A stretch of DNA of 63,122 nucleotides from Candidatus Aminicenantota bacterium. Its GTDB lineage: Bacteria; Acidobacteriota; Aminicenantia; JAMOAD01. Below, piece after piece: positions 1 to 63,122 of the stretch (position 1 is its first letter; each line of letters begins with the position of its first letter). Made by a program: the position numbers and the translations under genes. The stretch spans positions 1-63,122 of the forward strand of contig JAMOVU010000010.1 in assembly GCA_027067555.1 (NCBI GenBank). Reading direction: 5' to 3'. The notes below the pieces were generated by a model that saw only the letters and a program-made list of their open reading frames with translations, made no database searches and was not told the DNA's origin.

Positions 1-2
1 AT

Positions 3-137
3 TGGGTTAATCATTTTTTGGTAGAGGGAAAAGATGGCTTTGAAAGTGATCGTGAAAGAATATTAAACCTTGCTTTCAAATACAAAGATGGAAACAGCAG
101 TCAAAGAATATATGAGGAAATACTGAAGCTGATATAA
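3..137 (+). CDS. C-terminal end of a truncated gene
   Basis: An open frame runs from the left edge to a TAA at 135-137 and encodes about 44 residues ending in SSQRIYEEILKLI. The 5' part lies outside the window. The short tail resembles the end of nucleotide-sugar 2-epimerases or glycosyltransferases (a Gly-Asn/Ser, Arg-Ile, Glu-Ile-Leu pattern), but this is too little to name it. It is read in the same direction as the heptose genes, 86 nt upstream, so it may belong to the same surface-polysaccharide cluster. Confidence 0.5.
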   Translation, partial: WVNHFLVEGKDGFESDRERILNLAFKYKDGNSSQRIYEEILKLI

Positions 138-182
138 GTTGCCTTTATGAGATTTTATTATATGTTATCTTTTCTTTATTTA

Positions 183-191
183 TGTTAAAAT
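183..191 (+). promoter_or_regulatory. Extended -10 promoter candidate for the heptose operon
   Basis: TGT followed by TAAAAT at 186-191 forms an extended -10 element about 32 nt before hddA. No good -35 lies 16-18 bp upstream. A purine-rich ribosome site (GAGGAG, 211-216) follows, so the mRNA would carry a short leader. Confidence 0.4.
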
Positions 192-223
192 CAATTTATT
201 ATATAGTGTAGAGGAGAAAAATT

Positions 224-1252
224 ATGATATTCAGAAGTAAAGCTCCTTTAAGACTCGGGCTTGCGGGAGGCGGAACAGATGTGAGTCCGTACTCTGATCT
301 TTTCGGAGGGGCAATTCTAAACACAACAATAAGTATGTTTGCTTATGCTTCAATAGAGGAAAGGAATGATGGAAAGATAAAAATTCATTCAGTGGATAGG
401 AATGAGTCACTTTATCTTGACTCTATGGAAGAGTTAGAAAGAGATGGTGATGAATTTGATTTATTTATTGGGGTATACAATAGAATTGTCAGGGAATTTG
501 TAAAAAGGCCTCTTTCTTTTACAATTACTACATATGTTGATGCACCGCCTGGTTCGGGTTTAGGAAGTTCTTCTACCTTAGTAGTGGCAATTTTAGGGGC
601 ATTTGTTGAGTGGTTAAACCTTCCTCTTGGAGATTATGATATTGCTAATCTTGCGTATGAGATAGAGCGTTTGGATCTTGGGTTTGAAGGTGGAAAGCAA
701 GATCATTATGCTGCAACCTTTGGTGGATTTAATTTTATGGAATTTTATTCTGATAATAAAGTTATAGTAAATCCCCTTAGAATAAAACCAAATGTTATTA
801 ATGAGCTTCAATTTAATACGGTATTATATTTTACAGGGATGAGCAGGCTTTCCTCTGATATAATAAAATCTCAAATAATGAATGTGAAGAAGAGAAATAC
901 TGAGTCTGTCGAAGCAATGCACAATTTAAAGAAGCAAGCAATTATGATGAAAGAAGCAATTTTGAAGGGAGAGCTTGAGAAGATAGGCGAGATATTGGAC
1001 TATGGATGGCAATATAAGAAAAAAATGTCTGAAAAAATTACAAATCAAAAGATAGAGGAGATTTATGAAGTTGCAATAAAGGCCGGAGCGACGGGTGGTA
1101 AGATATCCGGTGCTGGGGGTGGTGGTTTTATGATTTTCTATTGTCCCGGAAATTCAAGGTACAATGTTATTGAAACATTAAAAAAAGAATTTGGCGGGGA
1201 ATTCAGAAGGTTTAAATTCACGAAGTATGGTCTTGAAACATGGAGAATTTAA
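224..1252 (+). CDS. hddA: D-glycero-alpha-D-manno-heptose 7-phosphate kinase (HddA-like GHMP kinase)
   Basis: This GHMP-family kinase phosphorylates D-glycero-D-manno-heptose 7-phosphate at C1 in nucleotide-activated heptose synthesis. The 342 residues carry all three family motifs: the N-terminal RLGLAGGGTDV, the ATP-binding PPGSGLGSSST near residues 107-117, and the C-terminal glycine-rich KISGAGGGGF near 292-301. The ATG at 224 follows GAGGAG at good spacing. It is the first of four contiguous heptose genes, and its stop overlaps the gmhA start by one base. The HddA rather than HldE route is inferred because kinase, isomerase, phosphatase and nucleotidyltransferase are separate genes. A related sugar-1-kinase specificity is less likely in this context. 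Confidence 0.9.
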   Translation: MIFRSKAPLRLGLAGGGTDVSPYSDLFGGAILNTTISMFAYASIEERNDGKIKIHSVDRNESLYLDSMEELERDGDEFDLFIGVYNRIVREFVKRPLSFTITTYVDAPPGSGLGSSSTLVVAILGAFVEWLNLPLGDYDIANLAYEIERLDLGFEGGKQDHYAATFGGFNFMEFYSDNKVIVNPLRIKPNVINELQFNTVLYFTGMSRLSSDIIKSQIMNVKKRNTESVEAMHNLKKQAIMMKEAILKGELEKIGEILDYGWQYKKKMSEKITNQKIEEIYEVAIKAGATGGKISGAGGGGFMIFYCPGNSRYNVIETLKKEFGGEFRRFKFTKYGLETWRI

Positions 1253-1827
1253 TGGAAGAAAAGATAAGAAAAATTATTAATGAATCGGGATTACTTAAAG
1301 AAAAGATATTGAAGGATGATGTTTTTATAAGCAAAATCAAAGCTGTTGTGGGAGAAATGATAAAAGCTTTTAAAAAAGAGAAAAAGGTACTTATTGCAGG
1401 AAACGGCGGCAGTGCAGCTGATGCTCAACATATAGCAGCTGAATTATCCGGAAAGTTTAGGATTGACAGACCTCCTTTGAATGCAGAAGCTTTGCATGTA
1501 AACACATCATTTCTAACCGCTGTTGCAAATGATTATTCTTATGACGAGGTTTTTGCAAGGCTCATAGATGCAAAAGGTAGTGAAGGTGATATTTTTATAG
1601 GGATTTCAACATCGGGTAAATCTTCCAATATAATAAAAGCTTTGGAAAGAGCTAAATCAAAAAAGATGATTACTGTCGGTTTTACGGGGGAAAATACGAA
1701 AGAGTTTGAGCCTTTTTGTGATTTTATATTAAATGTTCCTTCAAAGGATACACCAAGAATTCAGGAAGTGCATATTTTATTAGGTCATATTATTTGCGAA
1801 TTAGTCGAAGAAAGCTTTTTTTCATGA
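1252..1827 (+). CDS. gmhA: Phosphoheptose isomerase (GmhA)
   Basis: GmhA isomerises sedoheptulose 7-phosphate to D-glycero-D-manno-heptose 7-phosphate, the first step of LPS heptose synthesis. The protein is a single SIS domain of 191 residues with the family signature GNGGSAADAQHIAAELSGKF and the STSGKSSN phosphosugar loop. The late helix retains QEVHILLGHIICE, with the conserved Glu and His. I chose the ATG at 1252, which overlaps the hddA TAA by one base; an in-frame ATG at 1240 would add four residues. The end overlaps the next gene in an ATGA arrangement, which indicates translational coupling in the heptose operon. Confidence 0.92.
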   Translation: MEEKIRKIINESGLLKEKILKDDVFISKIKAVVGEMIKAFKKEKKVLIAGNGGSAADAQHIAAELSGKFRIDRPPLNAEALHVNTSFLTAVANDYSYDEVFARLIDAKGSEGDIFIGISTSGKSSNIIKALERAKSKKMITVGFTGENTKEFEPFCDFILNVPSKDTPRIQEVHILLGHIICELVEESFFS

Positions 1828-2525
1828 TAAAAGAAGCAATAGTGTTAGCAGGAGGTTTGGGTACAAGACTCGGGGGAGTGATTAAGGATATCCCAAAGCC
1901 AATGGCACCTATCGGTGAAAAACCCTTTCTTGAATTTATTCTTGATTACTTGAATTTCAGTGAAATAAAAAGGATAGTAATCTCTGTTGGGTACAAAAAA
2001 GAAGTAATAATTAATTATTTTGCTAATTCTTATAAAAATTCTGAAATAATTTATTCTGAAGAAGATACTCCTTTAGGAACAGGCGGGGCAATTCTAAAAG
2101 CTTTTGAATTAATTGAGGGAGAGAGGAGCTTTGTTTTGAACGGAGATACATTCTTTATGATAAGTTTAAAAGCCCTTTATGAATTTCACATAAAAAAGAA
2201 GGCAGAGATTTCCATTGCTTTAAAAAGAAATGAGTTTAAAGACAAGAGATACGGGAATGTTTTAGTTTCGGAGGAGGGGAAAATTATTAATTTTGAAGAA
2301 AAAAGCAATGAGAGTGCTTTATTCAATGGTGGTGTTTATTTGATAAACAAAAGAGTTTTTAGTAATTTGAATTTTCCAAGTAAGTTTTCTTTTGAAAAAG
2401 ATTTTTTGGAAAAAAAAGTTAATGAGTTTGATATTTTCGGAAAAGCTTTTAATAATTATTTTATTGATATAGGAATTCCTGAGGATTATGAAAAAGCTAA
2501 AAGAGAGATTAGCAAATTTGCTTGA
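1824..2525 (+). CDS. hddC: D-glycero-alpha-D-manno-heptose 1-phosphate guanylyltransferase-like nucleotidyltransferase (HddC)
   Basis: This is a nucleotidyltransferase of the sugar-1-phosphate family. The N-terminal AIVLAGGLGTRLGG is the nucleotide-binding loop, followed by DIPKPMAPIGEKPFLE; LNGDTFF near residue 107 is the metal-binding Asp motif. The start at 1824 lies inside the gmhA stop (ATGA overlap), giving 233 residues, the normal length for HddC. In the GDP-heptose route it activates D,D-heptose 1-phosphate. Neighbouring HddA, GmhA and GmhB support that role. A mannose or glucose 1-phosphate nucleotidyltransferase cannot be excluded from sequence alone, and whether the donor is GTP or ATP is unresolved. 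Confidence 0.82.
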   Translation: MIKEAIVLAGGLGTRLGGVIKDIPKPMAPIGEKPFLEFILDYLNFSEIKRIVISVGYKKEVIINYFANSYKNSEIIYSEEDTPLGTGGAILKAFELIEGERSFVLNGDTFFMISLKALYEFHIKKKAEISIALKRNEFKDKRYGNVLVSEEGKIINFEEKSNESALFNGGVYLINKRVFSNLNFPSKFSFEKDFLEKKVNEFDIFGKAFNNYFIDIGIPEDYEKAKREISKFA

Positions 2526-3069
2526 AAGTGAAACTCCTTCGCTTTTTCTTGATAGGGATGGAGTTATAAATATAAAAAAAGAGTTGGATTATGTAAGAAA
2601 CTGGGATGAATTCAGATTCATTCCTGGTGTTATAGAAGCATTGAGATTTTTATCCGAAATTTTTAAAAGAATTATTATAGTTACGAACCAGAGGGGCGTT
2701 GGAAGAGGTTTTATGACAGAAGATGATCTTAAAGATATCCATGATAAAATGCTAAAAATATTTGCAGAAAATTCCGTAAGAGTGGATAAGGTTTACTCAT
2801 GTACTTGCGATCCTGAGAAAGATCCTGACTGTTATTGCAGAAAACCATCTCCCAGGATGGCTTATTTAGCTAAGGATGATTTTCCTGAAATTGAATTTGC
2901 AAATTCTGTTATGGTGGGGGATAGTCCGAAAGATGTGGAATTTGGAAAAAAATTGGGAATGGTCACTGTTCTTTTGGGAAATAATAAAGAACCAGAAGCT
3001 GACTACATTTTTTCAGATCTTTTTGAATTTGCCGAATATGTAAAGTTGGTTTTGGGGAGGAAAGGTTGA
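2488..3069 (+). CDS. gmhB: D-glycero-D-manno-heptose 1,7-bisphosphate 7-phosphatase (GmhB)
   Basis: A HAD-superfamily histidinol-phosphatase-type enzyme that removes the 7-phosphate from heptose 1,7-bisphosphate. Visible motifs are FLDRDGVIN with the catalytic Asp pair, VTNQRGVGRG, the zinc-binding CTCDPEKDPDCYCRKPSP with four Cys, and MVGDSPKDVEFG with the metal-binding acidic residue. At 193 residues it has the standard length. The ATG at 2488 overlaps the end of hddC by 38 bp and is preceded by TGAGGA, so coupling is likely. It completes the four-enzyme heptose activation set in this operon. Confidence 0.9.
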   Translation: MKKLKERLANLLESETPSLFLDRDGVINIKKELDYVRNWDEFRFIPGVIEALRFLSEIFKRIIIVTNQRGVGRGFMTEDDLKDIHDKMLKIFAENSVRVDKVYSCTCDPEKDPDCYCRKPSPRMAYLAKDDFPEIEFANSVMVGDSPKDVEFGKKLGMVTVLLGNNKEPEADYIFSDLFEFAEYVKLVLGRKG

Positions 3070-3090
3070 ATTTTGTTAATACAATAATTG

Positions 3091-3099
3091 TGGTAAAAT
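3091..3099 (+). promoter_or_regulatory. Extended -10 promoter, probably leaderless
   Basis: TGG followed by TAAAAT (3094-3099) lies 6 nt before the ATG at 3106, and no ribosome binding site follows. A start of transcription 7 nt after the -10 would fall on the ATG itself. The -35 is poor, but the TG extension partly compensates. Confidence 0.35.
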
Positions 3100-3105
3100 T
3101 TGTTA

Positions 3106-4482
3106 ATGAGTAATCTTGCTATTATACTTGCAGGTGGTTCTGGATCAAGGCTTAAGCAGGAGACTCCCAAGCAATTTTTGAAATTAGCAGGTAAGCTTAT
3201 TATAGAACATACAATTGAGAAATTTGAAAATCACGAAGATATAGATGCTGTTTATATTGTGACCAATCCTATGTATTATGAAAAAACTATTGAGATTATT
3301 GAAAAAAATAATTATAAAAAAGTCAGGAAAATTTTAAAAGGGGGGAAAACAAGACAGGAATCTTCCTACATTGGAATTTCCGCTGCCTCCGATGAATTTG
3401 AAAATGTGCTTATTCATGATGCTGTACGCCCTTTTCTTTCAAAAGAGATTATTGATAATATAATAGAAAAATTAAATGATTTTAGTGCCATAGATGTTGC
3501 AATCCCTTCTCCTGACACTATTATAAAAATAAATGATAAGAATATAGTAAAGGATATCCCGGAAAGAAAGTATTTGAGAAGGGGGCAGACTCCTCAGGCT
3601 TTTAAGCTTCAGCTTATAAAAAAAGCTCATGATCTTGCGATTAAAGATAATTTTTTAAATGCTACAGATGATTGTTCTCTGGTTTTAAAATACGGACTTT
3701 CGGAAATTTATGTTGTTGATGGCTCAGATTTTAATATTAAAATAACCTATCCTATAGATATTCACATTGCTGACAAGATTTTTCAGGTTAAAAACAGAAC
3801 TCTTCTTAATTTTAATCAAAATGAATTAGCCTCTGTCCTGAAAAATAAAATTATAGTTGTTTTCGGTGGAAGTAGTGGGATAGGGGAGGCAATTGTAAAG
3901 ATAGCTAAGGAATACGGAGCAAAGGCTTACTCATTTTCAAGAAAAAACGGAGTTGACATAAGGAATTATGAGAGTGTTAAGAGTGCACTTTTATCAGTTA
4001 AAAAGAAAGAAGGAAGAATAGATTCTATTGTTGTTTCCGCAGGTGTTTTGGAGTTCGGTTTCATAGAGACTGTTGATTTGAAAATCATTGAGGATATGGC
4101 AATTGTAAATTATCTTGGAAGTATTTATGTGGCAAAGGCATCTGTTGAATTTTTAAAAGAAACAAAAGGGAGCCTGATTTTCTTTGCTTCGAGCTCATAT
4201 ACGAGGGGTAGGGCAGGATATTCGGTTTACTCTTCCTCAAAGGCAGCAATTGTTAACTTTGCACAGGCAATAGCGGATGAATTCTCAAAAGATGGAATAA
4301 AGGTGAATATAATAAACCCCGAAAGAGCCGCCACTCCAATGAGATTTAAGACTTTTGGAAAAGAGGATAAAAACACACTTCTTTCACCGGAATTTATTGC
4401 GATAAACACTTTAAACATAATGTTTAAGGAAATTACAGGACAAGTTTTTGACATAAGAGTTATTGATGAAAAGGGGAATTAG
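3106..4482 (+). CDS. Bifunctional cytidylyltransferase / short-chain reductase (Bcs1-like CDP-ribitol synthase)
   Basis: Two fused domains. Residues 1 to about 230 form an IspD/TarI-type cytidylyltransferase: AIILAGGSGSRL, QETPKQFL, HDAVRPF and the later ATDDCSLV are visible. Residues from about 245 form a short-chain dehydrogenase with GGSSGIGEAI and a YSSSK active site. The order and 458-residue size match Haemophilus Bcs1/Acs1, which reduces ribulose 5-phosphate and makes CDP-ribitol. I infer the same role here, feeding a ribitol-phosphate-containing surface polymer. I used the ATG at 3106; a TTG at 3100 is in frame. No ribosome site is visible. A stand-alone IspD role is less likely because of the reductase fusion and the polysaccharide context. 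Confidence 0.82.
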   Translation: MSNLAIILAGGSGSRLKQETPKQFLKLAGKLIIEHTIEKFENHEDIDAVYIVTNPMYYEKTIEIIEKNNYKKVRKILKGGKTRQESSYIGISAASDEFENVLIHDAVRPFLSKEIIDNIIEKLNDFSAIDVAIPSPDTIIKINDKNIVKDIPERKYLRRGQTPQAFKLQLIKKAHDLAIKDNFLNATDDCSLVLKYGLSEIYVVDGSDFNIKITYPIDIHIADKIFQVKNRTLLNFNQNELASVLKNKIIVVFGGSSGIGEAIVKIAKEYGAKAYSFSRKNGVDIRNYESVKSALLSVKKKEGRIDSIVVSAGVLEFGFIETVDLKIIEDMAIVNYLGSIYVAKASVEFLKETKGSLIFFASSSYTRGRAGYSVYSSSKAAIVNFAQAIADEFSKDGIKVNIINPERAATPMRFKTFGKEDKNTLLSPEFIAINTLNIMFKEITGQVFDIRVIDEKGN

Positions 4483-4495
4483 AAGCTCATAGAAC

Positions 4496-4556
4496 ACGAG
4501 TATTTTCACCTGTATCCCAAAAAACTGACGAGTATTTTTGACAATGGGTGAAAATA
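4496..4556. repeat. Direct and inverted repeats upstream of the DUF4143 gene
   Basis: ACGAGTATTTT occurs at 4496-4506 and again at 4528-4538. TATTTTCACC at 4501-4510 is the reverse complement of GGTGAAAATA at 4547-4556, which sits in the promoter spacer. The arrangement looks like a pair of regulator sites or a foldback in the intergenic DNA. Confidence 0.45.
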
Positions 4557-4566
4557 GTAGTATATT
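4538..4566 (+). promoter_or_regulatory. Strong vegetative promoter, leaderless
   Basis: A perfect TTGACA (4538-4543), a 17-bp spacer and TATATT (4561-4566). Only five bases separate the -10 from the ATG at 4572, so transcription should begin at or next to the start codon. Confidence 0.75.
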
Positions 4567-4571
4567 AAGAT

Positions 4572-5687
4572 ATGATAAGAAGGTATTTGTATGATCAGGT
4601 TAAAACAGACTTGAAAAAGAAAATGGTTTTTATTGCAGGACCGAGACAGGTTGGAAAAACCACATTTTCCAAAGATGTTATAAGTGATGATGGAAGATAC
4701 TTGAATTGGGATATTCCGGAAGACAGAGAAATTATTTTAAATAATGAAATTCCTCTGGAAGAAAAGATTGTATTTGATGAAATTCATAAATATAAAGGTT
4801 GGCGGGGATATTTAAAAGGGATTTTTGATAAGTACGGGAATAAAAAGAAAATTCTTGTAGTAGGGAGTGCAAAACTTGATTTTTACAGATACGGAGGGGA
4901 TTCTCTTCAGGGTAGGTACTTTTTTTTCAGATTGCATCCGTTTTCTGTTGCCGAACTAAAAATAAGAGATAAGGATAAATTTGAAAAATTGTTGAAGTTG
5001 GGAGGGTTTCCCGAACCATTTTTAAGTGATTCGGAAACAGAAGCAAAGAGATGGGCAAGGGAGTATCGTAGCAGATTAATATATGAGGAAATTGAAAGTC
5101 TTGAAAATATCTCGGATATATCTAAGATGGAGCTTTTGGTATTAAGGCTTCCGGATTTAATAGGCTCTCCGCTTTCAGTAAATTCATTAAGAGAGGATTT
5201 GCAGGTTTCCCATAAGACTGTTTTAAGATACCTTGAAATATTGGAAAGACTTTATCTTATTTTTAGTATTCCCCCTTTTGGCTCTCCTTTGATAAGAGCT
5301 GTTAAAAAGGAAAAAAAGTATTATTTTTACAATTGGTCGGTTTTGTCCGAAAATTTACCAACAGCTTTTGAAAATATGGTTGCCTCTCATCTTTTAAAAT
5401 GGATACATTTTGAGCAGGATACCAGGGGAAGAGATCTGGAATTAAGATATTTCAGAGATGTTGAGGGAAGGGAAGTGGATTTTGTTATTACAGAAAGATT
5501 AAAGCCTGTTCGTTTTGTAGAGGTTAAGTGGCGGGATAGGAAAACCTCCAAAAATTTGAAATATTTGAAGAAAAAATTTCCTGATGTTCAAGCGATTCAG
5601 GTAATAGGTGAAAAAAGTTTTTCAACTGAGACCAAAGAAGGAATTTTGAAAAAATCTGCCATTGAATTTTTATCAGAACTTGTTTGA
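4572..5687 (+). CDS. AAA_14 / DUF4143 family ATPase
   Basis: A 371-residue ATPase of the AAA_14 plus DUF4143 family. The N-terminus has Walker A in AGPRQVGKTTFSK (near residues 22-34) and a Walker B-like KIVFDEIHKYKGWRGYLKG near 66-84. LPDLIGSPLSVNSLREDL and HKTVLRYLEILERLYLIF form the winged-helix part typical of DUF4143, and the C-terminus holds a restriction-endonuclease-like stretch (REVDFVITE, RFVEVKWRD). Members are widespread and often transferred, but their cellular function is not settled. It stands alone, with a promoter directly at its start codon and no ribosome site. Confidence 0.85.
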   Translation: MIRRYLYDQVKTDLKKKMVFIAGPRQVGKTTFSKDVISDDGRYLNWDIPEDREIILNNEIPLEEKIVFDEIHKYKGWRGYLKGIFDKYGNKKKILVVGSAKLDFYRYGGDSLQGRYFFFRLHPFSVAELKIRDKDKFEKLLKLGGFPEPFLSDSETEAKRWAREYRSRLIYEEIESLENISDISKMELLVLRLPDLIGSPLSVNSLREDLQVSHKTVLRYLEILERLYLIFSIPPFGSPLIRAVKKEKKYYFYNWSVLSENLPTAFENMVASHLLKWIHFEQDTRGRDLELRYFRDVEGREVDFVITERLKPVRFVEVKWRDRKTSKNLKYLKKKFPDVQAIQVIGEKSFSTETKEGILKKSAIEFLSELV

Positions 5688-5724
5688 TTATAGAGATTAA
5701 GTTTTAGAGCTGATTTTAGTATTT

Positions 5725-6885
5725 TTAAAAATAAATGCCTGCAAAACTTACCATTGACCCTCCACTTTCATCAATGGTAAATCTATAGTCAATTAATTCA
5801 CCTTTTTCCTTCTTTACTAATTTTAGAAGAGTGTAAATCGGTCCCATACCGCAAATATTTGTGAAATTTTTGTTTTCTATTAGTTTATTTATAAAATCAT
5901 CAGGCTTTTTCTCAATTGCCAGATCTAAAACTTCTTTGTCATAATTTACTGTTTCTTCCCTTTTTTCAATTGCAGGAAAGGGATCTCCGAATTGAATCCC
6001 TCTATGGCTCAGGTCAGAAGCTGCTATCAAAAATATATCATCATTTAAAAGCTCTTTTAACCAATCTATAAATTCACTGTGTTTTCTTCCGTCTAAAAAT
6101 GAAGGTGCGAGTATGGGTAAAATCGTGAAATCTTCAAAAAGCTCTGCCAAGATATTGACCTGAAACTCGATTGAATGTTCGTATTTATGTGCAATTGAAT
6201 CCTCAAAGTATTTTTCACCGAATCTGTTTTTTAGATTTTCAATAAACTCTCTGTCATACTGTACCAATTTCCCTGTTGGTGTTTCAAAATCTTTTTCGGC
6301 CACAATGAACTCATCTTTAAACATAGTATGATTTGTTCCGAGGATTATGAATCTTTTAAAATTTTTATTTATTAGCCCCGAATAAACCTTGACATAGCTC
6401 TCTTTTCCTCTAAAATAGTCTATATGGGGACTTATTATGCCCTGTTCAGGCTGTTTCTTATTTTTGTATGATTTTACCTCTTTTATAAAATCTTTAAAGA
6501 ATTCCTTCCCCTTTTCGTCCTCTAAAAAAAAAGTATCATTAAGTTTTCTCACTTTTTCCTTTTTAAACTTCTCCTTTTCATCATTTAATTTTTTTCTGAA
6601 TCTTACATTATCAAGGAGATAATTTTGGTCAAAGAAAGAAATAATCTCCTTTACAAAGTTTGTAGGAAGTTCCCTTCTGAATCTAAAATAAAAATTATCC
6701 TGTAAATCTCTCATAGGGGTTACCCCATTAAAAAAATAAATAATAAAGGCGACTTCCTCTTTTATAAAGAATTCATTGGAAAAACCGAGAGGATCTCTTA
6801 TAACAAACCCTTTTTCACCATTTACTATTGCGGGAAAACTCTCAAATTGTCTCAATGCAGGAAGTGGCATTGGATTATTTATCAC
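5725..6885 (-). CDS. Memo-like protein (AmmeMemoRadiSam system protein B)
   Basis: The C-terminal 235 residues match the Memo family: SPHIDYFRG (about 152-160), LGTNHT near 180 and ICGMGPIY near 346 supply the two His and one Cys of the predicted metal site. The roughly 130-residue N-terminal part contains a winged-helix-like segment and a charged linker, as in some bacterial members. Memo proteins are structurally related to extradiol dioxygenases, and their bacterial role is unclear. The usual partners, an AMMECR1 protein and a radical SAM protein, are not in the window. The start is either GTG 6885 or ATG 6870; neither has a ribosome site, and TTGTAT-N17-TAAATA five bases before 6870 hints at a leaderless start there. 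It converges with the DUF4143 gene. Confidence 0.85.
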   Translation of the reverse strand: MINNPMPLPALRQFESFPAIVNGEKGFVIRDPLGFSNEFFIKEEVAFIIYFFNGVTPMRDLQDNFYFRFRRELPTNFVKEIISFFDQNYLLDNVRFRKKLNDEKEKFKKEKVRKLNDTFFLEDEKGKEFFKDFIKEVKSYKNKKQPEQGIISPHIDYFRGKESYVKVYSGLINKNFKRFIILGTNHTMFKDEFIVAEKDFETPTGKLVQYDREFIENLKNRFGEKYFEDSIAHKYEHSIEFQVNILAELFEDFTILPILAPSFLDGRKHSEFIDWLKELLNDDIFLIAASDLSHRGIQFGDPFPAIEKREETVNYDKEVLDLAIEKKPDDFINKLIENKNFTNICGMGPIYTLLKLVKKEKGELIDYRFTIDESGGSMVSFAGIYF

Positions 6886-6940
6886 AAAATAAAATAAAAT
6901 ACAAGGAGAGTATCTTTTGTAAGGTTAATCTGGGGAGTAA

Positions 6941-7294
6941 TTATTCTACTCTTCCGAAATCATCCTCAATTCTCACAACATCATCAAGTTCAGGTGTTGA
7001 AACTTCAAGAATGTGGCTGTCTTCAAGTGCTTCCACTCTGTGTTTTGTGTATGGCTTAAAGTGTATTGACTCCTCTTTTGTTAGTATTATTTCTTTCTTT
7101 TCTCCATCTATTTCTGTTATTATTTTTACCTTCCCGCTGAAAAGGTACATTGTTTCATCTTTTTTTTCGTGATACTGATAACTCAGTCTACTTCCTTTTT
7201 TAACGAATAATATTTTGCCTGCATACTTATCTGTGTGAGCGTAGAGAATTTCATATCCCCAGGGTTTTTCGATTTTCTTAATTTTATTGAGCAT
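6941..7294 (-). CDS. Cupin, phosphomannose isomerase type II-like
   Basis: A 117-residue single cupin domain. It starts with KPWGYEILYAHTDKYAGK, the signature of the type II phosphomannose isomerase / mannose-6-phosphate cupin group, followed by LSYQYHEKKDETMYLFSG (metal His and Glu) and HFKPYTKHRVEA (second metal His). The ATG at 7294 has AAGGAGA six bases upstream. It is the last gene of the long PTS/rpoN operon, 15 bp after ptsI. It may isomerise or bind a phosphosugar, or act as a sugar-sensing cupin. The substrate is not deducible. Confidence 0.8.
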   Translation of the reverse strand: MLNKIKKIEKPWGYEILYAHTDKYAGKILFVKKGSRLSYQYHEKKDETMYLFSGKVKIITEIDGEKKEIILTKEESIHFKPYTKHRVEALEDSHILEVSTPELDDVVRIEDDFGRVE

Positions 7295-7309
7295 TTTCAA
7301 TCTCCTTTA

Positions 7310-9070
7310 TTATTTTATCAAATTAATGTTCTCAAAAAGTGTTTTGGGACAGGATTTTAAGAAACTTTCAATTACAAATTCCTTTACTTCATCAGCTGAA
7401 GAAAGATTCAGTGCTTTTTTTGAAATTTTTTTTAAATTTCTTATGCAGCTTGCTCTGAGTGTTCTTTTTACAAGAGGGATGGCAATGGGGGACATGCTTA
7501 TGCTATTAATTCCTAATCCCAAAAGTATCATTGCAAATATTGGATTGGAAGCCATCTCTCCGCAAATTTGAACTTCAATTCCTGCTTTTCTGCCTTCATC
7601 TGCCACATTTTTTATTAATTTAAGGATTGCCGGGTTTACTGCTTTGTAAAGATAGTTTACGCTCGGATTTCCCCTGTCAACTGCAAGGGTATACTGTATT
7701 AAGTCATTTGTTCCAATACTAACAAAATCAACTTCTCTTGCCAATTTATCTATTATTAAAGCAGCTGATGGAACCTCTACCATTATTCCGAGATCATAAT
7801 CATTTCTATTTATATTTTCTTCTTTTGCAATTTTATTAACAATTTCCTTTATTTCTCTTATCTCTTCCACTTCAGTAATCATAGGAAATAAAATTTTTAC
7901 CCTGTGCTTTTTCCCGGCTCTAAGTATCGCTCTGATTTGCTCAGTAAGAATTTGAGGATTTTTAATAAAATACCTTATTCCTCTAAGGCCTAATGCAGGG
8001 TTATCCTCTTTGCCAATTGTAAAGAAAGCGCTCTTTTTCTCTCCTCCTATATCAACAGTTCTAATTACCACAGGTTTTCCATTCATCTTTTCAAGCACTG
8101 TTGTATAAAGTTTTTCTTGCTCTTCGGGAGTCGGCTCTTTATCACTAAAAAGATATAAAAATTCTGTTCTGAATAGCCCAATTCCTTCTGCACCGAAAGA
8201 TAAAGCTAATTCCACTTCTTCTGGAAGCTCTATATTTGCCATTATTCTAAAGGGATAGCCATCCATAGTTTCCGAAGGGAGTTCTTTAACGGATTTTAAT
8301 TCAAGCAAATACTTTTCATATTGCTCTTTTTTATTTAAATATTCTTTTTTCGTAGCAAGGGTAGGCTCAAAAATAACTTCCCCTTCGATTCCATCCACTA
8401 TTACTTCTGCTCCATCATAAATTTCAGAAAGCTCTGCCTTTATATTTATAACAGCAGGAATTTCAAAGGCTTTTAGGAGAATTACAGAATGAGAATTTAA
8501 TCCTCCTTTTGTTAATATTACACCTTTGAGATTTTCTTTCGTAATTAAACTTGCTATTTCCGAAGGTGGGATATCATCCGCAATAATAACAACAGGCTTA
8601 TTTTCGGGAAAAACTTTCTCCTTTACATCTTTTCTTTTAAGGCTTTCAAGGAGTCTATTAAGGGCATCATTTATATCATTAATTCTATCCCTGAAGTATT
8701 CATTATCAAATTCTTCAAAAATCCTTTCATATTTTAATCTGACTAAATGAATAGCCCATTCGGATCTAACCTTCTCTTCTTTTATTATTTCTTTTATAGT
8801 ATCAATTAATTCTTTATCCTTTAAAAGGAGAATTAATGTATCAAGAATTATTGCAGATGCTTTTCCCCTATTTTTTTCTACTCTTTGCCTTATTGCTTCA
8901 AGTTCTTTTATTGATTTTTTAACAGCCCTGTCAAATCTTTTTAATTCTTTTGGTATTTGTTTATCTGGAATACTTTCCCTTAAAATAAACTCAGTTTCCA
9001 TTTTCATTGAAAAGAGGCTACCTATTCCTATACCCGTGGAAGCTGCTATTCCTTCTATTTTCTTGGTCAC
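7310..9070 (-). CDS. ptsI: PTS enzyme I (phosphoenolpyruvate-protein phosphotransferase)
   Basis: Enzyme I takes phosphate from phosphoenolpyruvate onto a His and passes it to HPr. At 586 residues it is full length. Visible are the phospho-His loop TKGGLNSHSVILLK (His about 194), GIGLFRTEFLYL, the PEP-binding VIRTVDIGGEKK, DFVSIGTNDLIQYTLAVDRGN and the active-site Cys region EVQICGEMASNP. There is no N-terminal GAF domain, so it is ordinary EI rather than PtsP. The start is a GTG at 9070 that shares one base with the ptsH stop. With no EIIB or EIIC in the window, its job here is probably regulatory phosphotransfer. Confidence 0.95.
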   Translation of the reverse strand: MTKKIEGIAASTGIGIGSLFSMKMETEFILRESIPDKQIPKELKRFDRAVKKSIKELEAIRQRVEKNRGKASAIILDTLILLLKDKELIDTIKEIIKEEKVRSEWAIHLVRLKYERIFEEFDNEYFRDRINDINDALNRLLESLKRKDVKEKVFPENKPVVIIADDIPPSEIASLITKENLKGVILTKGGLNSHSVILLKAFEIPAVINIKAELSEIYDGAEVIVDGIEGEVIFEPTLATKKEYLNKKEQYEKYLLELKSVKELPSETMDGYPFRIMANIELPEEVELALSFGAEGIGLFRTEFLYLFSDKEPTPEEQEKLYTTVLEKMNGKPVVIRTVDIGGEKKSAFFTIGKEDNPALGLRGIRYFIKNPQILTEQIRAILRAGKKHRVKILFPMITEVEEIREIKEIVNKIAKEENINRNDYDLGIMVEVPSAALIIDKLAREVDFVSIGTNDLIQYTLAVDRGNPSVNYLYKAVNPAILKLIKNVADEGRKAGIEVQICGEMASNPIFAMILLGLGINSISMSPIAIPLVKRTLRASCIRNLKKISKKALNLSSADEVKEFVIESFLKSCPKTLFENINLIK

Positions 9071-9339
9071 TACTCTTTTTCTCCGAATTTATTTTTAATT
9101 AACCTTTCAATTGCATTTATTGCCTTTTCTTCATCTTCTCCATCTGCTATGATTTTAATAACAGACCCTTTTGAAGCTGCTAAAGTTAATAACCCCAATA
9201 AGCTTTTGGCATTCACCTCTGAATTATTAAATTTGATTGTTATTTTGGACCGATATCTATTTGCAAGTTGAACCAGTTTTGAAGATGCCCTTGCATGAAG
9301 TCCTAATTTATTAGTGATTTCAATTTCTCTTTCAATCAT
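9070..9339 (-). CDS. ptsH: HPr phosphocarrier protein
   Basis: HPr carries phosphate from EI to the EIIA proteins. From the ATG at 9339 the protein has 89 residues, the canonical size, and the numbering falls exactly on the two regulatory sites: His15 in GLHARASS and Ser46 in NAKSLLGL. Ser46 is the target of HPr kinase, which is encoded four genes upstream. AAGGAAGGA precedes the chosen ATG; an upstream in-frame start at 9402 would lie deep in the preceding gene and is unlikely. It overlaps the EIIA-Man gene by 8 bp and ptsI by one base. Confidence 0.95.
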   Translation of the reverse strand: MIEREIEITNKLGLHARASSKLVQLANRYRSKITIKFNNSEVNAKSLLGLLTLAASKGSVIKIIADGEDEEKAINAIERLIKNKFGEKE

Positions 9340-9742
9340 TTTTCCTTCCTTTGTAAACATTGCTTGCAAGATATATGGAAGCTTTCCCTTCATTACATAC
9401 ACTTTCAGCTACTTTTTTGAGCTCAGTGCTTTTTTGAACAAAGGTAAATTTTAAGAGCATAGGTAAATTTACTCCGGTAATTACTTCTATTTTGTCCTTT
9501 TCAAGAAAAGAAAAAGAAAGATTTGAAGGTGTTCCTCCAAACATATCCGTAAAAATAATAACACCTGCTCCCATATCTACCTTTTTAATTGCATCTCTTA
9601 TGTTTTTCTTTCCTTCTTCGATACTGTCATCCCATCCGATTGAAACAGGCTCTATATGGCTTATTTTCCCAACAATTCTCTTTACTGTTTCAAGGAGTTC
9701 TTTACAAAGAATTCCATGAGTAACTATGACTCCTCCTATCAT
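9332..9742 (-). CDS. PTS EIIA component, mannose family
   Basis: A 136-residue EIIA of the mannose superfamily. MIGGVIVTHG places the phospho-acceptor His at residue 9, and IIFTDMFGGTPSNLS is the conserved second active-site loop. There is no attached EIIB domain and no EIIB, EIIC or EIID gene nearby. Stand-alone EIIA-Man proteins between rapZ and ptsH are typical of deltaproteobacteria-like PTS clusters, where a regulatory role is assumed. It follows rapZ by 9 bp and overlaps ptsH by 8 bp. Confidence 0.9.
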   Translation of the reverse strand: MIGGVIVTHGILCKELLETVKRIVGKISHIEPVSIGWDDSIEEGKKNIRDAIKKVDMGAGVIIFTDMFGGTPSNLSFSFLEKDKIEVITGVNLPMLLKFTFVQKSTELKKVAESVCNEGKASIYLASNVYKGRKND

Positions 9743-9751
9743 TATTTTCTC

Positions 9752-10621
9752 CTATTTATTAATATCTCTATGGATTATAAATGTGTCAAAACCTTTTTCT
9801 TTAAAATATTTTGCGAGATATTCAACCAAAGCTACTGACCTATGTTTCCCGCCTGTACAACCTATTGAGACATTTATGTAAAATCTGTCTTTTTTAGCCT
9901 CTTTTAAAAAGAAATTTAAGAAAGATTTCATTTTTTTTATAAAGAGGTGTGTTTCTTTAAACTGCATTAAAAAACCCACTACCTCTTTATCAAGTCCAGT
10001 TTTCTGTTTATAAGTATCAACATAGTAGGGGTTAGGTATTGATCTTACATCGAAAACTAAGTCACTGTTTTCAGGAATACCATAGATAAAACCAAAGCTT
10101 TCAAAATTTACAAAAAAAGAACTTTTTTTATGGGGACTGAAAAGATTCGCACTTATTATTTTCTTTAAATCCTGGGGAGTTTTATCTGAGGTATCTATAA
10201 CCAAAGATGCAATATCTTCTATAGGTTTTAAAATTTTCCTTTCAAGCTCAATACTCTCTTCAAGAGAAAGATTCTTTTTGGTTAAGGGATGGGGTCTTCT
10301 TGTCCTTTTATACCTTAGTACTAAGGAATCTTTATTTGCTTTTAAGAATACCAAACTCATGGGAATCCCTTTTTTATTCATTCTCTTGATAAAAGCAGGT
10401 AACTCTTTTATTAATTTTTCATCTCTTATGTCAACTACGAGAGCCAATTTTGAACTTTGTTCAACCCGGTTCTTTTGTAAAAGCTCTAAGAATTTAGTGA
10501 AAAGCTCAAAGGGGAGATTATCAATGACAAAATAACCCATATCTTCAAGAATTTTGGTAAAGGTTGTTTTCCCTGCTCCTGAAAAACCTGTGATTATTAT
10601 TATAGTACTTTTCTTTGTCAT
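9752..10621 (-). CDS. rapZ: RapZ-family nucleotide-binding protein
   Basis: The 289 residues carry the P-loop GFSGAGKTTFTKILEDMGY at the N-terminus and the C-terminal VSIGCTGGKHRSVALVEYLA, both diagnostic of RapZ/YvcJ. In enterobacteria RapZ is an RNase E adaptor controlling glmS mRNA through small RNAs; in Bacillus YvcJ is a GTPase linked to competence. Neither sRNA partner is visible here. The gene overlaps hprK by 4 bp and sits in the classical rpoN-hpf-ptsN-hprK-rapZ order, which supports a link to PTS regulation and envelope precursor supply. Confidence 0.92.
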   Translation of the reverse strand: MTKKSTIIIITGFSGAGKTTFTKILEDMGYFVIDNLPFELFTKFLELLQKNRVEQSSKLALVVDIRDEKLIKELPAFIKRMNKKGIPMSLVFLKANKDSLVLRYKRTRRPHPLTKKNLSLEESIELERKILKPIEDIASLVIDTSDKTPQDLKKIISANLFSPHKKSSFFVNFESFGFIYGIPENSDLVFDVRSIPNPYYVDTYKQKTGLDKEVVGFLMQFKETHLFIKKMKSFLNFFLKEAKKDRFYINVSIGCTGGKHRSVALVEYLAKYFKEKGFDTFIIHRDINK

Positions 10622-11574
10622 ATTTTTTTATTCCACTCCCTTAGTCTTTTATCTATTTCTCTTATAGGATTAATCCCTTTTTTCCTCAATAGAAAAACCC
10701 TGACAGCTACTTCTATAATAGTTGAAAGGTTTCTCCCCGGAGCAACCGGAATCTTAATAAGAGGAAACTCTTTACCGAGTATTTTTTTTGAGTTCATAGT
10801 CCATCCCAATCTATCATACTCTTTTTTGTCATCCCACTTTTCAAGCTCTATAATAAGATTTACCTTTTTATCATCTCCGATAGCCGAAATTCCCAAAAGT
10901 TCTTTTATGTTTATTATCCCCAAACCTCTTATTTCCATGTGGTATTTTGTTAGTTCAGGAGAAGCAGCAATAATTTCTCCATTCATATTTTCATAAAGTT
11001 CAACAATATCATCTGATATTAGTCGATGCCCTCTCATCACCAAATCAAGAGCATTTTCACTTTTTCCCACTCCAGAATCACCAATAATCAATACTCCTAC
11101 TCCTGAAATATCCATCATAACACCGTGTATTCTCTTTTTTGAGGATAAATTCTTAAAAAGATATGAAGAGATTGTTTCAAGTGTATCTCTGAGTGATGAG
11201 TGGGAGATTAGAACAGGCAGTTTATGGTAATTTGCCATCGTTCTAAACTTTTTATACAAACCTCCTTCAGGCTCTATTAAAATTATACAGGCAATATTCT
11301 TGGAAAACATTCTTTTCAAGACTTTTATTTTCTTTGAAGGGGTAAAATTTCTAAAAAGGCTTAGATAAGTATTTGAAATTAATAGAATTCTTCCGCTTTG
11401 AATATCTTTTGTTTTATGCTCTGAAAGAAGATACTCAGGCTCAAGTATGTAAGGGGATGTTATTTGATTCTTTAATCCTTTTTTGCCGCTGACTACTTCA
11501 ATTTTCAGAAGATTATTTAAATTTTTTATTAATTCTTCTACTGTTATGAAAATAGCCCCATTGGAAAGGCTCAT
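10618..11574 (-). CDS. hprK: HPr kinase/phosphorylase
   Basis: HprK phosphorylates and dephosphorylates HPr on Ser46. The protein has 318 residues: a regulatory N-terminal domain and a catalytic domain with Walker A GDSGVGKSENALDL (about 165-178), followed by RGHRLISDDIVEL and the family signature MEIRGLGIINIKELLG. The presence of Ser46 in the neighbouring HPr supports activity. The ATG at 11574 lies 2 bp after the ptsN stop. In diderms HprK usually modulates a regulatory PTS rather than catabolite repression. Confidence 0.94.
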   Translation of the reverse strand: MSLSNGAIFITVEELIKNLNNLLKIEVVSGKKGLKNQITSPYILEPEYLLSEHKTKDIQSGRILLISNTYLSLFRNFTPSKKIKVLKRMFSKNIACIILIEPEGGLYKKFRTMANYHKLPVLISHSSLRDTLETISSYLFKNLSSKKRIHGVMMDISGVGVLIIGDSGVGKSENALDLVMRGHRLISDDIVELYENMNGEIIAASPELTKYHMEIRGLGIINIKELLGISAIGDDKKVNLIIELEKWDDKKEYDRLGWTMNSKKILGKEFPLIKIPVAPGRNLSTIIEVAVRVFLLRKKGINPIREIDKRLREWNKKI

Positions 11575-11576
11575 TA

Positions 11577-12041
11577 TTAACTCTCGCTAAGCTCTGCTTC
11601 TTTTAAGATCTCATAAACTTCTATTGAAGAGGTGCTGTTTCTTAAATTTTTCATAAAGGAGTCTGATTTTTGAGCTAAGTGAGCTGCGGCAGCTAATATT
11701 TGAAGGTGGTATGTTGGATTTTCTGTTGGGGATATTACCAAAATTACAAGATATGTTGGCTTTTTATCATTTGAATCAAAGTCAATCCCTTCTTTATTAA
11801 CTCCTGCTGCAACTATTGGTTTTTTAATTTCTTTTATTTTACAGTGAGGGATAGCTACTCCTTTACCAATACCAGTGCTTCCTAAAGCTTCTCGTTCAAG
11901 AACTTTTTTGATAATTTGTTCCTTTTTCTTTATAAGTTTTTTCTCATGGAGTTTTTCTATTAATTCTCTTATTACAGCTTCCTTCTCTGTTGATTCCAAA
12001 AAGAAAACCAAATCTTTAGATAAAAGCGATGTTATATTCAT
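11577..12041 (-). CDS. ptsN: PTS EIIA-Ntr (PtsN-like)
   Basis: A 154-residue EIIA of the fructose/nitrogen family. GSTGIGKGVAIPHCKIKEIKKP contains the phospho-acceptor His at about residue 66, and LVILVISPTENPTYHLQILAAAAHLA is the conserved second half. PtsN is the output of the nitrogen PTS, binding targets such as potassium transport systems in proteobacteria; targets here are unknown. The gene overlaps hpf by 4 bp and precedes hprK by 2 bp. Confidence 0.93.
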   Translation of the reverse strand: MNITSLLSKDLVFFLESTEKEAVIRELIEKLHEKKLIKKKEQIIKKVLEREALGSTGIGKGVAIPHCKIKEIKKPIVAAGVNKEGIDFDSNDKKPTYLVILVISPTENPTYHLQILAAAAHLAQKSDSFMKNLRNSTSSIEVYEILKEAELSES

Positions 12042-12571
12042 CCTTTAAACTCTATAATACCTATTTCGTTTTCACCTCTCTTAAATACCACAGAAAACCA
12101 ACCCGTGTCAATATTCTTAAAAGCAAAAACAGGATCATCCGAATTTTCAAGAAAACTGATAGCTTCATTGATTGAAATAGGTTTCATTGTATAATTGTCT
12201 GAATAATACATAACAGGTTTTTCAGAGGGTTTTTCTTCTTTGCCATACTCCTTTTCAAAGACTTCCTCTTTCTCTCTCTTTCTTTTTCCTTCTTTAATCT
12301 TTTCCTTTTCTTTTTTTGCCTGTTTTATAACAGAATCAAAGGCTGCCTTTAGAGTTGATTTTAAATTTTTTCCTTTTTCTTTAGCATTAATAAAGGCTAA
12401 TTTTGAATTAACATTAATGTCTACCACAAAATTAATTTTTTCTTTGGATATAATGATTTCAGCATCAACAATCTCAGAAAGCATCTTTTCGATCTTGTTT
12501 AGTTTTTTTACTGCGAATTCTCTTTCCCAAGAACCTAAATTTAAGTTTCTCCCTGTAATTTTAAAATTCAT
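12038..12571 (-). CDS. hpf: Long-form ribosome hibernation promoting factor
   Basis: At 177 residues this is the long HPF type. The N-terminal half (MNFKITGRNLNLG, then a beta-alpha-beta-beta-beta-alpha pattern) binds the 30S decoding region; a basic-acidic linker rich in Lys and Glu spans about 90-125; and the C-terminal dimerisation domain contains KPISINEAISFLENSDDPVF and FAFKNIDTGWFSVVFKRG. Long HPF forms 100S ribosome dimers on its own in stationary phase. AGAGGTG precedes the ATG. It follows rpoN by 11 bp, the usual position. Confidence 0.92.
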   Translation of the reverse strand: MNFKITGRNLNLGSWEREFAVKKLNKIEKMLSEIVDAEIIISKEKINFVVDINVNSKLAFINAKEKGKNLKSTLKAAFDSVIKQAKKEKEKIKEGKRKREKEEVFEKEYGKEEKPSEKPVMYYSDNYTMKPISINEAISFLENSDDPVFAFKNIDTGWFSVVFKRGENEIGIIEFKG

Positions 12572-12582
12572 TTATTCACCTC

Positions 12583-14067
12583 TCATTTTATTTTTCTTTT
12601 AACAGAGGAAGGAATTCCTATTGCTTCCCTGTATTTTGCTATTGTTCTTCTTTTTATATTAATGCCTTCTTTCTCAAGAATCTCTGCTATTTCTGAGTCC
12701 GACAGAGGTTTTTTCTTGTCCTCTTTTTCAATCAATTTTCTTATTTTCTCCTTTATACTTGAAGAAGAAACAAAATCTCCTGATTTAGTTTTAAGGGAGG
12801 ATGAAAAGAAAAATTTCAGAGAAAATAAGCCCGACGGTGTGAGGACATACTTATTTGAAACTATCCTGCTTATTGTGGTTTCGTGGAGTTCTGTGATTTC
12901 AACAATGTCTCTTAATTTCAGGGGTTTTAGGTATTCAGGTCCCTTGTAAAAAAATTCTTTTTGTATGTCTGCTATTGCTTTTACTACTTTATAGAGGCTA
13001 TTATTTCTATAATCATAGGCTTTTATGAAATTAATCGCTTCCTCGAATTTTGCTTTTAGAAATTTTGCATCTTTACCCCTTTTCCATTTATACTGGGCAA
13101 TTATATTTTTATAATACCTGCTCAATTGTGGCCTCGGTAGATTATCATCATTAATATAAACATTTAATTCTCCATCCTCTTGAATTATAAAAGCATCAGG
13201 GACTATGTATTCTGTTCTGATTTCCGTAATACTTTCCATAGGGTATGGCTGAAGAGTTTTTATCTCTTCAATAATTTCTTCAATCTCTTCTTTTGAAATT
13301 TCATATCCTTTTATCAATTTGTCATAATCTTTTTTTGCAAGGTCTTCTAAATTATTGTTTATTATTTTTTTGATTAACTCTTTGTGTCTTAGGTTATTGA
13401 GCTCTGCTTGAGTGATTAGGACTTCTTTAATATTATAGCTTCCGATTCCATAAGGCTCAATTGCTTTTATTTTTTCTCTTATTCTTTCAAAATCTTCAAA
13501 ACTAATGTCAATACCTTTTTCCTTGTTTTCTTCAATGAATTTTTCAATATCAGATTCATTTAATACGAGCAAACCCTTTTCATTCAGATTATCAATAATA
13601 AAATCAGAAATAATAAGAGAGAGTGAATCATCGAGTTCCAACCTTATTCTGAATTTGATTTTATCATAAGCACTCTCTCTTGAGGGGAGTAATTTTTCTA
13701 TAAGGTTCTCCTCTTTTTCCTTCCTTTTACTGTAAAAGCTAATATCTTCTATGGACTCAAAAAAATCTTCTATTACATCAATATCAAAGGCAGATTCTTC
13801 CTCACTTTGCTCTATTTTATCTTGGTCTCCAATGGGATGTTCTTCTGTGCTTCCTTCCTCTTCTTTATTTTCATCTTTTTTTTCTTCCTCTTCTTTCCCG
13901 GTGGATTCTATTTCGATAAAAGGATTCTCTTCTACAATTGTGTTGAGAGAAGATAGTAAATCTATGTAATTAAGATTTAAGAGTTTTAATTGTTGAAAGA
14001 GAGAAGGATTTAGCTTTTGTTTTAGAGCGGGGCCTAAATTGATAGAAATTCCTTTTTTAGCTACCAT
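12583..14067 (-). CDS. rpoN: RNA polymerase sigma-54 factor
   Basis: Sigma-54 of 494 residues. Region I has the Gln/Leu-rich activator-contact segment (QQLKLLNLNYIDLLSSLN, EENPFIEIE), region II is a long acidic stretch (about 60-100), the core-binding and helix-turn-helix parts follow (DIVEITELHETTISRIVSNK), and the RpoN box reads RRTIAKYREAIGIPS against the usual ARRTVAKYRE. It shares one base with the lptB stop. No sigma-54 activator (AAA enhancer-binding protein) is in this window. A good -24/-12 match lies at 62371. Confidence 0.95.
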   Translation of the reverse strand: MVAKKGISINLGPALKQKLNPSLFQQLKLLNLNYIDLLSSLNTIVEENPFIEIESTGKEEEEKKDENKEEEGSTEEHPIGDQDKIEQSEEESAFDIDVIEDFFESIEDISFYSKRKEKEENLIEKLLPSRESAYDKIKFRIRLELDDSLSLIISDFIIDNLNEKGLLVLNESDIEKFIEENKEKGIDISFEDFERIREKIKAIEPYGIGSYNIKEVLITQAELNNLRHKELIKKIINNNLEDLAKKDYDKLIKGYEISKEEIEEIIEEIKTLQPYPMESITEIRTEYIVPDAFIIQEDGELNVYINDDNLPRPQLSRYYKNIIAQYKWKRGKDAKFLKAKFEEAINFIKAYDYRNNSLYKVVKAIADIQKEFFYKGPEYLKPLKLRDIVEITELHETTISRIVSNKYVLTPSGLFSLKFFFSSSLKTKSGDFVSSSSIKEKIRKLIEKEDKKKPLSDSEIAEILEKEGINIKRRTIAKYREAIGIPSSVKRKIK

Positions 14068-14786
14068 TAGTGTATCCTTATCTCCTTTCCCAGATATTTT
14101 TCTTTGATTAAAGGATCAGAAAGGATCTCTTCAGGAGGACCTTCTTTTAAGATTTTGCCATCCACTAATATATAAGCTCTGTCTGTTATTTTTAAAGTCT
14201 CTCTGATATTGTGATCACTTACTATTACGCCAATCCCATCTTCTTTAAATCCTAATATGAGTTTTTGTATTTTGCTTATTGCTATTGGATCCACTCCTGT
14301 AAAAGGTTCATCCAGAAAAATATATTTTGGAAAAGTTGCAAGAGCTCTTGCTATTTCAAGCCTTCTCTTTTCACCTCCGGAAAGTGTTTTTGCTTTTTGC
14401 TTTCTCACCTTTTGAAGCCCAAATCTGTCTAAAAGAAGCTCAAGGTAAAAGCCTCTTTTCTGTATATTAGGAACCATGTTTTCCAGGACAAGTAAAATAT
14501 TGTTTTCGACAGAGATATCTCTGAAAATAGAGTGTTCTTGCGGAAGAAAAGTCATACCGAGAAGTACTCTTTTATACATGTGATAGTTGGTGATTTCTTT
14601 ATCATCAAAATAAATTTTCCCATCATTAGCTTTTATTAAACCTATTATAATTGAGAATGCTGTTGTCTTTCCAGCGCCATTTGGACCAAGAAAACCCACT
14701 ATTTCTCCCTTTTTTAAATTGAGATTAATTCCTTTCAGAACCTCTTTATCTCCATACCTTTTTATCAAATTTTCTGCTTTTATCAT
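14067..14786 (-). CDS. lptB: LPS export ABC transporter ATPase
   Basis: LptB powers extraction of LPS from the inner membrane with LptFG. The 239 residues have Walker A GPNGAGKTT (34-42), the Q-loop LPQEHSIFRDISVEN, signature LSGGEKRRLEIARAL, Walker B YIFLDEPFTGVDPIA and the His switch VSDHN. The order lptCA-lptB-rpoN and four-base overlap with lptCA identify it as LptB rather than a generic branched amino acid ATPase. The permeases LptF and LptG are not in this window. Confidence 0.94.
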   Translation of the reverse strand: MIKAENLIKRYGDKEVLKGINLNLKKGEIVGFLGPNGAGKTTAFSIIIGLIKANDGKIYFDDKEITNYHMYKRVLLGMTFLPQEHSIFRDISVENNILLVLENMVPNIQKRGFYLELLLDRFGLQKVRKQKAKTLSGGEKRRLEIARALATFPKYIFLDEPFTGVDPIAISKIQKLILGFKEDGIGVIVSDHNIRETLKITDRAYILVDGKILKEGPPEEILSDPLIKEKYLGKEIRIH

Positions 14787-16585
14787 TCTTCTTTAATGAT
14801 TACTTTTACCTTTTTATCTACCTTTGAAGTAGCATAAATTTTACCATTCTCAAGGTTTAAAGTCAATTTTTCCCCTTCAATTTTCGTGCCTTTTTGGTCT
14901 TCAAACCTCGCTTTTCCCGTTAAATAAACCATTTTCTTTTTTAAATCTATTTCCGCTTTTTCACATTCACCTTTTCCTTTATTAAACTTTATTTTAATAT
15001 TCCCCTTTATAATAACCTTTTCATAATTATTATTTTTTATGGAGATCGTAGCATTGTTTCCGTTTATTTTTAAGTTGTTTCCCTTTGTAAATAATATTTT
15101 GTTTTTAATTATAATCTTTTTTTTGCTTGTTTCTATTATACCACCTTTTATTGTTATATTTTTTTTTTGGATTTTTCCGTTTATAATCTTAGAACTATTA
15201 TCTTTTTTAATCTCAACTTTTTCCCCAATGATTTCTCCATCAGAGCTTTTTATAAAAACATTTCCCTTGAAAGTTGTAAAGTCCTCTTTTTTGATAAAGG
15301 AGTCACAAATAAAATTAAGTTTTCCTTTGTCCAAAAATCCGCTCACATTATCTTTTGCTTCAATATTATTTTTACCATTGATTATTATGCTTTCTCCTTT
15401 TAAATAAAAGTCTTTGTTATTGTTGAATGTGGAATGCTTAAAAAGTTCGTATCTTTTTTTTGCTATTGAAAGATAGGCCTCTTGAGCGGTAAGGCTTGCC
15501 TTTTCATCAATAAGAAATAGAAAATTGCTATCCTTTGCCTTAATTACCGAGACCTTACTTTCTTTGTCAAATATTATTTTTAGATATTCACTTCCTCCTT
15601 TTCCCTTTTTATTGCTCCCCTTTTTTGTTGTTTTTAGAACAGAATTAAGAATCTCTATTTCTCTTAGATTATTGTTTAAAAATTTTACTTTTATTGATGA
15701 GAAAATTATATTTCTTCTGATATTTGGCTCTATGATTGTAATTTTCCCCGGGGAGTTGCTAAAAATTTCTGTTATATTATTGTTTTCAAAAAAAAGTCGC
15801 ATATTAGAGATTAATATTTTTCTTCTTTTTACGGTTTTGCTGTTTTTTTTATCAATTTCCTTGGAAATTTCAGAAATATTTATACTTCTTGAGAAACCAT
15901 CGAAAAGCTTGTTGTTTTCGGTTAAGTTTAAATAAAGGTGTGGCATTTCTATTGTTAATGCTTTATTCTCTTTTTCATTTGTTATCTTTAACGGGGTTCC
16001 CGTTATTTTTAGTATCTTTTGTTTATTGTAGAAAAACATATTTTTTGCTTCAATATTAAAGGTGGATTTGTTTTTCTTAATGAAAAAATCCTTGATTCCT
16101 CTGAAAACCACGGAATCTTTATCTATTCTGTAAAAAAAATCCTTTGCCTTAAATCCGAAATTTTCACCTTTTACTGAAACAGGAAGTTTGGATCTTATGA
16201 CTTTAACATTATAAATAATTTCTTTCCCCTTTAATATTATTTTATTGCTTTTAACTTTAATATTTTTTGAGAATACTATTTTTTTAAAGTCAGGAGAAGC
16301 TTCCATTTCATCGGAGAAAATTTTTACTATCTTTCCCCCTGTTAACATTTCAGTAAAAACATTTCCTTTTATGTATATTTTTTTGTCATTTCCGATTGAA
16401 AAATTATCTCCCTTTACACTGAATTTTTTTACTCCTTTGACTCTTTTTTCAAAGTAAAATTTATTATTTTCTGTTTTTTTTATTATTTCAATGTCTTTCT
16501 TGCTTTTGCCTGAGTTTAAAATAATCATTATACCTATTGTAAGCAAAATTATCATTATTAGAGCTATTAAGATTCTTTTTTTCAT
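14783..16585 (-). CDS. Large LptC/LptA (OstA-like) LPS transport bridge protein
   Basis: A 600-residue protein with one N-terminal transmembrane anchor (about residues 4-25, Ile/Leu-rich after KKR) followed entirely by beta-rich, Lys/Asn-rich periplasmic sequence. The C-terminal 100 residues (VYLTGKARFEDQKGTKIEGE, LTLNLENGKIYATSKV) match LptA, and earlier segments repeat the same strand-turn pattern (NIEAKDNVSG, KGNVFIKSSDGEIIGEKVEI). LptC (~190 aa) and LptA (~180 aa) are normally separate genes; here one ORF lies between recJ and lptB where both would be expected. I infer a fused, extended beta-jellyroll bridge carrying LPS across the periplasm. Four-base overlaps on both sides indicate coupling. 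Confidence 0.8.
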   Translation of the reverse strand: MKKRILIALIMIILLTIGIMIILNSGKSKKDIEIIKKTENNKFYFEKRVKGVKKFSVKGDNFSIGNDKKIYIKGNVFTEMLTGGKIVKIFSDEMEASPDFKKIVFSKNIKVKSNKIILKGKEIIYNVKVIRSKLPVSVKGENFGFKAKDFFYRIDKDSVVFRGIKDFFIKKNKSTFNIEAKNMFFYNKQKILKITGTPLKITNEKENKALTIEMPHLYLNLTENNKLFDGFSRSINISEISKEIDKKNSKTVKRRKILISNMRLFFENNNITEIFSNSPGKITIIEPNIRRNIIFSSIKVKFLNNNLREIEILNSVLKTTKKGSNKKGKGGSEYLKIIFDKESKVSVIKAKDSNFLFLIDEKASLTAQEAYLSIAKKRYELFKHSTFNNNKDFYLKGESIIINGKNNIEAKDNVSGFLDKGKLNFICDSFIKKEDFTTFKGNVFIKSSDGEIIGEKVEIKKDNSSKIINGKIQKKNITIKGGIIETSKKKIIIKNKILFTKGNNLKINGNNATISIKNNNYEKVIIKGNIKIKFNKGKGECEKAEIDLKKKMVYLTGKARFEDQKGTKIEGEKLTLNLENGKIYATSKVDKKVKVIIKEE

Positions 16586-18255
16586 TTTAAATCAAGTACC
16601 TCTATGACAAATTTGTTTAAATATGTGTGAACGGTAAATATAATGTGTTTTTTGTTAGAATCGAGTTCTATATAAGGTCTTTTCCAGAGGTATGCTTCTA
16701 TCTCTGATGAGTTTTTTGAGATTTTAAGATTTACTCTTTTGCTGTCCTTTCTTATTTTCATCTTTATGTTGGCATCAAGGAGGGCAAAAACAGGCTTTGT
16801 ATTTCCAAAACCAAAAGGTTTTAATTTATTAAATGATTTGAAAAAATTTCCATTTAGATTAAAGAGATCAATTTCACCATCCACAAAAAATCTTTTTTTT
16901 ATCAAAGTATCCTCTTTATTAAAACTCTTTCTTATGGCTGCCCTTAAACCTTCTATTCTATGTGCATCTATTGTAAAACCTATTGCCTGAGCATGTCCTC
17001 CGAAGTTCAAATCTCCCTCTTCCGTTTTGAGGTTTTCTTCAAGAGTTCTTATTTTATCAATAAGTGAAATTTTGCCTGCGGATCTTCCCGAAGCATGTCC
17101 CTTTCCATTTTCATCAATCGCAATTAAAATTACAGGTCTTCCATACTCTTCCACTAATTTTGAGGCAACTATTCCGATTACCCCTTTATGCCATCCTTCT
17201 TTTTCAATAATTATAATCGGATCTTCTGAAAAGCCTCTTTTTTGAATTAAGTTCTTAGCTTCATTCAGGACTTTGTTTTCAATGCTTTGTCGTTTCCCAT
17301 TTAGTTTATTTAACTCTTTTGCTATTTTAAAAGCTTCCTGTTCATCTGAGAGAAAAAGAGACATTATCATATTTGGGTCTTCCAAACGCCCTGCAACATT
17401 AATTCTCGGACAAATTCTAAAAAGAAAATCTTCAGTGTTAAGTCCCCTGGAGCTTACCCCTGATACTTTCATAAGAGCATTTAAAGCCGGATCAGATGAA
17501 TTTTCAATCTCTTTTATACCGTTTGAGACTATTATTCTGTTTTCATCAATTAAGGGTACGACATCGGCAATTGTCCCGAGTGCCGCCCATTTTAAAAATG
17601 GTGGAAGAAGATTTTCCATATTTGAGCTTTTAAATAAAGCCTGAACAAGTTTAAATGCAACTCCCACTCCCGCAAGATGCTTAAATGGATAGTTTGAATT
17701 TTTCAATTTCGGATTTATTATGGATAGGGCAGGGGGAAGCTCTTCTGCCGGGATATGGTGGTCTGTTATTATCAAGTCTATTGATGTCCTTTTTATCTCC
17801 TCTGCAAAATCAAATCCTGTTATTCCATTATCCACAGTTATAACTAAATTTGCTCCACTCTCCTTTACTATATTTATATCCTCTTTTTTAACACCATAAC
17901 CATGATTTAATCTATGGGGGATGTAATAGGTATTATCTATGTTTAATAGATTGAATGCTTTGTGAAGGAGTATTGAAGAAGAAAGTCCGTCAACATCATA
18001 ATCCCCGATTATTATTATTTTTTCTCCCTTTTCTCTTGCTCTTAGTATCCTTTCAACACTTTCTTCCATTCCATCAAGTAAAAATGGCTCATAGAGATTG
18101 TCCAGAGAAGGGTTTAAAAATCTCCTGATTTTTTCTTTGCTGTTAAGTCCTCTGTTCAAGAGGATATTTGCGACTCTTTTATCAAGGGAGAATGCTTTTG
18201 AGATTTCCTCTGCCTCTTTATGTTCGGGTAAAAATTCCCAGACTGTTTCTCTCAT
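16582..18255 (-). CDS. recJ: Single-stranded-DNA-specific exonuclease RecJ
   Basis: RecJ degrades single-stranded DNA 5' to 3' in recombination and mismatch repair. The 557 residues show the DHH phosphoesterase motifs IIIGDYDVDGLSSS (about 80-93), VITVDNGITG, LIITDHHIPAEELPPA and the DHHA1 part with FGGHAQAIGF. At this length it is a typical bacterial RecJ with an OB-fold at the C-terminus. It overlaps the AAA gene upstream and the LptCA gene downstream by four bases each, an unusual pairing of repair and LPS transport genes in one transcript. Confidence 0.94.
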   Translation of the reverse strand: MRETVWEFLPEHKEAEEISKAFSLDKRVANILLNRGLNSKEKIRRFLNPSLDNLYEPFLLDGMEESVERILRAREKGEKIIIIGDYDVDGLSSSILLHKAFNLLNIDNTYYIPHRLNHGYGVKKEDINIVKESGANLVITVDNGITGFDFAEEIKRTSIDLIITDHHIPAEELPPALSIINPKLKNSNYPFKHLAGVGVAFKLVQALFKSSNMENLLPPFLKWAALGTIADVVPLIDENRIIVSNGIKEIENSSDPALNALMKVSGVSSRGLNTEDFLFRICPRINVAGRLEDPNMIMSLFLSDEQEAFKIAKELNKLNGKRQSIENKVLNEAKNLIQKRGFSEDPIIIIEKEGWHKGVIGIVASKLVEEYGRPVILIAIDENGKGHASGRSAGKISLIDKIRTLEENLKTEEGDLNFGGHAQAIGFTIDAHRIEGLRAAIRKSFNKEDTLIKKRFFVDGEIDLFNLNGNFFKSFNKLKPFGFGNTKPVFALLDANIKMKIRKDSKRVNLKISKNSSEIEAYLWKRPYIELDSNKKHIIFTVHTYLNKFVIEVLDLK

Positions 18256-19742
18256 ACTTCCGGTGTTTCCTTTGAAGCCCTTACGGCCCTGTCATGAGCC
18301 CATGAACGAATCTTTTTAATTTGCTCTGCCATCGTTGTAGAAAGAGGAACTGTGTTCCCAAAAATTTTAAACAAATCGTCTTCTGTTAATTTTCTCTTTT
18401 CCGCATAGGCTTCATACATGGCGGAAATTATTACCTGCTCTATCTCAGCTCCACTCCACCCTTTTGTAATTTGAGCAAGCTGCTGAATATTAAAATCATT
18501 TATATCATTACCTCTCTTTTTCAAATGTACTTTAAATATTTCCTCTCTCTCTTTCCATGTGGGAAGATCAACAAAGAATATTTGATCAAATCTTCCCCTT
18601 CGTAATAGTTCTGCAGGGAGCCTGTCTATTCTGTTTGCTGTTGCTCCTACGAAAATATCGGATTTATGTTCCTGCATCCATGTTAAAAAGTAGCCTAATA
18701 TTCTTGAAGTCGGGCCCTCAACCTGTTTGTCTGTAATTCCACTTTCAATCTCATCAAGCCAGAGAATTGCCGGGGATAATGATTCAACTAATTTTAATGC
18801 TCTGTTAAATGCTTTTTCAGGATCACCTCCAATTCCGGAATATACGAGATTCATATCAAGTCTGAACATAGGAAGTTTCCACAATTCAGGTATGGTTTTT
18901 ATTGACAGTGATTTACCGCATCCAGTTATTCCCATTACGAGTATTCCTCTTGGTTTATCCAATCCGTATTCCTGAGCTTTTTTTGAAAAGGCATCTTTCC
19001 TTTTTATAAGCCAGTCTTTCAAATTTTCAAGTCCCCCTATATCATTTATATTTATTCTCTCATTAACAAACTCAAGCACACTCTCTTTCATTATTATCTG
19101 TTTTTTAATCCTGTGTACATCATTTAAAATGGAGGAATCAATCTCTCTTTTCGCGTGAAAAAGTTTCACCAAACTTTTGGTAGCTTCATCAATTGTCATA
19201 CCCTGAAGTCCCAGGGCTATCTCATCATAATCATCTTTGCTAAGGCTTATGTTTACCCCTTTGTTCTGATATCTTGTAACTATCTGTTTAAACACTGACA
19301 TAAGCTCATCTTTGTTAGGGAGTGGCATTTCAATCACTTCTATCTCCCTTGTAAGCTCAATCGGGATTTCCTGTACCGGAGAGACAAAGAAAATGTATTT
19401 TAGCTTTCTCTTAATATTATAAATTAACTCTTTTGTCATTCTTATAAGATCGGGAGAGTGTTGCCAGTACAGGTGGAAATCCTTTAATATTAAGATTGCT
19501 TTATCCTGAACTCTATCAAAGTATTGTAATACATCTTTCGGATTATCAACTTTTTCTATTTGCTTTTCATTTTCATCTATTATCCCTTCACTAACATTCC
19601 AAATAAAAGTTTTTAAATCGGAGATAAGAGGTGAGACTGTGTTTAAAATTTGTTTTACAGCTCTTTCCTCTTCCCAGCTAACCAAAAATATAGCCTGATT
19701 TTTGGCTATTATTGCCCTTTTTAATTCATCCTTAAAATTCAT
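18252..19742 (-). CDS. Ycf46-like AAA ATPase
   Basis: About 496 residues. The N-terminal 230 residues match the Ycf46 type, including a degenerate nucleotide-binding-like half (FLVSWEEERA, AILILKDFHLYW). The C-terminal AAA module has Walker A GITGCGKSLS, Walker B ILWLDEIES, a sensor region (VGATANRIDRLP) and the Arg finger LRRGRFDQIFFVDLP. Ycf46 proteins of cyanobacteria and chloroplasts are linked to inorganic carbon use, but their biochemical role is not settled. I chose the ATG at 19742, which follows GGGGG; a TTG at 19745 is possible. It overlaps the HU gene by 11 bp. Confidence 0.85.
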   Translation of the reverse strand: MNFKDELKRAIIAKNQAIFLVSWEEERAVKQILNTVSPLISDLKTFIWNVSEGIIDENEKQIEKVDNPKDVLQYFDRVQDKAILILKDFHLYWQHSPDLIRMTKELIYNIKRKLKYIFFVSPVQEIPIELTREIEVIEMPLPNKDELMSVFKQIVTRYQNKGVNISLSKDDYDEIALGLQGMTIDEATKSLVKLFHAKREIDSSILNDVHRIKKQIIMKESVLEFVNERININDIGGLENLKDWLIKRKDAFSKKAQEYGLDKPRGILVMGITGCGKSLSIKTIPELWKLPMFRLDMNLVYSGIGGDPEKAFNRALKLVESLSPAILWLDEIESGITDKQVEGPTSRILGYFLTWMQEHKSDIFVGATANRIDRLPAELLRRGRFDQIFFVDLPTWKEREEIFKVHLKKRGNDINDFNIQQLAQITKGWSGAEIEQVIISAMYEAYAEKRKLTEDDLFKIFGNTVPLSTTMAEQIKKIRSWAHDRAVRASKETPEV

Positions 19743-20007
19743 CAAACCCCCTCATCTTTTTTGAAAAAATAAATTTTACTTTGAGCCCTCCGTTTGAAAG
19801 CCTTCTTGTATTTTTGGAGAAATCCGTGATTTGGACTCTCTTTTTTTCTGTTATTTTAAAGCTTCCGAAATTTTCTATTTTCACATTTTCCCCTCTTTTA
19901 AGGGCTTCAGATATTTTTTCAATTATCATATTTACAAATTCTTCCGCTTCATTTTTTGTAAGCCCTGTTCTATTGTGGAGTTCTACTATAAGATCCTTTT
20001 TGTTCAT
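19732..20007 (-). CDS. HU/IHF-like DNA-binding protein with altered arm
   Basis: A 91-residue HU/IHF-fold protein. The first half is normal (KKDLIVELHNRTGLTKNEAE, NVKIENFGSFKI). The DNA-binding beta-arm is divergent: where HU has an RNP-type tip with an intercalating Pro, this protein reads TDFSKNTRRLSNGG. The C-terminus is basic (VKFIFSKKMRGFDEF). It may bind DNA without the strong HU bend, or act on a specific target. The ATG at 20007 follows the arginine decarboxylase stop by one codon. The gene overlaps the AAA ATPase. Confidence 0.8.
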   Translation of the reverse strand: MNKKDLIVELHNRTGLTKNEAEEFVNMIIEKISEALKRGENVKIENFGSFKITEKKRVQITDFSKNTRRLSNGGLKVKFIFSKKMRGFDEF

Positions 20008-20010
20008 CAA

Positions 20011-20565
20011 TTATTCCATAATAAAAACAGCTGCTGCGATTGTACTTACCCAGATACCCTTTTCTCCCACACCATTTTGGGTGATTGATGTAGTATAGAG
20101 GATTTTATCCTTGATTTTATAATAATCTTTATCCTCTTTCCATGATGTGCTTGGTGGAACAAATGAAAGCCCCATGGTGGTTGCGAGCATATGAGCCGCA
20201 AGAAATTCCGCATAATCACCCGCTTCTTTTTCATCCTGTCCAAAGCTGTGATGTTCTGATAAATAACCATAGGTGGAGCGATCCTTAGGGATAGCTAAAC
20301 CAACTGAAGATGAGATTACCCTTTTGGGCTCATCCGTTTGGTTTTCACTCATAACAACAAAAACAACCTGTCCCGGATGGATAAGCTTGAGGCCTTCTTC
20401 GACTGAAATAAGCTCTGCTCCCGGGGGGAAAATACTTGATGTTTTTACAAGATTAAAAGGAGCAATTCCGGCATTTCTCAGTGCATCTTCATAGCTTGCC
20501 AGCTTCTCTTTGTGTTTACCCAAACCTTTTGTTAAGAATACTTTTTTAGGAATTAAGTTTTTCAT
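20011..20565 (-). CDS. Pyruvoyl-dependent arginine decarboxylase
   Basis: This enzyme makes agmatine from arginine using a self-generated pyruvoyl group, feeding polyamine synthesis. The 184 residues include KTSSIFPPGAELI, where backbone cleavage between Ser43 and Ser44 should create the pyruvoyl-bearing alpha subunit, as known for the Methanocaldococcus jannaschii enzyme. GQVVFVVMSENQTDEP and SEHHSFGQDEKEAGDYAEF are further family motifs. It heads the 13.6-kb minus operon. TTGAAA-N17-TAAAAT ends five bases before its ATG. No agmatinase or agmatine deiminase is present nearby. Confidence 0.9.
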   Translation of the reverse strand: MKNLIPKKVFLTKGLGKHKEKLASYEDALRNAGIAPFNLVKTSSIFPPGAELISVEEGLKLIHPGQVVFVVMSENQTDEPKRVISSSVGLAIPKDRSTYGYLSEHHSFGQDEKEAGDYAEFLAAHMLATTMGLSFVPPSTSWKEDKDYYKIKDKILYTTSITQNGVGEKGIWVSTIAAAVFIME

Positions 20566-20570
20566 AACAA

Positions 20571-20599
20571 ATTTTAACAGAGAGAGCCTCTTTTTTCAA
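20571..20599 (-). promoter_or_regulatory. Leaderless promoter for the 15-gene operon
   Basis: On the minus strand TTGAAA (20599-20594), a 17-bp spacer and TAAAAT (20576-20571) are followed by five bases and the ATG at 20565. No ribosome site exists. Confidence 0.65.
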
Positions 20600-20621
20600 T
20601 TAAAACACTGCTTGTTTCGAC

Positions 20622-21788
20622 TTAAATTAATTTCTCAAATATCTTTATTATTCTTTCTTTTGTAAGTTCTTCAAACTCTCCGAGGTATCCGCTCTCATTA
20701 CCGTGTAATCTTATGCAATCATCTGCGAAAATTTTTATATTATCTTTATTGACCCCATCATTGTTAAGTTTTTCAGGCAAAAGGTTATCCTGCATCCATT
20801 TCCTGAATTCTGAAATTCCCTTCTCTGCGGAAGTATTAAAAGTTAGTTCAAAGTATTTTTCCGTTCTTTCTCTGTTTATCTCAAGCATTGTTTCAAAATA
20901 GGGTGGAAAGAGTGCCGAAAGTCCTTTTCCATGCGGGATATTGAGGTGTCCTGAGATAGGATGCTCCAAATAGTGCATCACAAAGGTTCCCTTTGTTCCT
21001 ATTGACGGGATCCCCGAGAGTGCAAGGGTTGATGCAATCATAATTTCAGCTCTTTTTTCATAATCTTTGAGATTATTCAAAACTTTTGGCAGGGCTTTTA
21101 TTAATATCCTTATTAAAGATGCGATTATTTCATCGGATATATTGGAATTATTTTCTCTCGTGCCTAAAAAGGGCTCGGTTAGGTGAGAAATTATGTCAGC
21201 CACTCCGTACGCAGTATATTCAGGAGATACTGAAAATGTGTATTCGGGCTTTAGTACGGCTATTTTTGGTATGGTATGAGTTGAGCCAAAGGCTATCTTC
21301 TCTTTTGTATCCTTATTGGTTATTACAGCTCCTCCGTCTGCTTCAGAGCCTGAAGCCGCAAGGGTTGGAATTGCTATTATTGGCAGGGCTCTTTTTATTC
21401 TTTTAGGCCTCTTTCTTCCGTCTCTTATATAATCCCAGATTTTACCTCCATTGGAGTGAACAACTGCTATCCCCTTTGCAGAATCCATAACAGAGCCTCC
21501 GCCTATGGCTATTATAAAGTTTGTTCCAAAATCCTTTGAAATCATAGCTCCATTATCCACAGCAGTATTTATCGGATTGCTCATTATTTCATCATAGATT
21601 CTGAAATCAATATTTTTTTCCTTTAAAATGGGGATTATATCATCGAGAGCTCCGGATTTTACAGCACTGCTTTTCCCTGTTACAACAAGTGCTTTTCTTC
21701 CAAAACCGCCTATTACCTTTTTAAGCTTCTCTATTGCACTTTCTCCGAAAAAAATCCAATCGGGAATCTTTAATCCGAAATCTAACAT
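20622..21788 (-). CDS. Iron-containing alcohol dehydrogenase
   Basis: A type III (Fe-dependent) alcohol dehydrogenase of 388 residues that interconverts an alcohol and an aldehyde or ketone with NAD(P). The nucleotide loop is IIAIGGGSVMDSAKGIAV (about 93-110). Metal ligands lie in GVADIISHLTEPF (Asp, His) and YLEHPISGHLNIPHGKGLSA (His, His). AAAGGAGGAAAG precedes the ATG at ideal distance. It is closest in appearance to butanol or lactaldehyde-type dehydrogenases, but the substrate cannot be read from the sequence. It stands upstream of the PvlArgDC promoter and downstream of mnmA. Confidence 0.9.
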   Translation of the reverse strand: MLDFGLKIPDWIFFGESAIEKLKKVIGGFGRKALVVTGKSSAVKSGALDDIIPILKEKNIDFRIYDEIMSNPINTAVDNGAMISKDFGTNFIIAIGGGSVMDSAKGIAVVHSNGGKIWDYIRDGRKRPKRIKRALPIIAIPTLAASGSEADGGAVITNKDTKEKIAFGSTHTIPKIAVLKPEYTFSVSPEYTAYGVADIISHLTEPFLGTRENNSNISDEIIASLIRILIKALPKVLNNLKDYEKRAEIMIASTLALSGIPSIGTKGTFVMHYLEHPISGHLNIPHGKGLSALFPPYFETMLEINRERTEKYFELTFNTSAEKGISEFRKWMQDNLLPEKLNNDGVNKDNIKIFADDCIRLHGNESGYLGEFEELTKERIIKIFEKLI

Positions 21789-21812
21789 CTTTCCTCCTTT
21801 CTTATAAGTTAT

Positions 21813-22838
21813 TCAATCCCTCTCTATTATTGCTCCGCCGATGAGATACTCATCAATATAAAAGCTTGCAAGCTGACCGGGAGTAATTGCTTTCAGGGAG
21901 GATGAAAGTGAAATTTTGTACCTATCTTCTGACTCCTCTATCTTTTCAACTAAAATCCTTTCCCCGCGAAATCGGGTTCTGACGGAGAATTTTTCGTTTG
22001 AATCCGGTTTTAAAAACCAGTTTATGTTTTTTGTGAAAAAGTATTTTTTCATTAAAAGCCCTTCATCACCGAGAAAAACCAGATTTTTCTCAGGCTCTAT
22101 TTTATAGACATAGAGCTTTTCTCCCGCGGAAATTCTCAAGCCTCTCCTTTGACCGATGGTATATTTGTAAAAACCTGAGTGCTCTCCTAATATTTTGCCT
22201 TTGCTATCCACAAAATAGCCCTTTCTTCTCTTTTCCCTTATTCTTTTTCTTATGAAATTATAGTATTTTTGCTCTTTAATAAAGCACACCTCAAAGCTCT
22301 CCTTTTCTTCCTTGAAAATTTCTGAAAAATTTTCCAGCATGATTTTTTTTACATTTTCCTTTATTTCATTTTCAAGAGGGAATATTAACTTTTTTAGTGC
22401 TGATGGTTTAATAAGGGATAAAAAGTAGGTCTGGGATTTTTTTCTGTCCTTATGCTCTTTTAAGAGCTCCTTTCCTCTGTACTCCACTTTTTCAACATAA
22501 TGGCCAGATGCAAAATAATCAAAGTTTTCAAATTTTAAAATTTCTTTTATGAATAAATCCGATTTTATTTCTCTGTTGCAGATTGCACATGGGTTTGGAG
22601 TGTATCCTTTAAGATAGGCTGAGACAAAATAGTTAATTATTTTTTCATTGAATGCTTTGGAAATATCTATTGTGTGATGCTCTATCCCAAGAGCTTCGGC
22701 TACTATTTTTGCCCTATTTGTATCAAAAATATTATTTACTTTAAAAGTAAAAGCTTTTACTTCATTCCCTTCGGATTTTAATTTGAAAGCCGCAAATGAT
22801 GAATCAACTCCACCGCTTAAAGCCACTGCTATTTTCAT
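21813..22838 (-). CDS. mnmA: tRNA-specific 2-thiouridylase MnmA
   Basis: MnmA thiolates U34 of tRNA for Lys, Glu and Gln. The 341 residues contain the PP-loop ALSGGVDSSFAAF, the first catalytic Cys in NPCAICNREIKSD (about 84), SGHYVE, SQTYFLSLI, the second Cys in EVCFIKEQKYYNFIR and YTIGQRRGL. There is no ribosome site; an extended -10 lies five bases before the ATG, inside the end of the sirtuin gene region, so it probably has its own leaderless transcript. Confidence 0.93.
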   Translation of the reverse strand: MKIAVALSGGVDSSFAAFKLKSEGNEVKAFTFKVNNIFDTNRAKIVAEALGIEHHTIDISKAFNEKIINYFVSAYLKGYTPNPCAICNREIKSDLFIKEILKFENFDYFASGHYVEKVEYRGKELLKEHKDRKKSQTYFLSLIKPSALKKLIFPLENEIKENVKKIMLENFSEIFKEEKESFEVCFIKEQKYYNFIRKRIREKRRKGYFVDSKGKILGEHSGFYKYTIGQRRGLRISAGEKLYVYKIEPEKNLVFLGDEGLLMKKYFFTKNINWFLKPDSNEKFSVRTRFRGERILVEKIEESEDRYKISLSSSLKAITPGQLASFYIDEYLIGGAIIERD

Positions 22839-22843
22839 TTAAG

Positions 22844-22852
22844 ATTTTACCA
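22844..22852 (-). promoter_or_regulatory. Extended -10 promoter for mnmA, leaderless
   Basis: On the minus strand TGG plus TAAAAT (22849-22844) is followed by five bases and the ATG at 22838. The -35 is weak. Confidence 0.45.
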
Positions 22853-22857
22853 TAAGC

Positions 22858-23634
22858 TTAAAATAAAAAGAATTTTTTCTTTATGTTTTTCAGAACCAAT
22901 TTTGAAAATTCTTCGATATCAACCCCGAATTTTTTAAAAGCATACTCATCATAAGGAGTATCACCTTTGTTGATAATAATCAGTCTGCCGTCATTGTTTA
23001 AGGTACACTCGGGTATTTTTGCAACCGGATGAACTATCAGAGATGAGCCAAATACGAGACAATAATCCGATTGTCCGGCAATACTTCTCATTCTATTGAT
23101 TAGATTGGGATCAATTTTTTCTCCGAAAAAAACAACATCCGGTTTTAAAACACTACCGCATTCTGTGCATTTGGGAAGTTTCTCATTCTGGATTTCTTTA
23201 TATACTTCATCAAGAGTGTACTCCTTTTCGCAATTAAGACACCTGAATCTTTCGAATGTTCCGTGAACTTCTATAAGCTTTTCTGTGCCTGCTTTCTTAT
23301 GGAGTCCGTCAATATTTTGAGTGATTACCCAATTCACTTTTCCAAGCTCTTCAAGTTTTTTTATCAATAGATGAGCAGAATTGGGTTTTGATTGTTTAAG
23401 AAGTTTGAGATAATCTTTTGCAAAAAGATAAAAGGATTCAGGATCTTTTTTAAAACTTTCAAGGTCAAAGACATTCTTTTCTGAAACAGTGTAAAGGCCG
23501 TTTTCTCCTCTGAAATCCGGAATCCCCGAAGCAGTGCTCACTCCTGCTCCTGTGATTATACAAAAATTGTCTTCCTCTTTTACAAGAGTTGCAAATTCTT
23601 TTGCAGCGAGCTCTTCATCAAGTATTAATCTCAT
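22858..23634 (-). CDS. NAD-dependent protein deacylase (sirtuin, CobB/Sir2 type)
   Basis: A 258-residue sirtuin that removes acyl groups from lysines with NAD. Motifs are ITGAGVSTASGIPDFRG (NAD site), TQNIDGLHKKAG with catalytic HGTF (His near 117), a Cys4 zinc site in CLNC and CTEC, and VFGSSLIVHPVAKIP. The start overlaps folC by 17 bp. Deacylation or delipoylation targets are unknown. Confidence 0.93.
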   Translation of the reverse strand: MRLILDEELAAKEFATLVKEEDNFCIITGAGVSTASGIPDFRGENGLYTVSEKNVFDLESFKKDPESFYLFAKDYLKLLKQSKPNSAHLLIKKLEELGKVNWVITQNIDGLHKKAGTEKLIEVHGTFERFRCLNCEKEYTLDEVYKEIQNEKLPKCTECGSVLKPDVVFFGEKIDPNLINRMRSIAGQSDYCLVFGSSLIVHPVAKIPECTLNNDGRLIIINKGDTPYDEYAFKKFGVDIEEFSKLVLKNIKKKFFLF

Positions 23635-24895
23635 TTAATATCCTTTTAACATCTCCCACCAAATAGAGAGAACCTGTTATTAGTATTTTGCTCTTTCCAC
23701 TATTTTTTAGAATCTTTTCAACAGCTTTTTTGAGGTCAAGCTCAATTTCAAAATTTCTATTTGTATGGGAAAATTTTTTGTAAATATTCTCCGGATCTTC
23801 CGCTCTGTAAATATTTGCTTTTGTAAGTATTATTTTTTTGCAAAAGGGGAAAAGCATTTTGCCCATTTCATCTATCTTCTTTCCCTGTGAAACTCCAAAA
23901 AGACAGCAAAGATCTCTTAAATTTTCATTTTCTAAAAATTCTGTAAGTCTTCTTATCCCGTCAATATTGTGAGCCCCATCAAAAATAATTTTATCCTGAT
24001 AAATTTCAAGCCTTCCCTCTATTACTGCGTTTTCAATTCCTTTTATTATATAGCTTTTTTTTTGTTTACTAAAAACCGGCAAATTTTCATATATCTTTAT
24101 TGCCAGAGATGCATTTTCTCCCTGATGATTTCCAGGCATTTTCGGTTTGAAAAAATAATCATCTTTGACTGTATGATAGTGAAATGTTCTATTATTTTTT
24201 TTGTAAAGTTTATTTTTTTTATCAAAAGTTTTGATTAATTTTGAATTATTTTTTTCTGCAAAGTCTTTTATAATTTTGACTGTATGTTTTGGAATTCTTC
24301 CTATTACTATGGGTGTATTTGGTTTTATTATACCTGCCTTTTCTCTGGCAATTTTTGTAAGTGTTTTTCCTAAAATTCTTGTGTGATCATAGCTGATTGT
24401 TGTAATTGCTGAAATAAGAGGGAAGAGAACATTTGTGGCATCAAGTCTTCCTCCGAGTCCTATTTCAAAAACACCGAAGTCCACATTCTTTTCATTAAAG
24501 TACAGGAAGGATGCAACAGTCATTGTTTCAAAAAAGGTCAGACGATTGGGTAAAATCTTTTTTTCAAATGCTTTTTTAACTTTATCCTTTATGAAAAAGA
24601 CAATTCTTTCAAGTTCATCATAATTTATTTTTTCCCCGTTAATTCTAATTCTTTCATTAACTTCAATTAAGTGGGGAGAAGTGAAAAGGCCGACTTTGTA
24701 TCCCAATGATTGCACAATTGATGATAAAAAGGTTGAAACAGAACCCTTTCCATTTGTCCCTGTTATTAGGATAGATTTTATACTTTTTTCAGGATTTCCG
24801 ATCTCATTTAAAAATAATTTAATCCTATCTAACTCTAATTTAAAACCACTCTTTTGTATTGAAACTAAGTATTTTTCTAAATCTTTTTTTGACAA
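23618..24895 (-). CDS. folC: Folylpolyglutamate / dihydrofolate synthase
   Basis: FolC adds glutamate to dihydropteroate and folates. The 425-residue Mur-ligase-type protein shows ITGTNGKGSVSTFLSSI (ATP loop, about 43-60), FTSPHLIEVNERIRING, FEIGLGGRLDATN, the carbamylated-Lys region EKAGIIKPNTPIVIG and FDGAHNIDGIRRL. It starts directly at the stop of the small coiled-coil gene and overlaps the sirtuin gene. No other folate gene is nearby. Confidence 0.93.
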   Translation of the reverse strand: MSKKDLEKYLVSIQKSGFKLELDRIKLFLNEIGNPEKSIKSILITGTNGKGSVSTFLSSIVQSLGYKVGLFTSPHLIEVNERIRINGEKINYDELERIVFFIKDKVKKAFEKKILPNRLTFFETMTVASFLYFNEKNVDFGVFEIGLGGRLDATNVLFPLISAITTISYDHTRILGKTLTKIAREKAGIIKPNTPIVIGRIPKHTVKIIKDFAEKNNSKLIKTFDKKNKLYKKNNRTFHYHTVKDDYFFKPKMPGNHQGENASLAIKIYENLPVFSKQKKSYIIKGIENAVIEGRLEIYQDKIIFDGAHNIDGIRRLTEFLENENLRDLCCLFGVSQGKKIDEMGKMLFPFCKKIILTKANIYRAEDPENIYKKFSHTNRNFEIELDLKKAVEKILKNSGKSKILITGSLYLVGDVKRILNEINT

Positions 24896-25132
24896 TTAGA
24901 TTTCTTCTGCTTCCTCCTCTTCATCAGCAAATTCGTCAGGTACTCCCAAGAGTGTAGCAGCACCATCATAGATCTGTTTGATTACCTTTCTTCTGCTTTT
25001 TAATTCTTCCATTTTTTTCTTAAAATTTTCGATTTCCTCTTCAATTTGCTGATCAATAGCTTTAATCTGCTCTCTTGTTTGATTTAATGTGTTTGTGTAA
25101 AAATCCTTCTGTTCTTTGCTTAATTCAGCCAT
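24896..25132 (-). CDS. Small acidic coiled-coil protein
   Basis: A 78-residue protein I do not recognise. Residues 5-60 are a continuous heptad-like helix rich in Glu, Lys and Gln (TLNQTREQIKAIDQQIEEEI), followed by a short predicted amphipathic part and a strongly acidic tail (FADEEEEAEEI). AGAGGTG lies at good spacing from the ATG. It sits between the receiver-kinase-TonB gene and folC with gaps of 17 and 0 bp, so it is co-transcribed. A scaffold or chaperone-like role is possible, but no function is assigned. Confidence 0.7.
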   Translation of the reverse strand: MAELSKEQKDFYTNTLNQTREQIKAIDQQIEEEIENFKKKMEELKSRRKVIKQIYDGAATLLGVPDEFADEEEEAEEI

Positions 25133-25149
25133 ATTTTCACCTCTCTAAG

Positions 25150-28100
25150 TTATTTTTTTATTAATAAAGAAACCATTTTCCATGTTCTTACTTTAATTCC
25201 ATTTCTTCTTGGTTTTGTAAATCTCCATTGGTCAATGACTTTAGCCATTTTTTGTTCCATTCCTGCTACAGGTGGAATTGATCTTATTACTCTAAATTTT
25301 TCGACCTTTCCATCCGGTCCAACAAGCATCTGGATAAATAGCCTCACATTACCAAGCCTTGCTTCTTCATAGGTTAAGCTTGGGATTCCTCTTTTTAAAA
25401 TTTTTAGAGGTTTGTCCAGTGTATTGAGAGGAACAACTTCTCCTTCTTTAAAAGCTGGTTTTTGAACCTCGGGCTTTGATAGAGGTGTTTTTTGAGGTTT
25501 TACTTGATTTGATTGTTGAGTTTGATTGGTTGTGTTTGTTTGCTGAGAATTAACATTTTGATTGTTCTGGGTATTATTGTTTGCACTGGTATTCGTTTGC
25601 TGATTGTTTGCAGTGTTCTGAGGCTGTTGGTTGCTCTTTGCACTTTGAACCTGAGAAAGTGTATTTTGGATGCTCTTATTTTGATTCTTTTGATTTGTCT
25701 GTTTTTGCTGAGAAACTATATTTTTATTCTGGTTTGTTTTTTTAGGCTTTTTGGTGGTTTTGGGAGGAGTTGTTATTGTTTTAGTTTTCTGATTCTGAGC
25801 CTTTATTTTATTTTGTGCCTGATTGATGTTTGATTGAGTTTTTTGTTGATTCTGAGATGTTGTATCTATTTTCTGCTGAGTAGTTTGCTGTGTTTGTGTA
25901 TTTTGGTTTGTGAACTGAGTGTTTTGTGTGTTTTGAGTTGTATCAATGTTGGTTTGTAAATCCTGACTCTCTGTTGTTTGTTCATTTGTGAGATTACTTT
26001 CAACGGGTAAATTTTGTGATGCGATAGTTTTTTCTTTTTTTACAGGAGCTGGATTTATAGGGAATTCTTTTATTGCAACATAATTTGAATAAAAGTAATA
26101 GCCGGCTCCTCCTAAAATAACCATTAAAATTATTATAATAAGAAGAGCTTTTGAGGATTTTTTCTCCTCCATTAACACTGATTCTATTTCTTCATTTAAT
26201 TCTTTTACTTTTTCCTTACTTTTATCTTCTTTGACCTCTTTGACGGGCTTTTCTTTTTCAGTAGAGGGTTCTATTATTTCTTTAATTTTCTCTTTTTTCT
26301 TCTCTTCCAATATTTTTTCAGTTTTCTCAACTCTTCGAATTTCTTTTTTCTCTTCCTCTGGAGTTTCAATTACTTCTTCTACTTTCTTTTCCTCTTTTTT
26401 CCTTATTATTTCATCAAATTCCTTTTTCTTTTTGATAATTTCTGTTGTATCTTCTATTGAAAATCCCTCTTTTCTGACCTCTTCCGGAAACATTCTTGCC
26501 ATAAACTTTGATAAGATATCTTTCATAATAGCCACATTGTTTACCTCTTTAACAAGCTCTTTTTCAATTTCATTGCTAAGCTCTTTTGCTGTCTGGTATC
26601 TGTCGTCAGGAGATTTCATGAGGCATTTTTTTATTATTTTTAAAATATTTTCTGAGATAGATTTATTCCATATATTGGGAGGATCATACTCAACTTTTCT
26701 CACTTTTTCTAAGATGGCCGTTTCTGAAGTTGCAATAAATGGATTTCTTAAGGTTAGCATTTCATAAAGTAAAACACCAATTGCGAATATATCTGATCTG
26801 CTATCAATGTCCTCTTTACCCATTGCCTGTTCAGGAGACATATAAATAAGTTTTCCCTTTAAACCTCCTGCTACCGTTTGATGTAATTTTATTTTTGCCT
26901 TTGAAATGCCAAAATCTGTTAATTTAACCTCTCCTTCGTATGATAGAAGAATATTGTTGGGATTCACATCTCTATGAACTATATTTAAAGGTTCTCCTTT
27001 TGAATCTTTTTTTCGATGGGCATAGTCAAGTGCATCACTTATTTTCAAAGCAATATATAGGGCTATATCCATTGGTAGTGACTTTTTTTGTTTCCTTAAT
27101 TTCTTTAACACAGCTCCGAGATCTTTCCCTGACACATATTCCATTGCGATTATGTATTCATTGTTCATCTTCCCCAAGTCAAAAATCTGGACTATATTAG
27201 GGTGAGAAAGAGATGCCGCTATTCGAGCTTCATCAATAAACATTGTTATAAAATCATCATCCTGAGCAAGATGTGGTAATATTTTCTTAATTGTAACTAT
27301 TTTTTCAAAGCCGACAGGCCCTTTTTGCTTGGCTTTGTATATTTCCGCCATACCTCCTGTTGCAATTTTGCTTAAAAGTTCGTAACGCCCCTCAATTTTA
27401 TCAACATTTTTTTGGATTTCCTCTTTCTTCTCTTCAAGTTCTTTTTTTAATTTTTCCTGTTCTTCTCTTTTTTCAGAGGTTCTGGCTGGTTTTTTATAAC
27501 CTGTTTTTTTTAGTTCAACGAGGGTTTTTCTTATTAATTTGTCTATATCATCTGTTTCTATGTTTCTTTTAGTTTTCTTTTCCTCTTTTTTTATAACTTC
27601 TTTTTTCTTATCTTTTGGTGTTATTATGTCTGTTATTAATTTATCAATGTCCAGGGTATCACTTTTTTTATGGGAATGTTTATCATGATGCACTGTCTCT
27701 TTTTCAGGTTCTATTTCCTGAATTTCTGGAATTTCCTCTTTGGCTTCCTCAATTTCATTGATTTCCTCAATTTCTTCTATCTCTTCTATTTCTTGTTTAA
27801 CCTCTTCGTGGTTAAAATTCTGAGTTTTTTCTATCTCTTTTTCAACTTTTTCTTTTTCTTTGTTTATGTCTTTTTCAACTTTTTCATTTATTTCTTTAAG
27901 AATATCTCCGAATAAATCATCTGAGCTCATTAATTCTCTCTCTTCCGGGGATATTTCTTTACCTACCATTTTCTCCATTTCTTCTTTTTCAAATAATTGG
28001 GTTTTACCCTCATCATCTTCTTTTTCTTCTTCTAATTCGAGATTTAGCTTTTCTAATATTGTTTTTTTCAAAGATTCAAGAGAAAAAGGTTTTTCCAGAA

Positions 28101-28410
28101 AGGCAGAAGCTTTGTTAACACTTAAGGCTTTATTTTTAATTGAGCTTCCTTTGTATATACCTGAAACTATGAGAACTGGAAGAGCAGAGCCAAATTTTGT
28201 GTAAATTGTTTTTGAAAGTTTTAACCCATCAATTTTAGGGATAACTATTTCTGCTATAATTAAGTCAAAAGAATTATCAAGTATTTCCAATACCTGATTT
28301 CCGTCTTTTGCAATTACAATTTCTGCTTTGTACTTTGTAAAGAAATCTTTAATGCTTTTTATAAATTTTTGGTCAGTATCAACAATTAATACCTTTTTTA
28401 ATTTCTTCAC
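25150..28410 (-). CDS. Receiver - Ser/Thr kinase - TM - TonB C-terminal domain fusion
   Basis: A 1086-residue multidomain protein. Residues 5-120 form a response-regulator receiver in which the phosphorylated Asp is replaced by Glu54 (IIAEIVIPKIDG); the acidic pocket (Asp11, Asp13), Ser83 and Lys107 remain. A charged coiled-coil linker (120-335) leads to a Hanks-type kinase (about 338-610) with GGMAEIYKAK, HRDVNPNN, TDFG and SPEQ. After another charged stretch there is one transmembrane helix (about 750-775), a Gln/Asn/Thr-rich spacer (about 805-990) and a TonB/AgmX-like C-terminal domain (FIQMLVGPDGKVEKFRVIRS). The receiver and kinase should be cytoplasmic and the TonB domain periplasmic. 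GTG start with AGAGGTAAAAGA upstream. Confidence 0.85.
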   Translation of the reverse strand: MKKLKKVLIVDTDQKFIKSIKDFFTKYKAEIVIAKDGNQVLEILDNSFDLIIAEIVIPKIDGLKLSKTIYTKFGSALPVLIVSGIYKGSSIKNKALSVNKASAFLEKPFSLESLKKTILEKLNLELEEEKEDDEGKTQLFEKEEMEKMVGKEISPEERELMSSDDLFGDILKEINEKVEKDINKEKEKVEKEIEKTQNFNHEEVKQEIEEIEEIEEINEIEEAKEEIPEIQEIEPEKETVHHDKHSHKKSDTLDIDKLITDIITPKDKKKEVIKKEEKKTKRNIETDDIDKLIRKTLVELKKTGYKKPARTSEKREEQEKLKKELEEKKEEIQKNVDKIEGRYELLSKIATGGMAEIYKAKQKGPVGFEKIVTIKKILPHLAQDDDFITMFIDEARIAASLSHPNIVQIFDLGKMNNEYIIAMEYVSGKDLGAVLKKLRKQKKSLPMDIALYIALKISDALDYAHRKKDSKGEPLNIVHRDVNPNNILLSYEGEVKLTDFGISKAKIKLHQTVAGGLKGKLIYMSPEQAMGKEDIDSRSDIFAIGVLLYEMLTLRNPFIATSETAILEKVRKVEYDPPNIWNKSISENILKIIKKCLMKSPDDRYQTAKELSNEIEKELVKEVNNVAIMKDILSKFMARMFPEEVRKEGFSIEDTTEIIKKKKEFDEIIRKKEEKKVEEVIETPEEEKKEIRRVEKTEKILEEKKKEKIKEIIEPSTEKEKPVKEVKEDKSKEKVKELNEEIESVLMEEKKSSKALLIIIILMVILGGAGYYFYSNYVAIKEFPINPAPVKKEKTIASQNLPVESNLTNEQTTESQDLQTNIDTTQNTQNTQFTNQNTQTQQTTQQKIDTTSQNQQKTQSNINQAQNKIKAQNQKTKTITTPPKTTKKPKKTNQNKNIVSQQKQTNQKNQNKSIQNTLSQVQSAKSNQQPQNTANNQQTNTSANNNTQNNQNVNSQQTNTTNQTQQSNQVKPQKTPLSKPEVQKPAFKEGEVVPLNTLDKPLKILKRGIPSLTYEEARLGNVRLFIQMLVGPDGKVEKFRVIRSIPPVAGMEQKMAKVIDQWRFTKPRRNGIKVRTWKMVSLLIKK

Positions 28411-28459
28411 TCTTTTACCTCTTCAATCTATTTTAATCTATATTTTTCATTGATTTTTT

Positions 28460-28488
28460 ATTTTAATAAAAAAAGATTTTTTTGTCAA
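28460..28488 (-). promoter_or_regulatory. Promoter for the receiver-kinase-TonB operon
   Basis: On the minus strand a perfect TTGACA (28488-28483), 17-bp spacer and TAAAAT (28465-28460). A leader of roughly 40 nt with a ribosome site precedes the GTG at 28410. Confidence 0.7.
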
Positions 28489-28540
28489 AAAACTTTTGTA
28501 AAAAATGAAAATTATCATAAAAAAAATTTTATCTAAAGGA

Positions 28541-28569
28541 TTGAAGAAATACTTTAATTTTGCTATCCT
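28541..28569 (+). promoter_or_regulatory. Promoter for the outer-membrane-type protein
   Basis: TTGAAG (28541-28546), 17 bp ending in TGC, and TATCCT (28564-28569), with AAAGGAGA before the ATG. It diverges from the kinase promoter across 182 bp. Confidence 0.5.
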
Positions 28570-28592
28570 AATTCATAAAAAAGGAGACTGTA

Positions 28593-29855
28593 ATGAAAAG
28601 AAAGGTAATTGGTCTGATAGGAGTTTTTTTGATTTTTTTTTCTTCTTATTTAATGGCAAAATTTTCTACTGAAGAACTTAGAGAAATAATGAAAAAATCA
28701 GTTAATGTTTTTATTGATTGTCCTTTTTGTGATATGAATTACATTAAAACAAATGTAAATTTTGTAAATTTTGTAAGAGACAGAAAAGAATCGGATGTTC
28801 ATATTTTAATAACGAGGATTAGAGCCGGAAATGGAGGAAGGGAGTATACGCTTGATTTTATTGGACAGAGAAAATATGAAAAAATAAACAATAGATTGAA
28901 TTTCTTTACTCAAAAGGATAGTACAGATGAAGATATTAGAAAGGAAATGGTAAGAAACCTTAAGTTAGGGTTGATCCTTTATTTATCAACAACTCCTGTT
29001 TCAAAAATACTTGATATTAAGATAGATAATAAGAAAGTGGATAAAATCCCACAACCAGAGGATAAGTGGGATTATTGGGTATTTAATGTTGGTTTGAGAT
29101 TTTATTCTCAAGGGGAAGCTTTAAGGGGAGCTACCTCTGTTAGGTCAAATTTTTCAATTAATAGAGTAACTGAGGAATCAAAGCTTAGGATAGGATTATC
29201 CTTAAATAATAGATATAATTATTATCAAGTGGACTCAGAGAAAATAAAAAATACTGTTACAAATAAAAAGATACAGAGTATTTATGTAAGAAGTGTAAAT
29301 GATCACTGGTCTGTTGGGGCATGGTTTTCTTACGAAAACTCTTCCTATAAAAACTATATTTACGATATATCTCCTCAGCCTGCTGTTGAATATAATTTCT
29401 TTCCTTATAGCGAGTCCACAAGAAGGCAATTAAGGGTTCTTTATAGAGTAGGACCGAGGATTAATAAATATTATGAAGAGACTATTTACGGGAAGCTTGC
29501 AGAGACAGTATGGAAACAGGTCGTTAATGTTACTCTTGAAACAAAAGAAACATGGGGAACAACAGAACTCAGGGTATTTTCTTCAAATTTTTTGAATGAT
29601 TTTTCAAAACACCATCTGGGTGTTAGTGCTGATTTTAATTTTAGAATCATGAAGGGCCTCTCCATTGAATTAGCCGGACATTATAGTAGAATTCATGATC
29701 AAATTAATCTACCCAAAGGAGATGCTACACTTGAGGATATTTTACTAAGGCTAAAAGAGGTTGAGTCAAGCTATTATTATAAACTCTCAATTGGATTAAA
29801 TTTTACCTTTGGCTCAATCTACAGTAATATAGTTAATCCAAGATTTGGAAGTTAA
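28593..29855 (+). CDS. Predicted outer-membrane beta-barrel protein
   Basis: The 420 residues start with a signal peptide (KRKVIGLIGVFLIFFSSYLMA). Residues 38-135 form a conserved-looking soluble domain (VFIDCPFCDMNYIKTNVNFV, NFVRDRKESDVHILITRI, GNGGREYTLDFIG); I recall this motif set from uncharacterised outer-membrane proteins of diverse phyla but cannot name it. The rest alternates aromatic and polar residues as in a beta-barrel and ends in YKLSIGLNFTFGSIYSN. The two Cys in CPFC could form a disulfide. It is transcribed divergently from the transenvelope kinase, which makes a functional link possible. Function unknown. Confidence 0.7.
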   Translation: MKRKVIGLIGVFLIFFSSYLMAKFSTEELREIMKKSVNVFIDCPFCDMNYIKTNVNFVNFVRDRKESDVHILITRIRAGNGGREYTLDFIGQRKYEKINNRLNFFTQKDSTDEDIRKEMVRNLKLGLILYLSTTPVSKILDIKIDNKKVDKIPQPEDKWDYWVFNVGLRFYSQGEALRGATSVRSNFSINRVTEESKLRIGLSLNNRYNYYQVDSEKIKNTVTNKKIQSIYVRSVNDHWSVGAWFSYENSSYKNYIYDISPQPAVEYNFFPYSESTRRQLRVLYRVGPRINKYYEETIYGKLAETVWKQVVNVTLETKETWGTTELRVFSSNFLNDFSKHHLGVSADFNFRIMKGLSIELAGHYSRIHDQINLPKGDATLEDILLRLKEVESSYYYKLSIGLNFTFGSIYSNIVNPRFGS

Positions 29856-29867
29856 GTCACTTTATAG

Positions 29868-29896
29868 TTGACAAAATAAAACCATCTTTATAAAAT
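29868..29896 (+). promoter_or_regulatory. Promoter for yjbQ-fabD-tyrS
   Basis: TTGACA (29868-29873), 17-bp spacer and TAAAAT (29891-29896). A 22-nt leader with TAGGAGGA precedes the ATG at 29919. Confidence 0.75.
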
Positions 29897-29918
29897 TAAT
29901 CGAGTTTAGGAGGAAAAG

Positions 29919-30332
29919 ATGAAAAGTTATACAACATATCTTTTTTTTAATACTGAGAAAAGAAAGGATATAATACATATTACACCTGAAGTTCAGAAAG
30001 CGGTTAGAGAAAGCGGAATAAAAGAGGGATTTGCCCTGGTATCAGCTATGCATATAACAGCAGGTGTTATAGTGAATGATAATGAGCCCGGGCTACATGA
30101 AGATATTTTTGAATGGCTTGAGAAACTTGCTCCTTATGGTCCTCCCTATAAGCATCATCTTACGGGGGAGGATAATGGGGACGCACATTTGAAGTCAATC
30201 TTGGTGCATCATGAGGTTATTTTGCCAATAACAGCAGGAGAATTGGATTTGGGCCCCTGGCAAAGGGTTTTTTATCTTGAATTTGATGGCCAAAGAAGAA
30301 AAAGATTAATAATAAAAATAATAGGGGAGTGA
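29919..30332 (+). CDS. yjbQ: YjbQ / UPF0047 family protein
   Basis: A 137-residue YjbQ-family protein. [53 protein letters not shown] and YLEFDG are the family motifs. Members have been described as having secondary thiamine-phosphate synthase activity, but the physiological role is unclear. The ribosome site TAGGAGGA is strong. It precedes fabD by 6 bp. Confidence 0.92.
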
Positions 30333-30338
30333 TTAATA

Positions 30339-31268
30339 ATGAAGTCAGCGTTTTTATTTCCGGGTCAGGGTTCTCAAAAAGTAGGAATGGGAAAAGATTT
30401 TCATGAAAACAGCTCTCTGGCGAAGGAAATTTTTGAGATTGCAGAAGATTCTTTAAAGGTTAATCTTAGAAAAATCTGTTTTGAGGGACCGGAGGAAGAG
30501 CTTCAAAAAACAGAAAATACCCAACCGGCGTTATTAACAGTTAGCTACATTGCTTTTAAACTTTTTGAAGGAAATTTACCGGATTATGCTGCGGGACATA
30601 GTTTGGGAGAGTTCTCTGCTTATGCAAGTGCTAATACGTTAGAATTTTCCACTGCTGTGAAAATCGTAAGAAAAAGAGGGGAGTTTATGCAGGATGCTGT
30701 CCCTCTGGGAAAAGGGACAATGGCAGCGATAATAGGTGAGGAAATTGAGAAAATAAAAGAAGTTATTAATAAAGTTGATGGAATAGTTGAAATTGCCAAT
30801 TGGAATACTCACGAACAGGTGGTTATTTCGGGGGAAATTAATGCAGTTAATAAAACTATTGAGTTATTAAAACCGAAAAGACATGTAATGTTAAAGGTGT
30901 CAGCTCCTTTTCACTCTTCATTGATGGTAGAGGCAGAAAGGAGACTTTCCGAAGTACTTGATGCTACAAATTTTAGTGATCCGTCCTTTCCAGTGGTAAG
31001 AAATATTGATTATGAGATAGTAAGAGATAAAGATATGGCAAGGGAAGGGTTAAAAAAACAGGTATCATCAGGTGTTATGTGGTATCCTACAATGAAAAAG
31101 TTAATGGAAGAGCTTGAAGTGGAAGCTTTTATTGAATTTGGAGAGGGAAGAGTTTTAACCAATATGACAAGAAAAATCGCAAGACATCTAAACAGAGGGA
31201 TAAAAGTTTTCAATATTTCCAATATGAAATCATTGGAGGAGACAATTAATGAAATTCAAAAAACCTGA
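30339..31268 (+). CDS. fabD: Malonyl-CoA:ACP transacylase
   Basis: FabD loads malonyl groups onto acyl carrier protein for fatty acid synthesis. The 309 residues show [14 protein letters not shown], the nucleophile in [11 protein letters not shown] (Ser88), [20 protein letters not shown] and the catalytic His region SAPFHSSLM. It has no attached ACP and no other fab gene nearby. It overlaps tyrS by 20 bp. Confidence 0.94.
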
Positions 31269-32466
31269 AGAACAGTTTGAACTAATAAAAAAAGGAGCTG
31301 AAGAGATAATTCCGGAGGAAGAGCTTTTTAAAAAATTGGAAAGATCATACAAAGAGGGAAAGCCTCTGATAATTAAAGCAGGTTTTGATCCAACAGCACC
31401 CGATATTCATCTTGGGCATACTGTCCTTTTAAGAAAAATGAAGCATTTTCAGGATCTCGGACATACAGTGGTTTTTTTAATAGGTGATTTTACTGCTTTG
31501 ATAGGTGATCCTACCGGAAGAAATAAAACAAGGAAGCCTCTCACTAAAGAGGAGATCCTGAGAAATACGGAAACATATAAAAAACAGGTGTTTAAAATTT
31601 TAGATCCGGAAAAGACAGTTGTGGATTTTAACTCAAGATGGCTGGGAAAATTAACACTTGAAGACACTATTTATTTAACTTCAAAATACACTGTTGCACG
31701 GATTTTGGAAAGAGATGATTTTTCAAAAAGATATAAAAGTGGAATCTCAATATCCCTTCACGAACTTTTATATCCTCTCTGTCAGGCTTATGATTCTGTT
31801 GCTTTGAAAGCTGATGTTGAGTTAGGGGGAACGGATCAGAAGTTTAATTTACTTGTCGGAAGAGAAATCCAAAGAGAGTACGGACAGGAACCTCAGGCGA
31901 TTTTGACAATGCCAATTCTTGAAGGCCTTGATGGGGTAAATAAAATGAGCAAATCTCTGGGAAATTATATTGGTGTTTATGATCCACCATCTGAAATGTT
32001 TGGTAAAGTGATGTCCATTTCTGATGATCTTATGTATAGGTATTATTTGCTTTTAACAGATTTTTCAGAAAAAGAAATAGATGAATGGAAAAGGAAGGCC
32101 AAAAAAGGTGAAATAAATCCAAAAGATTTAAAAGTACAATTGGGGAAAGCAATAGTAAAGGATTTTTGGGGCGAGGAAGAAGCCAAAAAAGCTGCGGAAG
32201 AATTTGAAAAAGTATTTGCTAAAAAAAATGAAGTTCCTGAGGACACACCTGTTGTAAAATTTCAGGAGAGTAAATTAAGATTACTGGATGTCTTAAAACG
32301 ATCAATAAAGGATGTATCAAGTTCTGAGCTTAAAAGGTTAATAAAATCCGGTTCTGTTCAAATCAATGGGGAGAAAGTAATTGAGCCAAATAAAGAAATA
32401 GATTTAGAGAAAGAGCTAATTTTAAAAGTTGGTAAAAAAAGATTTTTTAGAATTAAAAAAGCTTAA
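31249..32466 (+). CDS. tyrS: Tyrosyl-tRNA synthetase
   Basis: Class I synthetase of 405 residues. The HIGH motif is HLGH (about 54-57) within [32 protein letters not shown] binds tyrosine, and KMSKS occurs as [12 protein letters not shown]. The C-terminal 60 residues form an S4 RNA-binding domain ([19 protein letters not shown]). The TyrRS-specific deep insertion pattern matches the shorter bacterial type. It is the last gene of the yjbQ-fabD-tyrS run and converges on the hybrid kinase gene. Confidence 0.95.
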
Positions 32467-32478
32467 GACAATTATCTC

Positions 32479-35400
32479 TTATTTTTTAGTTCTTAAAATT
32501 TTTCTTATTTTTTGTGAAAGGTTTTCTATTGTATAAGGCTTTCCGAGAAAGTTAATACCTTTTTCAAGGAAACCCCTATTTACAATATGATTGTCAGTGT
32601 ATCCTGAGGTAAATAATACTTTTATATCTGGTATTAACTCTTTAATTTTAACAGATAGTTCTTTTCCATTCATTTCCGGCATGATAATATCTGTTATTAA
32701 TAGGTGAGGTTTTAAATTTTTTTCTTTTAGTAAAACCAAGGCATTTTTTCCATTAGTGGCGGATATTACATTGTAATTTAGGGATGCTAAAGCTTCTGTT
32801 ATAAAATTTCTAACATCTTTATCATCCTCTACAACGAAAATTAACTCACCTTTTCCACTATAGATTTTTTTGCTCTCTTTTCTTTTCACTGCTTTTGCTT
32901 TACCCTTTTTTTTCGCAACTGGCCAGTATATTTTAAATGTAGTACCTTTGTTTTCTTCAGAATAAACATTAATGTATCCATTGTTTTGTTTAATTATTCC
33001 GTAAACCGTTGATAATCCCAATCCTGTCCCTTTTCCTTTTTCCTTTGTTGTAAAAAAAGGCTCAAATATTTTGCTGAGATTTTCTTTTTTTATACCCTTT
33101 CCTGTATCACTCACAGATAATTCCACATAATCTCCTTCTCTGAACTCAAGATGTGTTTTTATATTTTCCTTTTCAAAGTGCCTGAACTTTGTTTCTATTG
33201 TTATTAATTTTTTTGAATTTTCTTTTTTTTCAAGAATTGCATCCCTTGCATTTATTACTAAATTTACAAGAATTTGTTCTATTTGCTGTTGATCCGCTTC
33301 TATCTTAGGTAATTTTTTGTTTAAGATTAATTTTATTTCTATATCTTCTCCGATTAGTCTTTTTAACATATTTATTGAGTTCTCAATTAATGTATTTAGA
33401 TTCACTATTTCTGTTCTTACTGTTTGCTTTCTACTAAAAGCAAGCAGTTGTTTTGTTAAGGATTCGGCCCTTTCTGAAGCTTTCTGGATGTTTTCTAATT
33501 TTGTTTTTATCTTTTTATTGATTTCTTTTGATTTTAATAAGATATTGGTATAACCTTTTATAACGGTTAATAAGTTGTTGAAATCATGAGCTATTCCTCC
33601 GGCTAATTTTCCAATTGCTTCCATCTTTTGAGATTGTATAAGTTGTTTCTGTAATTTGTTTCTTTCGGTTACATCCCTGTAATTTAATATAATCCCCCTT
33701 ACACTTGGAAGTTTTATAAGGTTGGTGGCTGTTCCTTCTATATCAAGCCAGTGACCATTAAAATGTCTAACTCTGTAATTAAATGAAAGGCTTTCTCCAT
33801 AACTTTTTTTTATTTTTTTAAAATCATTAATAAGTTTTTCTTTATCATCTGGATGAATATAATTGAAAATAGAATTATTTATAATAGTTCCTTTCGGGTA
33901 ACCCAATACCCTGTTTTTTGAAGGTGGCTCAAATACGACCTTCCCCTTTTCGTCAAGTATAATAATATTATCCTGGGCATTTTCAATAATACTCCTAAAA
34001 AATTCCTCCCTTGCCTTAAGTCTTTTTTCAGCTCTTTTTCTTATGGTAATTTCTTTTTTTAATTGTTCGAAATGTTGAGCTCTTTGAAGAGCTTCTGAAA
34101 TTTGATGAGCAAAAATTTCAATAGCTGTGATATCAGATTTTTTTAAGTTTTCTGAAATAACTATTATGGCTCCTTCAACTCTCTCATCTATTAAGAACGG
34201 AGAAATTACCAGTTGACTCAGCTTAAGAAGTTTTATTATCTGTTTTATGTCTTCTTTGTTTAGTTTAAAAACTTTTTTAATAAAATTATAGGGATTTTTT
34301 AAAAAAACGGACTTTTTATTATTTATAACTCTTGAGAATTCAGCAGTACTTGATACAGGGATTTTTAAGAGATCCTTTTTTGATTTTTTTATTATATTTT
34401 TTAGTTTTGTGACTTTTGTTTTAGGAAAGGAAATATAGGTAGGGGTTAGAGCTTTTCCCTCTTCGTTCAGAATAAAAAAATTAAAGTAAAACCCATTCTG
34501 TTTAAGAGAACGGGACACTCTTTTAAAAATTTCACTTCTTGTGAGAGCTGTTTGCATGGATTCACCGGCTTTTTTTAATACTTTTATCATTTTTTCTGAA
34601 TGCTTTTTTTGGGTTATATCTCTAATTATTACCTGAATGTAAATCTCCCCCTGAAGTTCAATTGAATTAAGACTTACCTCTGCATCAAATTTTTTCCCAT
34701 TGCATTTAAGGTGCACCCATTCGAAAAGTTGTGGCTTTCCATTGAGAGCCGCGTTGATTTTTTCAATGGCTTTTTCCTTTGAATTTTTTCCATCCGGCTG
34801 AAATTCCGGAGAAAATTTATAAGGTGGGGACCCAATTAACTGATCCTTTGTACATTCGAATATCTTTAGAGCTTGTTTATTGCAATCTATAAAAATGTCA
34901 TCTTTAATTAACAGGATAGCATCTCCGGCTGCACTAAAAAGAGTTCCGTAAAGTTTTTCGCTTTTTTTTATTTTTTCTTCTGCTTTTTTTTGCTCTGTTA
35001 TGTCAATTAGAACCCCCACCATTTTCAATGGTTCTCCTTTTTTGCTCCACTCAATGACCTTCCCTCTGTCAAAAACCCAGATCCACTCATTTTTTTTATT
35101 ATGAGTTTTTATTCTGTATTCAATTTCAAAAAGAGGAGTTTTCCCCTTAAGGTGATTATCTAATCTTTGTTTAAATAACTCAATATCATCGGGATGAATT
35201 AATCTTAACCAGTCATCAATGTTTTCACCTTCTTTTGGAGTGATTATTATTCTTTGCCACCTTTTATCACGAGTAATGATGTCCTTTTTTATATCCCAAT
35301 TCCAGGTTCCAAGATTTATTGTTTCCATTGTAAGATCAAGACTCTCTTCAGCTGTTGTTTTTTCTGTTTTTAAAAAACTTATCTTTTCTCCCATTGCTTG

Positions 35401-36561
35401 GATAAAAAAGAAAAGGGAAATAGAGATTATTATTATATAAGAATAATCACTAAAAATTTCTCTTTTTAAAATACCGTAAAGAGTGAGTACTCTCAAAATT
35501 CCTGTTAAATTTAAAAAGATTAGACTTATTAAAAAGGGCTTTGCTGGGGTGTATCCTCTTAATAAAATAATCAGAGCAATAGGGATGGCAATGAAAAGGG
35601 TAAGGTATAGGAATGCCAGTAAAATTTTCATTAATGGGATAAAATTGTTAAGGGAAATAAAAGGGAGAAGCAAGAGAATGAAATAACTCAAACTCAGAAA
35701 AAAATAGTGGGCTATTTTAAAATATTTTTTGGTTTCAAGAAAGCTAATAAAAAAATGAGAAAAAGAAAATATAAATATTATATTGGTAATCAGAATTAAG
35801 AGCTTGTTAAAATATAAATGATTATACCAAAAAAAAAGAACCCCATACCCTTGTTGTGCAAGGAAAAATAATGTAAAAGAAAGCATGGATATTAAAAACC
35901 AGAGGATACATTTTTCATGGAATTGAAAGAAAAGAATTAAAAAGTAGAGAAGTGAGAGAAACAAAATACCTATAAAAATACTGTTGGTAAAAAGGTTTTT
36001 ATTTAGATATTTCACAGCTGCTTTATAACTTAATAATTTCGATGATAAAAAGAGAGAAGATTTTGATGATATTTTTAATATTAAAGTATATTTCTTATTT
36101 TTTTTTAAATTCAGTGATATTAAAAATTTATGAAAAAGGTTTTCTCTTGTTTTTATATCCCTCAAAATTCCAGTTTTTACACTTTTTATTATTTGTTTTT
36201 TGTCATTTAAAAGATAAAAGTCAATAAAATCAATGTTCGGGAAATTAAAAATAATACCAAAGTTTTCATCATTACTTTGATTAATAATAGAGAATTTCAG
36301 CCAAACTGGATATGGAAGAAAACCTAAATTAGATTTTCCCTTAAGAGGAGTAAAATCAGAGGATTCTTTTTTTATTAAGTCTTTTATATCTATTTTTTTT
36401 GTTTTGTCTATTTTATATTCGTAGTAATAAGTAAGATCGATAGTGAGCTTCTTTTCCTTGATTAAAAGTTCTTTCGAGAGTAATAATTGGGAGGAGAAGA
36501 GAATTAGAAGAAAAAGATAGAGGAAGAGCGATTTTGGATTAAATCTTTTTATTATTCGAAT
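32479..36561 (-). CDS. 7TMR-DISM hybrid histidine kinase, likely ATT start
   Basis: A hybrid sensor kinase. The conventional start would be TTG at 36165 (1228 residues), but the frame stays open to 36603, and residues read upstream form a classic signal peptide (RIIKRFNPKSLFLYLFLL) and a 7TMR-DISMED2-like periplasmic domain (LTIDLTYYYEYKID, GFLPYPVWLKFSIINQ). No ATG, GTG or TTG exists in that stretch; ATT at 36561, five bases after GGGG, fits best (1360 residues). Then follow seven membrane helices (about 190-400), PAS, PAS, GAF-like and PAS domains, HisKA with GGIAHDFNNLL, an HATPase and a receiver with a normal Asp (LLITDIIMPEMNG). Together these suggest sensing of a periplasmic ligand. Confidence 0.8.
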   Translation of the reverse strand: MRIIKRFNPKSLFLYLFLLILFSSQLLLSKELLIKEKKLTIDLTYYYEYKIDKTKKIDIKDLIKKESSDFTPLKGKSNLGFLPYPVWLKFSIINQSNDENFGIIFNFPNIDFIDFYLLNDKKQIIKSVKTGILRDIKTRENLFHKFLISLNLKKNKKYTLILKISSKSSLFLSSKLLSYKAAVKYLNKNLFTNSIFIGILFLSLLYFLILFFQFHEKCILWFLISMLSFTLFFLAQQGYGVLFFWYNHLYFNKLLILITNIIFIFSFSHFFISFLETKKYFKIAHYFFLSLSYFILLLLPFISLNNFIPLMKILLAFLYLTLFIAIPIALIILLRGYTPAKPFLISLIFLNLTGILRVLTLYGILKREIFSDYSYIIIISISLFFFIQAMGEKISFLKTEKTTAEESLDLTMETINLGTWNWDIKKDIITRDKRWQRIIITPKEGENIDDWLRLIHPDDIELFKQRLDNHLKGKTPLFEIEYRIKTHNKKNEWIWVFDRGKVIEWSKKGEPLKMVGVLIDITEQKKAEEKIKKSEKLYGTLFSAAGDAILLIKDDIFIDCNKQALKIFECTKDQLIGSPPYKFSPEFQPDGKNSKEKAIEKINAALNGKPQLFEWVHLKCNGKKFDAEVSLNSIELQGEIYIQVIIRDITQKKHSEKMIKVLKKAGESMQTALTRSEIFKRVSRSLKQNGFYFNFFILNEEGKALTPTYISFPKTKVTKLKNIIKKSKKDLLKIPVSSTAEFSRVINNKKSVFLKNPYNFIKKVFKLNKEDIKQIIKLLKLSQLVISPFLIDERVEGAIIVISENLKKSDITAIEIFAHQISEALQRAQHFEQLKKEITIRKRAEKRLKAREEFFRSIIENAQDNIIILDEKGKVVFEPPSKNRVLGYPKGTIINNSIFNYIHPDDKEKLINDFKKIKKSYGESLSFNYRVRHFNGHWLDIEGTATNLIKLPSVRGIILNYRDVTERNKLQKQLIQSQKMEAIGKLAGGIAHDFNNLLTVIKGYTNILLKSKEINKKIKTKLENIQKASERAESLTKQLLAFSRKQTVRTEIVNLNTLIENSINMLKRLIGEDIEIKLILNKKLPKIEADQQQIEQILVNLVINARDAILEKKENSKKLITIETKFRHFEKENIKTHLEFREGDYVELSVSDTGKGIKKENLSKIFEPFFTTKEKGKGTGLGLSTVYGIIKQNNGYINVYSEENKGTTFKIYWPVAKKKGKAKAVKRKESKKIYSGKGELIFVVEDDKDVRNFITEALASLNYNVISATNGKNALVLLKEKNLKPHLLITDIIMPEMNGKELSVKIKELIPDIKVLFTSGYTDNHIVNRGFLEKGINFLGKPYTIENLSQKIRKILRTKK

Positions 36562-36596
36562 TATTACCCCATATAAAAATCTTAATTCATTTGTTA

Positions 36597-37259
36597 TTAA
36601 AAGTCAATCTCATTATTTCTGGGTATTTTTAATGATATTGACCTGATGGTGAAAAATTTTTCAAAAATCTTTTTCAATTCAGTTGAAAAACTTTCCATTT
36701 CCACTTCTTTGAAATTATTTGAGAAAAAAATAAATATAATAATGTTTTCTGAATCATTGGTCACGGATGTCCTTAATGAATCTGAAGACGGGTTTCCAAA
36801 AGCTCCCAGAGCATCCTTTAAAACGATTTTACCTTTTAAGCTCACTTTTTTCTTCCTTATCCCTTGATAAAAATCCTCTTCCTTCCCTATTTTTATTTGT
36901 ATATCTCCTTTGATTTTATTCAGATCATAAAGGCCACACGAGATTTGAAATTTTAGTGAAAAAATATTTATCAAATCAACTATAGGGTTTATTTTGGGAA
37001 ACTCTCCCTTTTTTTTGAATCTTCTCCAGAGCGCTTCTGATGATGGTCTGTATTTGGTAGGGTCTATTTTAAAATTTTTGTAAAGTTCTCTTGTCCTTTT
37101 AAAATTTGGGTGAGGAAAGTCATTCCCCTTCAATTTCAAGAGCTCTTCTTTTAGATAATTGTAAAACTTTTCCTTTTTTTCTTGGGAGATACTTAATCCC
37201 TTTATTTTAATTAAACCTGGCGTTAGATTATTATAAAGCGAGTTTATTATTTTTTTCAT
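36597..37259 (-). CDS. B3/4 (tRNA-synthetase-like) domain protein
   Basis: A 220-residue protein of the B3/4 domain family, named after the editing region of phenylalanyl-tRNA synthetase beta. RTRELYKNFKIDPTKYRPSSEALWRR, NPIVDLINIFSLKFQISCG and SSDSLRTSVTNDSENIIIFI follow the family pattern. Free-standing members are thought to hydrolyse mischarged tRNA or bind aminoacyl groups, without firm proof. It overlaps the membrane protein gene by 29 bp and ends 35 nt before the inferred kinase start. Confidence 0.8.
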   Translation of the reverse strand: MKKIINSLYNNLTPGLIKIKGLSISQEKKEKFYNYLKEELLKLKGNDFPHPNFKRTRELYKNFKIDPTKYRPSSEALWRRFKKKGEFPKINPIVDLINIFSLKFQISCGLYDLNKIKGDIQIKIGKEEDFYQGIRKKKVSLKGKIVLKDALGAFGNPSSDSLRTSVTNDSENIIIFIFFSNNFKEVEMESFSTELKKIFEKFFTIRSISLKIPRNNEIDF

Positions 37260-37650
37260 TTTTTATTAAGTATAAAACAAACACAAGAAAGATCAAAAGT
37301 GAAAGAAACTCTTTTAAAGAAACAGGATTATTATTGAAAAAATACAAATGGAATTTTGTGTGTTTTAAATAGAAGCGGAGAGCCAAAAAAGATTCAGCAA
37401 TTAGATAGATTAATAGAAGGTATGATTCGTAAATTCTTGTTTTTTTAAATAAAAGAAAAATTGAACTTATTTCAATTGCGATTAGTAGTGTGATAAAAAT
37501 TTGTATAGATTTTTCAGGGTAATTTTTTTCTTTTACCAAACTGGTTTTTATTTTTTTTATATTTGAAATTTTTAAAAAAGCACTATTAAAAAATACTGCA
37601 ATAAGAATAAAAATAACCACTATGATTGAAAATTTATGTAGTTTCTCCAA
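37231..37650 (-). CDS. Small membrane protein, possibly DoxX/MauE-like
   Basis: 139 residues with four predicted transmembrane helices (about 8-27, 48-66, 73-92 and 113-132), Lys-rich loops and no Cys. The layout is like DoxX/MauE-type four-helix proteins (FLKISNIKKIKTSL then a hydrophobic IEISSIFLLF helix), but the match is weak. The start codon is TTG at 37650, with no ribosome site; a GTG ten codons later is possible. It overlaps the B3/4 gene and follows the chemoreceptor by 15 bp. Function unknown. Confidence 0.55.
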   Translation of the reverse strand: MEKLHKFSIIVVIFILIAVFFNSAFLKISNIKKIKTSLVKEKNYPEKSIQIFITLLIAIEISSIFLLFKKTRIYESYLLLIYLIAESFLALRFYLKHTKFHLYFFNNNPVSLKEFLSLLIFLVFVLYLIKNEKNNKLAL

Positions 37651-37665
37651 TCGATTTTGTTAAGT

Positions 37666-39264
37666 TTATATTATGAATTTGTCAACAAACTCTTTTAGTC
37701 TTTCCGATTGCGCAGCAAGATCCCTTGCTGTCTCTGCAAGCTGAATGTTAGCCTGTTTGGACATTTCTATATTAGAAACAATTGCCTGTATATTTGAATT
37801 AACTTCTTTTACTGTTGCTGCCTGCTCGGTTGTAGCGGTGGAGATGGCAGTTGTTATCTGCTGAACTTCCTCTGATGTTTTAAGTACCATATCAAGCATT
37901 TCTCTACTCTGCTCTGCAAGTCTTACTCCTTCTTCTATTGCTTTTAAAGAGTCATCCATTGCAATTACTGCGCTTTCAGCTCTCCTTTGAATTGTGTTGG
38001 TAATACCTTCAATTTCTTTAATTGATTTTGCAGTTCTTTCGGCAAGTTTCCTTATCTCATCAGCAACAACTGCAAATCCTCTTCCTGCTTCACCAGCTCT
38101 TGCGGCTTCTATTGCTGCGTTAAGAGCTAAGAGATTTGTTTGGTCTGCTATTTCAATAATAACACTTAAAATTTCTCCGATTCCTTTTGCTGATTCTCCG
38201 AATTCATTGATCAAACCTGAGAGCCCTGCCGATTTTTCGGAAATTGTTATTATTGAATCAATAGTTTTGGCCATGGCTTCTGAGCTCTGTTTGGTAACAT
38301 CTGCCATTTCATCAACTTTTGCGTTTGAATTTTCAGTCATTCTATGGTTGTCTTCTATCGTTGCTGTTAATTCTTCCATTGCGGAAGCAACCGATTGAGA
38401 TTGAAATGCCTGGTCTTCGGCTGATTTTGAAATTTCTTCTGTAGTAGCTGAAATTTCTATGGATGCTGAAGAGACAGCTTCGGTGTTTTCTTTGACAGCT
38501 TGAATCATTTCCTGAAGTTTAGAGAGAAATTCATTGAATTTTTTAGAAAGATGTCCGATTTCATCATTGTTCACTACTTTGACTCTTACGGTAAGATCTC
38601 CTTCGACACCTCTGTCAAAAGCTTTCATGAAATCATCAATTGGGCTTATGATAGCCTGTTTAATAATGAAAATTACAAAAAGTAAAAGGAAAATTGATAG
38701 GAGAGCAACCAAATATTGAACTCTTTTCATACTAACAATCTTAGCTTCCGCAGTTTTTTGCAGAGCAGATACTATTTTATTTGATAAAGCTAATAATTTT
38801 AAGTTATTTTTAGCAATGTAGTTTGCTGATTGAGGGTCTCTGTTTTTTATTGTATTTTCAATCTCTTTCTTAAAATTTTTCCATAATTTATACGCATCCT
38901 CAGCATATTTTTTATCTTTTCCTATGGGATTAATATAAATCTTATTTTTACCTGAAGGGCTTAAGGTTTTTCCCCCTTTTAAAAAAGCATTTATAGTATC
39001 ATCATAGGTTGTCATTGCTCCTTTTAATTCTTTTAAGACATCCTTTTCATTTACTCCTTTAATTTTATCAATGGAAAGTAACAAAAACACATTCTTACTC
39101 ATTTTCTGAGTCAACATTCTTTGTCTTCCTGCAACATTTACGATAAGAGCATCGTCTTTTTGAGCTTTTAAAGTGCTTATTATGTAAAAAACATCAAAGA
39201 TGAGAACAAAGGAAAAAATTGCAACCGCACCTATGATCTTTGTCCTTATACTTAAATTTTTCAT
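37666..39264 (-). CDS. Methyl-accepting chemotaxis protein with PilJ-type sensor
   Basis: A 532-residue chemoreceptor. After an N-terminal TM helix comes a PilJ-type (type IV pili) sensor with [17 protein letters not shown], then a second TM (about 180-200), HAMP, and a signalling domain with the hairpin tip [20 protein letters not shown] and [21 protein letters not shown] moved the start to ATG 39264, which has AAAGGAGGA six bases upstream; the longer frame would begin inside the promoter. No other chemotaxis or pilus gene is in the window. PilJ sensors often pair with twitching motility or nitrate sensing. Confidence 0.9.
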
Positions 39265-39308
39265 TATGTTTCCTCCTTTTTTAAATGAATTAAGTGAACT
39301 CATAAATT

Positions 39309-39336
39309 ATTATACCTTTAATTTTTTTTTAGTCAA
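39309..39336 (-). promoter_or_regulatory. Promoter for the chemoreceptor operon
   Basis: Minus strand TTGACT (39336-39331), 16-bp A-rich spacer and a perfect TATAAT (39314-39309), then a roughly 38-nt leader with a strong ribosome site before 39264. Confidence 0.75.
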
Positions 39337-39374
39337 GAGTGTAAACAGCGAAAAAATTATAAAAACATTTTTTG

Positions 39375-39403
39375 TTTATATTCGTTAATAATTGTATTAC
39401 AAT
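39375..39403 (+). promoter_or_regulatory. Promoter candidate for the DUF3857 operon
   Basis: TTTATA (39375-39380), 17 bp, TACAAT (39398-39403), with TTGAGGTG ahead of the ATG at 39433. It diverges from the chemoreceptor promoter. Confidence 0.5.
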
Positions 39404-39432
39404 AGTTTATCAAAAAATATTTGAGGTGAAGA

Positions 39433-41376
39433 ATGAAAAAAATATGGGTTTTATTTTTGACTGTTACTTTTCTTACAATGCTTGGTTATAGTGAAAAGAA
39501 TAAAGTATCAAAAGATATGCTAAAAAAGATTAATAACGCCGGTAGTTCAAAGGAATATAAGAATGCTGATACTTTGATTATTGATGAGAAGATAGCTACC
39601 ACTGTTGAAAAAGATGGCTCCTTCGTAAGTGAGCAATATTTTCTTATGAAAGTTTTAACAGAAAGGGGGAAAAAGGAGCTTTCATCTCAAAGGTTTCCAT
39701 ATCATAAAAGATACAATAAAGTGAAATTGTTGATGGCAAGGGTTATTCACAAAAATGGCTCTTGGGAAAGTGTGGACAAAAATAAGATTAAAGACCAAAC
39801 TATGGCTGAAACTCAACAGATGAATATTTATGAAGAGAATTTCAGAGAATTGAGGGTGGAATTTCCTCCTCTTTCAATAGGGGATGCTGTTGAATTTAGA
39901 GTGAAAATTTATTCCAGACCATTATTAAAAAATAATTTTTCCGATATAAACCTTATTCAGGCTTTTACGCCCGTTAAAAATGTTCTAATTAAATTGAAAA
40001 TAGATAGTTCTATGCATCTGAATTATATAGTTAAAAACGGAAAGATGAACTTAAGAAAATCCAGGGATGGGAAATATGATGTTTATGAATGGAATGCTCA
40101 CGAAATAAGACCTTTTAAAAAAGAAGTCGGAATGATTTCTCCCTATGATATGGGGTTAAAGCTTATTGTTTCAACTTTTAAAAACTGGAAAGAGCTTTCA
40201 AAGTATGGAGCGGAGCTTAATAGAGGTAAAATAGATAAAACACCCAAGATGGTTAAAACTGTTAAAGAGTTGATAGAAGGGAAAAAGACAGATAAGGATA
40301 AAATTCTTGCTATTTTTAGATATATCTCCCAAAAGGTGAGATATATGGGCTCTTCGATGGATGTTGGAGCTTTTATTGAGCCACATAAAGCAAGCTATAC
40401 TTTTGAAAAACAGTACGGTGTTTGCAGAGATAAATCCATATTAATGATTGCCATGCTAAAAATAGCAGGGATTAATGCAGATGATGTTTTAATTAATGTC
40501 TCCCATAAAACTGACCTTGAAGTGCCTACGATTTTCTTTGAGCATGCTATTGTTGCTGTGAAGTTAAAAAATGGGGAATTTGTTTATATGGATCCCACTC
40601 TTGAACTTAGCTCTGATTTTGGGGAAGCTTATATGAGTGGTAAGTATGTACTTCATCTTGTGGAAAATGGGATGAATATAAAAAGGGTTAAAGTATTCCC
40701 TCCAGAAAAAAGTATGGGATACATAAAAGCTGTTAGTAAAGTTGGGAATGATGGTACATTAAATTCTGAGATTAAAATAGAAGGAAAGGGAACATATGAT
40801 TTGATAATGAGGCAAATAGGAAAAAGCTTTCCCGGTAGCATGCAAAATATTATTTGGAATAAGATTCTTCAGTCAATTCAGCAGGGTACAACTGTTGTTA
40901 ATGGTGAATATGGTAAGCCTGAGATATTGTCAAAACCATATGTGATTAATTTAAAAATAAAGACTCCTCACTTTATTGAAAAACTTGGAAAATATTATCT
41001 TATGAAAATACCTGAGGGAAAGTCTTCTGCTGATATCTATCTTTCACTTGTTCTGTATCGGATGACAAGGTTAAATAGAAGAGAATATCCGGTAAATTTA
41101 ACTTCTCCTTTAGGTTCCATAATAGAAGAAACACTCGAAATCCCGGAAAATTATAAAATAAAGGCTCTTCCTGATAGTTTTGAATTCAATAATTATCCTG
41201 TGTATTTAAGTGTTAAAGTGGAGAGAGATGAAGATAATGTAAAGTTTACACGAATATACAAACAATATAAATCAGTGTTTAGCCCTGATGATTATCTTAA
41301 ATTAAAGAAAGCATTTTTAAAATTAGATAAGTTTAATAAGAGTTTTATAATACTTGAAAAAGAGGTGGAAAAATGA
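39433..41376 (+). CDS. Exported DUF3857 / transglutaminase-like protein, active-site intact
   Basis: 647 residues with a signal peptide (KKIWVLFLTVTFLTMLGYS), then a DUF3857 domain (about 45-230), a transglutaminase core, and a beta-rich C-terminal domain (about 430-647). The papain-like triad is visible: Cys331 in QYGVCRDKSILMIAML, His in FFEHAIVAVKL and Asp in VYMDPTLEL. Periplasmic location is likely. Family members occur next to related genes in many diderms, but substrates are unknown. It is followed by a homologue lacking the triad, sharing an ATGA overlap. Confidence 0.85.
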   Translation: MKKIWVLFLTVTFLTMLGYSEKNKVSKDMLKKINNAGSSKEYKNADTLIIDEKIATTVEKDGSFVSEQYFLMKVLTERGKKELSSQRFPYHKRYNKVKLLMARVIHKNGSWESVDKNKIKDQTMAETQQMNIYEENFRELRVEFPPLSIGDAVEFRVKIYSRPLLKNNFSDINLIQAFTPVKNVLIKLKIDSSMHLNYIVKNGKMNLRKSRDGKYDVYEWNAHEIRPFKKEVGMISPYDMGLKLIVSTFKNWKELSKYGAELNRGKIDKTPKMVKTVKELIEGKKTDKDKILAIFRYISQKVRYMGSSMDVGAFIEPHKASYTFEKQYGVCRDKSILMIAMLKIAGINADDVLINVSHKTDLEVPTIFFEHAIVAVKLKNGEFVYMDPTLELSSDFGEAYMSGKYVLHLVENGMNIKRVKVFPPEKSMGYIKAVSKVGNDGTLNSEIKIEGKGTYDLIMRQIGKSFPGSMQNIIWNKILQSIQQGTTVVNGEYGKPEILSKPYVINLKIKTPHFIEKLGKYYLMKIPEGKSSADIYLSLVLYRMTRLNRREYPVNLTSPLGSIIEETLEIPENYKIKALPDSFEFNNYPVYLSVKVERDEDNVKFTRIYKQYKSVFSPDDYLKLKKAFLKLDKFNKSFIILEKEVEK

Positions 41377-43283
41377 TGAAGAAAATAATAATCTTTTTTG
41401 CGATTTTTTCTCTGTTCATAGGTTATGGTATTTCAATAGAAAAGCAGTTAATTGGTATATATAAAGATTCTGGCGGACCTATAATATTCCCGGATTCTTA
41501 TATCTATACTTTACTGAAATCTTACAAGATATCTTATAATCCTAAAACAAAAGAAGTAATGACAGAAATCACAGATTTTTATCAAATATTGAATAGAGCA
41601 GGGAGGGACAGATACGGTGATTATAAGATAAGATTTTCAAAGGATAAGGAAAGGCTTGAGGTAATTGAGGCAGATACTCTTAATAAGGATTTGACAGTAA
41701 TTCCTGTTGAAAAGGGAGCTATAAATACGGTTACTCCCCTTGGTCTTCAAAAGGCTTCCCTTTATTCAAATATTCTTGATAAGGTCTACTCTTTTCAAAA
41801 CCTTGATCCAGAGGATGCAGTTTATATAAAGTACAGAAGTACAAAAAAATCGGAAACAGGTGTTGTTGGTTCACTTTTTATTTTTAAGGAAGGAAATCCT
41901 ATAAGAGAAAAGAGTATAAAGATTGAACTTCCTTCAGGGATGAATCTTTATTCAATGAAATTTAATGAAACAAAGGATGAAAGGATTTTTGAAACAAAAA
42001 AGAGTGAAAAGTCGAAGATTATTTATGAGTTTAAAATGAAAGATTTAGGGAAGATTAAGCCGGAAGAATACAGACCCTTTGATTTCTTAATATCTCCTTC
42101 CATTGCATTTTCAACATCAAAAAATTGGGAAAGTGCAGTTAAAGGTATAGTGTTAAAATTCTCGGAAAATTCCAAACCCGATAAACTTGTAAAGAAAAAA
42201 GTGAGAGAGCTTACGAAAAAAGCTAAAAATATCTTTGATAAAGCTGTGGAGCTTTACAAATTTGTTTCAACGGAAATCAAAGGTGTGCCTTTACCCCTCG
42301 GAATGGATGGATACTTACCTCATAAAGCTTCCGAAGTACTTAAAAATGGTTACGGGGACATAAGAGATAAATCTGTGCTTTTAATTTCAATGCTAAGAGC
42401 GATAGGGCTTAAACCTTCCCCCGTGATGATAGTAAACGGGCATGGAGCAATTAAAGAACTCGTTGTATTCAATCAGTTTTCTTATATTTTGGTTTCTGTG
42501 AGAATAGATGATAAAGATTATTATCTTGATCCCAAAGGGGAATACAAAATTTTCGGCTACACAGGACTTGCTAATGGTACGGATGGACTTTTGTTAGGAA
42601 AAGATATTAGATGGATCAAGGTTAAGAATAATGTTGAAAACTACGCTGTTGCAGAGTTTAATGTAAATATAAAAAAAGATGGAAGTTTTGAAACAGATGT
42701 GAATTTAAAAACGGAAGGATATTTTGATTCTATTGTTAAAAGAAATTTTAAATTGTCTTCCAATGATGAGAATAAAAAGTATTTTACCTCAGCTGCAAAT
42801 ATTTTCAATGAAGGTTCGGAAAGCATCTCTTTTATATTTCATAACATTAATTCTTTTTCAGACTCTTCCAATGTTTACACCAAAATAAGGGGCAGAGATC
42901 TTTATATTAAACAGGGGAATGTAATTGTTTTAACAATTCCTGATAATCCATACTTTTTTTCCAGATTCCCTTTTAATTTAAGCTTAAAAGACAGGCATTA
43001 TCCCCTTTATTTCGGAAAAAGATTCAGGGTGAAAGAAATCTGGAAGATTAATACGGAAACAGATACAAAAGCTCTTTATCTACCGGAGACAATTGCTATT
43101 AATGATTCGGATTATTCATTCAAAATAAATTCATCGAAAAGGGGGAATCAGATTGTGATTGAAAGGGAGATAATAATAAAAACTCCGATTCTTTCTCTTA
43201 TAAAATACAGGATTTTTAAGAAAAATTATGATAATTTTAATAATTGGAAGATGAAAACTATACTGTTGGAGGAGAAAGAGTGA
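41373..43283 (+). CDS. Exported DUF3857 / transglutaminase-like protein, degenerate
   Basis: 636 residues with a signal peptide (KKIIIFFAIFSLFIGYG) and the same layout as the preceding protein. In the transglutaminase core the alignment is clear: NGYGDIRDKSVLLISMLRAI against QYGVCRDKSILMIAMLKIA, with the catalytic Cys replaced by Ile330. The His position reads FSYILVSV instead of FEHAIVAV, so the His is lost, while YYLDPKG keeps the Asp. It should be a pseudoenzyme that binds the same partner or substrate, perhaps forming a heterodimer with the active protein. GAGGTGG precedes the start, and the stop overlaps kdsC. Confidence 0.85.
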   Translation: MMKKIIIFFAIFSLFIGYGISIEKQLIGIYKDSGGPIIFPDSYIYTLLKSYKISYNPKTKEVMTEITDFYQILNRAGRDRYGDYKIRFSKDKERLEVIEADTLNKDLTVIPVEKGAINTVTPLGLQKASLYSNILDKVYSFQNLDPEDAVYIKYRSTKKSETGVVGSLFIFKEGNPIREKSIKIELPSGMNLYSMKFNETKDERIFETKKSEKSKIIYEFKMKDLGKIKPEEYRPFDFLISPSIAFSTSKNWESAVKGIVLKFSENSKPDKLVKKKVRELTKKAKNIFDKAVELYKFVSTEIKGVPLPLGMDGYLPHKASEVLKNGYGDIRDKSVLLISMLRAIGLKPSPVMIVNGHGAIKELVVFNQFSYILVSVRIDDKDYYLDPKGEYKIFGYTGLANGTDGLLLGKDIRWIKVKNNVENYAVAEFNVNIKKDGSFETDVNLKTEGYFDSIVKRNFKLSSNDENKKYFTSAANIFNEGSESISFIFHNINSFSDSSNVYTKIRGRDLYIKQGNVIVLTIPDNPYFFSRFPFNLSLKDRHYPLYFGKRFRVKEIWKINTETDTKALYLPETIAINDSDYSFKINSSKRGNQIVIEREIIIKTPILSLIKYRIFKKNYDNFNNWKMKTILLEEKE

Positions 43284-43864
43284 AATCTGTTGAGCACAGT
43301 ATTTTGGAAAAGGCAAAAAGAATAAAAATGGTATTGATGGATGTTGATGGGACATTAACAGACGGGAAAATTTATATCTTACCCTCTGGAGAAGAGATAA
43401 AGGCTTATGATACAAAGGATGGTGCGGCGATAGTTGTTGCTCAGGTTTTAGGTATAAAAGTTGGTATTATAACAGGAAAAAGCTCTCAAAATGTTGTGGA
43501 AAGGGCAAAAAGGTTAAAGATAGATGATGTTTACATTGGAGCTATTGATAAGCTCCCTGTGCTAAAGGAAATAATGGAAAAATATAATTTAAAGAGAGAT
43601 GAGATTTGCTACATCGGAGATGACATCGGAGATTTTTCAGTGATGAAGGAGGTTGGGTTTGCTGTTGCTGTGGGAGATGCCCATTATAAGGTGAAGGAAA
43701 TTGCTGATTATATTACTGAAAAAAATGGAGGGAACGGTGCAGTTAGGGAAGCTTTTGATGTGATATTTGAGGCTCAGAACTTATATGATAGAGTTTTAAA
43801 TATTTTTGAAGATGTTAAAAACTGGAAAAAAGGGCTTGTTGATAATTTTAAAAAGAAAAGATGA
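43280..43864 (+). CDS. kdsC: 3-deoxy-D-manno-octulosonate 8-phosphate phosphatase
   Basis: A HAD phosphatase that releases Kdo for the LPS inner core. From a GTG at 43280 the protein has 194 residues: MDVDGTLTDGKIYI (catalytic Asp21 and Asp23), IITGKSSQNVVERAKRL, CYIGDDIGDFSVMKEVG and VKEIADYITEKNGGNGAVRE are the KdsC motifs. The GTG overlaps the upstream TGA and has TTGGAGGAGA at good spacing, better than the ATG at 43244. The downstream gene again overlaps by four bases. Confidence 0.93.
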   Translation: MKSVEHSILEKAKRIKMVLMDVDGTLTDGKIYILPSGEEIKAYDTKDGAAIVVAQVLGIKVGIITGKSSQNVVERAKRLKIDDVYIGAIDKLPVLKEIMEKYNLKRDEICYIGDDIGDFSVMKEVGFAVAVGDAHYKVKEIADYITEKNGGNGAVREAFDVIFEAQNLYDRVLNIFEDVKNWKKGLVDNFKKKR

Positions 43865-44946
43865 AATGGGGTATTGGATTAAAGCTGATTTTCATAACAG
43901 TTGCTTATGCACTTTTGATAAGCTTTTTTTCATGGTATAAAGGAAATTACCCTCAAATAGATTTTAGTTCTTTAAATTTTAAAATAGGTGTTTTTCTTCT
44001 CATTTTAGGTTTTTATTTTTATGTGAAAACACTAAAAAAAATCAAAAGGGTTTTTAAAAGAAAGGTTCTTTTAAAGGAAGGCTCATACAGGGTCGTAAGA
44101 CATCCGATTTACGCAATCTGGGCTTTTTTACTTATACCCGCTGTAACATTGATAGTAAACAATAAGTATTTTTACTCAATTCCAATTTTTTTTATTTTGC
44201 TGCTTGGAATACTCATTCCAGAAGAAGAAAAAGAAATTATTAGTGAGTATGGAGAAGACTACCTTGAATATAAAGAGAATGTTCCCTCAATTTTTCCGGG
44301 TTTAGACTCAATTTACGGCTTTTTGTTTTATCCTGAATTTTCAAAAGTCTTAAACGAAGAGCTTTACATCATAAGGGAAAGATATGCGAACTTCTTTATC
44401 TACAAAAAAGGAGAGTCATTTGTTGCAATTGATAGTGGACTGGGGACAAAAAAAGGAAAGCAGGAAATGGAAAGGTTGGGAATTTCGCCGGAAAATGTAA
44501 AGGCTGTTTTTTTCACACATTCAGATTATGATCACATTGATGGTAGAAAATTTTTCACAAATGCAGAATTGTATTTTTGTGAAGGTGAAGAGCTAATTTT
44601 TAATGGAAAAAAGCCAAGATTTTTAAAAATAATCCGTGAGAAAAACAAAATTAAAAAGTATGAGGTAATAAGAGAAGAAAAACCGATTCTTATTGATGAA
44701 ATTAAAATTACTCCGATCAAAACGCCGGGTCACACTCCCGGACATTGTGCTTATCTGATTGATGATAAGTATCTTGTTACCGGAGATTTGATGAGAATCA
44801 AGGATGGAGAAGCTCTTCCTTTTTACAAGATACTCAGCTTTGATTATAAACTTCAATTGAAGTCCTTCGAAAAAATTAGAGAATACATAAATAAATATAC
44901 AATTTTAACGGCTCATCACGGAATAATAACTAAAAATAGTGTTTAA
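43861..44946 (+). CDS. Isoprenylcysteine-type methyltransferase / metallo-beta-lactamase fusion
   Basis: 361 residues with two domains. The first 150 hold four predicted membrane helices and the phospholipid/isoprenylcysteine methyltransferase signature (GSYRVVRHPIYAIW, then EEEKEIISEYGEDYLEY). Residues about 160-361 are a metallo-beta-lactamase fold: THSDYDHIDG (the first metal motif has Asp where the usual second His stands), TPGHTPGHCAY, LVTGDLM and LTAHHG. The hydrolase would face the cytoplasm if the methyltransferase is a typical inner-membrane protein. I know of no established function for this pairing. It overlaps kdsC by four bases, so envelope lipid or LPS processing is plausible. 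Confidence 0.75.
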   Translation: MKWGIGLKLIFITVAYALLISFFSWYKGNYPQIDFSSLNFKIGVFLLILGFYFYVKTLKKIKRVFKRKVLLKEGSYRVVRHPIYAIWAFLLIPAVTLIVNNKYFYSIPIFFILLLGILIPEEEKEIISEYGEDYLEYKENVPSIFPGLDSIYGFLFYPEFSKVLNEELYIIRERYANFFIYKKGESFVAIDSGLGTKKGKQEMERLGISPENVKAVFFTHSDYDHIDGRKFFTNAELYFCEGEELIFNGKKPRFLKIIREKNKIKKYEVIREEKPILIDEIKITPIKTPGHTPGHCAYLIDDKYLVTGDLMRIKDGEALPFYKILSFDYKLQLKSFEKIREYINKYTILTAHHGIITKNSV

Positions 44947-45333
44947 TTTTTTTTCACCACAAGATATAGTACTGCGACAATATTGTAGTGTGATTTATCG
45001 CATTGCTTCAAAATATTCGAAATTGTGATATTTACATATTATTTTTTAACTTTGTGCTTTTGATTTTTAACAATTATTGTGAATTTTTTTGTTAAAATTT
45101 TGTGAGTATCAAAAAATAGTTAACTCTTGTTTAGATTGAACAAAAATTGTGCAATTACAAACCTTTGAAAATAAAAGACAATGGTGAAAATTATTTTATT
45201 TATAGGGATTTTAAGAATCGAGAAATATAATTTAGAAGGTATTCATAGATAAATGAAATTTGTATTTTAATTAACTTGCAACCTCTGTTTTCCTAATGTA
45301 AAATAAAAAATAGAATTAAAGGAGGTAAAAGTT
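44947..45333. other. 387-bp intergenic region with TTGTG-type repeats
   Basis: Very AT-rich. It holds a 10-bp palindrome ACAATATTGT (44977-44986) inside a weak foldback (TGCGA near 44973, TCGCA near 44998), and five same-orientation TTGTGA or TTGTGC hexamers at 45023, 45052, 45077, 45100 and 45147. Only the promoter at 45276 and no ORF with a ribosome site was seen. Confidence 0.5.
45276..45304 (+). promoter_or_regulatory. Promoter for the CsgG-like gene and lpxC
   Basis: TTGCAA (45276-45281), 17-bp spacer and TAAAAT (45299-45304), with AAAGGAGG before the ATG at 45334. Confidence 0.7.
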
Positions 45334-46059
45334 ATGAGAAAAAAGATTATTATTTTTGTTTTGGTCCTGTTTGTTGGATCTATGGTTATGCTTTACAGTA
45401 AAGAAAAGCCAAGAGTAGGTGTTTTAAGGTTTACAAACACAGTGGCAGGGAGCGGGTTCTGGGTATGGAATCCTAAGGTTGCCACTGATTTGCAGGATAT
45501 GCTTATATCGGAGTTACAAAGTACAGGAGCTTTTCAGGTGCTTGAAAGAAAGGAAATAAATGCAGTTCTTTCAGAGCAGGATTTAAGTGCTTCAGGAAGG
45601 GTTAGCAAGGAAACTCTTGTTAAAATGAAGAAAATAAAGGGAGCTCAATACCTTATTGCTGGTACTGTTTCAGCTTTTGAGATGACCAGTTCCACAGGGG
45701 GAGGAATTAGTTTTAAAGGAATTAGTTTGAGAGGTAAAAAGACAAAAGTTTATATTGCAATTGACGTTAAGGTAATAGATACAGAGACAGGAGAGATTGT
45801 TGATGCAAGGACAATTGAAGCGAAAGCAAAAGGAACATCAATTGGTGCAGGCTTAACATTAAGTGATTTGTCTCTTACCGGAGGAGAAGCAAAGAAAACT
45901 CCTGTGGGGAAGGCAATTAGAGCATGTATAATCTATATCTCAGAGTATCTTAAATGCTCTCTTGCAAAAGTTCATTATCCTAAATGTATGAAAAAATGGA
46001 ATAAAATGGAGAAGAAAAGAAGAGAGAAAACAAAAGGATCTATAGAGCTTGATTTATAG
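45334..46059 (+). CDS. CsgG/HfaB-family secretion-type protein
   Basis: 241 residues with a signal peptide (KKIIIFVLVLFVGSMVML). The mature part follows the CsgG/HfaB family: PRVGVLRFTNT, ELQSTGAFQVLERKEINAVL, AQYLIAGTVSAFE and KVYIAIDVKVIDTETGEIV. Unlike curli CsgG it has no lipobox Cys, and the C-terminus is a Lys-rich, Cys-containing tail. No curli-type subunit genes flank it. It could form an outer-membrane pore or act as a periplasmic regulator of envelope function. It leads an operon with lpxC. Confidence 0.8.
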   Translation: MRKKIIIFVLVLFVGSMVMLYSKEKPRVGVLRFTNTVAGSGFWVWNPKVATDLQDMLISELQSTGAFQVLERKEINAVLSEQDLSASGRVSKETLVKMKKIKGAQYLIAGTVSAFEMTSSTGGGISFKGISLRGKKTKVYIAIDVKVIDTETGEIVDARTIEAKAKGTSIGAGLTLSDLSLTGGEAKKTPVGKAIRACIIYISEYLKCSLAKVHYPKCMKKWNKMEKKRREKTKGSIELDL

Positions 46060-46064
46060 TTTTT

Positions 46065-46877
46065 ATGTTTAAAAAAAGAAAACTTGTATCACCTTTTGAA
46101 ATAAAAGGAATGGGTGTTCATAGTGGAAGTGAGATTAAAGTTAAAGTTGAAAAGGGAGAGAGAGAAGGCATTGTTTTTTATAACCAAAGAAGGAAGTGTA
46201 AATTATCTCCAGAGTTAGATTATGTAAAAAATTTTAGCTCTACATTTTTGATTAAAGGAAATTGTGAAATTAGAACAATAGAACACTTTATGTCTGCTGT
46301 TTACATATTAGGGTTTGATTCCATAAGGTTTTCAATAAGCGGGGATGAGTTTCCGATTTTAGATGGGAGCGCAAAAGAGATAGTTGAATCATTGTTAGTT
46401 CATTCTGAAATTATGGGGGAAATCGATGATTTTTTCCTGGTCGAGAAAGACGGTATTGTTAGGGATAAGGATTCTTTTATAAGGTACTCCCCCTCTGATG
46501 AATTTTTGGTTGATTATACCATAGTATATAATCATCCGAGCATAGGTAAGATGAGTTTTTCTGTGGCAATTTCAGAAGAAACTTTTATCAATGAAATTTC
46601 TCCGGCGAGGACTTTTGGTTTTTTAAAGGATGCGGAATATCTTAAAAGCAAAGGCTATGCTCTTGGGGCAAACTTTGAAAATACGGTTGTGTTTGATAGT
46701 GAAAAGCTGTTGAACCCTCCTTTGAGATTTGAAAATGAAATGGTGAGACATAAAATTCTGGATTTCATAGGAGATCTCTCTTTTTTAAGAAAACCGGTCA
46801 GAGGTTATTTTAAGGTTTATAAAGGAGGACACTCTTTACACATAAAGCTTGTGAAAGAACTTCTAAATATTAGTTAA
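46065..46877 (+). CDS. lpxC: UDP-3-O-acyl-N-acetylglucosamine deacetylase
   Basis: LpxC performs the committed step of lipid A synthesis. The 270 residues show GMGVHSGSE, the zinc His in IRTIEHFMSAVY, FPILDGSAKEIVE, SPARTFGF, and VRHKILDFIGDLSF with the second His and the Asp. It starts 5 bp after the CsgG-like gene without a visible ribosome site and overlaps the converging lipid kinase gene by 15 bp. Its presence is strong evidence for an LPS-bearing outer membrane. Confidence 0.94.
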   Translation: MFKKRKLVSPFEIKGMGVHSGSEIKVKVEKGEREGIVFYNQRRKCKLSPELDYVKNFSSTFLIKGNCEIRTIEHFMSAVYILGFDSIRFSISGDEFPILDGSAKEIVESLLVHSEIMGEIDDFFLVEKDGIVRDKDSFIRYSPSDEFLVDYTIVYNHPSIGKMSFSVAISEETFINEISPARTFGFLKDAEYLKSKGYALGANFENTVVFDSEKLLNPPLRFENEMVRHKILDFIGDLSFLRKPVRGYFKVYKGGHSLHIKLVKELLNIS

Positions 46878-47798
46878 GACCTTTATTCTATTTTTTAGAA
46901 CTCCGATTTTAACTTTATAGAATAAGGAAGAATTATTATTAAAAAGAATTTCTCCGTCATATTGAATTGAGAAAGGTTCTTCTCCTTCTATTTCAAAGGT
47001 TTTAGATTTATCTGTTATTATATCTTTGTCATTAAGATGTTCTTCTTTTTTTAGCTTTGAGTATAATTTTAAAAGTTTGAGAAAATTAATGTCATTTACT
47101 ATCATCAAATCTAAAATTCCATCATCTATTTCAGCAACAGGTAGTACTTTCTTTCCTGTTACCCAATACTTTATATTGGAAAATAGAGATATAAGGAATT
47201 TGCCATTGAGTTCTGATTCATTGGTTTTTTTGATTTTTAAACTTTTGGCTCTATTTCCTTTTTTATAGGTTCTTACAACTGATGTAAAACCCATTAGTTT
47301 TTGATTTTTTAGAGGAAATTTAGATTTTTTCATTTTTTCGACTTCCATATTTACTTCAGCTCCCATTCCGATGTTTACCTGTCCTAAAAAATAATTTGCT
47401 ATTTTGTCCTCAATCATTATATATCCCACATCCATTTTCCTATGGTTCATCCTTTTCAATGAGTTTGCAGCATCTTTAAGGTTTAAAATATTGAATTCTC
47501 TGGGAATATCATTCGAGGAGCCTGTAGGGATAAAGGAAAAAATGGGAAGTCCTTCTCTTTTATTTTTTAAAATATAATCAATTGCAATTGTATAGCTTGA
47601 ATCTCCCCCTGCTATGCTGAGGATTTCATAATCATTGGATAATTTGAGAGATAAATTTTTAAAATCCTCAACATTCTTACTTAAAAATAACTCAAACTTT
47701 AAATTTTGATTTTCAAAAAATTTTTTTAAGTTTTTTAGTGCTTTTAAAGATTTTCCTCTGTTGGAAGAGGGGTTGAACAGAATGGCTATTTTTTCCAT
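46863..47798 (-). CDS. Diacylglycerol/lipid kinase family protein
   Basis: 311 residues of the DgkB/YegS superfamily: FNPSSNRGKSLKALK at the N-terminus, AGGDSSYTIAIDYILK (about 63-78) in place of the usual GGDGT motif, and FIPTGSSNDIPREF in place of GTGNDFA. The C-terminal half has MDVGYIMIEDKIANYF, NIGMGAEV and FEIEGEEPFSIQYDGE. The changed nucleotide loop could lower kinase activity or shift donor preference. It shares one base with the upstream gene and converges with lpxC. Confidence 0.8.
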   Translation of the reverse strand: MEKIAILFNPSSNRGKSLKALKNLKKFFENQNLKFELFLSKNVEDFKNLSLKLSNDYEILSIAGGDSSYTIAIDYILKNKREGLPIFSFIPTGSSNDIPREFNILNLKDAANSLKRMNHRKMDVGYIMIEDKIANYFLGQVNIGMGAEVNMEVEKMKKSKFPLKNQKLMGFTSVVRTYKKGNRAKSLKIKKTNESELNGKFLISLFSNIKYWVTGKKVLPVAEIDDGILDLMIVNDINFLKLLKLYSKLKKEEHLNDKDIITDKSKTFEIEGEEPFSIQYDGEILFNNNSSLFYKVKIGVLKNRIKVLTNI

Positions 47799-48415
47799 TA
47801 TTTCTTTTTAATTTTAGCTTTAAACTTTAGTTTTCCCTCTTTGATTTCAAAATCTAAAATTATATCCTTGTCTTTTCCGAATTTTTCTTTTAATGTTTTT
47901 ATTTTTGATTGAACAGCTTTCTCTATTACAGTGACATCTGAAATTGAGGGACCTTTTTTATTTACCTCTTTCATTATTTCGATTGATAGATCTTTTACAA
48001 GTTTATCATCGGGAATTTTATTTAAAACAAATTCTTTTTTCTTTTCTATTTTTTCTTTAGCTTTTTCTTTTACTTTCGGTTTTTGGGAGATTTTTTCCTC
48101 TCTTATTTCTCTTATTTTGGTTGAGCTTATTGTTCCGTATTCAAAAAACATTTCAAGTCTTTTATCCCATAAGTTTTTATAGGTATTAAATCTATTTAAA
48201 ACTCTGCTAATTTTGAATTGTAATTTTGGAGGGTATTCTTTTTGTCTTAAAATGGAAACAAGATTTTCAAGAGCTTTCCTCTTTTTTTCAGGGGGAATCT
48301 TTTCAACTCTGGTAAAAAATTGTTGATAGGCATGATGAAGCTCATCTATATGAAGGTCAACTTTTTTTATTATTTCTTCAATTTCCCGAAAAGTATAATT
48401 CCTTCTTAATGCCAT
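47798..48415 (-). CDS. MXAN_5187-like protein of unknown function
   Basis: A 205-residue, highly charged protein. Residues 5-95 (VDLHIDELHHAYQQFFTRVE, PPEKKRKALENLV, RFNTYKNLWDKRLEMF) resemble the C-terminal domain of Myxococcus MXAN_5187-type proteins; this is from memory and should be checked by profile search. The middle is a Lys/Glu coiled linker and the end a small beta-rich part (DIILDFEIKEGKLKFKAKI). It shares one base with each neighbour. Function unknown. Confidence 0.6.
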   Translation of the reverse strand: MALRRNYTFREIEEIIKKVDLHIDELHHAYQQFFTRVEKIPPEKKRKALENLVSILRQKEYPPKLQFKISRVLNRFNTYKNLWDKRLEMFFEYGTISSTKIREIREEKISQKPKVKEKAKEKIEKKKEFVLNKIPDDKLVKDLSIEIMKEVNKKGPSISDVTVIEKAVQSKIKTLKEKFGKDKDIILDFEIKEGKLKFKAKIKKK

Positions 48416-48762
48416 TATCTTATCCTATAAAGCCAAAATAGGAGCAGCCAGAGGGATTGGGAGTAGGGAAGGGGGTAATTATTAATGAGAATCTTTTTAT
48501 GCTCAAAGTTTGCAATCAGTTCCCAAAGAGAGTGTAATTCTTCTACTTCTTCCGAGAAGAAAGAGGCGCAGTGATATAAAAATCTTCCTTTTCCTTCCGT
48601 ATAGTATTTATCCCTGCCTTTCACCATTTCAACAGCTTTTTTTGATTTTTCCGAAAGATTTTCTCTAAAACAAACTGTTATTTTAAATCTTCTTTTTTTT
48701 CTGCCTTCAAATAAAATATCTTCGAGTATTTCATTTTCCACTATTTTTTTATATTCTTCCAT
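48415..48762 (-). CDS. Hypothetical protein
   Basis: 115 residues I do not recognise. It has a basic first half (FEGRKKRRFKITVCFREN), HCASFFSEEVEELHSLWELI in the middle, and an aromatic C-terminus (PYSQSLWLLLFWLYR). The ATG at 48762 has TAGGAGG; a TTG at 48765 is in frame. It sits between queA and the MXAN_5187-like gene, sharing one base with the latter, so it is likely co-expressed. Confidence 0.55.
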   Translation of the reverse strand: MEEYKKIVENEILEDILFEGRKKRRFKITVCFRENLSEKSKKAVEMVKGRDKYYTEGKGRFLYHCASFFSEEVEELHSLWELIANFEHKKILINNYPLPYSQSLWLLLFWLYRIR

Positions 48763-48770
48763 CAATCCTC

Positions 48771-49802
48771 CTATAAAATAAGCATCGCATCGCCATAGCT
48801 AAAAAACCTGTAACCTTTATTTATAGCATATTTATAAGATTTTTTCATCAATTCAAGAGTTCCGAAAGCAGACACAAGCATAAACAGGGTTGATTTTGGC
48901 AGGTGAAAGTTAGTTAAAATTGCACCAACTATCTTAAATTTATAACCTGGATATATAAAGAGATTGGTTTTTCCTTTTCCTGAAGGAATATTGCTCCCAT
49001 TATACACGCTTTCAAGGGTTCTAACTGATGTTGTTCCGACCGCGACAATTCTCTTACCTTTTTCAAGGGCACTGCTTATCTTTCTGGCATTTTCTTCATC
49101 TATTTCATACTCTTCATATTTCATTTTATGATCTTCTATTGTATCAACTCTTACAGGCTGAAATGTTGCTTCTCCCACATTAAGGGTTATTTCAGCTTTT
49201 CCAACTCCCTTTTCTTCCAATTTTTTAAAAAGTTCGTCAGTAAAATGAAGACCTGCAGTCGGTGCTGCAATTGATATCCCTTTTTTTGCATAAATCGTTT
49301 GGTATCTTTTAAGATCTTCTTCTCTGTGGACAAAAGGATTTTCTCTTTTTATATAGGGTGGAAGTGGTGGAAGGCCTCTTTTCTCAAGAATTTTGTTTAA
49401 CTCTCCCTTTTCAAACCTGATAATTCTATGCTCTCTGTCAGCCCATCCCTCAATTGTCCCATAATAATTATCTCCGAAATCTATTTTTTCGCTGATTTTA
49501 AATGATTTTGGTTTTTTTACAAGAAAACTCCACCTGTCTTCCTCTATTTCTTTTACAAGGAGAATGTTTACCCTTTTCCCATTCTCCCTTTTCCCTAATA
49601 ATCTTAATGGTTTGACCTTTGTATTGTTTAATACCAAAAAATCATTGCTATTAAGGAACTCGGGCAGATGCTTGAATTTTGAATCTATGATTTCACCTGT
49701 CTCTCTTATTACCACCAGAAGTCTTGATTCATCCCTTTTTTCGGATGGAAACTGTGCGATAAGCTCTTCAGGCAAATTAAAGTCAAATTCTTCTAACTTC
49801 AC
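48771..49802 (-). CDS. queA: tRNA ribosyltransferase-isomerase QueA
   Basis: QueA transfers and isomerises the ribosyl group of S-adenosylmethionine onto 7-deazaguanine in tRNA, making epoxyqueuosine. Family motifs are FDFNLPEELIAQFP, NDFLVLNNTKVKPLR, KKGISIAAPTAGLHFT, NVGEATFQPV and VGAILTNFHLPKSTL. I chose the GTG at 49802 (343 residues), which lies one base after the ruvB stop with AGGGGAG upstream; a longer frame would overlap ruvB. ruvAB-queA is a common order. Confidence 0.93.
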   Translation of the reverse strand: MKLEEFDFNLPEELIAQFPSEKRDESRLLVVIRETGEIIDSKFKHLPEFLNSNDFLVLNNTKVKPLRLLGKRENGKRVNILLVKEIEEDRWSFLVKKPKSFKISEKIDFGDNYYGTIEGWADREHRIIRFEKGELNKILEKRGLPPLPPYIKRENPFVHREEDLKRYQTIYAKKGISIAAPTAGLHFTDELFKKLEEKGVGKAEITLNVGEATFQPVRVDTIEDHKMKYEEYEIDEENARKISSALEKGKRIVAVGTTSVRTLESVYNGSNIPSGKGKTNLFIYPGYKFKIVGAILTNFHLPKSTLFMLVSAFGTLELMKKSYKYAINKGYRFFSYGDAMLIL

Positions 49803-49803
49803 T

Positions 49804-50799
49804 TTAAAATAATCTCCCCTTAAATCCTTTGATGCCAAGATGTAGATAGGCTTTTTGAGTGGCTCTTCTTCCTCTTGCTGTTATTTCAAGAAAACCTTTT
49901 CTAATAAGATAAGGCTCATATACATCCTCTATAGTATCCTTTTCTTCATTAACAGCTGATGCAAGGGTTTTTATACCAACCGGTCCTCCGTCAAAACTGT
50001 TGATTATTGTGTTAAGTATTTTTCTATCAAGAGTATCAAGGCCTTCACTGTCGATATTTAAAATTTTAAATGCTTCTTCCGTTATCTCAGAATTTATCTT
50101 CTCCACATTTTTTACTTCAGCAACATCTCTCACTCTTTTTAAAAGAATATTTGCTCTTCTCGGAGTCCCTCTTGATCTTTTAGCTATTTTTTCCGCAGCA
50201 TCCTCTGTAATATTTATCTTTAATATCCTTGCACTCCTTAAAACTATTTTTTTCAAATCCTCTGAAGAGTAAAAATCAAGATGAAGTGTGATACCGAATC
50301 TTGAAACCAAAGGATTGGTTAGAAGGCCAATTCTTGTGGTAGCTCCTACCAATGTAAATTTGGGCAAGTTAAGTCTCATACTTTTGGCTGCTCTTCCCTT
50401 ACCAATGATAATATCAATATAATAATCTTCCATTGCGGAATAGAGAATCTCCTCAACCGAAGGATGTAATCTGTGAATTTCATCGATAAATATCAAATCC
50501 TTATTTTTTACTGTTGTGAGAATTGATGCAAGGTCTCCCTGCTTTTCTATTGATGGACCTGTTAAAAATTTAATATTTACACCAAGTTCATTTGCTATTA
50601 TTTTTGATAATGTTGTTTTTCCGAGTCCGGGAGGTCCGTATAAAATCGTGTGATCCAGGTGTTCTCCTCTTTTTTTTGCAGCTTCAATGTAAATTTTAAG
50701 GCTGTTTTTTAGCTTTTCCTGTCCGATGAACTCCTCAAGTTTTGAGGGCCTTATTCCCTCTTCCCACGGATAGTGCTCTTTTTCAAAAACATTACTCAT
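49804..50799 (-). CDS. ruvB: Holliday junction branch migration helicase RuvB
   Basis: RuvB is the hexameric motor of branch migration. The 331 residues show [20 protein letters not shown], Walker [21 protein letters not shown], the loop [14 protein letters not shown], Walker [11 protein letters not shown] and [18 protein letters not shown]. The C-terminal winged helix includes [12 protein letters not shown]. It overlaps ruvA by four bases. ruvC is absent from this segment. Confidence 0.96.
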
Positions 50800-51371
50800 T
50801 TTTCAGCAAGCCTCTTTAAGCTCTCTTTTAAGACCTCTTCGGGTTGTATATCACTGCCAATTTCTTTTATAACTGAGTTAACTATTGCTTCAGCCTCTTT
50901 TTTCTTATAGCCAAGACTTTGAAGGGCAAGTACTACATCCTCAAAATCTTTACTCTTTTCCTCTTCTTTTACTAACTTTCCACTTAATTCCAGAAAGATT
51001 CTTCCCGCTGTTTTCTTACCTATTCCAGGTACGGAAGATAAAGTTGAAATATCATTGTTTTCTATTGCATTTACTATTTCATTATATTCCATTTTGGAAA
51101 AAAGGCTTAAGGCGGTTTTAGGACCAACACCCATGATTCTTATTAATTTTGAAAAAAGTCTTTTTTCATCCAAAGTTTCAAACCCATAAATTTCAAAATT
51201 GTTCTCAGAGTTTGTAAGGACTATTGTGTAAAGCTTTGTATTTTCTCCTATTTCAGGAAGATTAAAAAATGTTCGCAATGGGATTTTTATCTCAAAACTG
51301 AGTCCTCCCACATTTATGCTTGCAATTTCATAATCCTTATAATCCAATTTTCCTTTAATTGAAAAATACAT
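50796..51371 (-). CDS. ruvA: Holliday junction DNA helicase subunit RuvA
   Basis: RuvA binds four-way junctions and recruits RuvB. From the ATG at 51371 the protein has 191 residues: OB-fold ([38 protein letters not shown]), two helix-hairpin-helix motifs ([37 protein letters not shown]) and the C-terminal RuvB-contact domain ([20 protein letters not shown]). GTAGAGGAC precedes this ATG; an upstream start at 51419 would lie in the promoter. Confidence 0.93.
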
Positions 51372-51390
51372 CTTTTGTCCTCTACAAAGT

Positions 51391-51419
51391 ATTTTATCTT
51401 TATAAAGAATAAATATCAA
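51391..51419 (-). promoter_or_regulatory. Promoter for ruvA-ruvB-queA
   Basis: Minus strand TTGATA (51419-51414), 17-bp spacer and TAAAAT (51396-51391), followed by a 19-nt leader with a ribosome site. Confidence 0.7.
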
Positions 51420-51488
51420 TAGTTCTGTCTTTAAAGAAAATAGTTTAATTGAAAACCAATATATTTTTATGAAAAAAAGTCTGTTTTT

Positions 51489-52871
51489 TTAAAAAGCAGT
51501 ATAACCCAAACTTCTCAATTTTTTTAATTTTTTTTCATTTAATGAAATTTTATTTGAGTTTTTTATTCTCTTTTTTTTATTGCTTAATAAAATTAATTGT
51601 CTTTTCATTCTTCTCAACATTGTCCTTCTCACATATTGTATCTTTTTATCGGAAAATCTAAATAGATTCCTGTTTTCTCCTTTAATATTATTAAGTTTGT
51701 ATAACTTATAATATGATTTTTCTCTTGGAAATCGGTTATAGATTAACTTCCATTTGTTAAAAATTAGTGAATAACTGTGAGATCTCTCAACTGTTTTTTC
51801 AAAAGCCTTGGTTCCCTCAGAAAAACAATATTGCTTCTTATTTGTAGAAAATAAGTTGTTTCCCTTAAAAGGGTGTTGTCTTATTTTTAGTAAATCCATT
51901 ATAGTTTTAGCAATACTTCTTGTTTCTACACAATGTTTGGATAGCAGACGTTGTTTGGAAAGAACCTTACCACCTATTAATAATGGAACTTTAATTAGTT
52001 CATTGTTTACATATTTTCCATGGAAAAATTTTTCGTTTTCCCCTAAAAATTCACCATGGTCAGCTGTAAATATTATAATTGTGTTTTTAATTAGATTTGT
52101 ACTTACGAGAAGTTTGAATAACTTATCAATTGCTTCTAATGTATACGAGATTTCTTCATCATAAACATCTTTTATATATTCTTTTTTCTCCTCTGTTAAT
52201 TTTTTTTCTTTTTTCATCTTATTTATCCATTCTGAGCTAATGATATCTGGTAAGGTTTTGTCAAATTTTTTACTAAAATTATACTTCGTATGTCTGATAT
52301 AATTGAAATGGGGATCAAAATAATGAATCCAAAGGAAAAAAGGGAATTTGTTGTGATGTTTTATTTTATTGAGTTGTTTGCTTGCAATTTTTGTTATTTT
52401 AAAGGAGTTTATTGCATTGTGACCTAATATAGCAGTTTCGTCGAAAATATCAAACCCATTTGCAAATCCATATTTTCTTGAAACAAAAGTATGAGGGGTT
52501 ATTCCTATATTGTAGTAGCCTATTTTTTTTAACATTTCTGGAAGAGTAGTTATTATTGAGGGGATTTTAGTAGTCCCATATAAAGCCCCATGCTCTGAAG
52601 GATATAAGGAAGTAAAAATTGAAGTCATTGCAGGAAGAGTCCAGGAAGATTGAGAAAAAGCATTTTCGAATACAACTCCATTATCTCTCAAATAATTTAG
52701 CAGAAGACTTTTATTTCTTTTATATCCATAAATATTTAGATGATCTGCTCTTAGTGTATCAACTGTTATTAGAATAATGTTGATTTTACGAGGAGAAAAA
52801 TAATTACATCCACCTATTAAAGAAATGATAATTATTAAAAGAAATATTTTTAGTCTACTTAAAACGGACAT
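51489..52871 (-). CDS. Sulfatase-like alkaline phosphatase superfamily lipoprotein
   Basis: 460 residues with a lipoprotein signal (FLLIIIISLIGGCNYF). Residues 30-340 match the sulfatase/phosphoglycerol transferase fold: IILITVDTLRADHLNIYGY, SQSSWTLPAMTSIFTSLYPS, LWIHYFDPHF and IIIFTADHGEFLGE, whose Asp and His are metal ligands. The nucleophile region SWTLPA has Thr and no Cys-x-Pro-x-Arg, so the enzyme cannot use formylglycine through the usual Cys. A phospho- or glycerophospho-transferase, or phosphodiesterase, is likely. No ribosome site exists; the promoter abuts the ATG. Confidence 0.8.
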   Translation of the reverse strand: MSVLSRLKIFLLIIIISLIGGCNYFSPRKINIILITVDTLRADHLNIYGYKRNKSLLLNYLRDNGVVFENAFSQSSWTLPAMTSIFTSLYPSEHGALYGTTKIPSIITTLPEMLKKIGYYNIGITPHTFVSRKYGFANGFDIFDETAILGHNAINSFKITKIASKQLNKIKHHNKFPFFLWIHYFDPHFNYIRHTKYNFSKKFDKTLPDIISSEWINKMKKEKKLTEEKKEYIKDVYDEEISYTLEAIDKLFKLLVSTNLIKNTIIIFTADHGEFLGENEKFFHGKYVNNELIKVPLLIGGKVLSKQRLLSKHCVETRSIAKTIMDLLKIRQHPFKGNNLFSTNKKQYCFSEGTKAFEKTVERSHSYSLIFNKWKLIYNRFPREKSYYKLYKLNNIKGENRNLFRFSDKKIQYVRRTMLRRMKRQLILLSNKKKRIKNSNKISLNEKKLKKLRSLGYTAF

Positions 52872-52876
52872 TTAGT

Positions 52877-52905
52877 ATTTTAATAAAAGTAACTTTAACT
52901 GTCAA
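52877..52905 (-). promoter_or_regulatory. Leaderless promoter overlapped by an operator-like palindrome
   Basis: Minus strand TTGACA (52905-52900), 17-bp spacer and TAAAAT (52882-52877), then five bases and the ATG at 52871. The -35 lies in the centre of a 12-bp inverted repeat. Confidence 0.7.
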
Positions 52906-52915
52906 AGTTACTTTT
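52885..52915. repeat. 12-bp perfect inverted repeat
   Basis: AAAAGTAACTTT (52885-52896) and its exact complement AAAGTTACTTTT (52904-52915) flank a 7-bp centre. It covers the -35 and spacer of the sulfatase-like gene promoter and reads as a repressor site or hairpin. Confidence 0.65.
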
Positions 52916-52944
52916 CTCGCTTGATTAGCATTAAAATTAAAGTC

Positions 52945-52973
52945 TTGACTAAACCATTAATTTTAATTATATT
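52945..52973 (+). promoter_or_regulatory. Promoter for tRNA-Leu and probably the GH92 gene
   Basis: TTGACT (52945-52950), 17-bp spacer and TATATT (52968-52973), ending 11 bases before the tRNA 5' end. Confidence 0.7.
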
Positions 52974-52984
52974 TTCCTGTTTAT

Positions 52985-53068
52985 GCCGAAGTGGCGGAAA
53001 TGGCAGACGCGCCAGATTCAGGATCTGGTGGGCTTCGGCCTGTGGGGGTTCAAATCCCCCCTTCGGCA
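52985..53068 (+). tRNA. tRNA-Leu (CAG)
   Basis: Acceptor stem GCCGAAG pairs with CTTCGGC (53061-53067), with discriminator A at 53068. The D-arm holds GGCGGAAATGGCAGACGC, and the anticodon stem CCAGA/TCTGG encloses TTCAGGA with anticodon CAG at 53019-53021. A long variable arm marks a class II tRNA, and GGGGG-TTCAAAT-CCCCC is the T-arm. The 3' CCA is not encoded. It reads CUG codons. Confidence 0.96.
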
Positions 53069-53090
53069 TTATTTCCATTAAGAGGTCATA

Positions 53091-55433
53091 ATGATAAGAA
53101 AATCACTTATCTTTTTTTTTACCTTTGTCTTTTCACTCTTTTCCCTGTTTTCAGGTGAAAAGTCAAATTATGATTATGTGAATCCATTTATTGGCACGGG
53201 TGGCTATGGGCATACATTCCCGGGAGCTGTGGTTCCTTTCGGAATGATTCAGGTATCTCCTGATACTGCCTTAAAAGAGGTTGGAAATAGCTATCCCTGG
53301 TGTGCGGGTTATCAGTATTCGGATAAAACCATTTTGGGGTTTAGCCATACCCATTTCAGTGGAACAGGACATTCGGATTTGGGCGATATACTTTTAATGC
53401 CTATTTCCGGAAAACTTTTAATGGAGCCGGGAGAGGAGAATTCTCCGGAAACGGGGTATAGATCAAGATTTTCCCATAAAAGTGAATTTGCGCAGCCCGG
53501 ATACTACAGGGTGAAATTATCTGACTATGATATTGATGTTGAACTTACTGCAACAAAAAGAGTTGCCTTTCATCATTATTCTTTTAATAAAAAATCTCCT
53601 TCTTATGTGATTTTGGATTTGATTCATTCGATTTATTATTTTAAGGAAAAGAATGTTTGGTCTTATTTAAGAGTTTTAAATAGTAATCTTGTCGTCGGGT
53701 ACAGGCAGACAACCGGATGGGCTAAAAACAGAAAAATTTTTTTTGCAGTGGAATTTTCCAGACCTTTTTCGGATTATGGTTATAAAAGATATGATGAAAA
53801 TTTTTATTATTTCAGGAGCAAGGGAAAGCTCATAAAATTAAAGAATAAAAGGGAAGCTCATGAGATTTACGGAAAAAAGTTGAGAGTGTTCTTTGATTTT
53901 TCAGGGATAAAAGAGCTCTATGTTAAAGTTGCAATTTCCGGAGTGGACATTGAAGGTGCTTTAAAAAATTTAAGAAAAGAGATTCCCGATTGGGATTTTG
54001 AGAGGGTAAGAGCAGAGGCAAAAAAAGCCTGGGAAAATGAGCTTAACAAAATCCATGTGAAAGGTTCTGAGAAAAATAAGGAGATATTTTATACAGCTCT
54101 TTATCATCTTATGATAGCTCCTATGCTTTATCAGGATATTGACAGAAGATACAGAGGGATAGATCATCAGATACACAAAGCTGAAAATTTTACGAATTAC
54201 ACTACTTTTTCATTATGGGATACTTTCAGAGCTGCTCACCCGCTTTATATAATTTTATATAGGGAAAGGATAGGGGATTTTGTAAATTCAATGCTTAAAC
54301 ATTATGAGCAAAGCCCTGAGGGGATGCTTCCGATCTGGCCATTTCACGCGAATGAAACATGGTGTATGATAGGTTATCACTCTGCGGCTGTTATAGCTGA
54401 AGCCTATTTAAAGGGTATAAAAGAATTTGATTATGAAAAGGCACTTGATTCAATGGTAAGTACTGCCACAAATAAAAATTATGGTGGTTTAAGATATTAT
54501 GAAAAATACGGGTATATCCCTGTTGATAAGGAAGTTGAAGCAGCATCCAAGACACTTGAATACGGTTATGATGATTATGCAATCGCACTTATGGCCCGAA
54601 AAATGGGCAAGAAAGATATTTTCAAAAGATTCATAAAAAGGGCCTTTTTTTACAAAAATATTTTTGATAAAAATACAGGCTTTATGAGAGCTAAAAAATC
54701 AGACGGAAAGTTCAGAGAGCCTTTTGACCCTCTGAGGGCTAATTATGGGGGGGATTATACTGAAGGTAATGCATGGCAGTACACCTGGCATGTGCTTCAG
54801 GATCCGGAGGGACTTATACGATTGATGGGTGGTTCGAAAAAGTTTGTAAAAAAATTGGATAAACTTTTTAAAATTAAGGGCGATGAAAAGAAATATGGTT
54901 CTGTTGAAGATATGTCAGGTTTTATAGGACAGTATGTACAGGGCAATGAGCCAAGCCACCACATAGCCTATCTTTACAATTATGCGGGATACCCCTGGAA
55001 AACACAGAAAAAAATTAATCTTATAATGAAAAGAATGTTTGACAATACTCCTTTCGGAATACCCGGAAATGAAGATTGCGGACAGATGTCAGCATGGTAT
55101 ATTTTTTCAGCTCTGGGATTTTATCCTGTATCTCCTGTTGAAAATATATATATCATAGGAAAACCTCTCTTTAAAGAGGCTGCGATTAACTTGGGAAAAG
55201 ATAAAGAATTCAATATTATTGCAAAAAATCTCAGTGAAAAAAATATTTACATAAAAAAAGCGTATCTGAATGGTAAAAGGTTAAAAAGGGCATATATTAC
55301 CCATCATGAATTGATGAAAGGAGGAACTCTTACATTCATTATGTCTTCAAAGCCTAACAAAAAGTGGGCATCTGATAAAAAACACCTTCCTCCTTCTGCT
55401 TACTCTCGATTCAGAGCTTATGTTAAGGATTAA
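53091..55433 (+). CDS. GH92 family alpha-mannosidase
   Basis: 780 residues with a signal peptide (LIFFFTFVFSLFSLFSG). GH92 features are YVNPFIGTGGYGHTFPGAVV, FGMIQVSPDT, FSHTHFSGTGHSDLGDILLM, SLWDTFRAAHPLY, GGDYTEGNAWQYTW and GNEDCGQMSAWYIFSALGFY. The family are calcium-dependent exo-mannosidases acting on alpha-linked mannose. Secretion suggests breakdown of external mannose-containing glycans or cell-surface glycan editing. GAGG lies before the ATG, 22 bp after the tRNA. It overlaps the converging nitroreductase gene by 11 bp. Confidence 0.94.
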   Translation: MIRKSLIFFFTFVFSLFSLFSGEKSNYDYVNPFIGTGGYGHTFPGAVVPFGMIQVSPDTALKEVGNSYPWCAGYQYSDKTILGFSHTHFSGTGHSDLGDILLMPISGKLLMEPGEENSPETGYRSRFSHKSEFAQPGYYRVKLSDYDIDVELTATKRVAFHHYSFNKKSPSYVILDLIHSIYYFKEKNVWSYLRVLNSNLVVGYRQTTGWAKNRKIFFAVEFSRPFSDYGYKRYDENFYYFRSKGKLIKLKNKREAHEIYGKKLRVFFDFSGIKELYVKVAISGVDIEGALKNLRKEIPDWDFERVRAEAKKAWENELNKIHVKGSEKNKEIFYTALYHLMIAPMLYQDIDRRYRGIDHQIHKAENFTNYTTFSLWDTFRAAHPLYIILYRERIGDFVNSMLKHYEQSPEGMLPIWPFHANETWCMIGYHSAAVIAEAYLKGIKEFDYEKALDSMVSTATNKNYGGLRYYEKYGYIPVDKEVEAASKTLEYGYDDYAIALMARKMGKKDIFKRFIKRAFFYKNIFDKNTGFMRAKKSDGKFREPFDPLRANYGGDYTEGNAWQYTWHVLQDPEGLIRLMGGSKKFVKKLDKLFKIKGDEKKYGSVEDMSGFIGQYVQGNEPSHHIAYLYNYAGYPWKTQKKINLIMKRMFDNTPFGIPGNEDCGQMSAWYIFSALGFYPVSPVENIYIIGKPLFKEAAINLGKDKEFNIIAKNLSEKNIYIKKAYLNGKRLKRAYITHHELMKGGTLTFIMSSKPNKKWASDKKHLPPSAYSRFRAYVKD

Positions 55434-55980
55434 ATTTGTTAATGAATGCGAACTCTTTTAAATCCTTCCTTTCCGGCCTTTTAAGCTCAGCTTCTTTTTG
55501 CCAATCACTTAAATCATCTGAAATTTCAGGAGATTTTTCCCCTAAAATTAAAAGAGCGATTAGTTCATATTCTTTCGGGATGTTTAGAATATTTTTTACC
55601 TTTTGGTTGTCAAAACCTGCTATCGGATGGGCAACCAGACCCATTTCCGTGGCTCTAAGAATTAAAAAAGCAGTGGCCATTCCGGTATCAAAAAGATGAT
55701 ATTTTCTCTCCTTAATAATGCAATCATCCTTTTCAGAGGAGAAAACAGCAATTATCAATGAGCTTTTTCTTGCCCATTCATTCCCCTTTGAAAGCAAAGA
55801 TTTTATTTGGGTTAACAATTTATTATCATTAATAAAAACATATTTCCAGGGCTGTTTGTTAAAGCAGGAAGGTGCAAGAGATGCAGCCTTAGCAATTTCT
55901 TCTATAATTTCTTCTGAGATTTTGGTTTCTTTAAGTGATCTGTAGGCTCTTCTTTTTTCTATTGCTTCTTTTACTTTCAT
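55423..55980 (-). CDS. Nitroreductase family protein
   Basis: A 185-residue FMN-dependent nitroreductase-fold protein: KRRAYRSLKETKIS at the N-terminus (phosphate-binding), ASLAPSCFNKQPWKYVFI, FDTGMATAFLILRATEMGL and HPIAGFDNQKVKNILNIP. It starts three bases after the rubrerythrin stop and shares its promoter, pointing to a redox or oxidative stress role. The physiological substrate is unknown. Confidence 0.9.
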   Translation of the reverse strand: MKVKEAIEKRRAYRSLKETKISEEIIEEIAKAASLAPSCFNKQPWKYVFINDNKLLTQIKSLLSKGNEWARKSSLIIAVFSSEKDDCIIKERKYHLFDTGMATAFLILRATEMGLVAHPIAGFDNQKVKNILNIPKEYELIALLILGEKSPEISDDLSDWQKEAELKRPERKDLKEFAFINKFNP

Positions 55981-55982
55981 TT

Positions 55983-56453
55983 TTAAACAAGTATTTTTTT
56001 TATAGAGGACAATTTTATAAAATGGTTTCTTTCCTGTTGAATAATTTTATTCAGGATAGAATGTTGCTCTTGTGGGATAGCGTCTTTGAGTTCTTGATAA
56101 AGAAGAATTGAATCAAGTTCTTTTTTTATCGCATAATCAACTGCAGCTTTAATATCCCTAATCTTACCTGTTTCACCTTCAACATCTTTGAGGTCAAATA
56201 TCATACTGTTTGCATATGCTTTAAGATAAGCAAAATACTCTTCCGGGAACTCATCGGTATTATAGGCTTTAAGCTTTGAAAGCAGTGAAGTGAATACATT
56301 TTTGTGATTAACTTCCTCATCTGCAAGATATTCGAAGAGCTCAGATTGTTTTTTATCCTCAGTGCTTTTTGCAAGAACCCTATAAAATTCCTCTCCGTTT
56401 TCTTCGATTTTAATTGCAAATTGAAGAATTTCAGAAATATCATAGTTTTTCAT
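55983..56453 (-). CDS. Rubrerythrin-like ferritin-family diiron protein
   Basis: 156 residues forming a four-helix ferritin-like bundle. Diiron ligands lie in KIEENGEEFYRVLA and YLADEEVNHKNVF (first pair) and KKELDSILLYQEL and IIQQERNHFIKLSS (second pair). The rubredoxin tail of classical rubrerythrin is missing, so it would need an external electron donor; the nitroreductase downstream is a candidate. AAAAGGAGGGAAAA lies before the ATG. Confidence 0.88.
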   Translation of the reverse strand: MKNYDISEILQFAIKIEENGEEFYRVLAKSTEDKKQSELFEYLADEEVNHKNVFTSLLSKLKAYNTDEFPEEYFAYLKAYANSMIFDLKDVEGETGKIRDIKAAVDYAIKKELDSILLYQELKDAIPQEQHSILNKIIQQERNHFIKLSSIKKILV

Positions 56454-56483
56454 TTTTCCCTCCTTTTTTGTTCATATAAAATC

Positions 56484-56512
56484 ATTATAACTTAATAATA
56501 ATTTAAAATCAA
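56484..56512 (-). promoter_or_regulatory. Promoter for rubrerythrin-nitroreductase
   Basis: Minus strand TTGATT (56512-56507), 17-bp spacer and TATAAT (56489-56484), with a 30-nt leader. Confidence 0.7.
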
Positions 56513-56540
56513 ATATCTTTTAATATGCAAACCATTGAGA

Positions 56541-56546
56541 TATAAT
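56541..56546 (+). promoter_or_regulatory. -10 element, leaderless
   Basis: TATAAT at 56541-56546 is followed by five A bases and the ATG at 56552, without a ribosome site. The -35 (TTTTAA, 56518-56523) is weak. Confidence 0.5.
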
Positions 56547-56551
56547 AAAAA

Positions 56552-57295
56552 ATGTTGATGAAAAGAGGTTTTGCTCTTATTTTTGTATTTATATTATTCG
56601 TAACAAGTGCTTTTTCAATTTCAAAAGAAGAACTTTTAAAGGCTGAAAATTATTATAGAAAAGGGGAATATAAAAAATCCCTCGAAATTTATCTTAAAGC
56701 TGAAAAGGAAATCCCTAATTATGAAATTTATTATAATCTTGGAAATATCTATTTTAAGCTGAATAAATTTGCCTATGCAAAGCTTTATTATTTGAGAGCT
56801 TACAAGATAAGACAGAATGATTCTGATTTGCTGCACAATTTAAAGGCTGTGGAAATGAGATTGGAGGATAGAATAAAGCTTCCAGAAGAGGATCCATTTA
56901 CAAAAATCTTAAATTCAATAAAAAATTCTTTTACTATGAATACATATTTGATAATTTCTTTAATTCTCTTTTTTATAATAGTTCTGATTTTCGTATTCCT
57001 TGATTTTGAATGGAAAAAGTATATGCTTTTTGCACTTTCCTTTTTATTAGTTGTTTTGTTTATTATTGACATCGTAAAGATTAATGAGTATAAGAAGAGT
57101 CAATACATCCTTGTTTCTCCTAAAGTTGATGTTAAAAGCGAGCCCACTGATATCGGAAGTACTGTTTTTATTATTCACGAAGGAATTGATTTTGAAGTTA
57201 AAGATAAAGTTGGGGATTGGTATCTTATTGTACTAAAGAATGGATATAGAGGGTGGATAAAAGCTCGAGAGGGTAAGGATTTTCTTAAAGTTTGA
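56552..57295 (+). CDS. BatE-like TPR and SH3 domain membrane protein
   Basis: 247 residues: signal peptide or first helix (FALIFVFILFVTSAFS), two to three TPR units (AENYYRKGEYKKSLEIYLKA, YYNLGNIYFKLNKFAYAKL), two transmembrane helices (about 130-150 and 156-176) and an SH3-like domain (VDVKSEPTDIGSTVFIIHEG, GWIKAREG). This order is that of BatE in Bat operons, but BatA-D and MoxR are not next to it. It overlaps the converging aminotransferase gene by 11 bp. Confidence 0.78.
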   Translation: MLMKRGFALIFVFILFVTSAFSISKEELLKAENYYRKGEYKKSLEIYLKAEKEIPNYEIYYNLGNIYFKLNKFAYAKLYYLRAYKIRQNDSDLLHNLKAVEMRLEDRIKLPEEDPFTKILNSIKNSFTMNTYLIISLILFFIIVLIFVFLDFEWKKYMLFALSFLLVVLFIIDIVKINEYKKSQYILVSPKVDVKSEPTDIGSTVFIIHEGIDFEVKDKVGDWYLIVLKNGYRGWIKAREGKDFLKV

Positions 57296-58442
57296 AAAAT
57301 TCTCTAATTTTTTCTCCTATGTAGTCAATCTCCTCTTTTTTCAGATGGGGATACATAGGTAAAGTTAAAATTTCTTTTGCTATTTTCTCACTTGTAGGAA
57401 GAGAACCATTTTTATAACCTAAGTATTTAAGTGCAGGCTGAAGATGAGAGGGGATGGGGTAGTGTATTCCCACACCAATACTATTTTTTGAGAGGTACTC
57501 TTTTAGTTCATCTCTTTTTTCAGTTCTTATAACATATAGGTGAAAGACAGATTTTTTATGTTCGAAAATCTTTGGAGTTTTTAAAGGAAGCTCTTTTAAA
57601 ACTTCATTATAGTATTTTGCAAGTTCTATTCTTTTGTTATTCCATATGTCCAATCTCTTTAGTTTTAATCTTAATACTGCTGCCTGAATCTCATCCAGTC
57701 TTGAGTTATACCCGATAAATTCATGGGTGTATTTATCTGGCTGGCCATGGACTCTGAGCATTGATGATTTTTTTGCAATATCTTCATTGTTTGTGAGGAC
57801 TATTCCACCTTCTCCGAGGGCACTCAAATTTTTTGAAAAATAAAAGCTGAAAGCCGCTGCATCTCCCAATCCGCCTATTTTTTTACCTTGAAATTCTGCT
57901 CCGTGAGCCTGCGCACAATCTTCTAAAATCAGGAGATTATATCTTTTTGCAATCTCTTGTATTTTATCCATTTCTGCCGGAGTTCCGTAAAGGTGTACTG
58001 GAATTATTGCTTTTATTATTTTTCCGGAAGCTTTATCCTGAAGGATGTTTCCATCAAAGATTGTATTATTTTCAATATATTCGGAAATCTTTGCAGGTGA
58101 TATGTTAAAATCATTTTCATCAATATCAATCATTATAGGATGAGCTCCGGTTTGAATGATTGCTTCTATTGTTGCAAAAAAGGTAAATGATGGTGCTATT
58201 ACTGCATCTCCTTCTTCTATTCCCATTGATTTTAAAGATAAAAATAGGGCTGCTGTTCCCGAATCAACGCCAATACCATACTGTGCTCCTGAGTATTCTG
58301 CAAATTCTTTTTCAAAAGCTTTCATATTAGGGCCTAACATAAGATGCATTGAGTCAAAAATCTTTTGCCACTCTTTCCAGAGTTCCTCTTTAATCTCTTC
58401 GTATTGAGGTTTAAGATCAACGAGTTTTATCTCTCTTTTCAT
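57285..58442 (-). CDS. DegT/DnrJ/EryC1/StrS family sugar aminotransferase
   Basis: A 385-residue PLP enzyme: MLGPNMKAFEKEFAEYSGAQ, GVDSGTAALFLSLKSMGI, APSFTFFATIEAII, ILEDCAQAHGAEFQGKKIGG, and the Schiff-base Lys in FYFSKNLSALGEGG (about 204). These enzymes aminate keto-sugars on nucleotides for LPS or O-antigen, or act as dehydratases. No partner sugar dehydratase is nearby, so the substrate is open. AACGGGAGAG precedes the ATG. Confidence 0.92.
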   Translation of the reverse strand: MKREIKLVDLKPQYEEIKEELWKEWQKIFDSMHLMLGPNMKAFEKEFAEYSGAQYGIGVDSGTAALFLSLKSMGIEEGDAVIAPSFTFFATIEAIIQTGAHPIMIDIDENDFNISPAKISEYIENNTIFDGNILQDKASGKIIKAIIPVHLYGTPAEMDKIQEIAKRYNLLILEDCAQAHGAEFQGKKIGGLGDAAAFSFYFSKNLSALGEGGIVLTNNEDIAKKSSMLRVHGQPDKYTHEFIGYNSRLDEIQAAVLRLKLKRLDIWNNKRIELAKYYNEVLKELPLKTPKIFEHKKSVFHLYVIRTEKRDELKEYLSKNSIGVGIHYPIPSHLQPALKYLGYKNGSLPTSEKIAKEILTLPMYPHLKKEEIDYIGEKIREFFKL

Positions 58443-58514
58443 TATAACTCTCCCGTTAAAGTAATATGCTATTCTATCACCTTAGATTACATAAAAAAAG
58501 ATTTTGAAGGATAA

Positions 58515-58601
58515 CTATTTTCTTTCCTTCTCTTCAAGAAAATTTACTAAGATTAAAAGCTCTGAAATTATGAATAAAGTTAGAAGTTCGTAAAAAAGCA
58601 T
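58515..58601 (-). CDS. Small 28-residue hydrophobic ORF
   Basis: An ATG at 58601 preceded by GGAGGGAAAAG opens a 28-codon frame to a TAG at 58515. The product has one hydrophobic helix (residues 2-24, with LFIISELLILVNF) and a charged LEEKERK end. It lies 72 bp upstream of the aminotransferase gene in the same direction, behind an operator-like palindrome. It could be a small membrane protein or a leader peptide; no homology is claimed. Confidence 0.5.
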   Translation of the reverse strand: MLFYELLTLFIISELLILVNFLEEKERK

Positions 58602-58644
58602 CTTTTCCCTCCGAAAAAGCAGATAAATTATTCTACAATAGGGT

Positions 58645-58665
58645 GTGTATCAAATAGTGATACAC
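58645..58665. promoter_or_regulatory. Operator-like palindrome
   Basis: GTGTATCA (58645-58652) and its exact complement TGATACAC (58658-58665) flank a 5-bp centre, between the divergent small ORF/aminotransferase and CCA-enzyme genes. It reads as a dimeric repressor site. Confidence 0.6.
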
Positions 58666-58740
58666 ATAAAATAATCCGGTGTGAAAACTCCAATCCTTGA
58701 ATAAATTATGGCTTTATGGTAAAAATAGTAAGGGAAAAAG

Positions 58741-60222
58741 ATGAAAATAGAGAATAATAAATATAAATTTAAAGATAGAGATTTTTTCCTTAAACTTTTC
58801 GGAGAAAATGTTTATGCAGTGGGTGGATTTGTAAGGGATTTGTTCTTAGGAAAAGTTAGAGATGATGTTGATTTATTGATTGTAAAAGAAGATATTGACT
58901 CAATTATAGAAAAGTTAAAACCACATGGTAAAGTTGATGTGGTGGGCAAAAATTTTGGAATAGTGCTTTTTACAAAGGATGGAATTAATTATGAAATTGC
59001 TCTTCCGAGAATTGATATAGCAGATACCAGTAAGAGGGCTGATCATAAAAACTTCATAGTAAAAGCTGACCCCAATTTACCAATTGAAAAGGATCTTGAA
59101 AGAAGGGATTTTGTATGCAATTCCATGGCTCTTCATTTGAAAAGCGGAGAGCTTATTGATCCTTTTGGTGGAGTGAAAGATATTGAAAAGAAAATTTTAA
59201 GAATGACAAATGAAAAGAGCTTTTTTGATGATCCTTTGAGAATTCTCAGAGCTGCAAGATTTGCTTCCACTCTTGAATTTGAACTTGATGGAAAGATATA
59301 TCCAAAGGCAAATGAAACTGATCTCACCGGCTTAAGTATGGAACGAATAACCGAAGAATTTTTCAAAATGATTATAAGATCCAAAAAACCTTCCATAGGA
59401 TTTTGGGAGTACTTTAAGTTAGGGGTTTTAAAACAGCTTTTTCCAGAGCTTTTTAAGCTTACCCTTACCATCCAGGATTCAAAATTCCATCCGGAAACTG
59501 ATGAGCAGGGGCATCACACAGTCTGGGCACACACTATGCTCGTTGTTGACAATGCTTCATTTCTTGCAAAAAATGAAAGATTTGATTTTGATGAGACTGA
59601 GAGGCTGATACTAATATTAGGGGCTCTCTTTCATGATATAGGAAAAATAAGCACAACCGAATGGAATTGGAAAAGAGGAAGAATGACAATTACGAGTAAT
59701 AACCATGATTTTGTCGGAGAAAAGATTGTGGAGAATATTTTTAAAAGATTTAACATAATTAAATACAAAGGCTATAAAATGAAAGAGCTGGTAAAAAGAA
59801 TGGTCAGATTCCACCACAGGATTCACGATCTCTGGAAAAACAGGGAGTTTATATCTAAAAAATCGGTTGCCAGAATTTATCTTGAATTTAAGGATGATAT
59901 AAAATACCTTCTTATCCTGGATATTTCCGATAAGGAGGGAAGAGGGCAGGGAATACCAGCAACTCTTGATGAGAGAGGGGAATGGTTTTTGGAAATGATA
60001 GACAAGTATGAACTGAACAAAGAAACAATAAATCCCTTAATTATGGGAAGAGACTTAATTGCCCTTGGTATGAAACCGGGACCGGCCATGGGAGAAGTTT
60101 TAAAAGAATTATATGAATTACAGCTTGAGGACAGGTTCAAGACGAAAGAAGAGGGACTTGAATTTGCTAAAAAATACATAAAAGATTATATTTTTTCGGA
60201 GGAAACTAATGAAAATCAATAG
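58741..60222 (+). CDS. CCA tRNA nucleotidyltransferase / poly(A) polymerase family with HD domain
   Basis: 493 residues of the class II nucleotidyltransferase family. YAVGGFVRDLFLGK and VDLLIVKE supply the catalytic head, RRDFVCNSMALHLKSGELIDP is the nucleotide-recognition region, DDPLRILRAARFA the neck, and an HD domain follows (GALFHDIGKISTTEWN, VRFHHRIHDLWK). The HD part suggests phosphatase or phosphodiesterase activity. It probably adds CCA to tRNAs, as the tRNA-Leu in this window does not encode it. AAGGGAAAAAG precedes the ATG. It overlaps the next gene by 14 bp. Confidence 0.9.
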   Translation: MKIENNKYKFKDRDFFLKLFGENVYAVGGFVRDLFLGKVRDDVDLLIVKEDIDSIIEKLKPHGKVDVVGKNFGIVLFTKDGINYEIALPRIDIADTSKRADHKNFIVKADPNLPIEKDLERRDFVCNSMALHLKSGELIDPFGGVKDIEKKILRMTNEKSFFDDPLRILRAARFASTLEFELDGKIYPKANETDLTGLSMERITEEFFKMIIRSKKPSIGFWEYFKLGVLKQLFPELFKLTLTIQDSKFHPETDEQGHHTVWAHTMLVVDNASFLAKNERFDFDETERLILILGALFHDIGKISTTEWNWKRGRMTITSNNHDFVGEKIVENIFKRFNIIKYKGYKMKELVKRMVRFHHRIHDLWKNREFISKKSVARIYLEFKDDIKYLLILDISDKEGRGQGIPATLDERGEWFLEMIDKYELNKETINPLIMGRDLIALGMKPGPAMGEVLKELYELQLEDRFKTKEEGLEFAKKYIKDYIFSEETNENQ

Positions 60223-62428
60223 GAACTTTTTATTTAAAGTATTTTTCTTTGTTTTATTGTTTTCATTTTTTAATTTTGGTTTTTCAAAGGAAAGACCTTC
60301 CAGTGCGGAGATTAGTTATTATAAAGGAATTTCTTATTATTTGTTAGGGGATATTAATAGTGCGAAAAAATATGTGAATGCTTACTTTGATGCGGTAAGA
60401 AAGGAAGATTTGAGAAATGCCTATAGATATCTTTTTGAAAATGATAAACTTTCAGCATCAAGAATCTTTGAAAAATACATAAGAGAAAGATACAAAAGAT
60501 TAGATGCTTTGCTTGGATATGCGCTGTCAATAGGTGAATATTCATTTTATTATGAAGAGTACTATTTTTCTCTTGCAAATGATATCTTTTCAAGAAAATC
60601 AATCACTTATCTTACTTATGGCTTTTTCTATCTTAAGGAGGGAGATCTTGCGTCCGCAAAAGAATTAATCTCAAAGGCAATTAGAATTTACGATTTACCT
60701 GAATATCATCTTATATATTCCATATATTATCGTTATAGCGGAAAACAATTGAAAGAGTTAAAGGAACTTAAAAATTATCTTGGTAAAACCAATTATAAAG
60801 AAGGTTATTTAAGGGTTGCAGAGATTTTATCCCTACAAAAGAAGTATGAAGAAGCTATTAAATTTCTTGAAAATTGCCCTGACTTTGATAGAAAAATTAT
60901 TATGAAAGCAAAATTGTTTAGATTAAATGGTGATTCAGAACAGGCTCTTTCAACCCTAAAAAGCGTAAAAAACAAAGATTCTTTTGCTTATAAAAAGGAA
61001 CTTGGAATCAATTATTATCTTAAGGGAAAAACATCAAAAGCAATAAAAATATTTAAAAAATTGGAATTTTTGGCACCAGAAGACAAGGAGTACTTTTTTT
61101 ATTATGGAAAAGCCCTTATAAAGAAGAATGCAGCCCTTGCAGGAAAATGGCTCTACAGAGCCGCTGCCCTGGGTGAGGAGCATGCTTCAGAAGAGATAAA
61201 GGATACTCCAAGAGCAGATGAGTTAATTAATAAAATAAATAAAAGAACTATTATAAACTTTTTTAGAGTAGATGGTTTTAAATGGATTGATGAGGGTGAG
61301 ATTATCGTTTGGGGAAAGAAAAGGGCCAACTCTTATCAAAATTTTGTTTATTTGCTAAATTCTAAAGGAGATATAATTAAAACCTTTCTTTTAGATGAAA
61401 TTGTTCAGAATGTGGAAATCTCTCCTGATAAAAGAAAGGTTGCTCTCGTTACCTTTTCAAAAAGAAAGGATATTGCTAATTTTTATATAATAAATCTTTC
61501 AAATAAGAGTATAAGAAAAGTTAATACTTATGGCCTTGATGAAAAGGTGTGGAAACCGATTTTTTCGGATGATTCTTCCCGGGTGTTTTTTGTAAGTGAG
61601 GATTATATTAAGAGTGCATTTAAAGCTCCTTTTAGCATAGAAGATAATATGGGAAAATCCTTTTATTTTTATCCTGATATAATTCTCTCCGGATATTTTT
61701 ACAGTATCTCCGGAGGAATTTTCGCCCCCATTAATAGAAGAAATATTGATAGAAATATTCCTCTTTTTAATGATATTACAAGAGTTTCGAGTTTTTATTC
61801 TAATTTTGAAAAATTTAGAAATTTGATAGAAAAGGGGAAGGGAATATCAATCTCCTCATCAAGCAGAATGTTATTATTGACCGATAATGATAATATTGTG
61901 GTCTTTGAAGCTACAGATACCCAATCTTTTCTTTATCATATTTTCAAGGAGGACGGAAGCATTATTGAAGGAGATAGCGGCAAGATCATGAAAAAGGGCT
62001 CCTACGAATACTGTGAACCTATTTTTTTTAATCCTGATAATAATATGCTATTTATAAAAGGAGAGGAGAAGATAATTGTTGTTGATACCTTAAAACATAA
62101 ATTAAAAAAGGTCGTTAGAGGCGTTGGAAATGTAAGATTATTTAAAAGGCGTTTATACTATACAAACAAGGATTTAAGAGTTTATTTTATTGATATTGAC
62201 AAGTTGAAAATCAAAAAAGCTATGAAAATGAGAGGGTACAGCCAAATTATAACAGACAATAAATACATCTATTTTGTATATAAGGGCCTGTGGCTTTATT
62301 CAGAGGGAAGGAAAAGAGAAGTCTTCCGGGGGCTTTTTCCCAAAGTGGAAAAGAGTGATATTTCTCCACTTGGCACAATGATTGCTTTTTCGGTGAATAA
62401 CAAATTGATAATATTACCTTTGAATTGA
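60209..62428 (+). CDS. Exported TPR protein with beta-propeller-like C-terminal half
   Basis: 739 residues with a signal peptide (FKVFFFVLLFSFFNFGFS). Residues about 30-330 are helical TPR-like repeats (SYYKGISYYLLGDINSAKKY, YLRVAEILSLQKKYEEAIKF, NYYLKGKTSKAIKIFKKLEF). From about 340 the pattern becomes beta-rich, with PD40/WD-like units (VEISPDKRKVALVTFSK, PIFSDDSSRVFFVSEDY, SPLGTMIAFSVNNKLIILP). The pairing recalls periplasmic protein-interaction scaffolds near TolB-type proteins. I do not know its function. The strong ribosome site CGGAGGA precedes the ATG. Confidence 0.7.
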   Translation: MKINRNFLFKVFFFVLLFSFFNFGFSKERPSSAEISYYKGISYYLLGDINSAKKYVNAYFDAVRKEDLRNAYRYLFENDKLSASRIFEKYIRERYKRLDALLGYALSIGEYSFYYEEYYFSLANDIFSRKSITYLTYGFFYLKEGDLASAKELISKAIRIYDLPEYHLIYSIYYRYSGKQLKELKELKNYLGKTNYKEGYLRVAEILSLQKKYEEAIKFLENCPDFDRKIIMKAKLFRLNGDSEQALSTLKSVKNKDSFAYKKELGINYYLKGKTSKAIKIFKKLEFLAPEDKEYFFYYGKALIKKNAALAGKWLYRAAALGEEHASEEIKDTPRADELINKINKRTIINFFRVDGFKWIDEGEIIVWGKKRANSYQNFVYLLNSKGDIIKTFLLDEIVQNVEISPDKRKVALVTFSKRKDIANFYIINLSNKSIRKVNTYGLDEKVWKPIFSDDSSRVFFVSEDYIKSAFKAPFSIEDNMGKSFYFYPDIILSGYFYSISGGIFAPINRRNIDRNIPLFNDITRVSSFYSNFEKFRNLIEKGKGISISSSSRMLLLTDNDNIVVFEATDTQSFLYHIFKEDGSIIEGDSGKIMKKGSYEYCEPIFFNPDNNMLFIKGEEKIIVVDTLKHKLKKVVRGVGNVRLFKRRLYYTNKDLRVYFIDIDKLKIKKAMKMRGYSQIITDNKYIYFVYKGLWLYSEGRKREVFRGLFPKVEKSDISPLGTMIAFSVNNKLIILPLN
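62371..62386 (+). promoter_or_regulatory. Sigma-54 promoter candidate
   Basis: TGGCAC (62371-62376), five bases, TTGCT (62382-62386) is a consensus -24/-12 element with exact GG-N10-GC spacing. It lies inside the end of the TPR gene, about 50 bp before the DUF4416 start. It is also ordinary coding sequence, so chance is possible. Confidence 0.35.
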
Positions 62429-62436
62429 GGTGTGAA

Positions 62437-62973
62437 ATGAAAGAGGTAGAATTTTTGCCTGTGAAACTTTACACAGGAACTATTTTCAGAGATGAGAGAA
62501 TTCTAAAAGATGCTCTTGAAAAGCTTGAATGCAAGTTTGGTAAAATTGAGGATAAATCAGAAGTTTTTGATTTTAATTTTACAGATTATTATTTTAAAGA
62601 GATGGGCAGACCCCTTTACAGACAATTTTTTGTTTTTGAGGAGCTTATTGAGCCTGAGCTTTTACCGGATATTAAGATTTTTACAAACAGATTGGAAGAG
62701 GATTTGATGAAAAAGTATAATCTTACCGGAAGGGGGATAAATCTTGATCCTGGGATAATAACGGCGGGAGCTTTAATTGTAGCCACTGCGAAAAATTTTT
62801 CCCATCGTGTTCCCCTTAAAAATGGGATTTATGCTCATTTGGAATATTTGTTTGATAAAAAGGGCGTAAGAATTCTTGAGTGGACATATAAGGATTTTAG
62901 ATCAGAGGAATACAAGAATTTTTTCTTTAAGGTTAGAAAAAAGTATATAAAAGAGTTGAAAGTAGAGAGCTAA
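62437..62973 (+). CDS. DUF4416 family protein
   Basis: 178 residues that match the DUF4416 family: LPVKLYTGTIFRDERILKDA, DFNFTDYYFKEMGRPLYRQF, LLPDIKIFTNRLEED, GINLDPGIITAGALIVATAK and FSHRVPLKNGIYAHLEY. The function is unknown; the family is scattered in deltaproteobacteria and deep-branching lineages. The ATG at 62437 has GAGG upstream, and a TTG at 62425 is in frame. Confidence 0.88.
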   Translation: MKEVEFLPVKLYTGTIFRDERILKDALEKLECKFGKIEDKSEVFDFNFTDYYFKEMGRPLYRQFFVFEELIEPELLPDIKIFTNRLEEDLMKKYNLTGRGINLDPGIITAGALIVATAKNFSHRVPLKNGIYAHLEYLFDKKGVRILEWTYKDFRSEEYKNFFFKVRKKYIKELKVES

Positions 62974-63050
62974 GTGAAGCCGAGCAGATGTTGTCTGAAA
63001 AGTCAAGAGGGATATAGGGAAAACACTTCTGTCCTGAAAAATTTGAGAGA

Positions 63051-63122
63051 TTGAAGCACCTCTGTGTGAAGATGTAAAATATTCAATTGTTTTAAAAGAT
63101 CTCACACAGGAGGTGCCTCAAA
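63051..63122. repeat. Imperfect 23-25 bp inverted repeat at the right edge
   Basis: Arms 63051-63073 and 63098-63122 are complementary over about 22 of 24 positions with single-base bulges. The left arm carries CACCTC and the right arm GGAGGTG, so a ribosome binding site would be paired in the RNA. It runs to the end of the window. It may be an IS end or a hairpin before a gene outside the window. Confidence 0.6.

What the first reader, a model, noticed from the sequence alone, without database searches (positions are those of the whole stretch)
25150..28410. Receiver, Ser/Thr kinase and TonB-type domain in one transmembrane protein
One polypeptide joins a receiver domain, a Hanks-type kinase, a single transmembrane helix, a Gln/Asn/Thr-rich spacer of about 180 residues and a TonB/AgmX-like C-terminal domain. 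The spacer is long enough to cross much of the periplasm, which suggests a kinase that senses or pulls on an outer-membrane partner. A divergent outer-membrane-type gene is adjacent.
Basis: partly seen in the sequence, partly recalled or inferred. Interest (0 to 1): 0.72.

Follow-up and report, generated by a model that had tools for sequence, protein, structure and literature searches.

The report
TonB-tailed kinase with dead receiver
This gene encodes an inner-membrane protein that joins a non-phosphorylatable receiver, an intact protein kinase and a long periplasmic arm ending in a TonB-type domain; the same module, with a small helical partner gene, recurs across one bacterial phylum and may carry cell-envelope signals to the cell interior without the usual TonB energy coupling.

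Summary
TonB_C is below the Pfam cut-off in the window itself, but it passes strongly in relatives, and an AlphaFold model (pLDDT 90) matches solved TonB C-terminal domains as its top hits.

Three corrections change the picture. (1) The receiver has lost its phospho-aspartate (Glu in the window, Glu/Ser/Ala in all 27 testable class relatives), so it is an aspartate-less receiver. (2) The helix lacks the His that ExbB/ExbD-coupled TonB proteins keep (0 of 63 here; 6 of 6 short TonBs examined in the same class have it), and no exbBD genes are adjacent. It is probably not an energy transducer. (3) The adjacent outer-membrane gene is not a conserved partner. The conserved partner is an overlooked 78-aa single-helix protein, 24896-25132 (-), found in 90 of 247 genomes of the phylum and next to this kinase in most loci read.

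The module is old (probably Acidobacteriota). Kinase, TonB domain and anchor have each been lost separately. Best reading: an envelope-sensing kinase with a passive TonB-type arm. Ligand and substrates are unknown.

The parts
25150..28410 (-). Whole protein, 1086 aa: aspartate-less receiver, Ser/Thr kinase, transmembrane helix, spacer, TonB-type C-terminal domain
28057..28392 (-). Receiver domain (aa 7-118), aspartate-less: Glu at the CheY D57 position, acid residue 1 and the conserved Lys kept
   Evidence: Pfam 2.9e-16; alignment to CheY
27898..27927 (-). Conserved linker motif [ST]xxD[LI]FGD[ILV][ILV] (aa 162-171, SSDDLFGDIL)
   Evidence: 43 of 50 intact kinase-bearing members, 0 of 8 kinase-less members of the class; chance 0-2.5% per linker by shuffling
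27511..27552 (-). Second conserved linker motif DDIDKLIRKTLVEL (aa 287-300)
   Evidence: similar motif in kinase-bearing and kinase-less members
26584..27384 (-). Hanks-type Ser/Thr kinase domain (aa 343-609) with Lys, HRD..N and DFG
26092..26148 (-). Single transmembrane helix (aa about 755-773), no His
   Evidence: hydropathy; 0 of 63 family members with His
25486..26058 (-). Low-complexity periplasmic spacer (aa 785-975), 60% Q+N+T
   Evidence: length but not composition roughly kept
25153..25443 (-). TonB-type C-terminal domain (aa about 990-1086), preceded by a conserved EGxVVPxxxLD segment
24896..25132 (-). Companion gene, 78 aa, predicted one long helix (aa 6-62) with an acidic tail; no Pfam family over its cut-off
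23618..24895 (-). folC-type Mur ligase, next gene in the run (kinase - companion - [accD] - folC order recurs); context, not proposed as part of the mechanism

Best explanation
An inner-membrane signalling kinase that monitors the cell envelope. SHOWN by sequence or model: cytoplasmic-type N-terminal half with an aspartate-less receiver, a linker with conserved short motifs, and a kinase with all catalytic motifs; one membrane helix; an unstructured-looking periplasmic tether; a TonB-fold domain at its tip; a co-encoded 78-aa single-helix protein. INFERRED: the TonB-type domain binds an outer-membrane partner passively, most simply the exposed TonB box of TonB-dependent receptors, which these genomes have. 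It is not driven by ExbB/ExbD. Engagement of the tip changes clustering or activity of the cytoplasmic kinase, which phosphorylates unknown substrates. The dead receiver works as a phosphorylation-independent docking or dimerising platform, and the small helical protein is a dedicated cytoplasmic subunit bound to the receiver-linker part. Lineages that lost the kinase but kept receiver, anchor, TonB domain and companion suggest that platform and kinase are separable. The confidence given covers 'envelope-sensing, unpowered TonB-type arm, dedicated helical subunit'; the TonB-box step alone is about 0.25.
For: Domains. TonB fold. Phospho-Asp lost; [quoted passage not shown]). Kinase motifs complete in 50 of 51 kinase-bearing members. 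No His in the helix, 0 of 63, against 6 of 6 short TonBs of the class, some beside exbB/exbD. ExbD in 60 of 60 genomes; Plug domains in 15 of 15. Companion: 44 of 46 companion-positive class genomes have the receiver-TonB protein, 0 of 14 companion-negative ones do (my tally). The companion is kept where the kinase is lost (L072, L076, L078) and where the TonB domain is lost (L119, L133-L136). The TonB domains of this protein and of its pseudokinase paralogue form one clade in the window's family (SH-aLRT 100) and are 71% identical within genome G004, against 49-59% to their own orthologues in the window's genus, as if both must fit one partner.
Against: No ligand, substrate or expression data. 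Window TonB_C alone is sub-threshold, and the YP motif near its start is lost in the window, so binding of ordinary TonB boxes is not assured. Kinase loss in several families and TonB_C loss in one large family show that no single output is universal. The within-genome similarity of the two TonB domains is clear in one genome only.
Confidence: 0.5

Rival explanations
1. Peptidoglycan or septum sensor: the TonB-type tip binds the cell wall or a divisome protein rather than an outer-membrane receptor, making this a Gram-negative functional counterpart of PASTA kinases.
For: Anabaena SjdR is a TonB-like protein needed for septal peptidoglycan structure, with functions apparently unrelated to TonB-dependent transport (PMC8262864). 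The kinase domain's best NCBIfam match is the PASTA kinase model (264.5 bits).
Against: Fold matches are all to TonB C-terminal domains. No PASTA or other wall-binding domain was found. No wall genes are conserved next to it; the recurrent neighbours folC and accD are folate and lipid genes.
Confidence: 0.2
2. Structural scaffold or motility/polarity platform: the receiver, anchor and TonB tip with the helical protein make a trans-envelope scaffold, and the kinase is an accessory.
For: Kinase-less members keep receiver, anchor, TonB_C and companion in families f3, f7, f8, f10. FrzS of Myxococcus, an aspartate-less receiver with Ala (PMC4395418), and GltJ, with a TonB-like C-terminus (PMC8262864), are known as motility proteins.
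Against: The kinase catalytic motifs are preserved in 50 of 51 kinase-bearing members, and the FGD linker motif goes with the kinase. In f31 the TonB tip is gone while kinase and companion stay.
Confidence: 0.2
3. True TonB energy transducer under kinase control: ExbB/ExbD drives the helix and phosphorylation switches it on or off.
For: TonB fold; ExbD, canonical TonB and receptors occur in the same genomes.
Against: 0 of 63 helices hold the His that 6 of 6 short TonBs of the class keep. A large cytoplasmic half precedes the helix, unlike TonB. No exbBD genes were seen next to it.
Confidence: 0.08

Closest known systems
Aspartate-less receiver (ALR) domains, e.g. FrzS, RitR, ChxR (PMC4395418)
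   Same: Receiver fold without the phospho-Asp; Glu in the window, the commonest ALR substitution; acid residue 1 and Lys kept
   Different: Fused to a membrane kinase with a TonB tip; no DNA-binding output
Hanks-type transmembrane Ser/Thr kinases (PknB/Stk1 PASTA type; Myxococcota-type kinases)
   Same: Kinase domain with all motifs, single helix, extracytoplasmic sensor-like part; best named plasmid hit is a Sandaracinus kinase, 40% identity
   Different: No PASTA repeats (NCBIfam 264.5 against cut-off 450); the sensor is a TonB-type domain; N-terminal dead receiver
TonB energy transducer
   Same: C-terminal domain fold; long low-complexity periplasmic linker
   Different: No helix His, large cytoplasmic part, no adjacent exbBD
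TonB-like proteins not tied to transport: SjdR (Anabaena), GltJ/AgmX (Myxococcus)
   Same: TonB-like region on a membrane-anchored protein with a low-complexity linker
   Different: No receiver-kinase half is described for them; direct homology beyond the TonB fold was not found here

Membership tests
Aspartate-less receiver (ALR) | Receiver-domain homology | tested here: met
   Pfam Response_reg 2.9e-16
Aspartate-less receiver (ALR) | Phospho-Asp replaced | tested here: met
   Glu in the window; no Asp in 27 class members; Asp in 3 of about 23 other phylum members
Hanks-type Ser/Thr kinase | Catalytic Lys, HRD..N, DFG | tested here: met
Hanks-type Ser/Thr kinase | Kinase activity | not testable with these tools
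   needs biochemistry
TonB energy transducer | TonB C-terminal fold | tested here: met
TonB energy transducer | Transmembrane His for ExbB/ExbD coupling | tested here: not met
   0 of 63 against 6 of 6 short TonBs of the class
TonB energy transducer | exbB/exbD operon | tested here: not met
   the ExbD genes of the window's genome lie on other contigs, C63, C128, C139
PASTA kinase (PknB/Stk1) | PASTA repeats / family score | tested here: not met
   no PASTA hit; 264.5 bits against cut-off 450
Two-component response regulator | Phosphorylatable receiver Asp | tested here: not met
GltJ/AgmX | Homology outside the TonB-like domain | tested here: inconclusive
   no other N-terminal Pfam domain in the window protein; direct comparison with GltJ not run

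The most novel reading that the evidence does not exclude
A phylum-wide sensor kinase that reads the state of TonB-dependent outer-membrane receptors: an unpowered TonB domain on a tether binds exposed TonB boxes and turns that into Ser/Thr phosphorylation, with a dead receiver and a 78-aa helical subunit as its cytoplasmic switch.
Probability: 0.22. Interest if true: 0.8.

Novelty: new variant of a known kind. Interest (0 to 1): 0.58.

Why it matters
Known routes from outer-membrane receptors to the cytoplasm use anti-sigma factors and a powered TonB. A kinase that carries its own unpowered TonB tip would be another route, testable in any cultured member. The conserved 78-aa partner and linker motifs give concrete handles, and the separate losses of kinase, TonB domain and anchor are a natural experiment on which parts work together.

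Tried and rejected
Neighbouring barrel-type gene as partner: rejected. Q/N/T richness as a functional feature: rejected as largely compositional. Chance TonB_C hit: rejected. Naming the organism by a genome-contig scan failed: only unrelated receiver hits. The Acidobacteria 16S signature GATCCTGGCTCAGAATC (recalled from memory) occurs in 19 of 119 genomes of the phylum and the reversed control in none listed, so the phylum is probably Acidobacteriota; the class (Aminicenantia?) is a guess. The companion's Pfam and PDB matches are generic coiled-coil hits. Literature searches found no earlier description; the library is open-access only, and one search was malformed.

Full report
WHAT IS THERE. 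The window ORF 25150-28410 (-) is intact. Pfam finds a receiver, a Ser/Thr kinase and a weak TonB_C. One clear transmembrane helix lies at about aa 755-773. The weak TonB_C was checked in two ways. Relatives of related build pass the Pfam cut-off by a wide margin. An AlphaFold model of the last 110 residues, from 40 aligned relatives, has mean pLDDT 90, and its first 14 PDB matches are TonB-type C-terminal domains, including TonB bound to FoxA and BtuB.

RELATIVES. The TonB-type tail matched 46 of 60 related genomes. Reading the loci gives several builds: A, receiver-kinase-helix-TonB_C, like the window; B, the same without the kinase; C, a degenerate kinase-helix-TonB_C without receiver, including one in the window's own genome (G000:C24, read as L062); D, a single zinc-ribbon kinase-TonB_C (L079). 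A and B share the same companion gene. Because A is found across the phylum, B is most simply A that lost its kinase.

THE COMPANION. A 78-aa ORF at 24896-25132 (-) follows A and B. It is alignable across the class, modelled as one 57-residue helix, and has no curated family. A profile finds it in 90 of 247 genomes and 50 of 140 genera of the phylum. Of 38 loci then read, most of them from other families and classes, most place it directly after a kinase of the same subfamily, usually with receiver and TonB_C too. In the 60 class genomes, my tally gives 44 with both, 2 with the companion alone (G010, G022), 14 with neither, and none with the receiver-TonB protein alone. One of the 44, G006, has a broken TonB frame next to the companion. 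The genes are adjacent, so joint loss by deletion is part of this pattern.

LOSSES. In f31 (many single-contig genomes of about 3.3 Mb) the protein ends just after the helix, with no TonB_C (L119, L133-L136). In f45 no helix is evident (L104, L108). The companion stays in all of these. The gene order kinase-companion-accD-folC recurs in distant families.

RECEIVER. Aligned with CheY, position 57 is Glu, Ser or Ala in all 27 class members with an intact N-terminus, and is Asp in only 3 of about 23 others. This meets the definition of aspartate-less receivers (PMC4395418). Asp-to-Glu need not mean constitutive activity, as that paper stresses.

KINASE AND LINKER. 50 of 51 kinase-bearing members hold Lys, HRD..N and DFG. 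A short motif, [ST]xxD[LI]FGD followed by two hydrophobic residues, lies between receiver and kinase in 43 of 50 intact kinase-bearing members and in none of 8 kinase-less class members. L141, with receiver and TonB_C but no detected kinase, still has it. A role in kinase regulation or docking is inferred. Members share descent, so these counts are not independent events.

NOT A POWERED TONB. The helix lacks His in all 63 members scanned. Six of six short TonB proteins from the same class have it, and the two read in full sit beside exbB/exbD. The role of this His in ExbB/ExbD coupling is established knowledge, not tested here.

PARTNER. A tree of 92-residue tails joins the A and C tails of the window's family as one clade (SH-aLRT 100; few columns, so finer forks are weak). 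In G004 the two tails are 71% identical to each other, against 49-59% to their own orthologues in the window's genus. Gene conversion, or selection for one shared ligand, would explain it. The adjacent barrel-type gene is a multicopy family whose presence does not follow the kinase.

VERDICT. A genuine, conserved architecture: a new variant of transmembrane Ser/Thr kinases. The mechanism is inferred. Phylum and class names are inferred and unproven.

Noticed in passing
L062 (G000:C24) 4044-5942 (-) and 5966-8716 (-): In the window's own genome a zinc-ribbon Ser/Thr kinase gene is followed by a degenerate-kinase-helix-TonB_C protein; in family f4 the counterpart follows FHA and TPR genes.
   Followed up: partly
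G006:C21:50349-51377, G012:C9:144705-145247: Proteins with two or three TonB_C domains in one frame; L082 and L085 of this kind begin with a signal-peptide-like segment rather than an internal anchor.
   Followed up: no
L137 6819-7115, L138 4604-4930, L140 4706-5008: In family f7 the 78-aa companion occurs alone, away from any receiver, kinase or TonB gene.
   Followed up: partly
L141 3309-6590: Receiver and TonB_C protein of 1093 aa with the FGD motif but no detectable kinase, outside the class: perhaps an independent kinase loss or replacement.
   Followed up: no
L109 3936-4772 and 4919-7060: Receiver and kinase-TonB parts lie in two separate ORFs, and this receiver keeps its Asp.
   Followed up: no
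window 32479-36165 (-): Large hybrid sensor kinase: 7TMR-DISM, PAS domains, HisKA/HATPase and a receiver.
   Followed up: no
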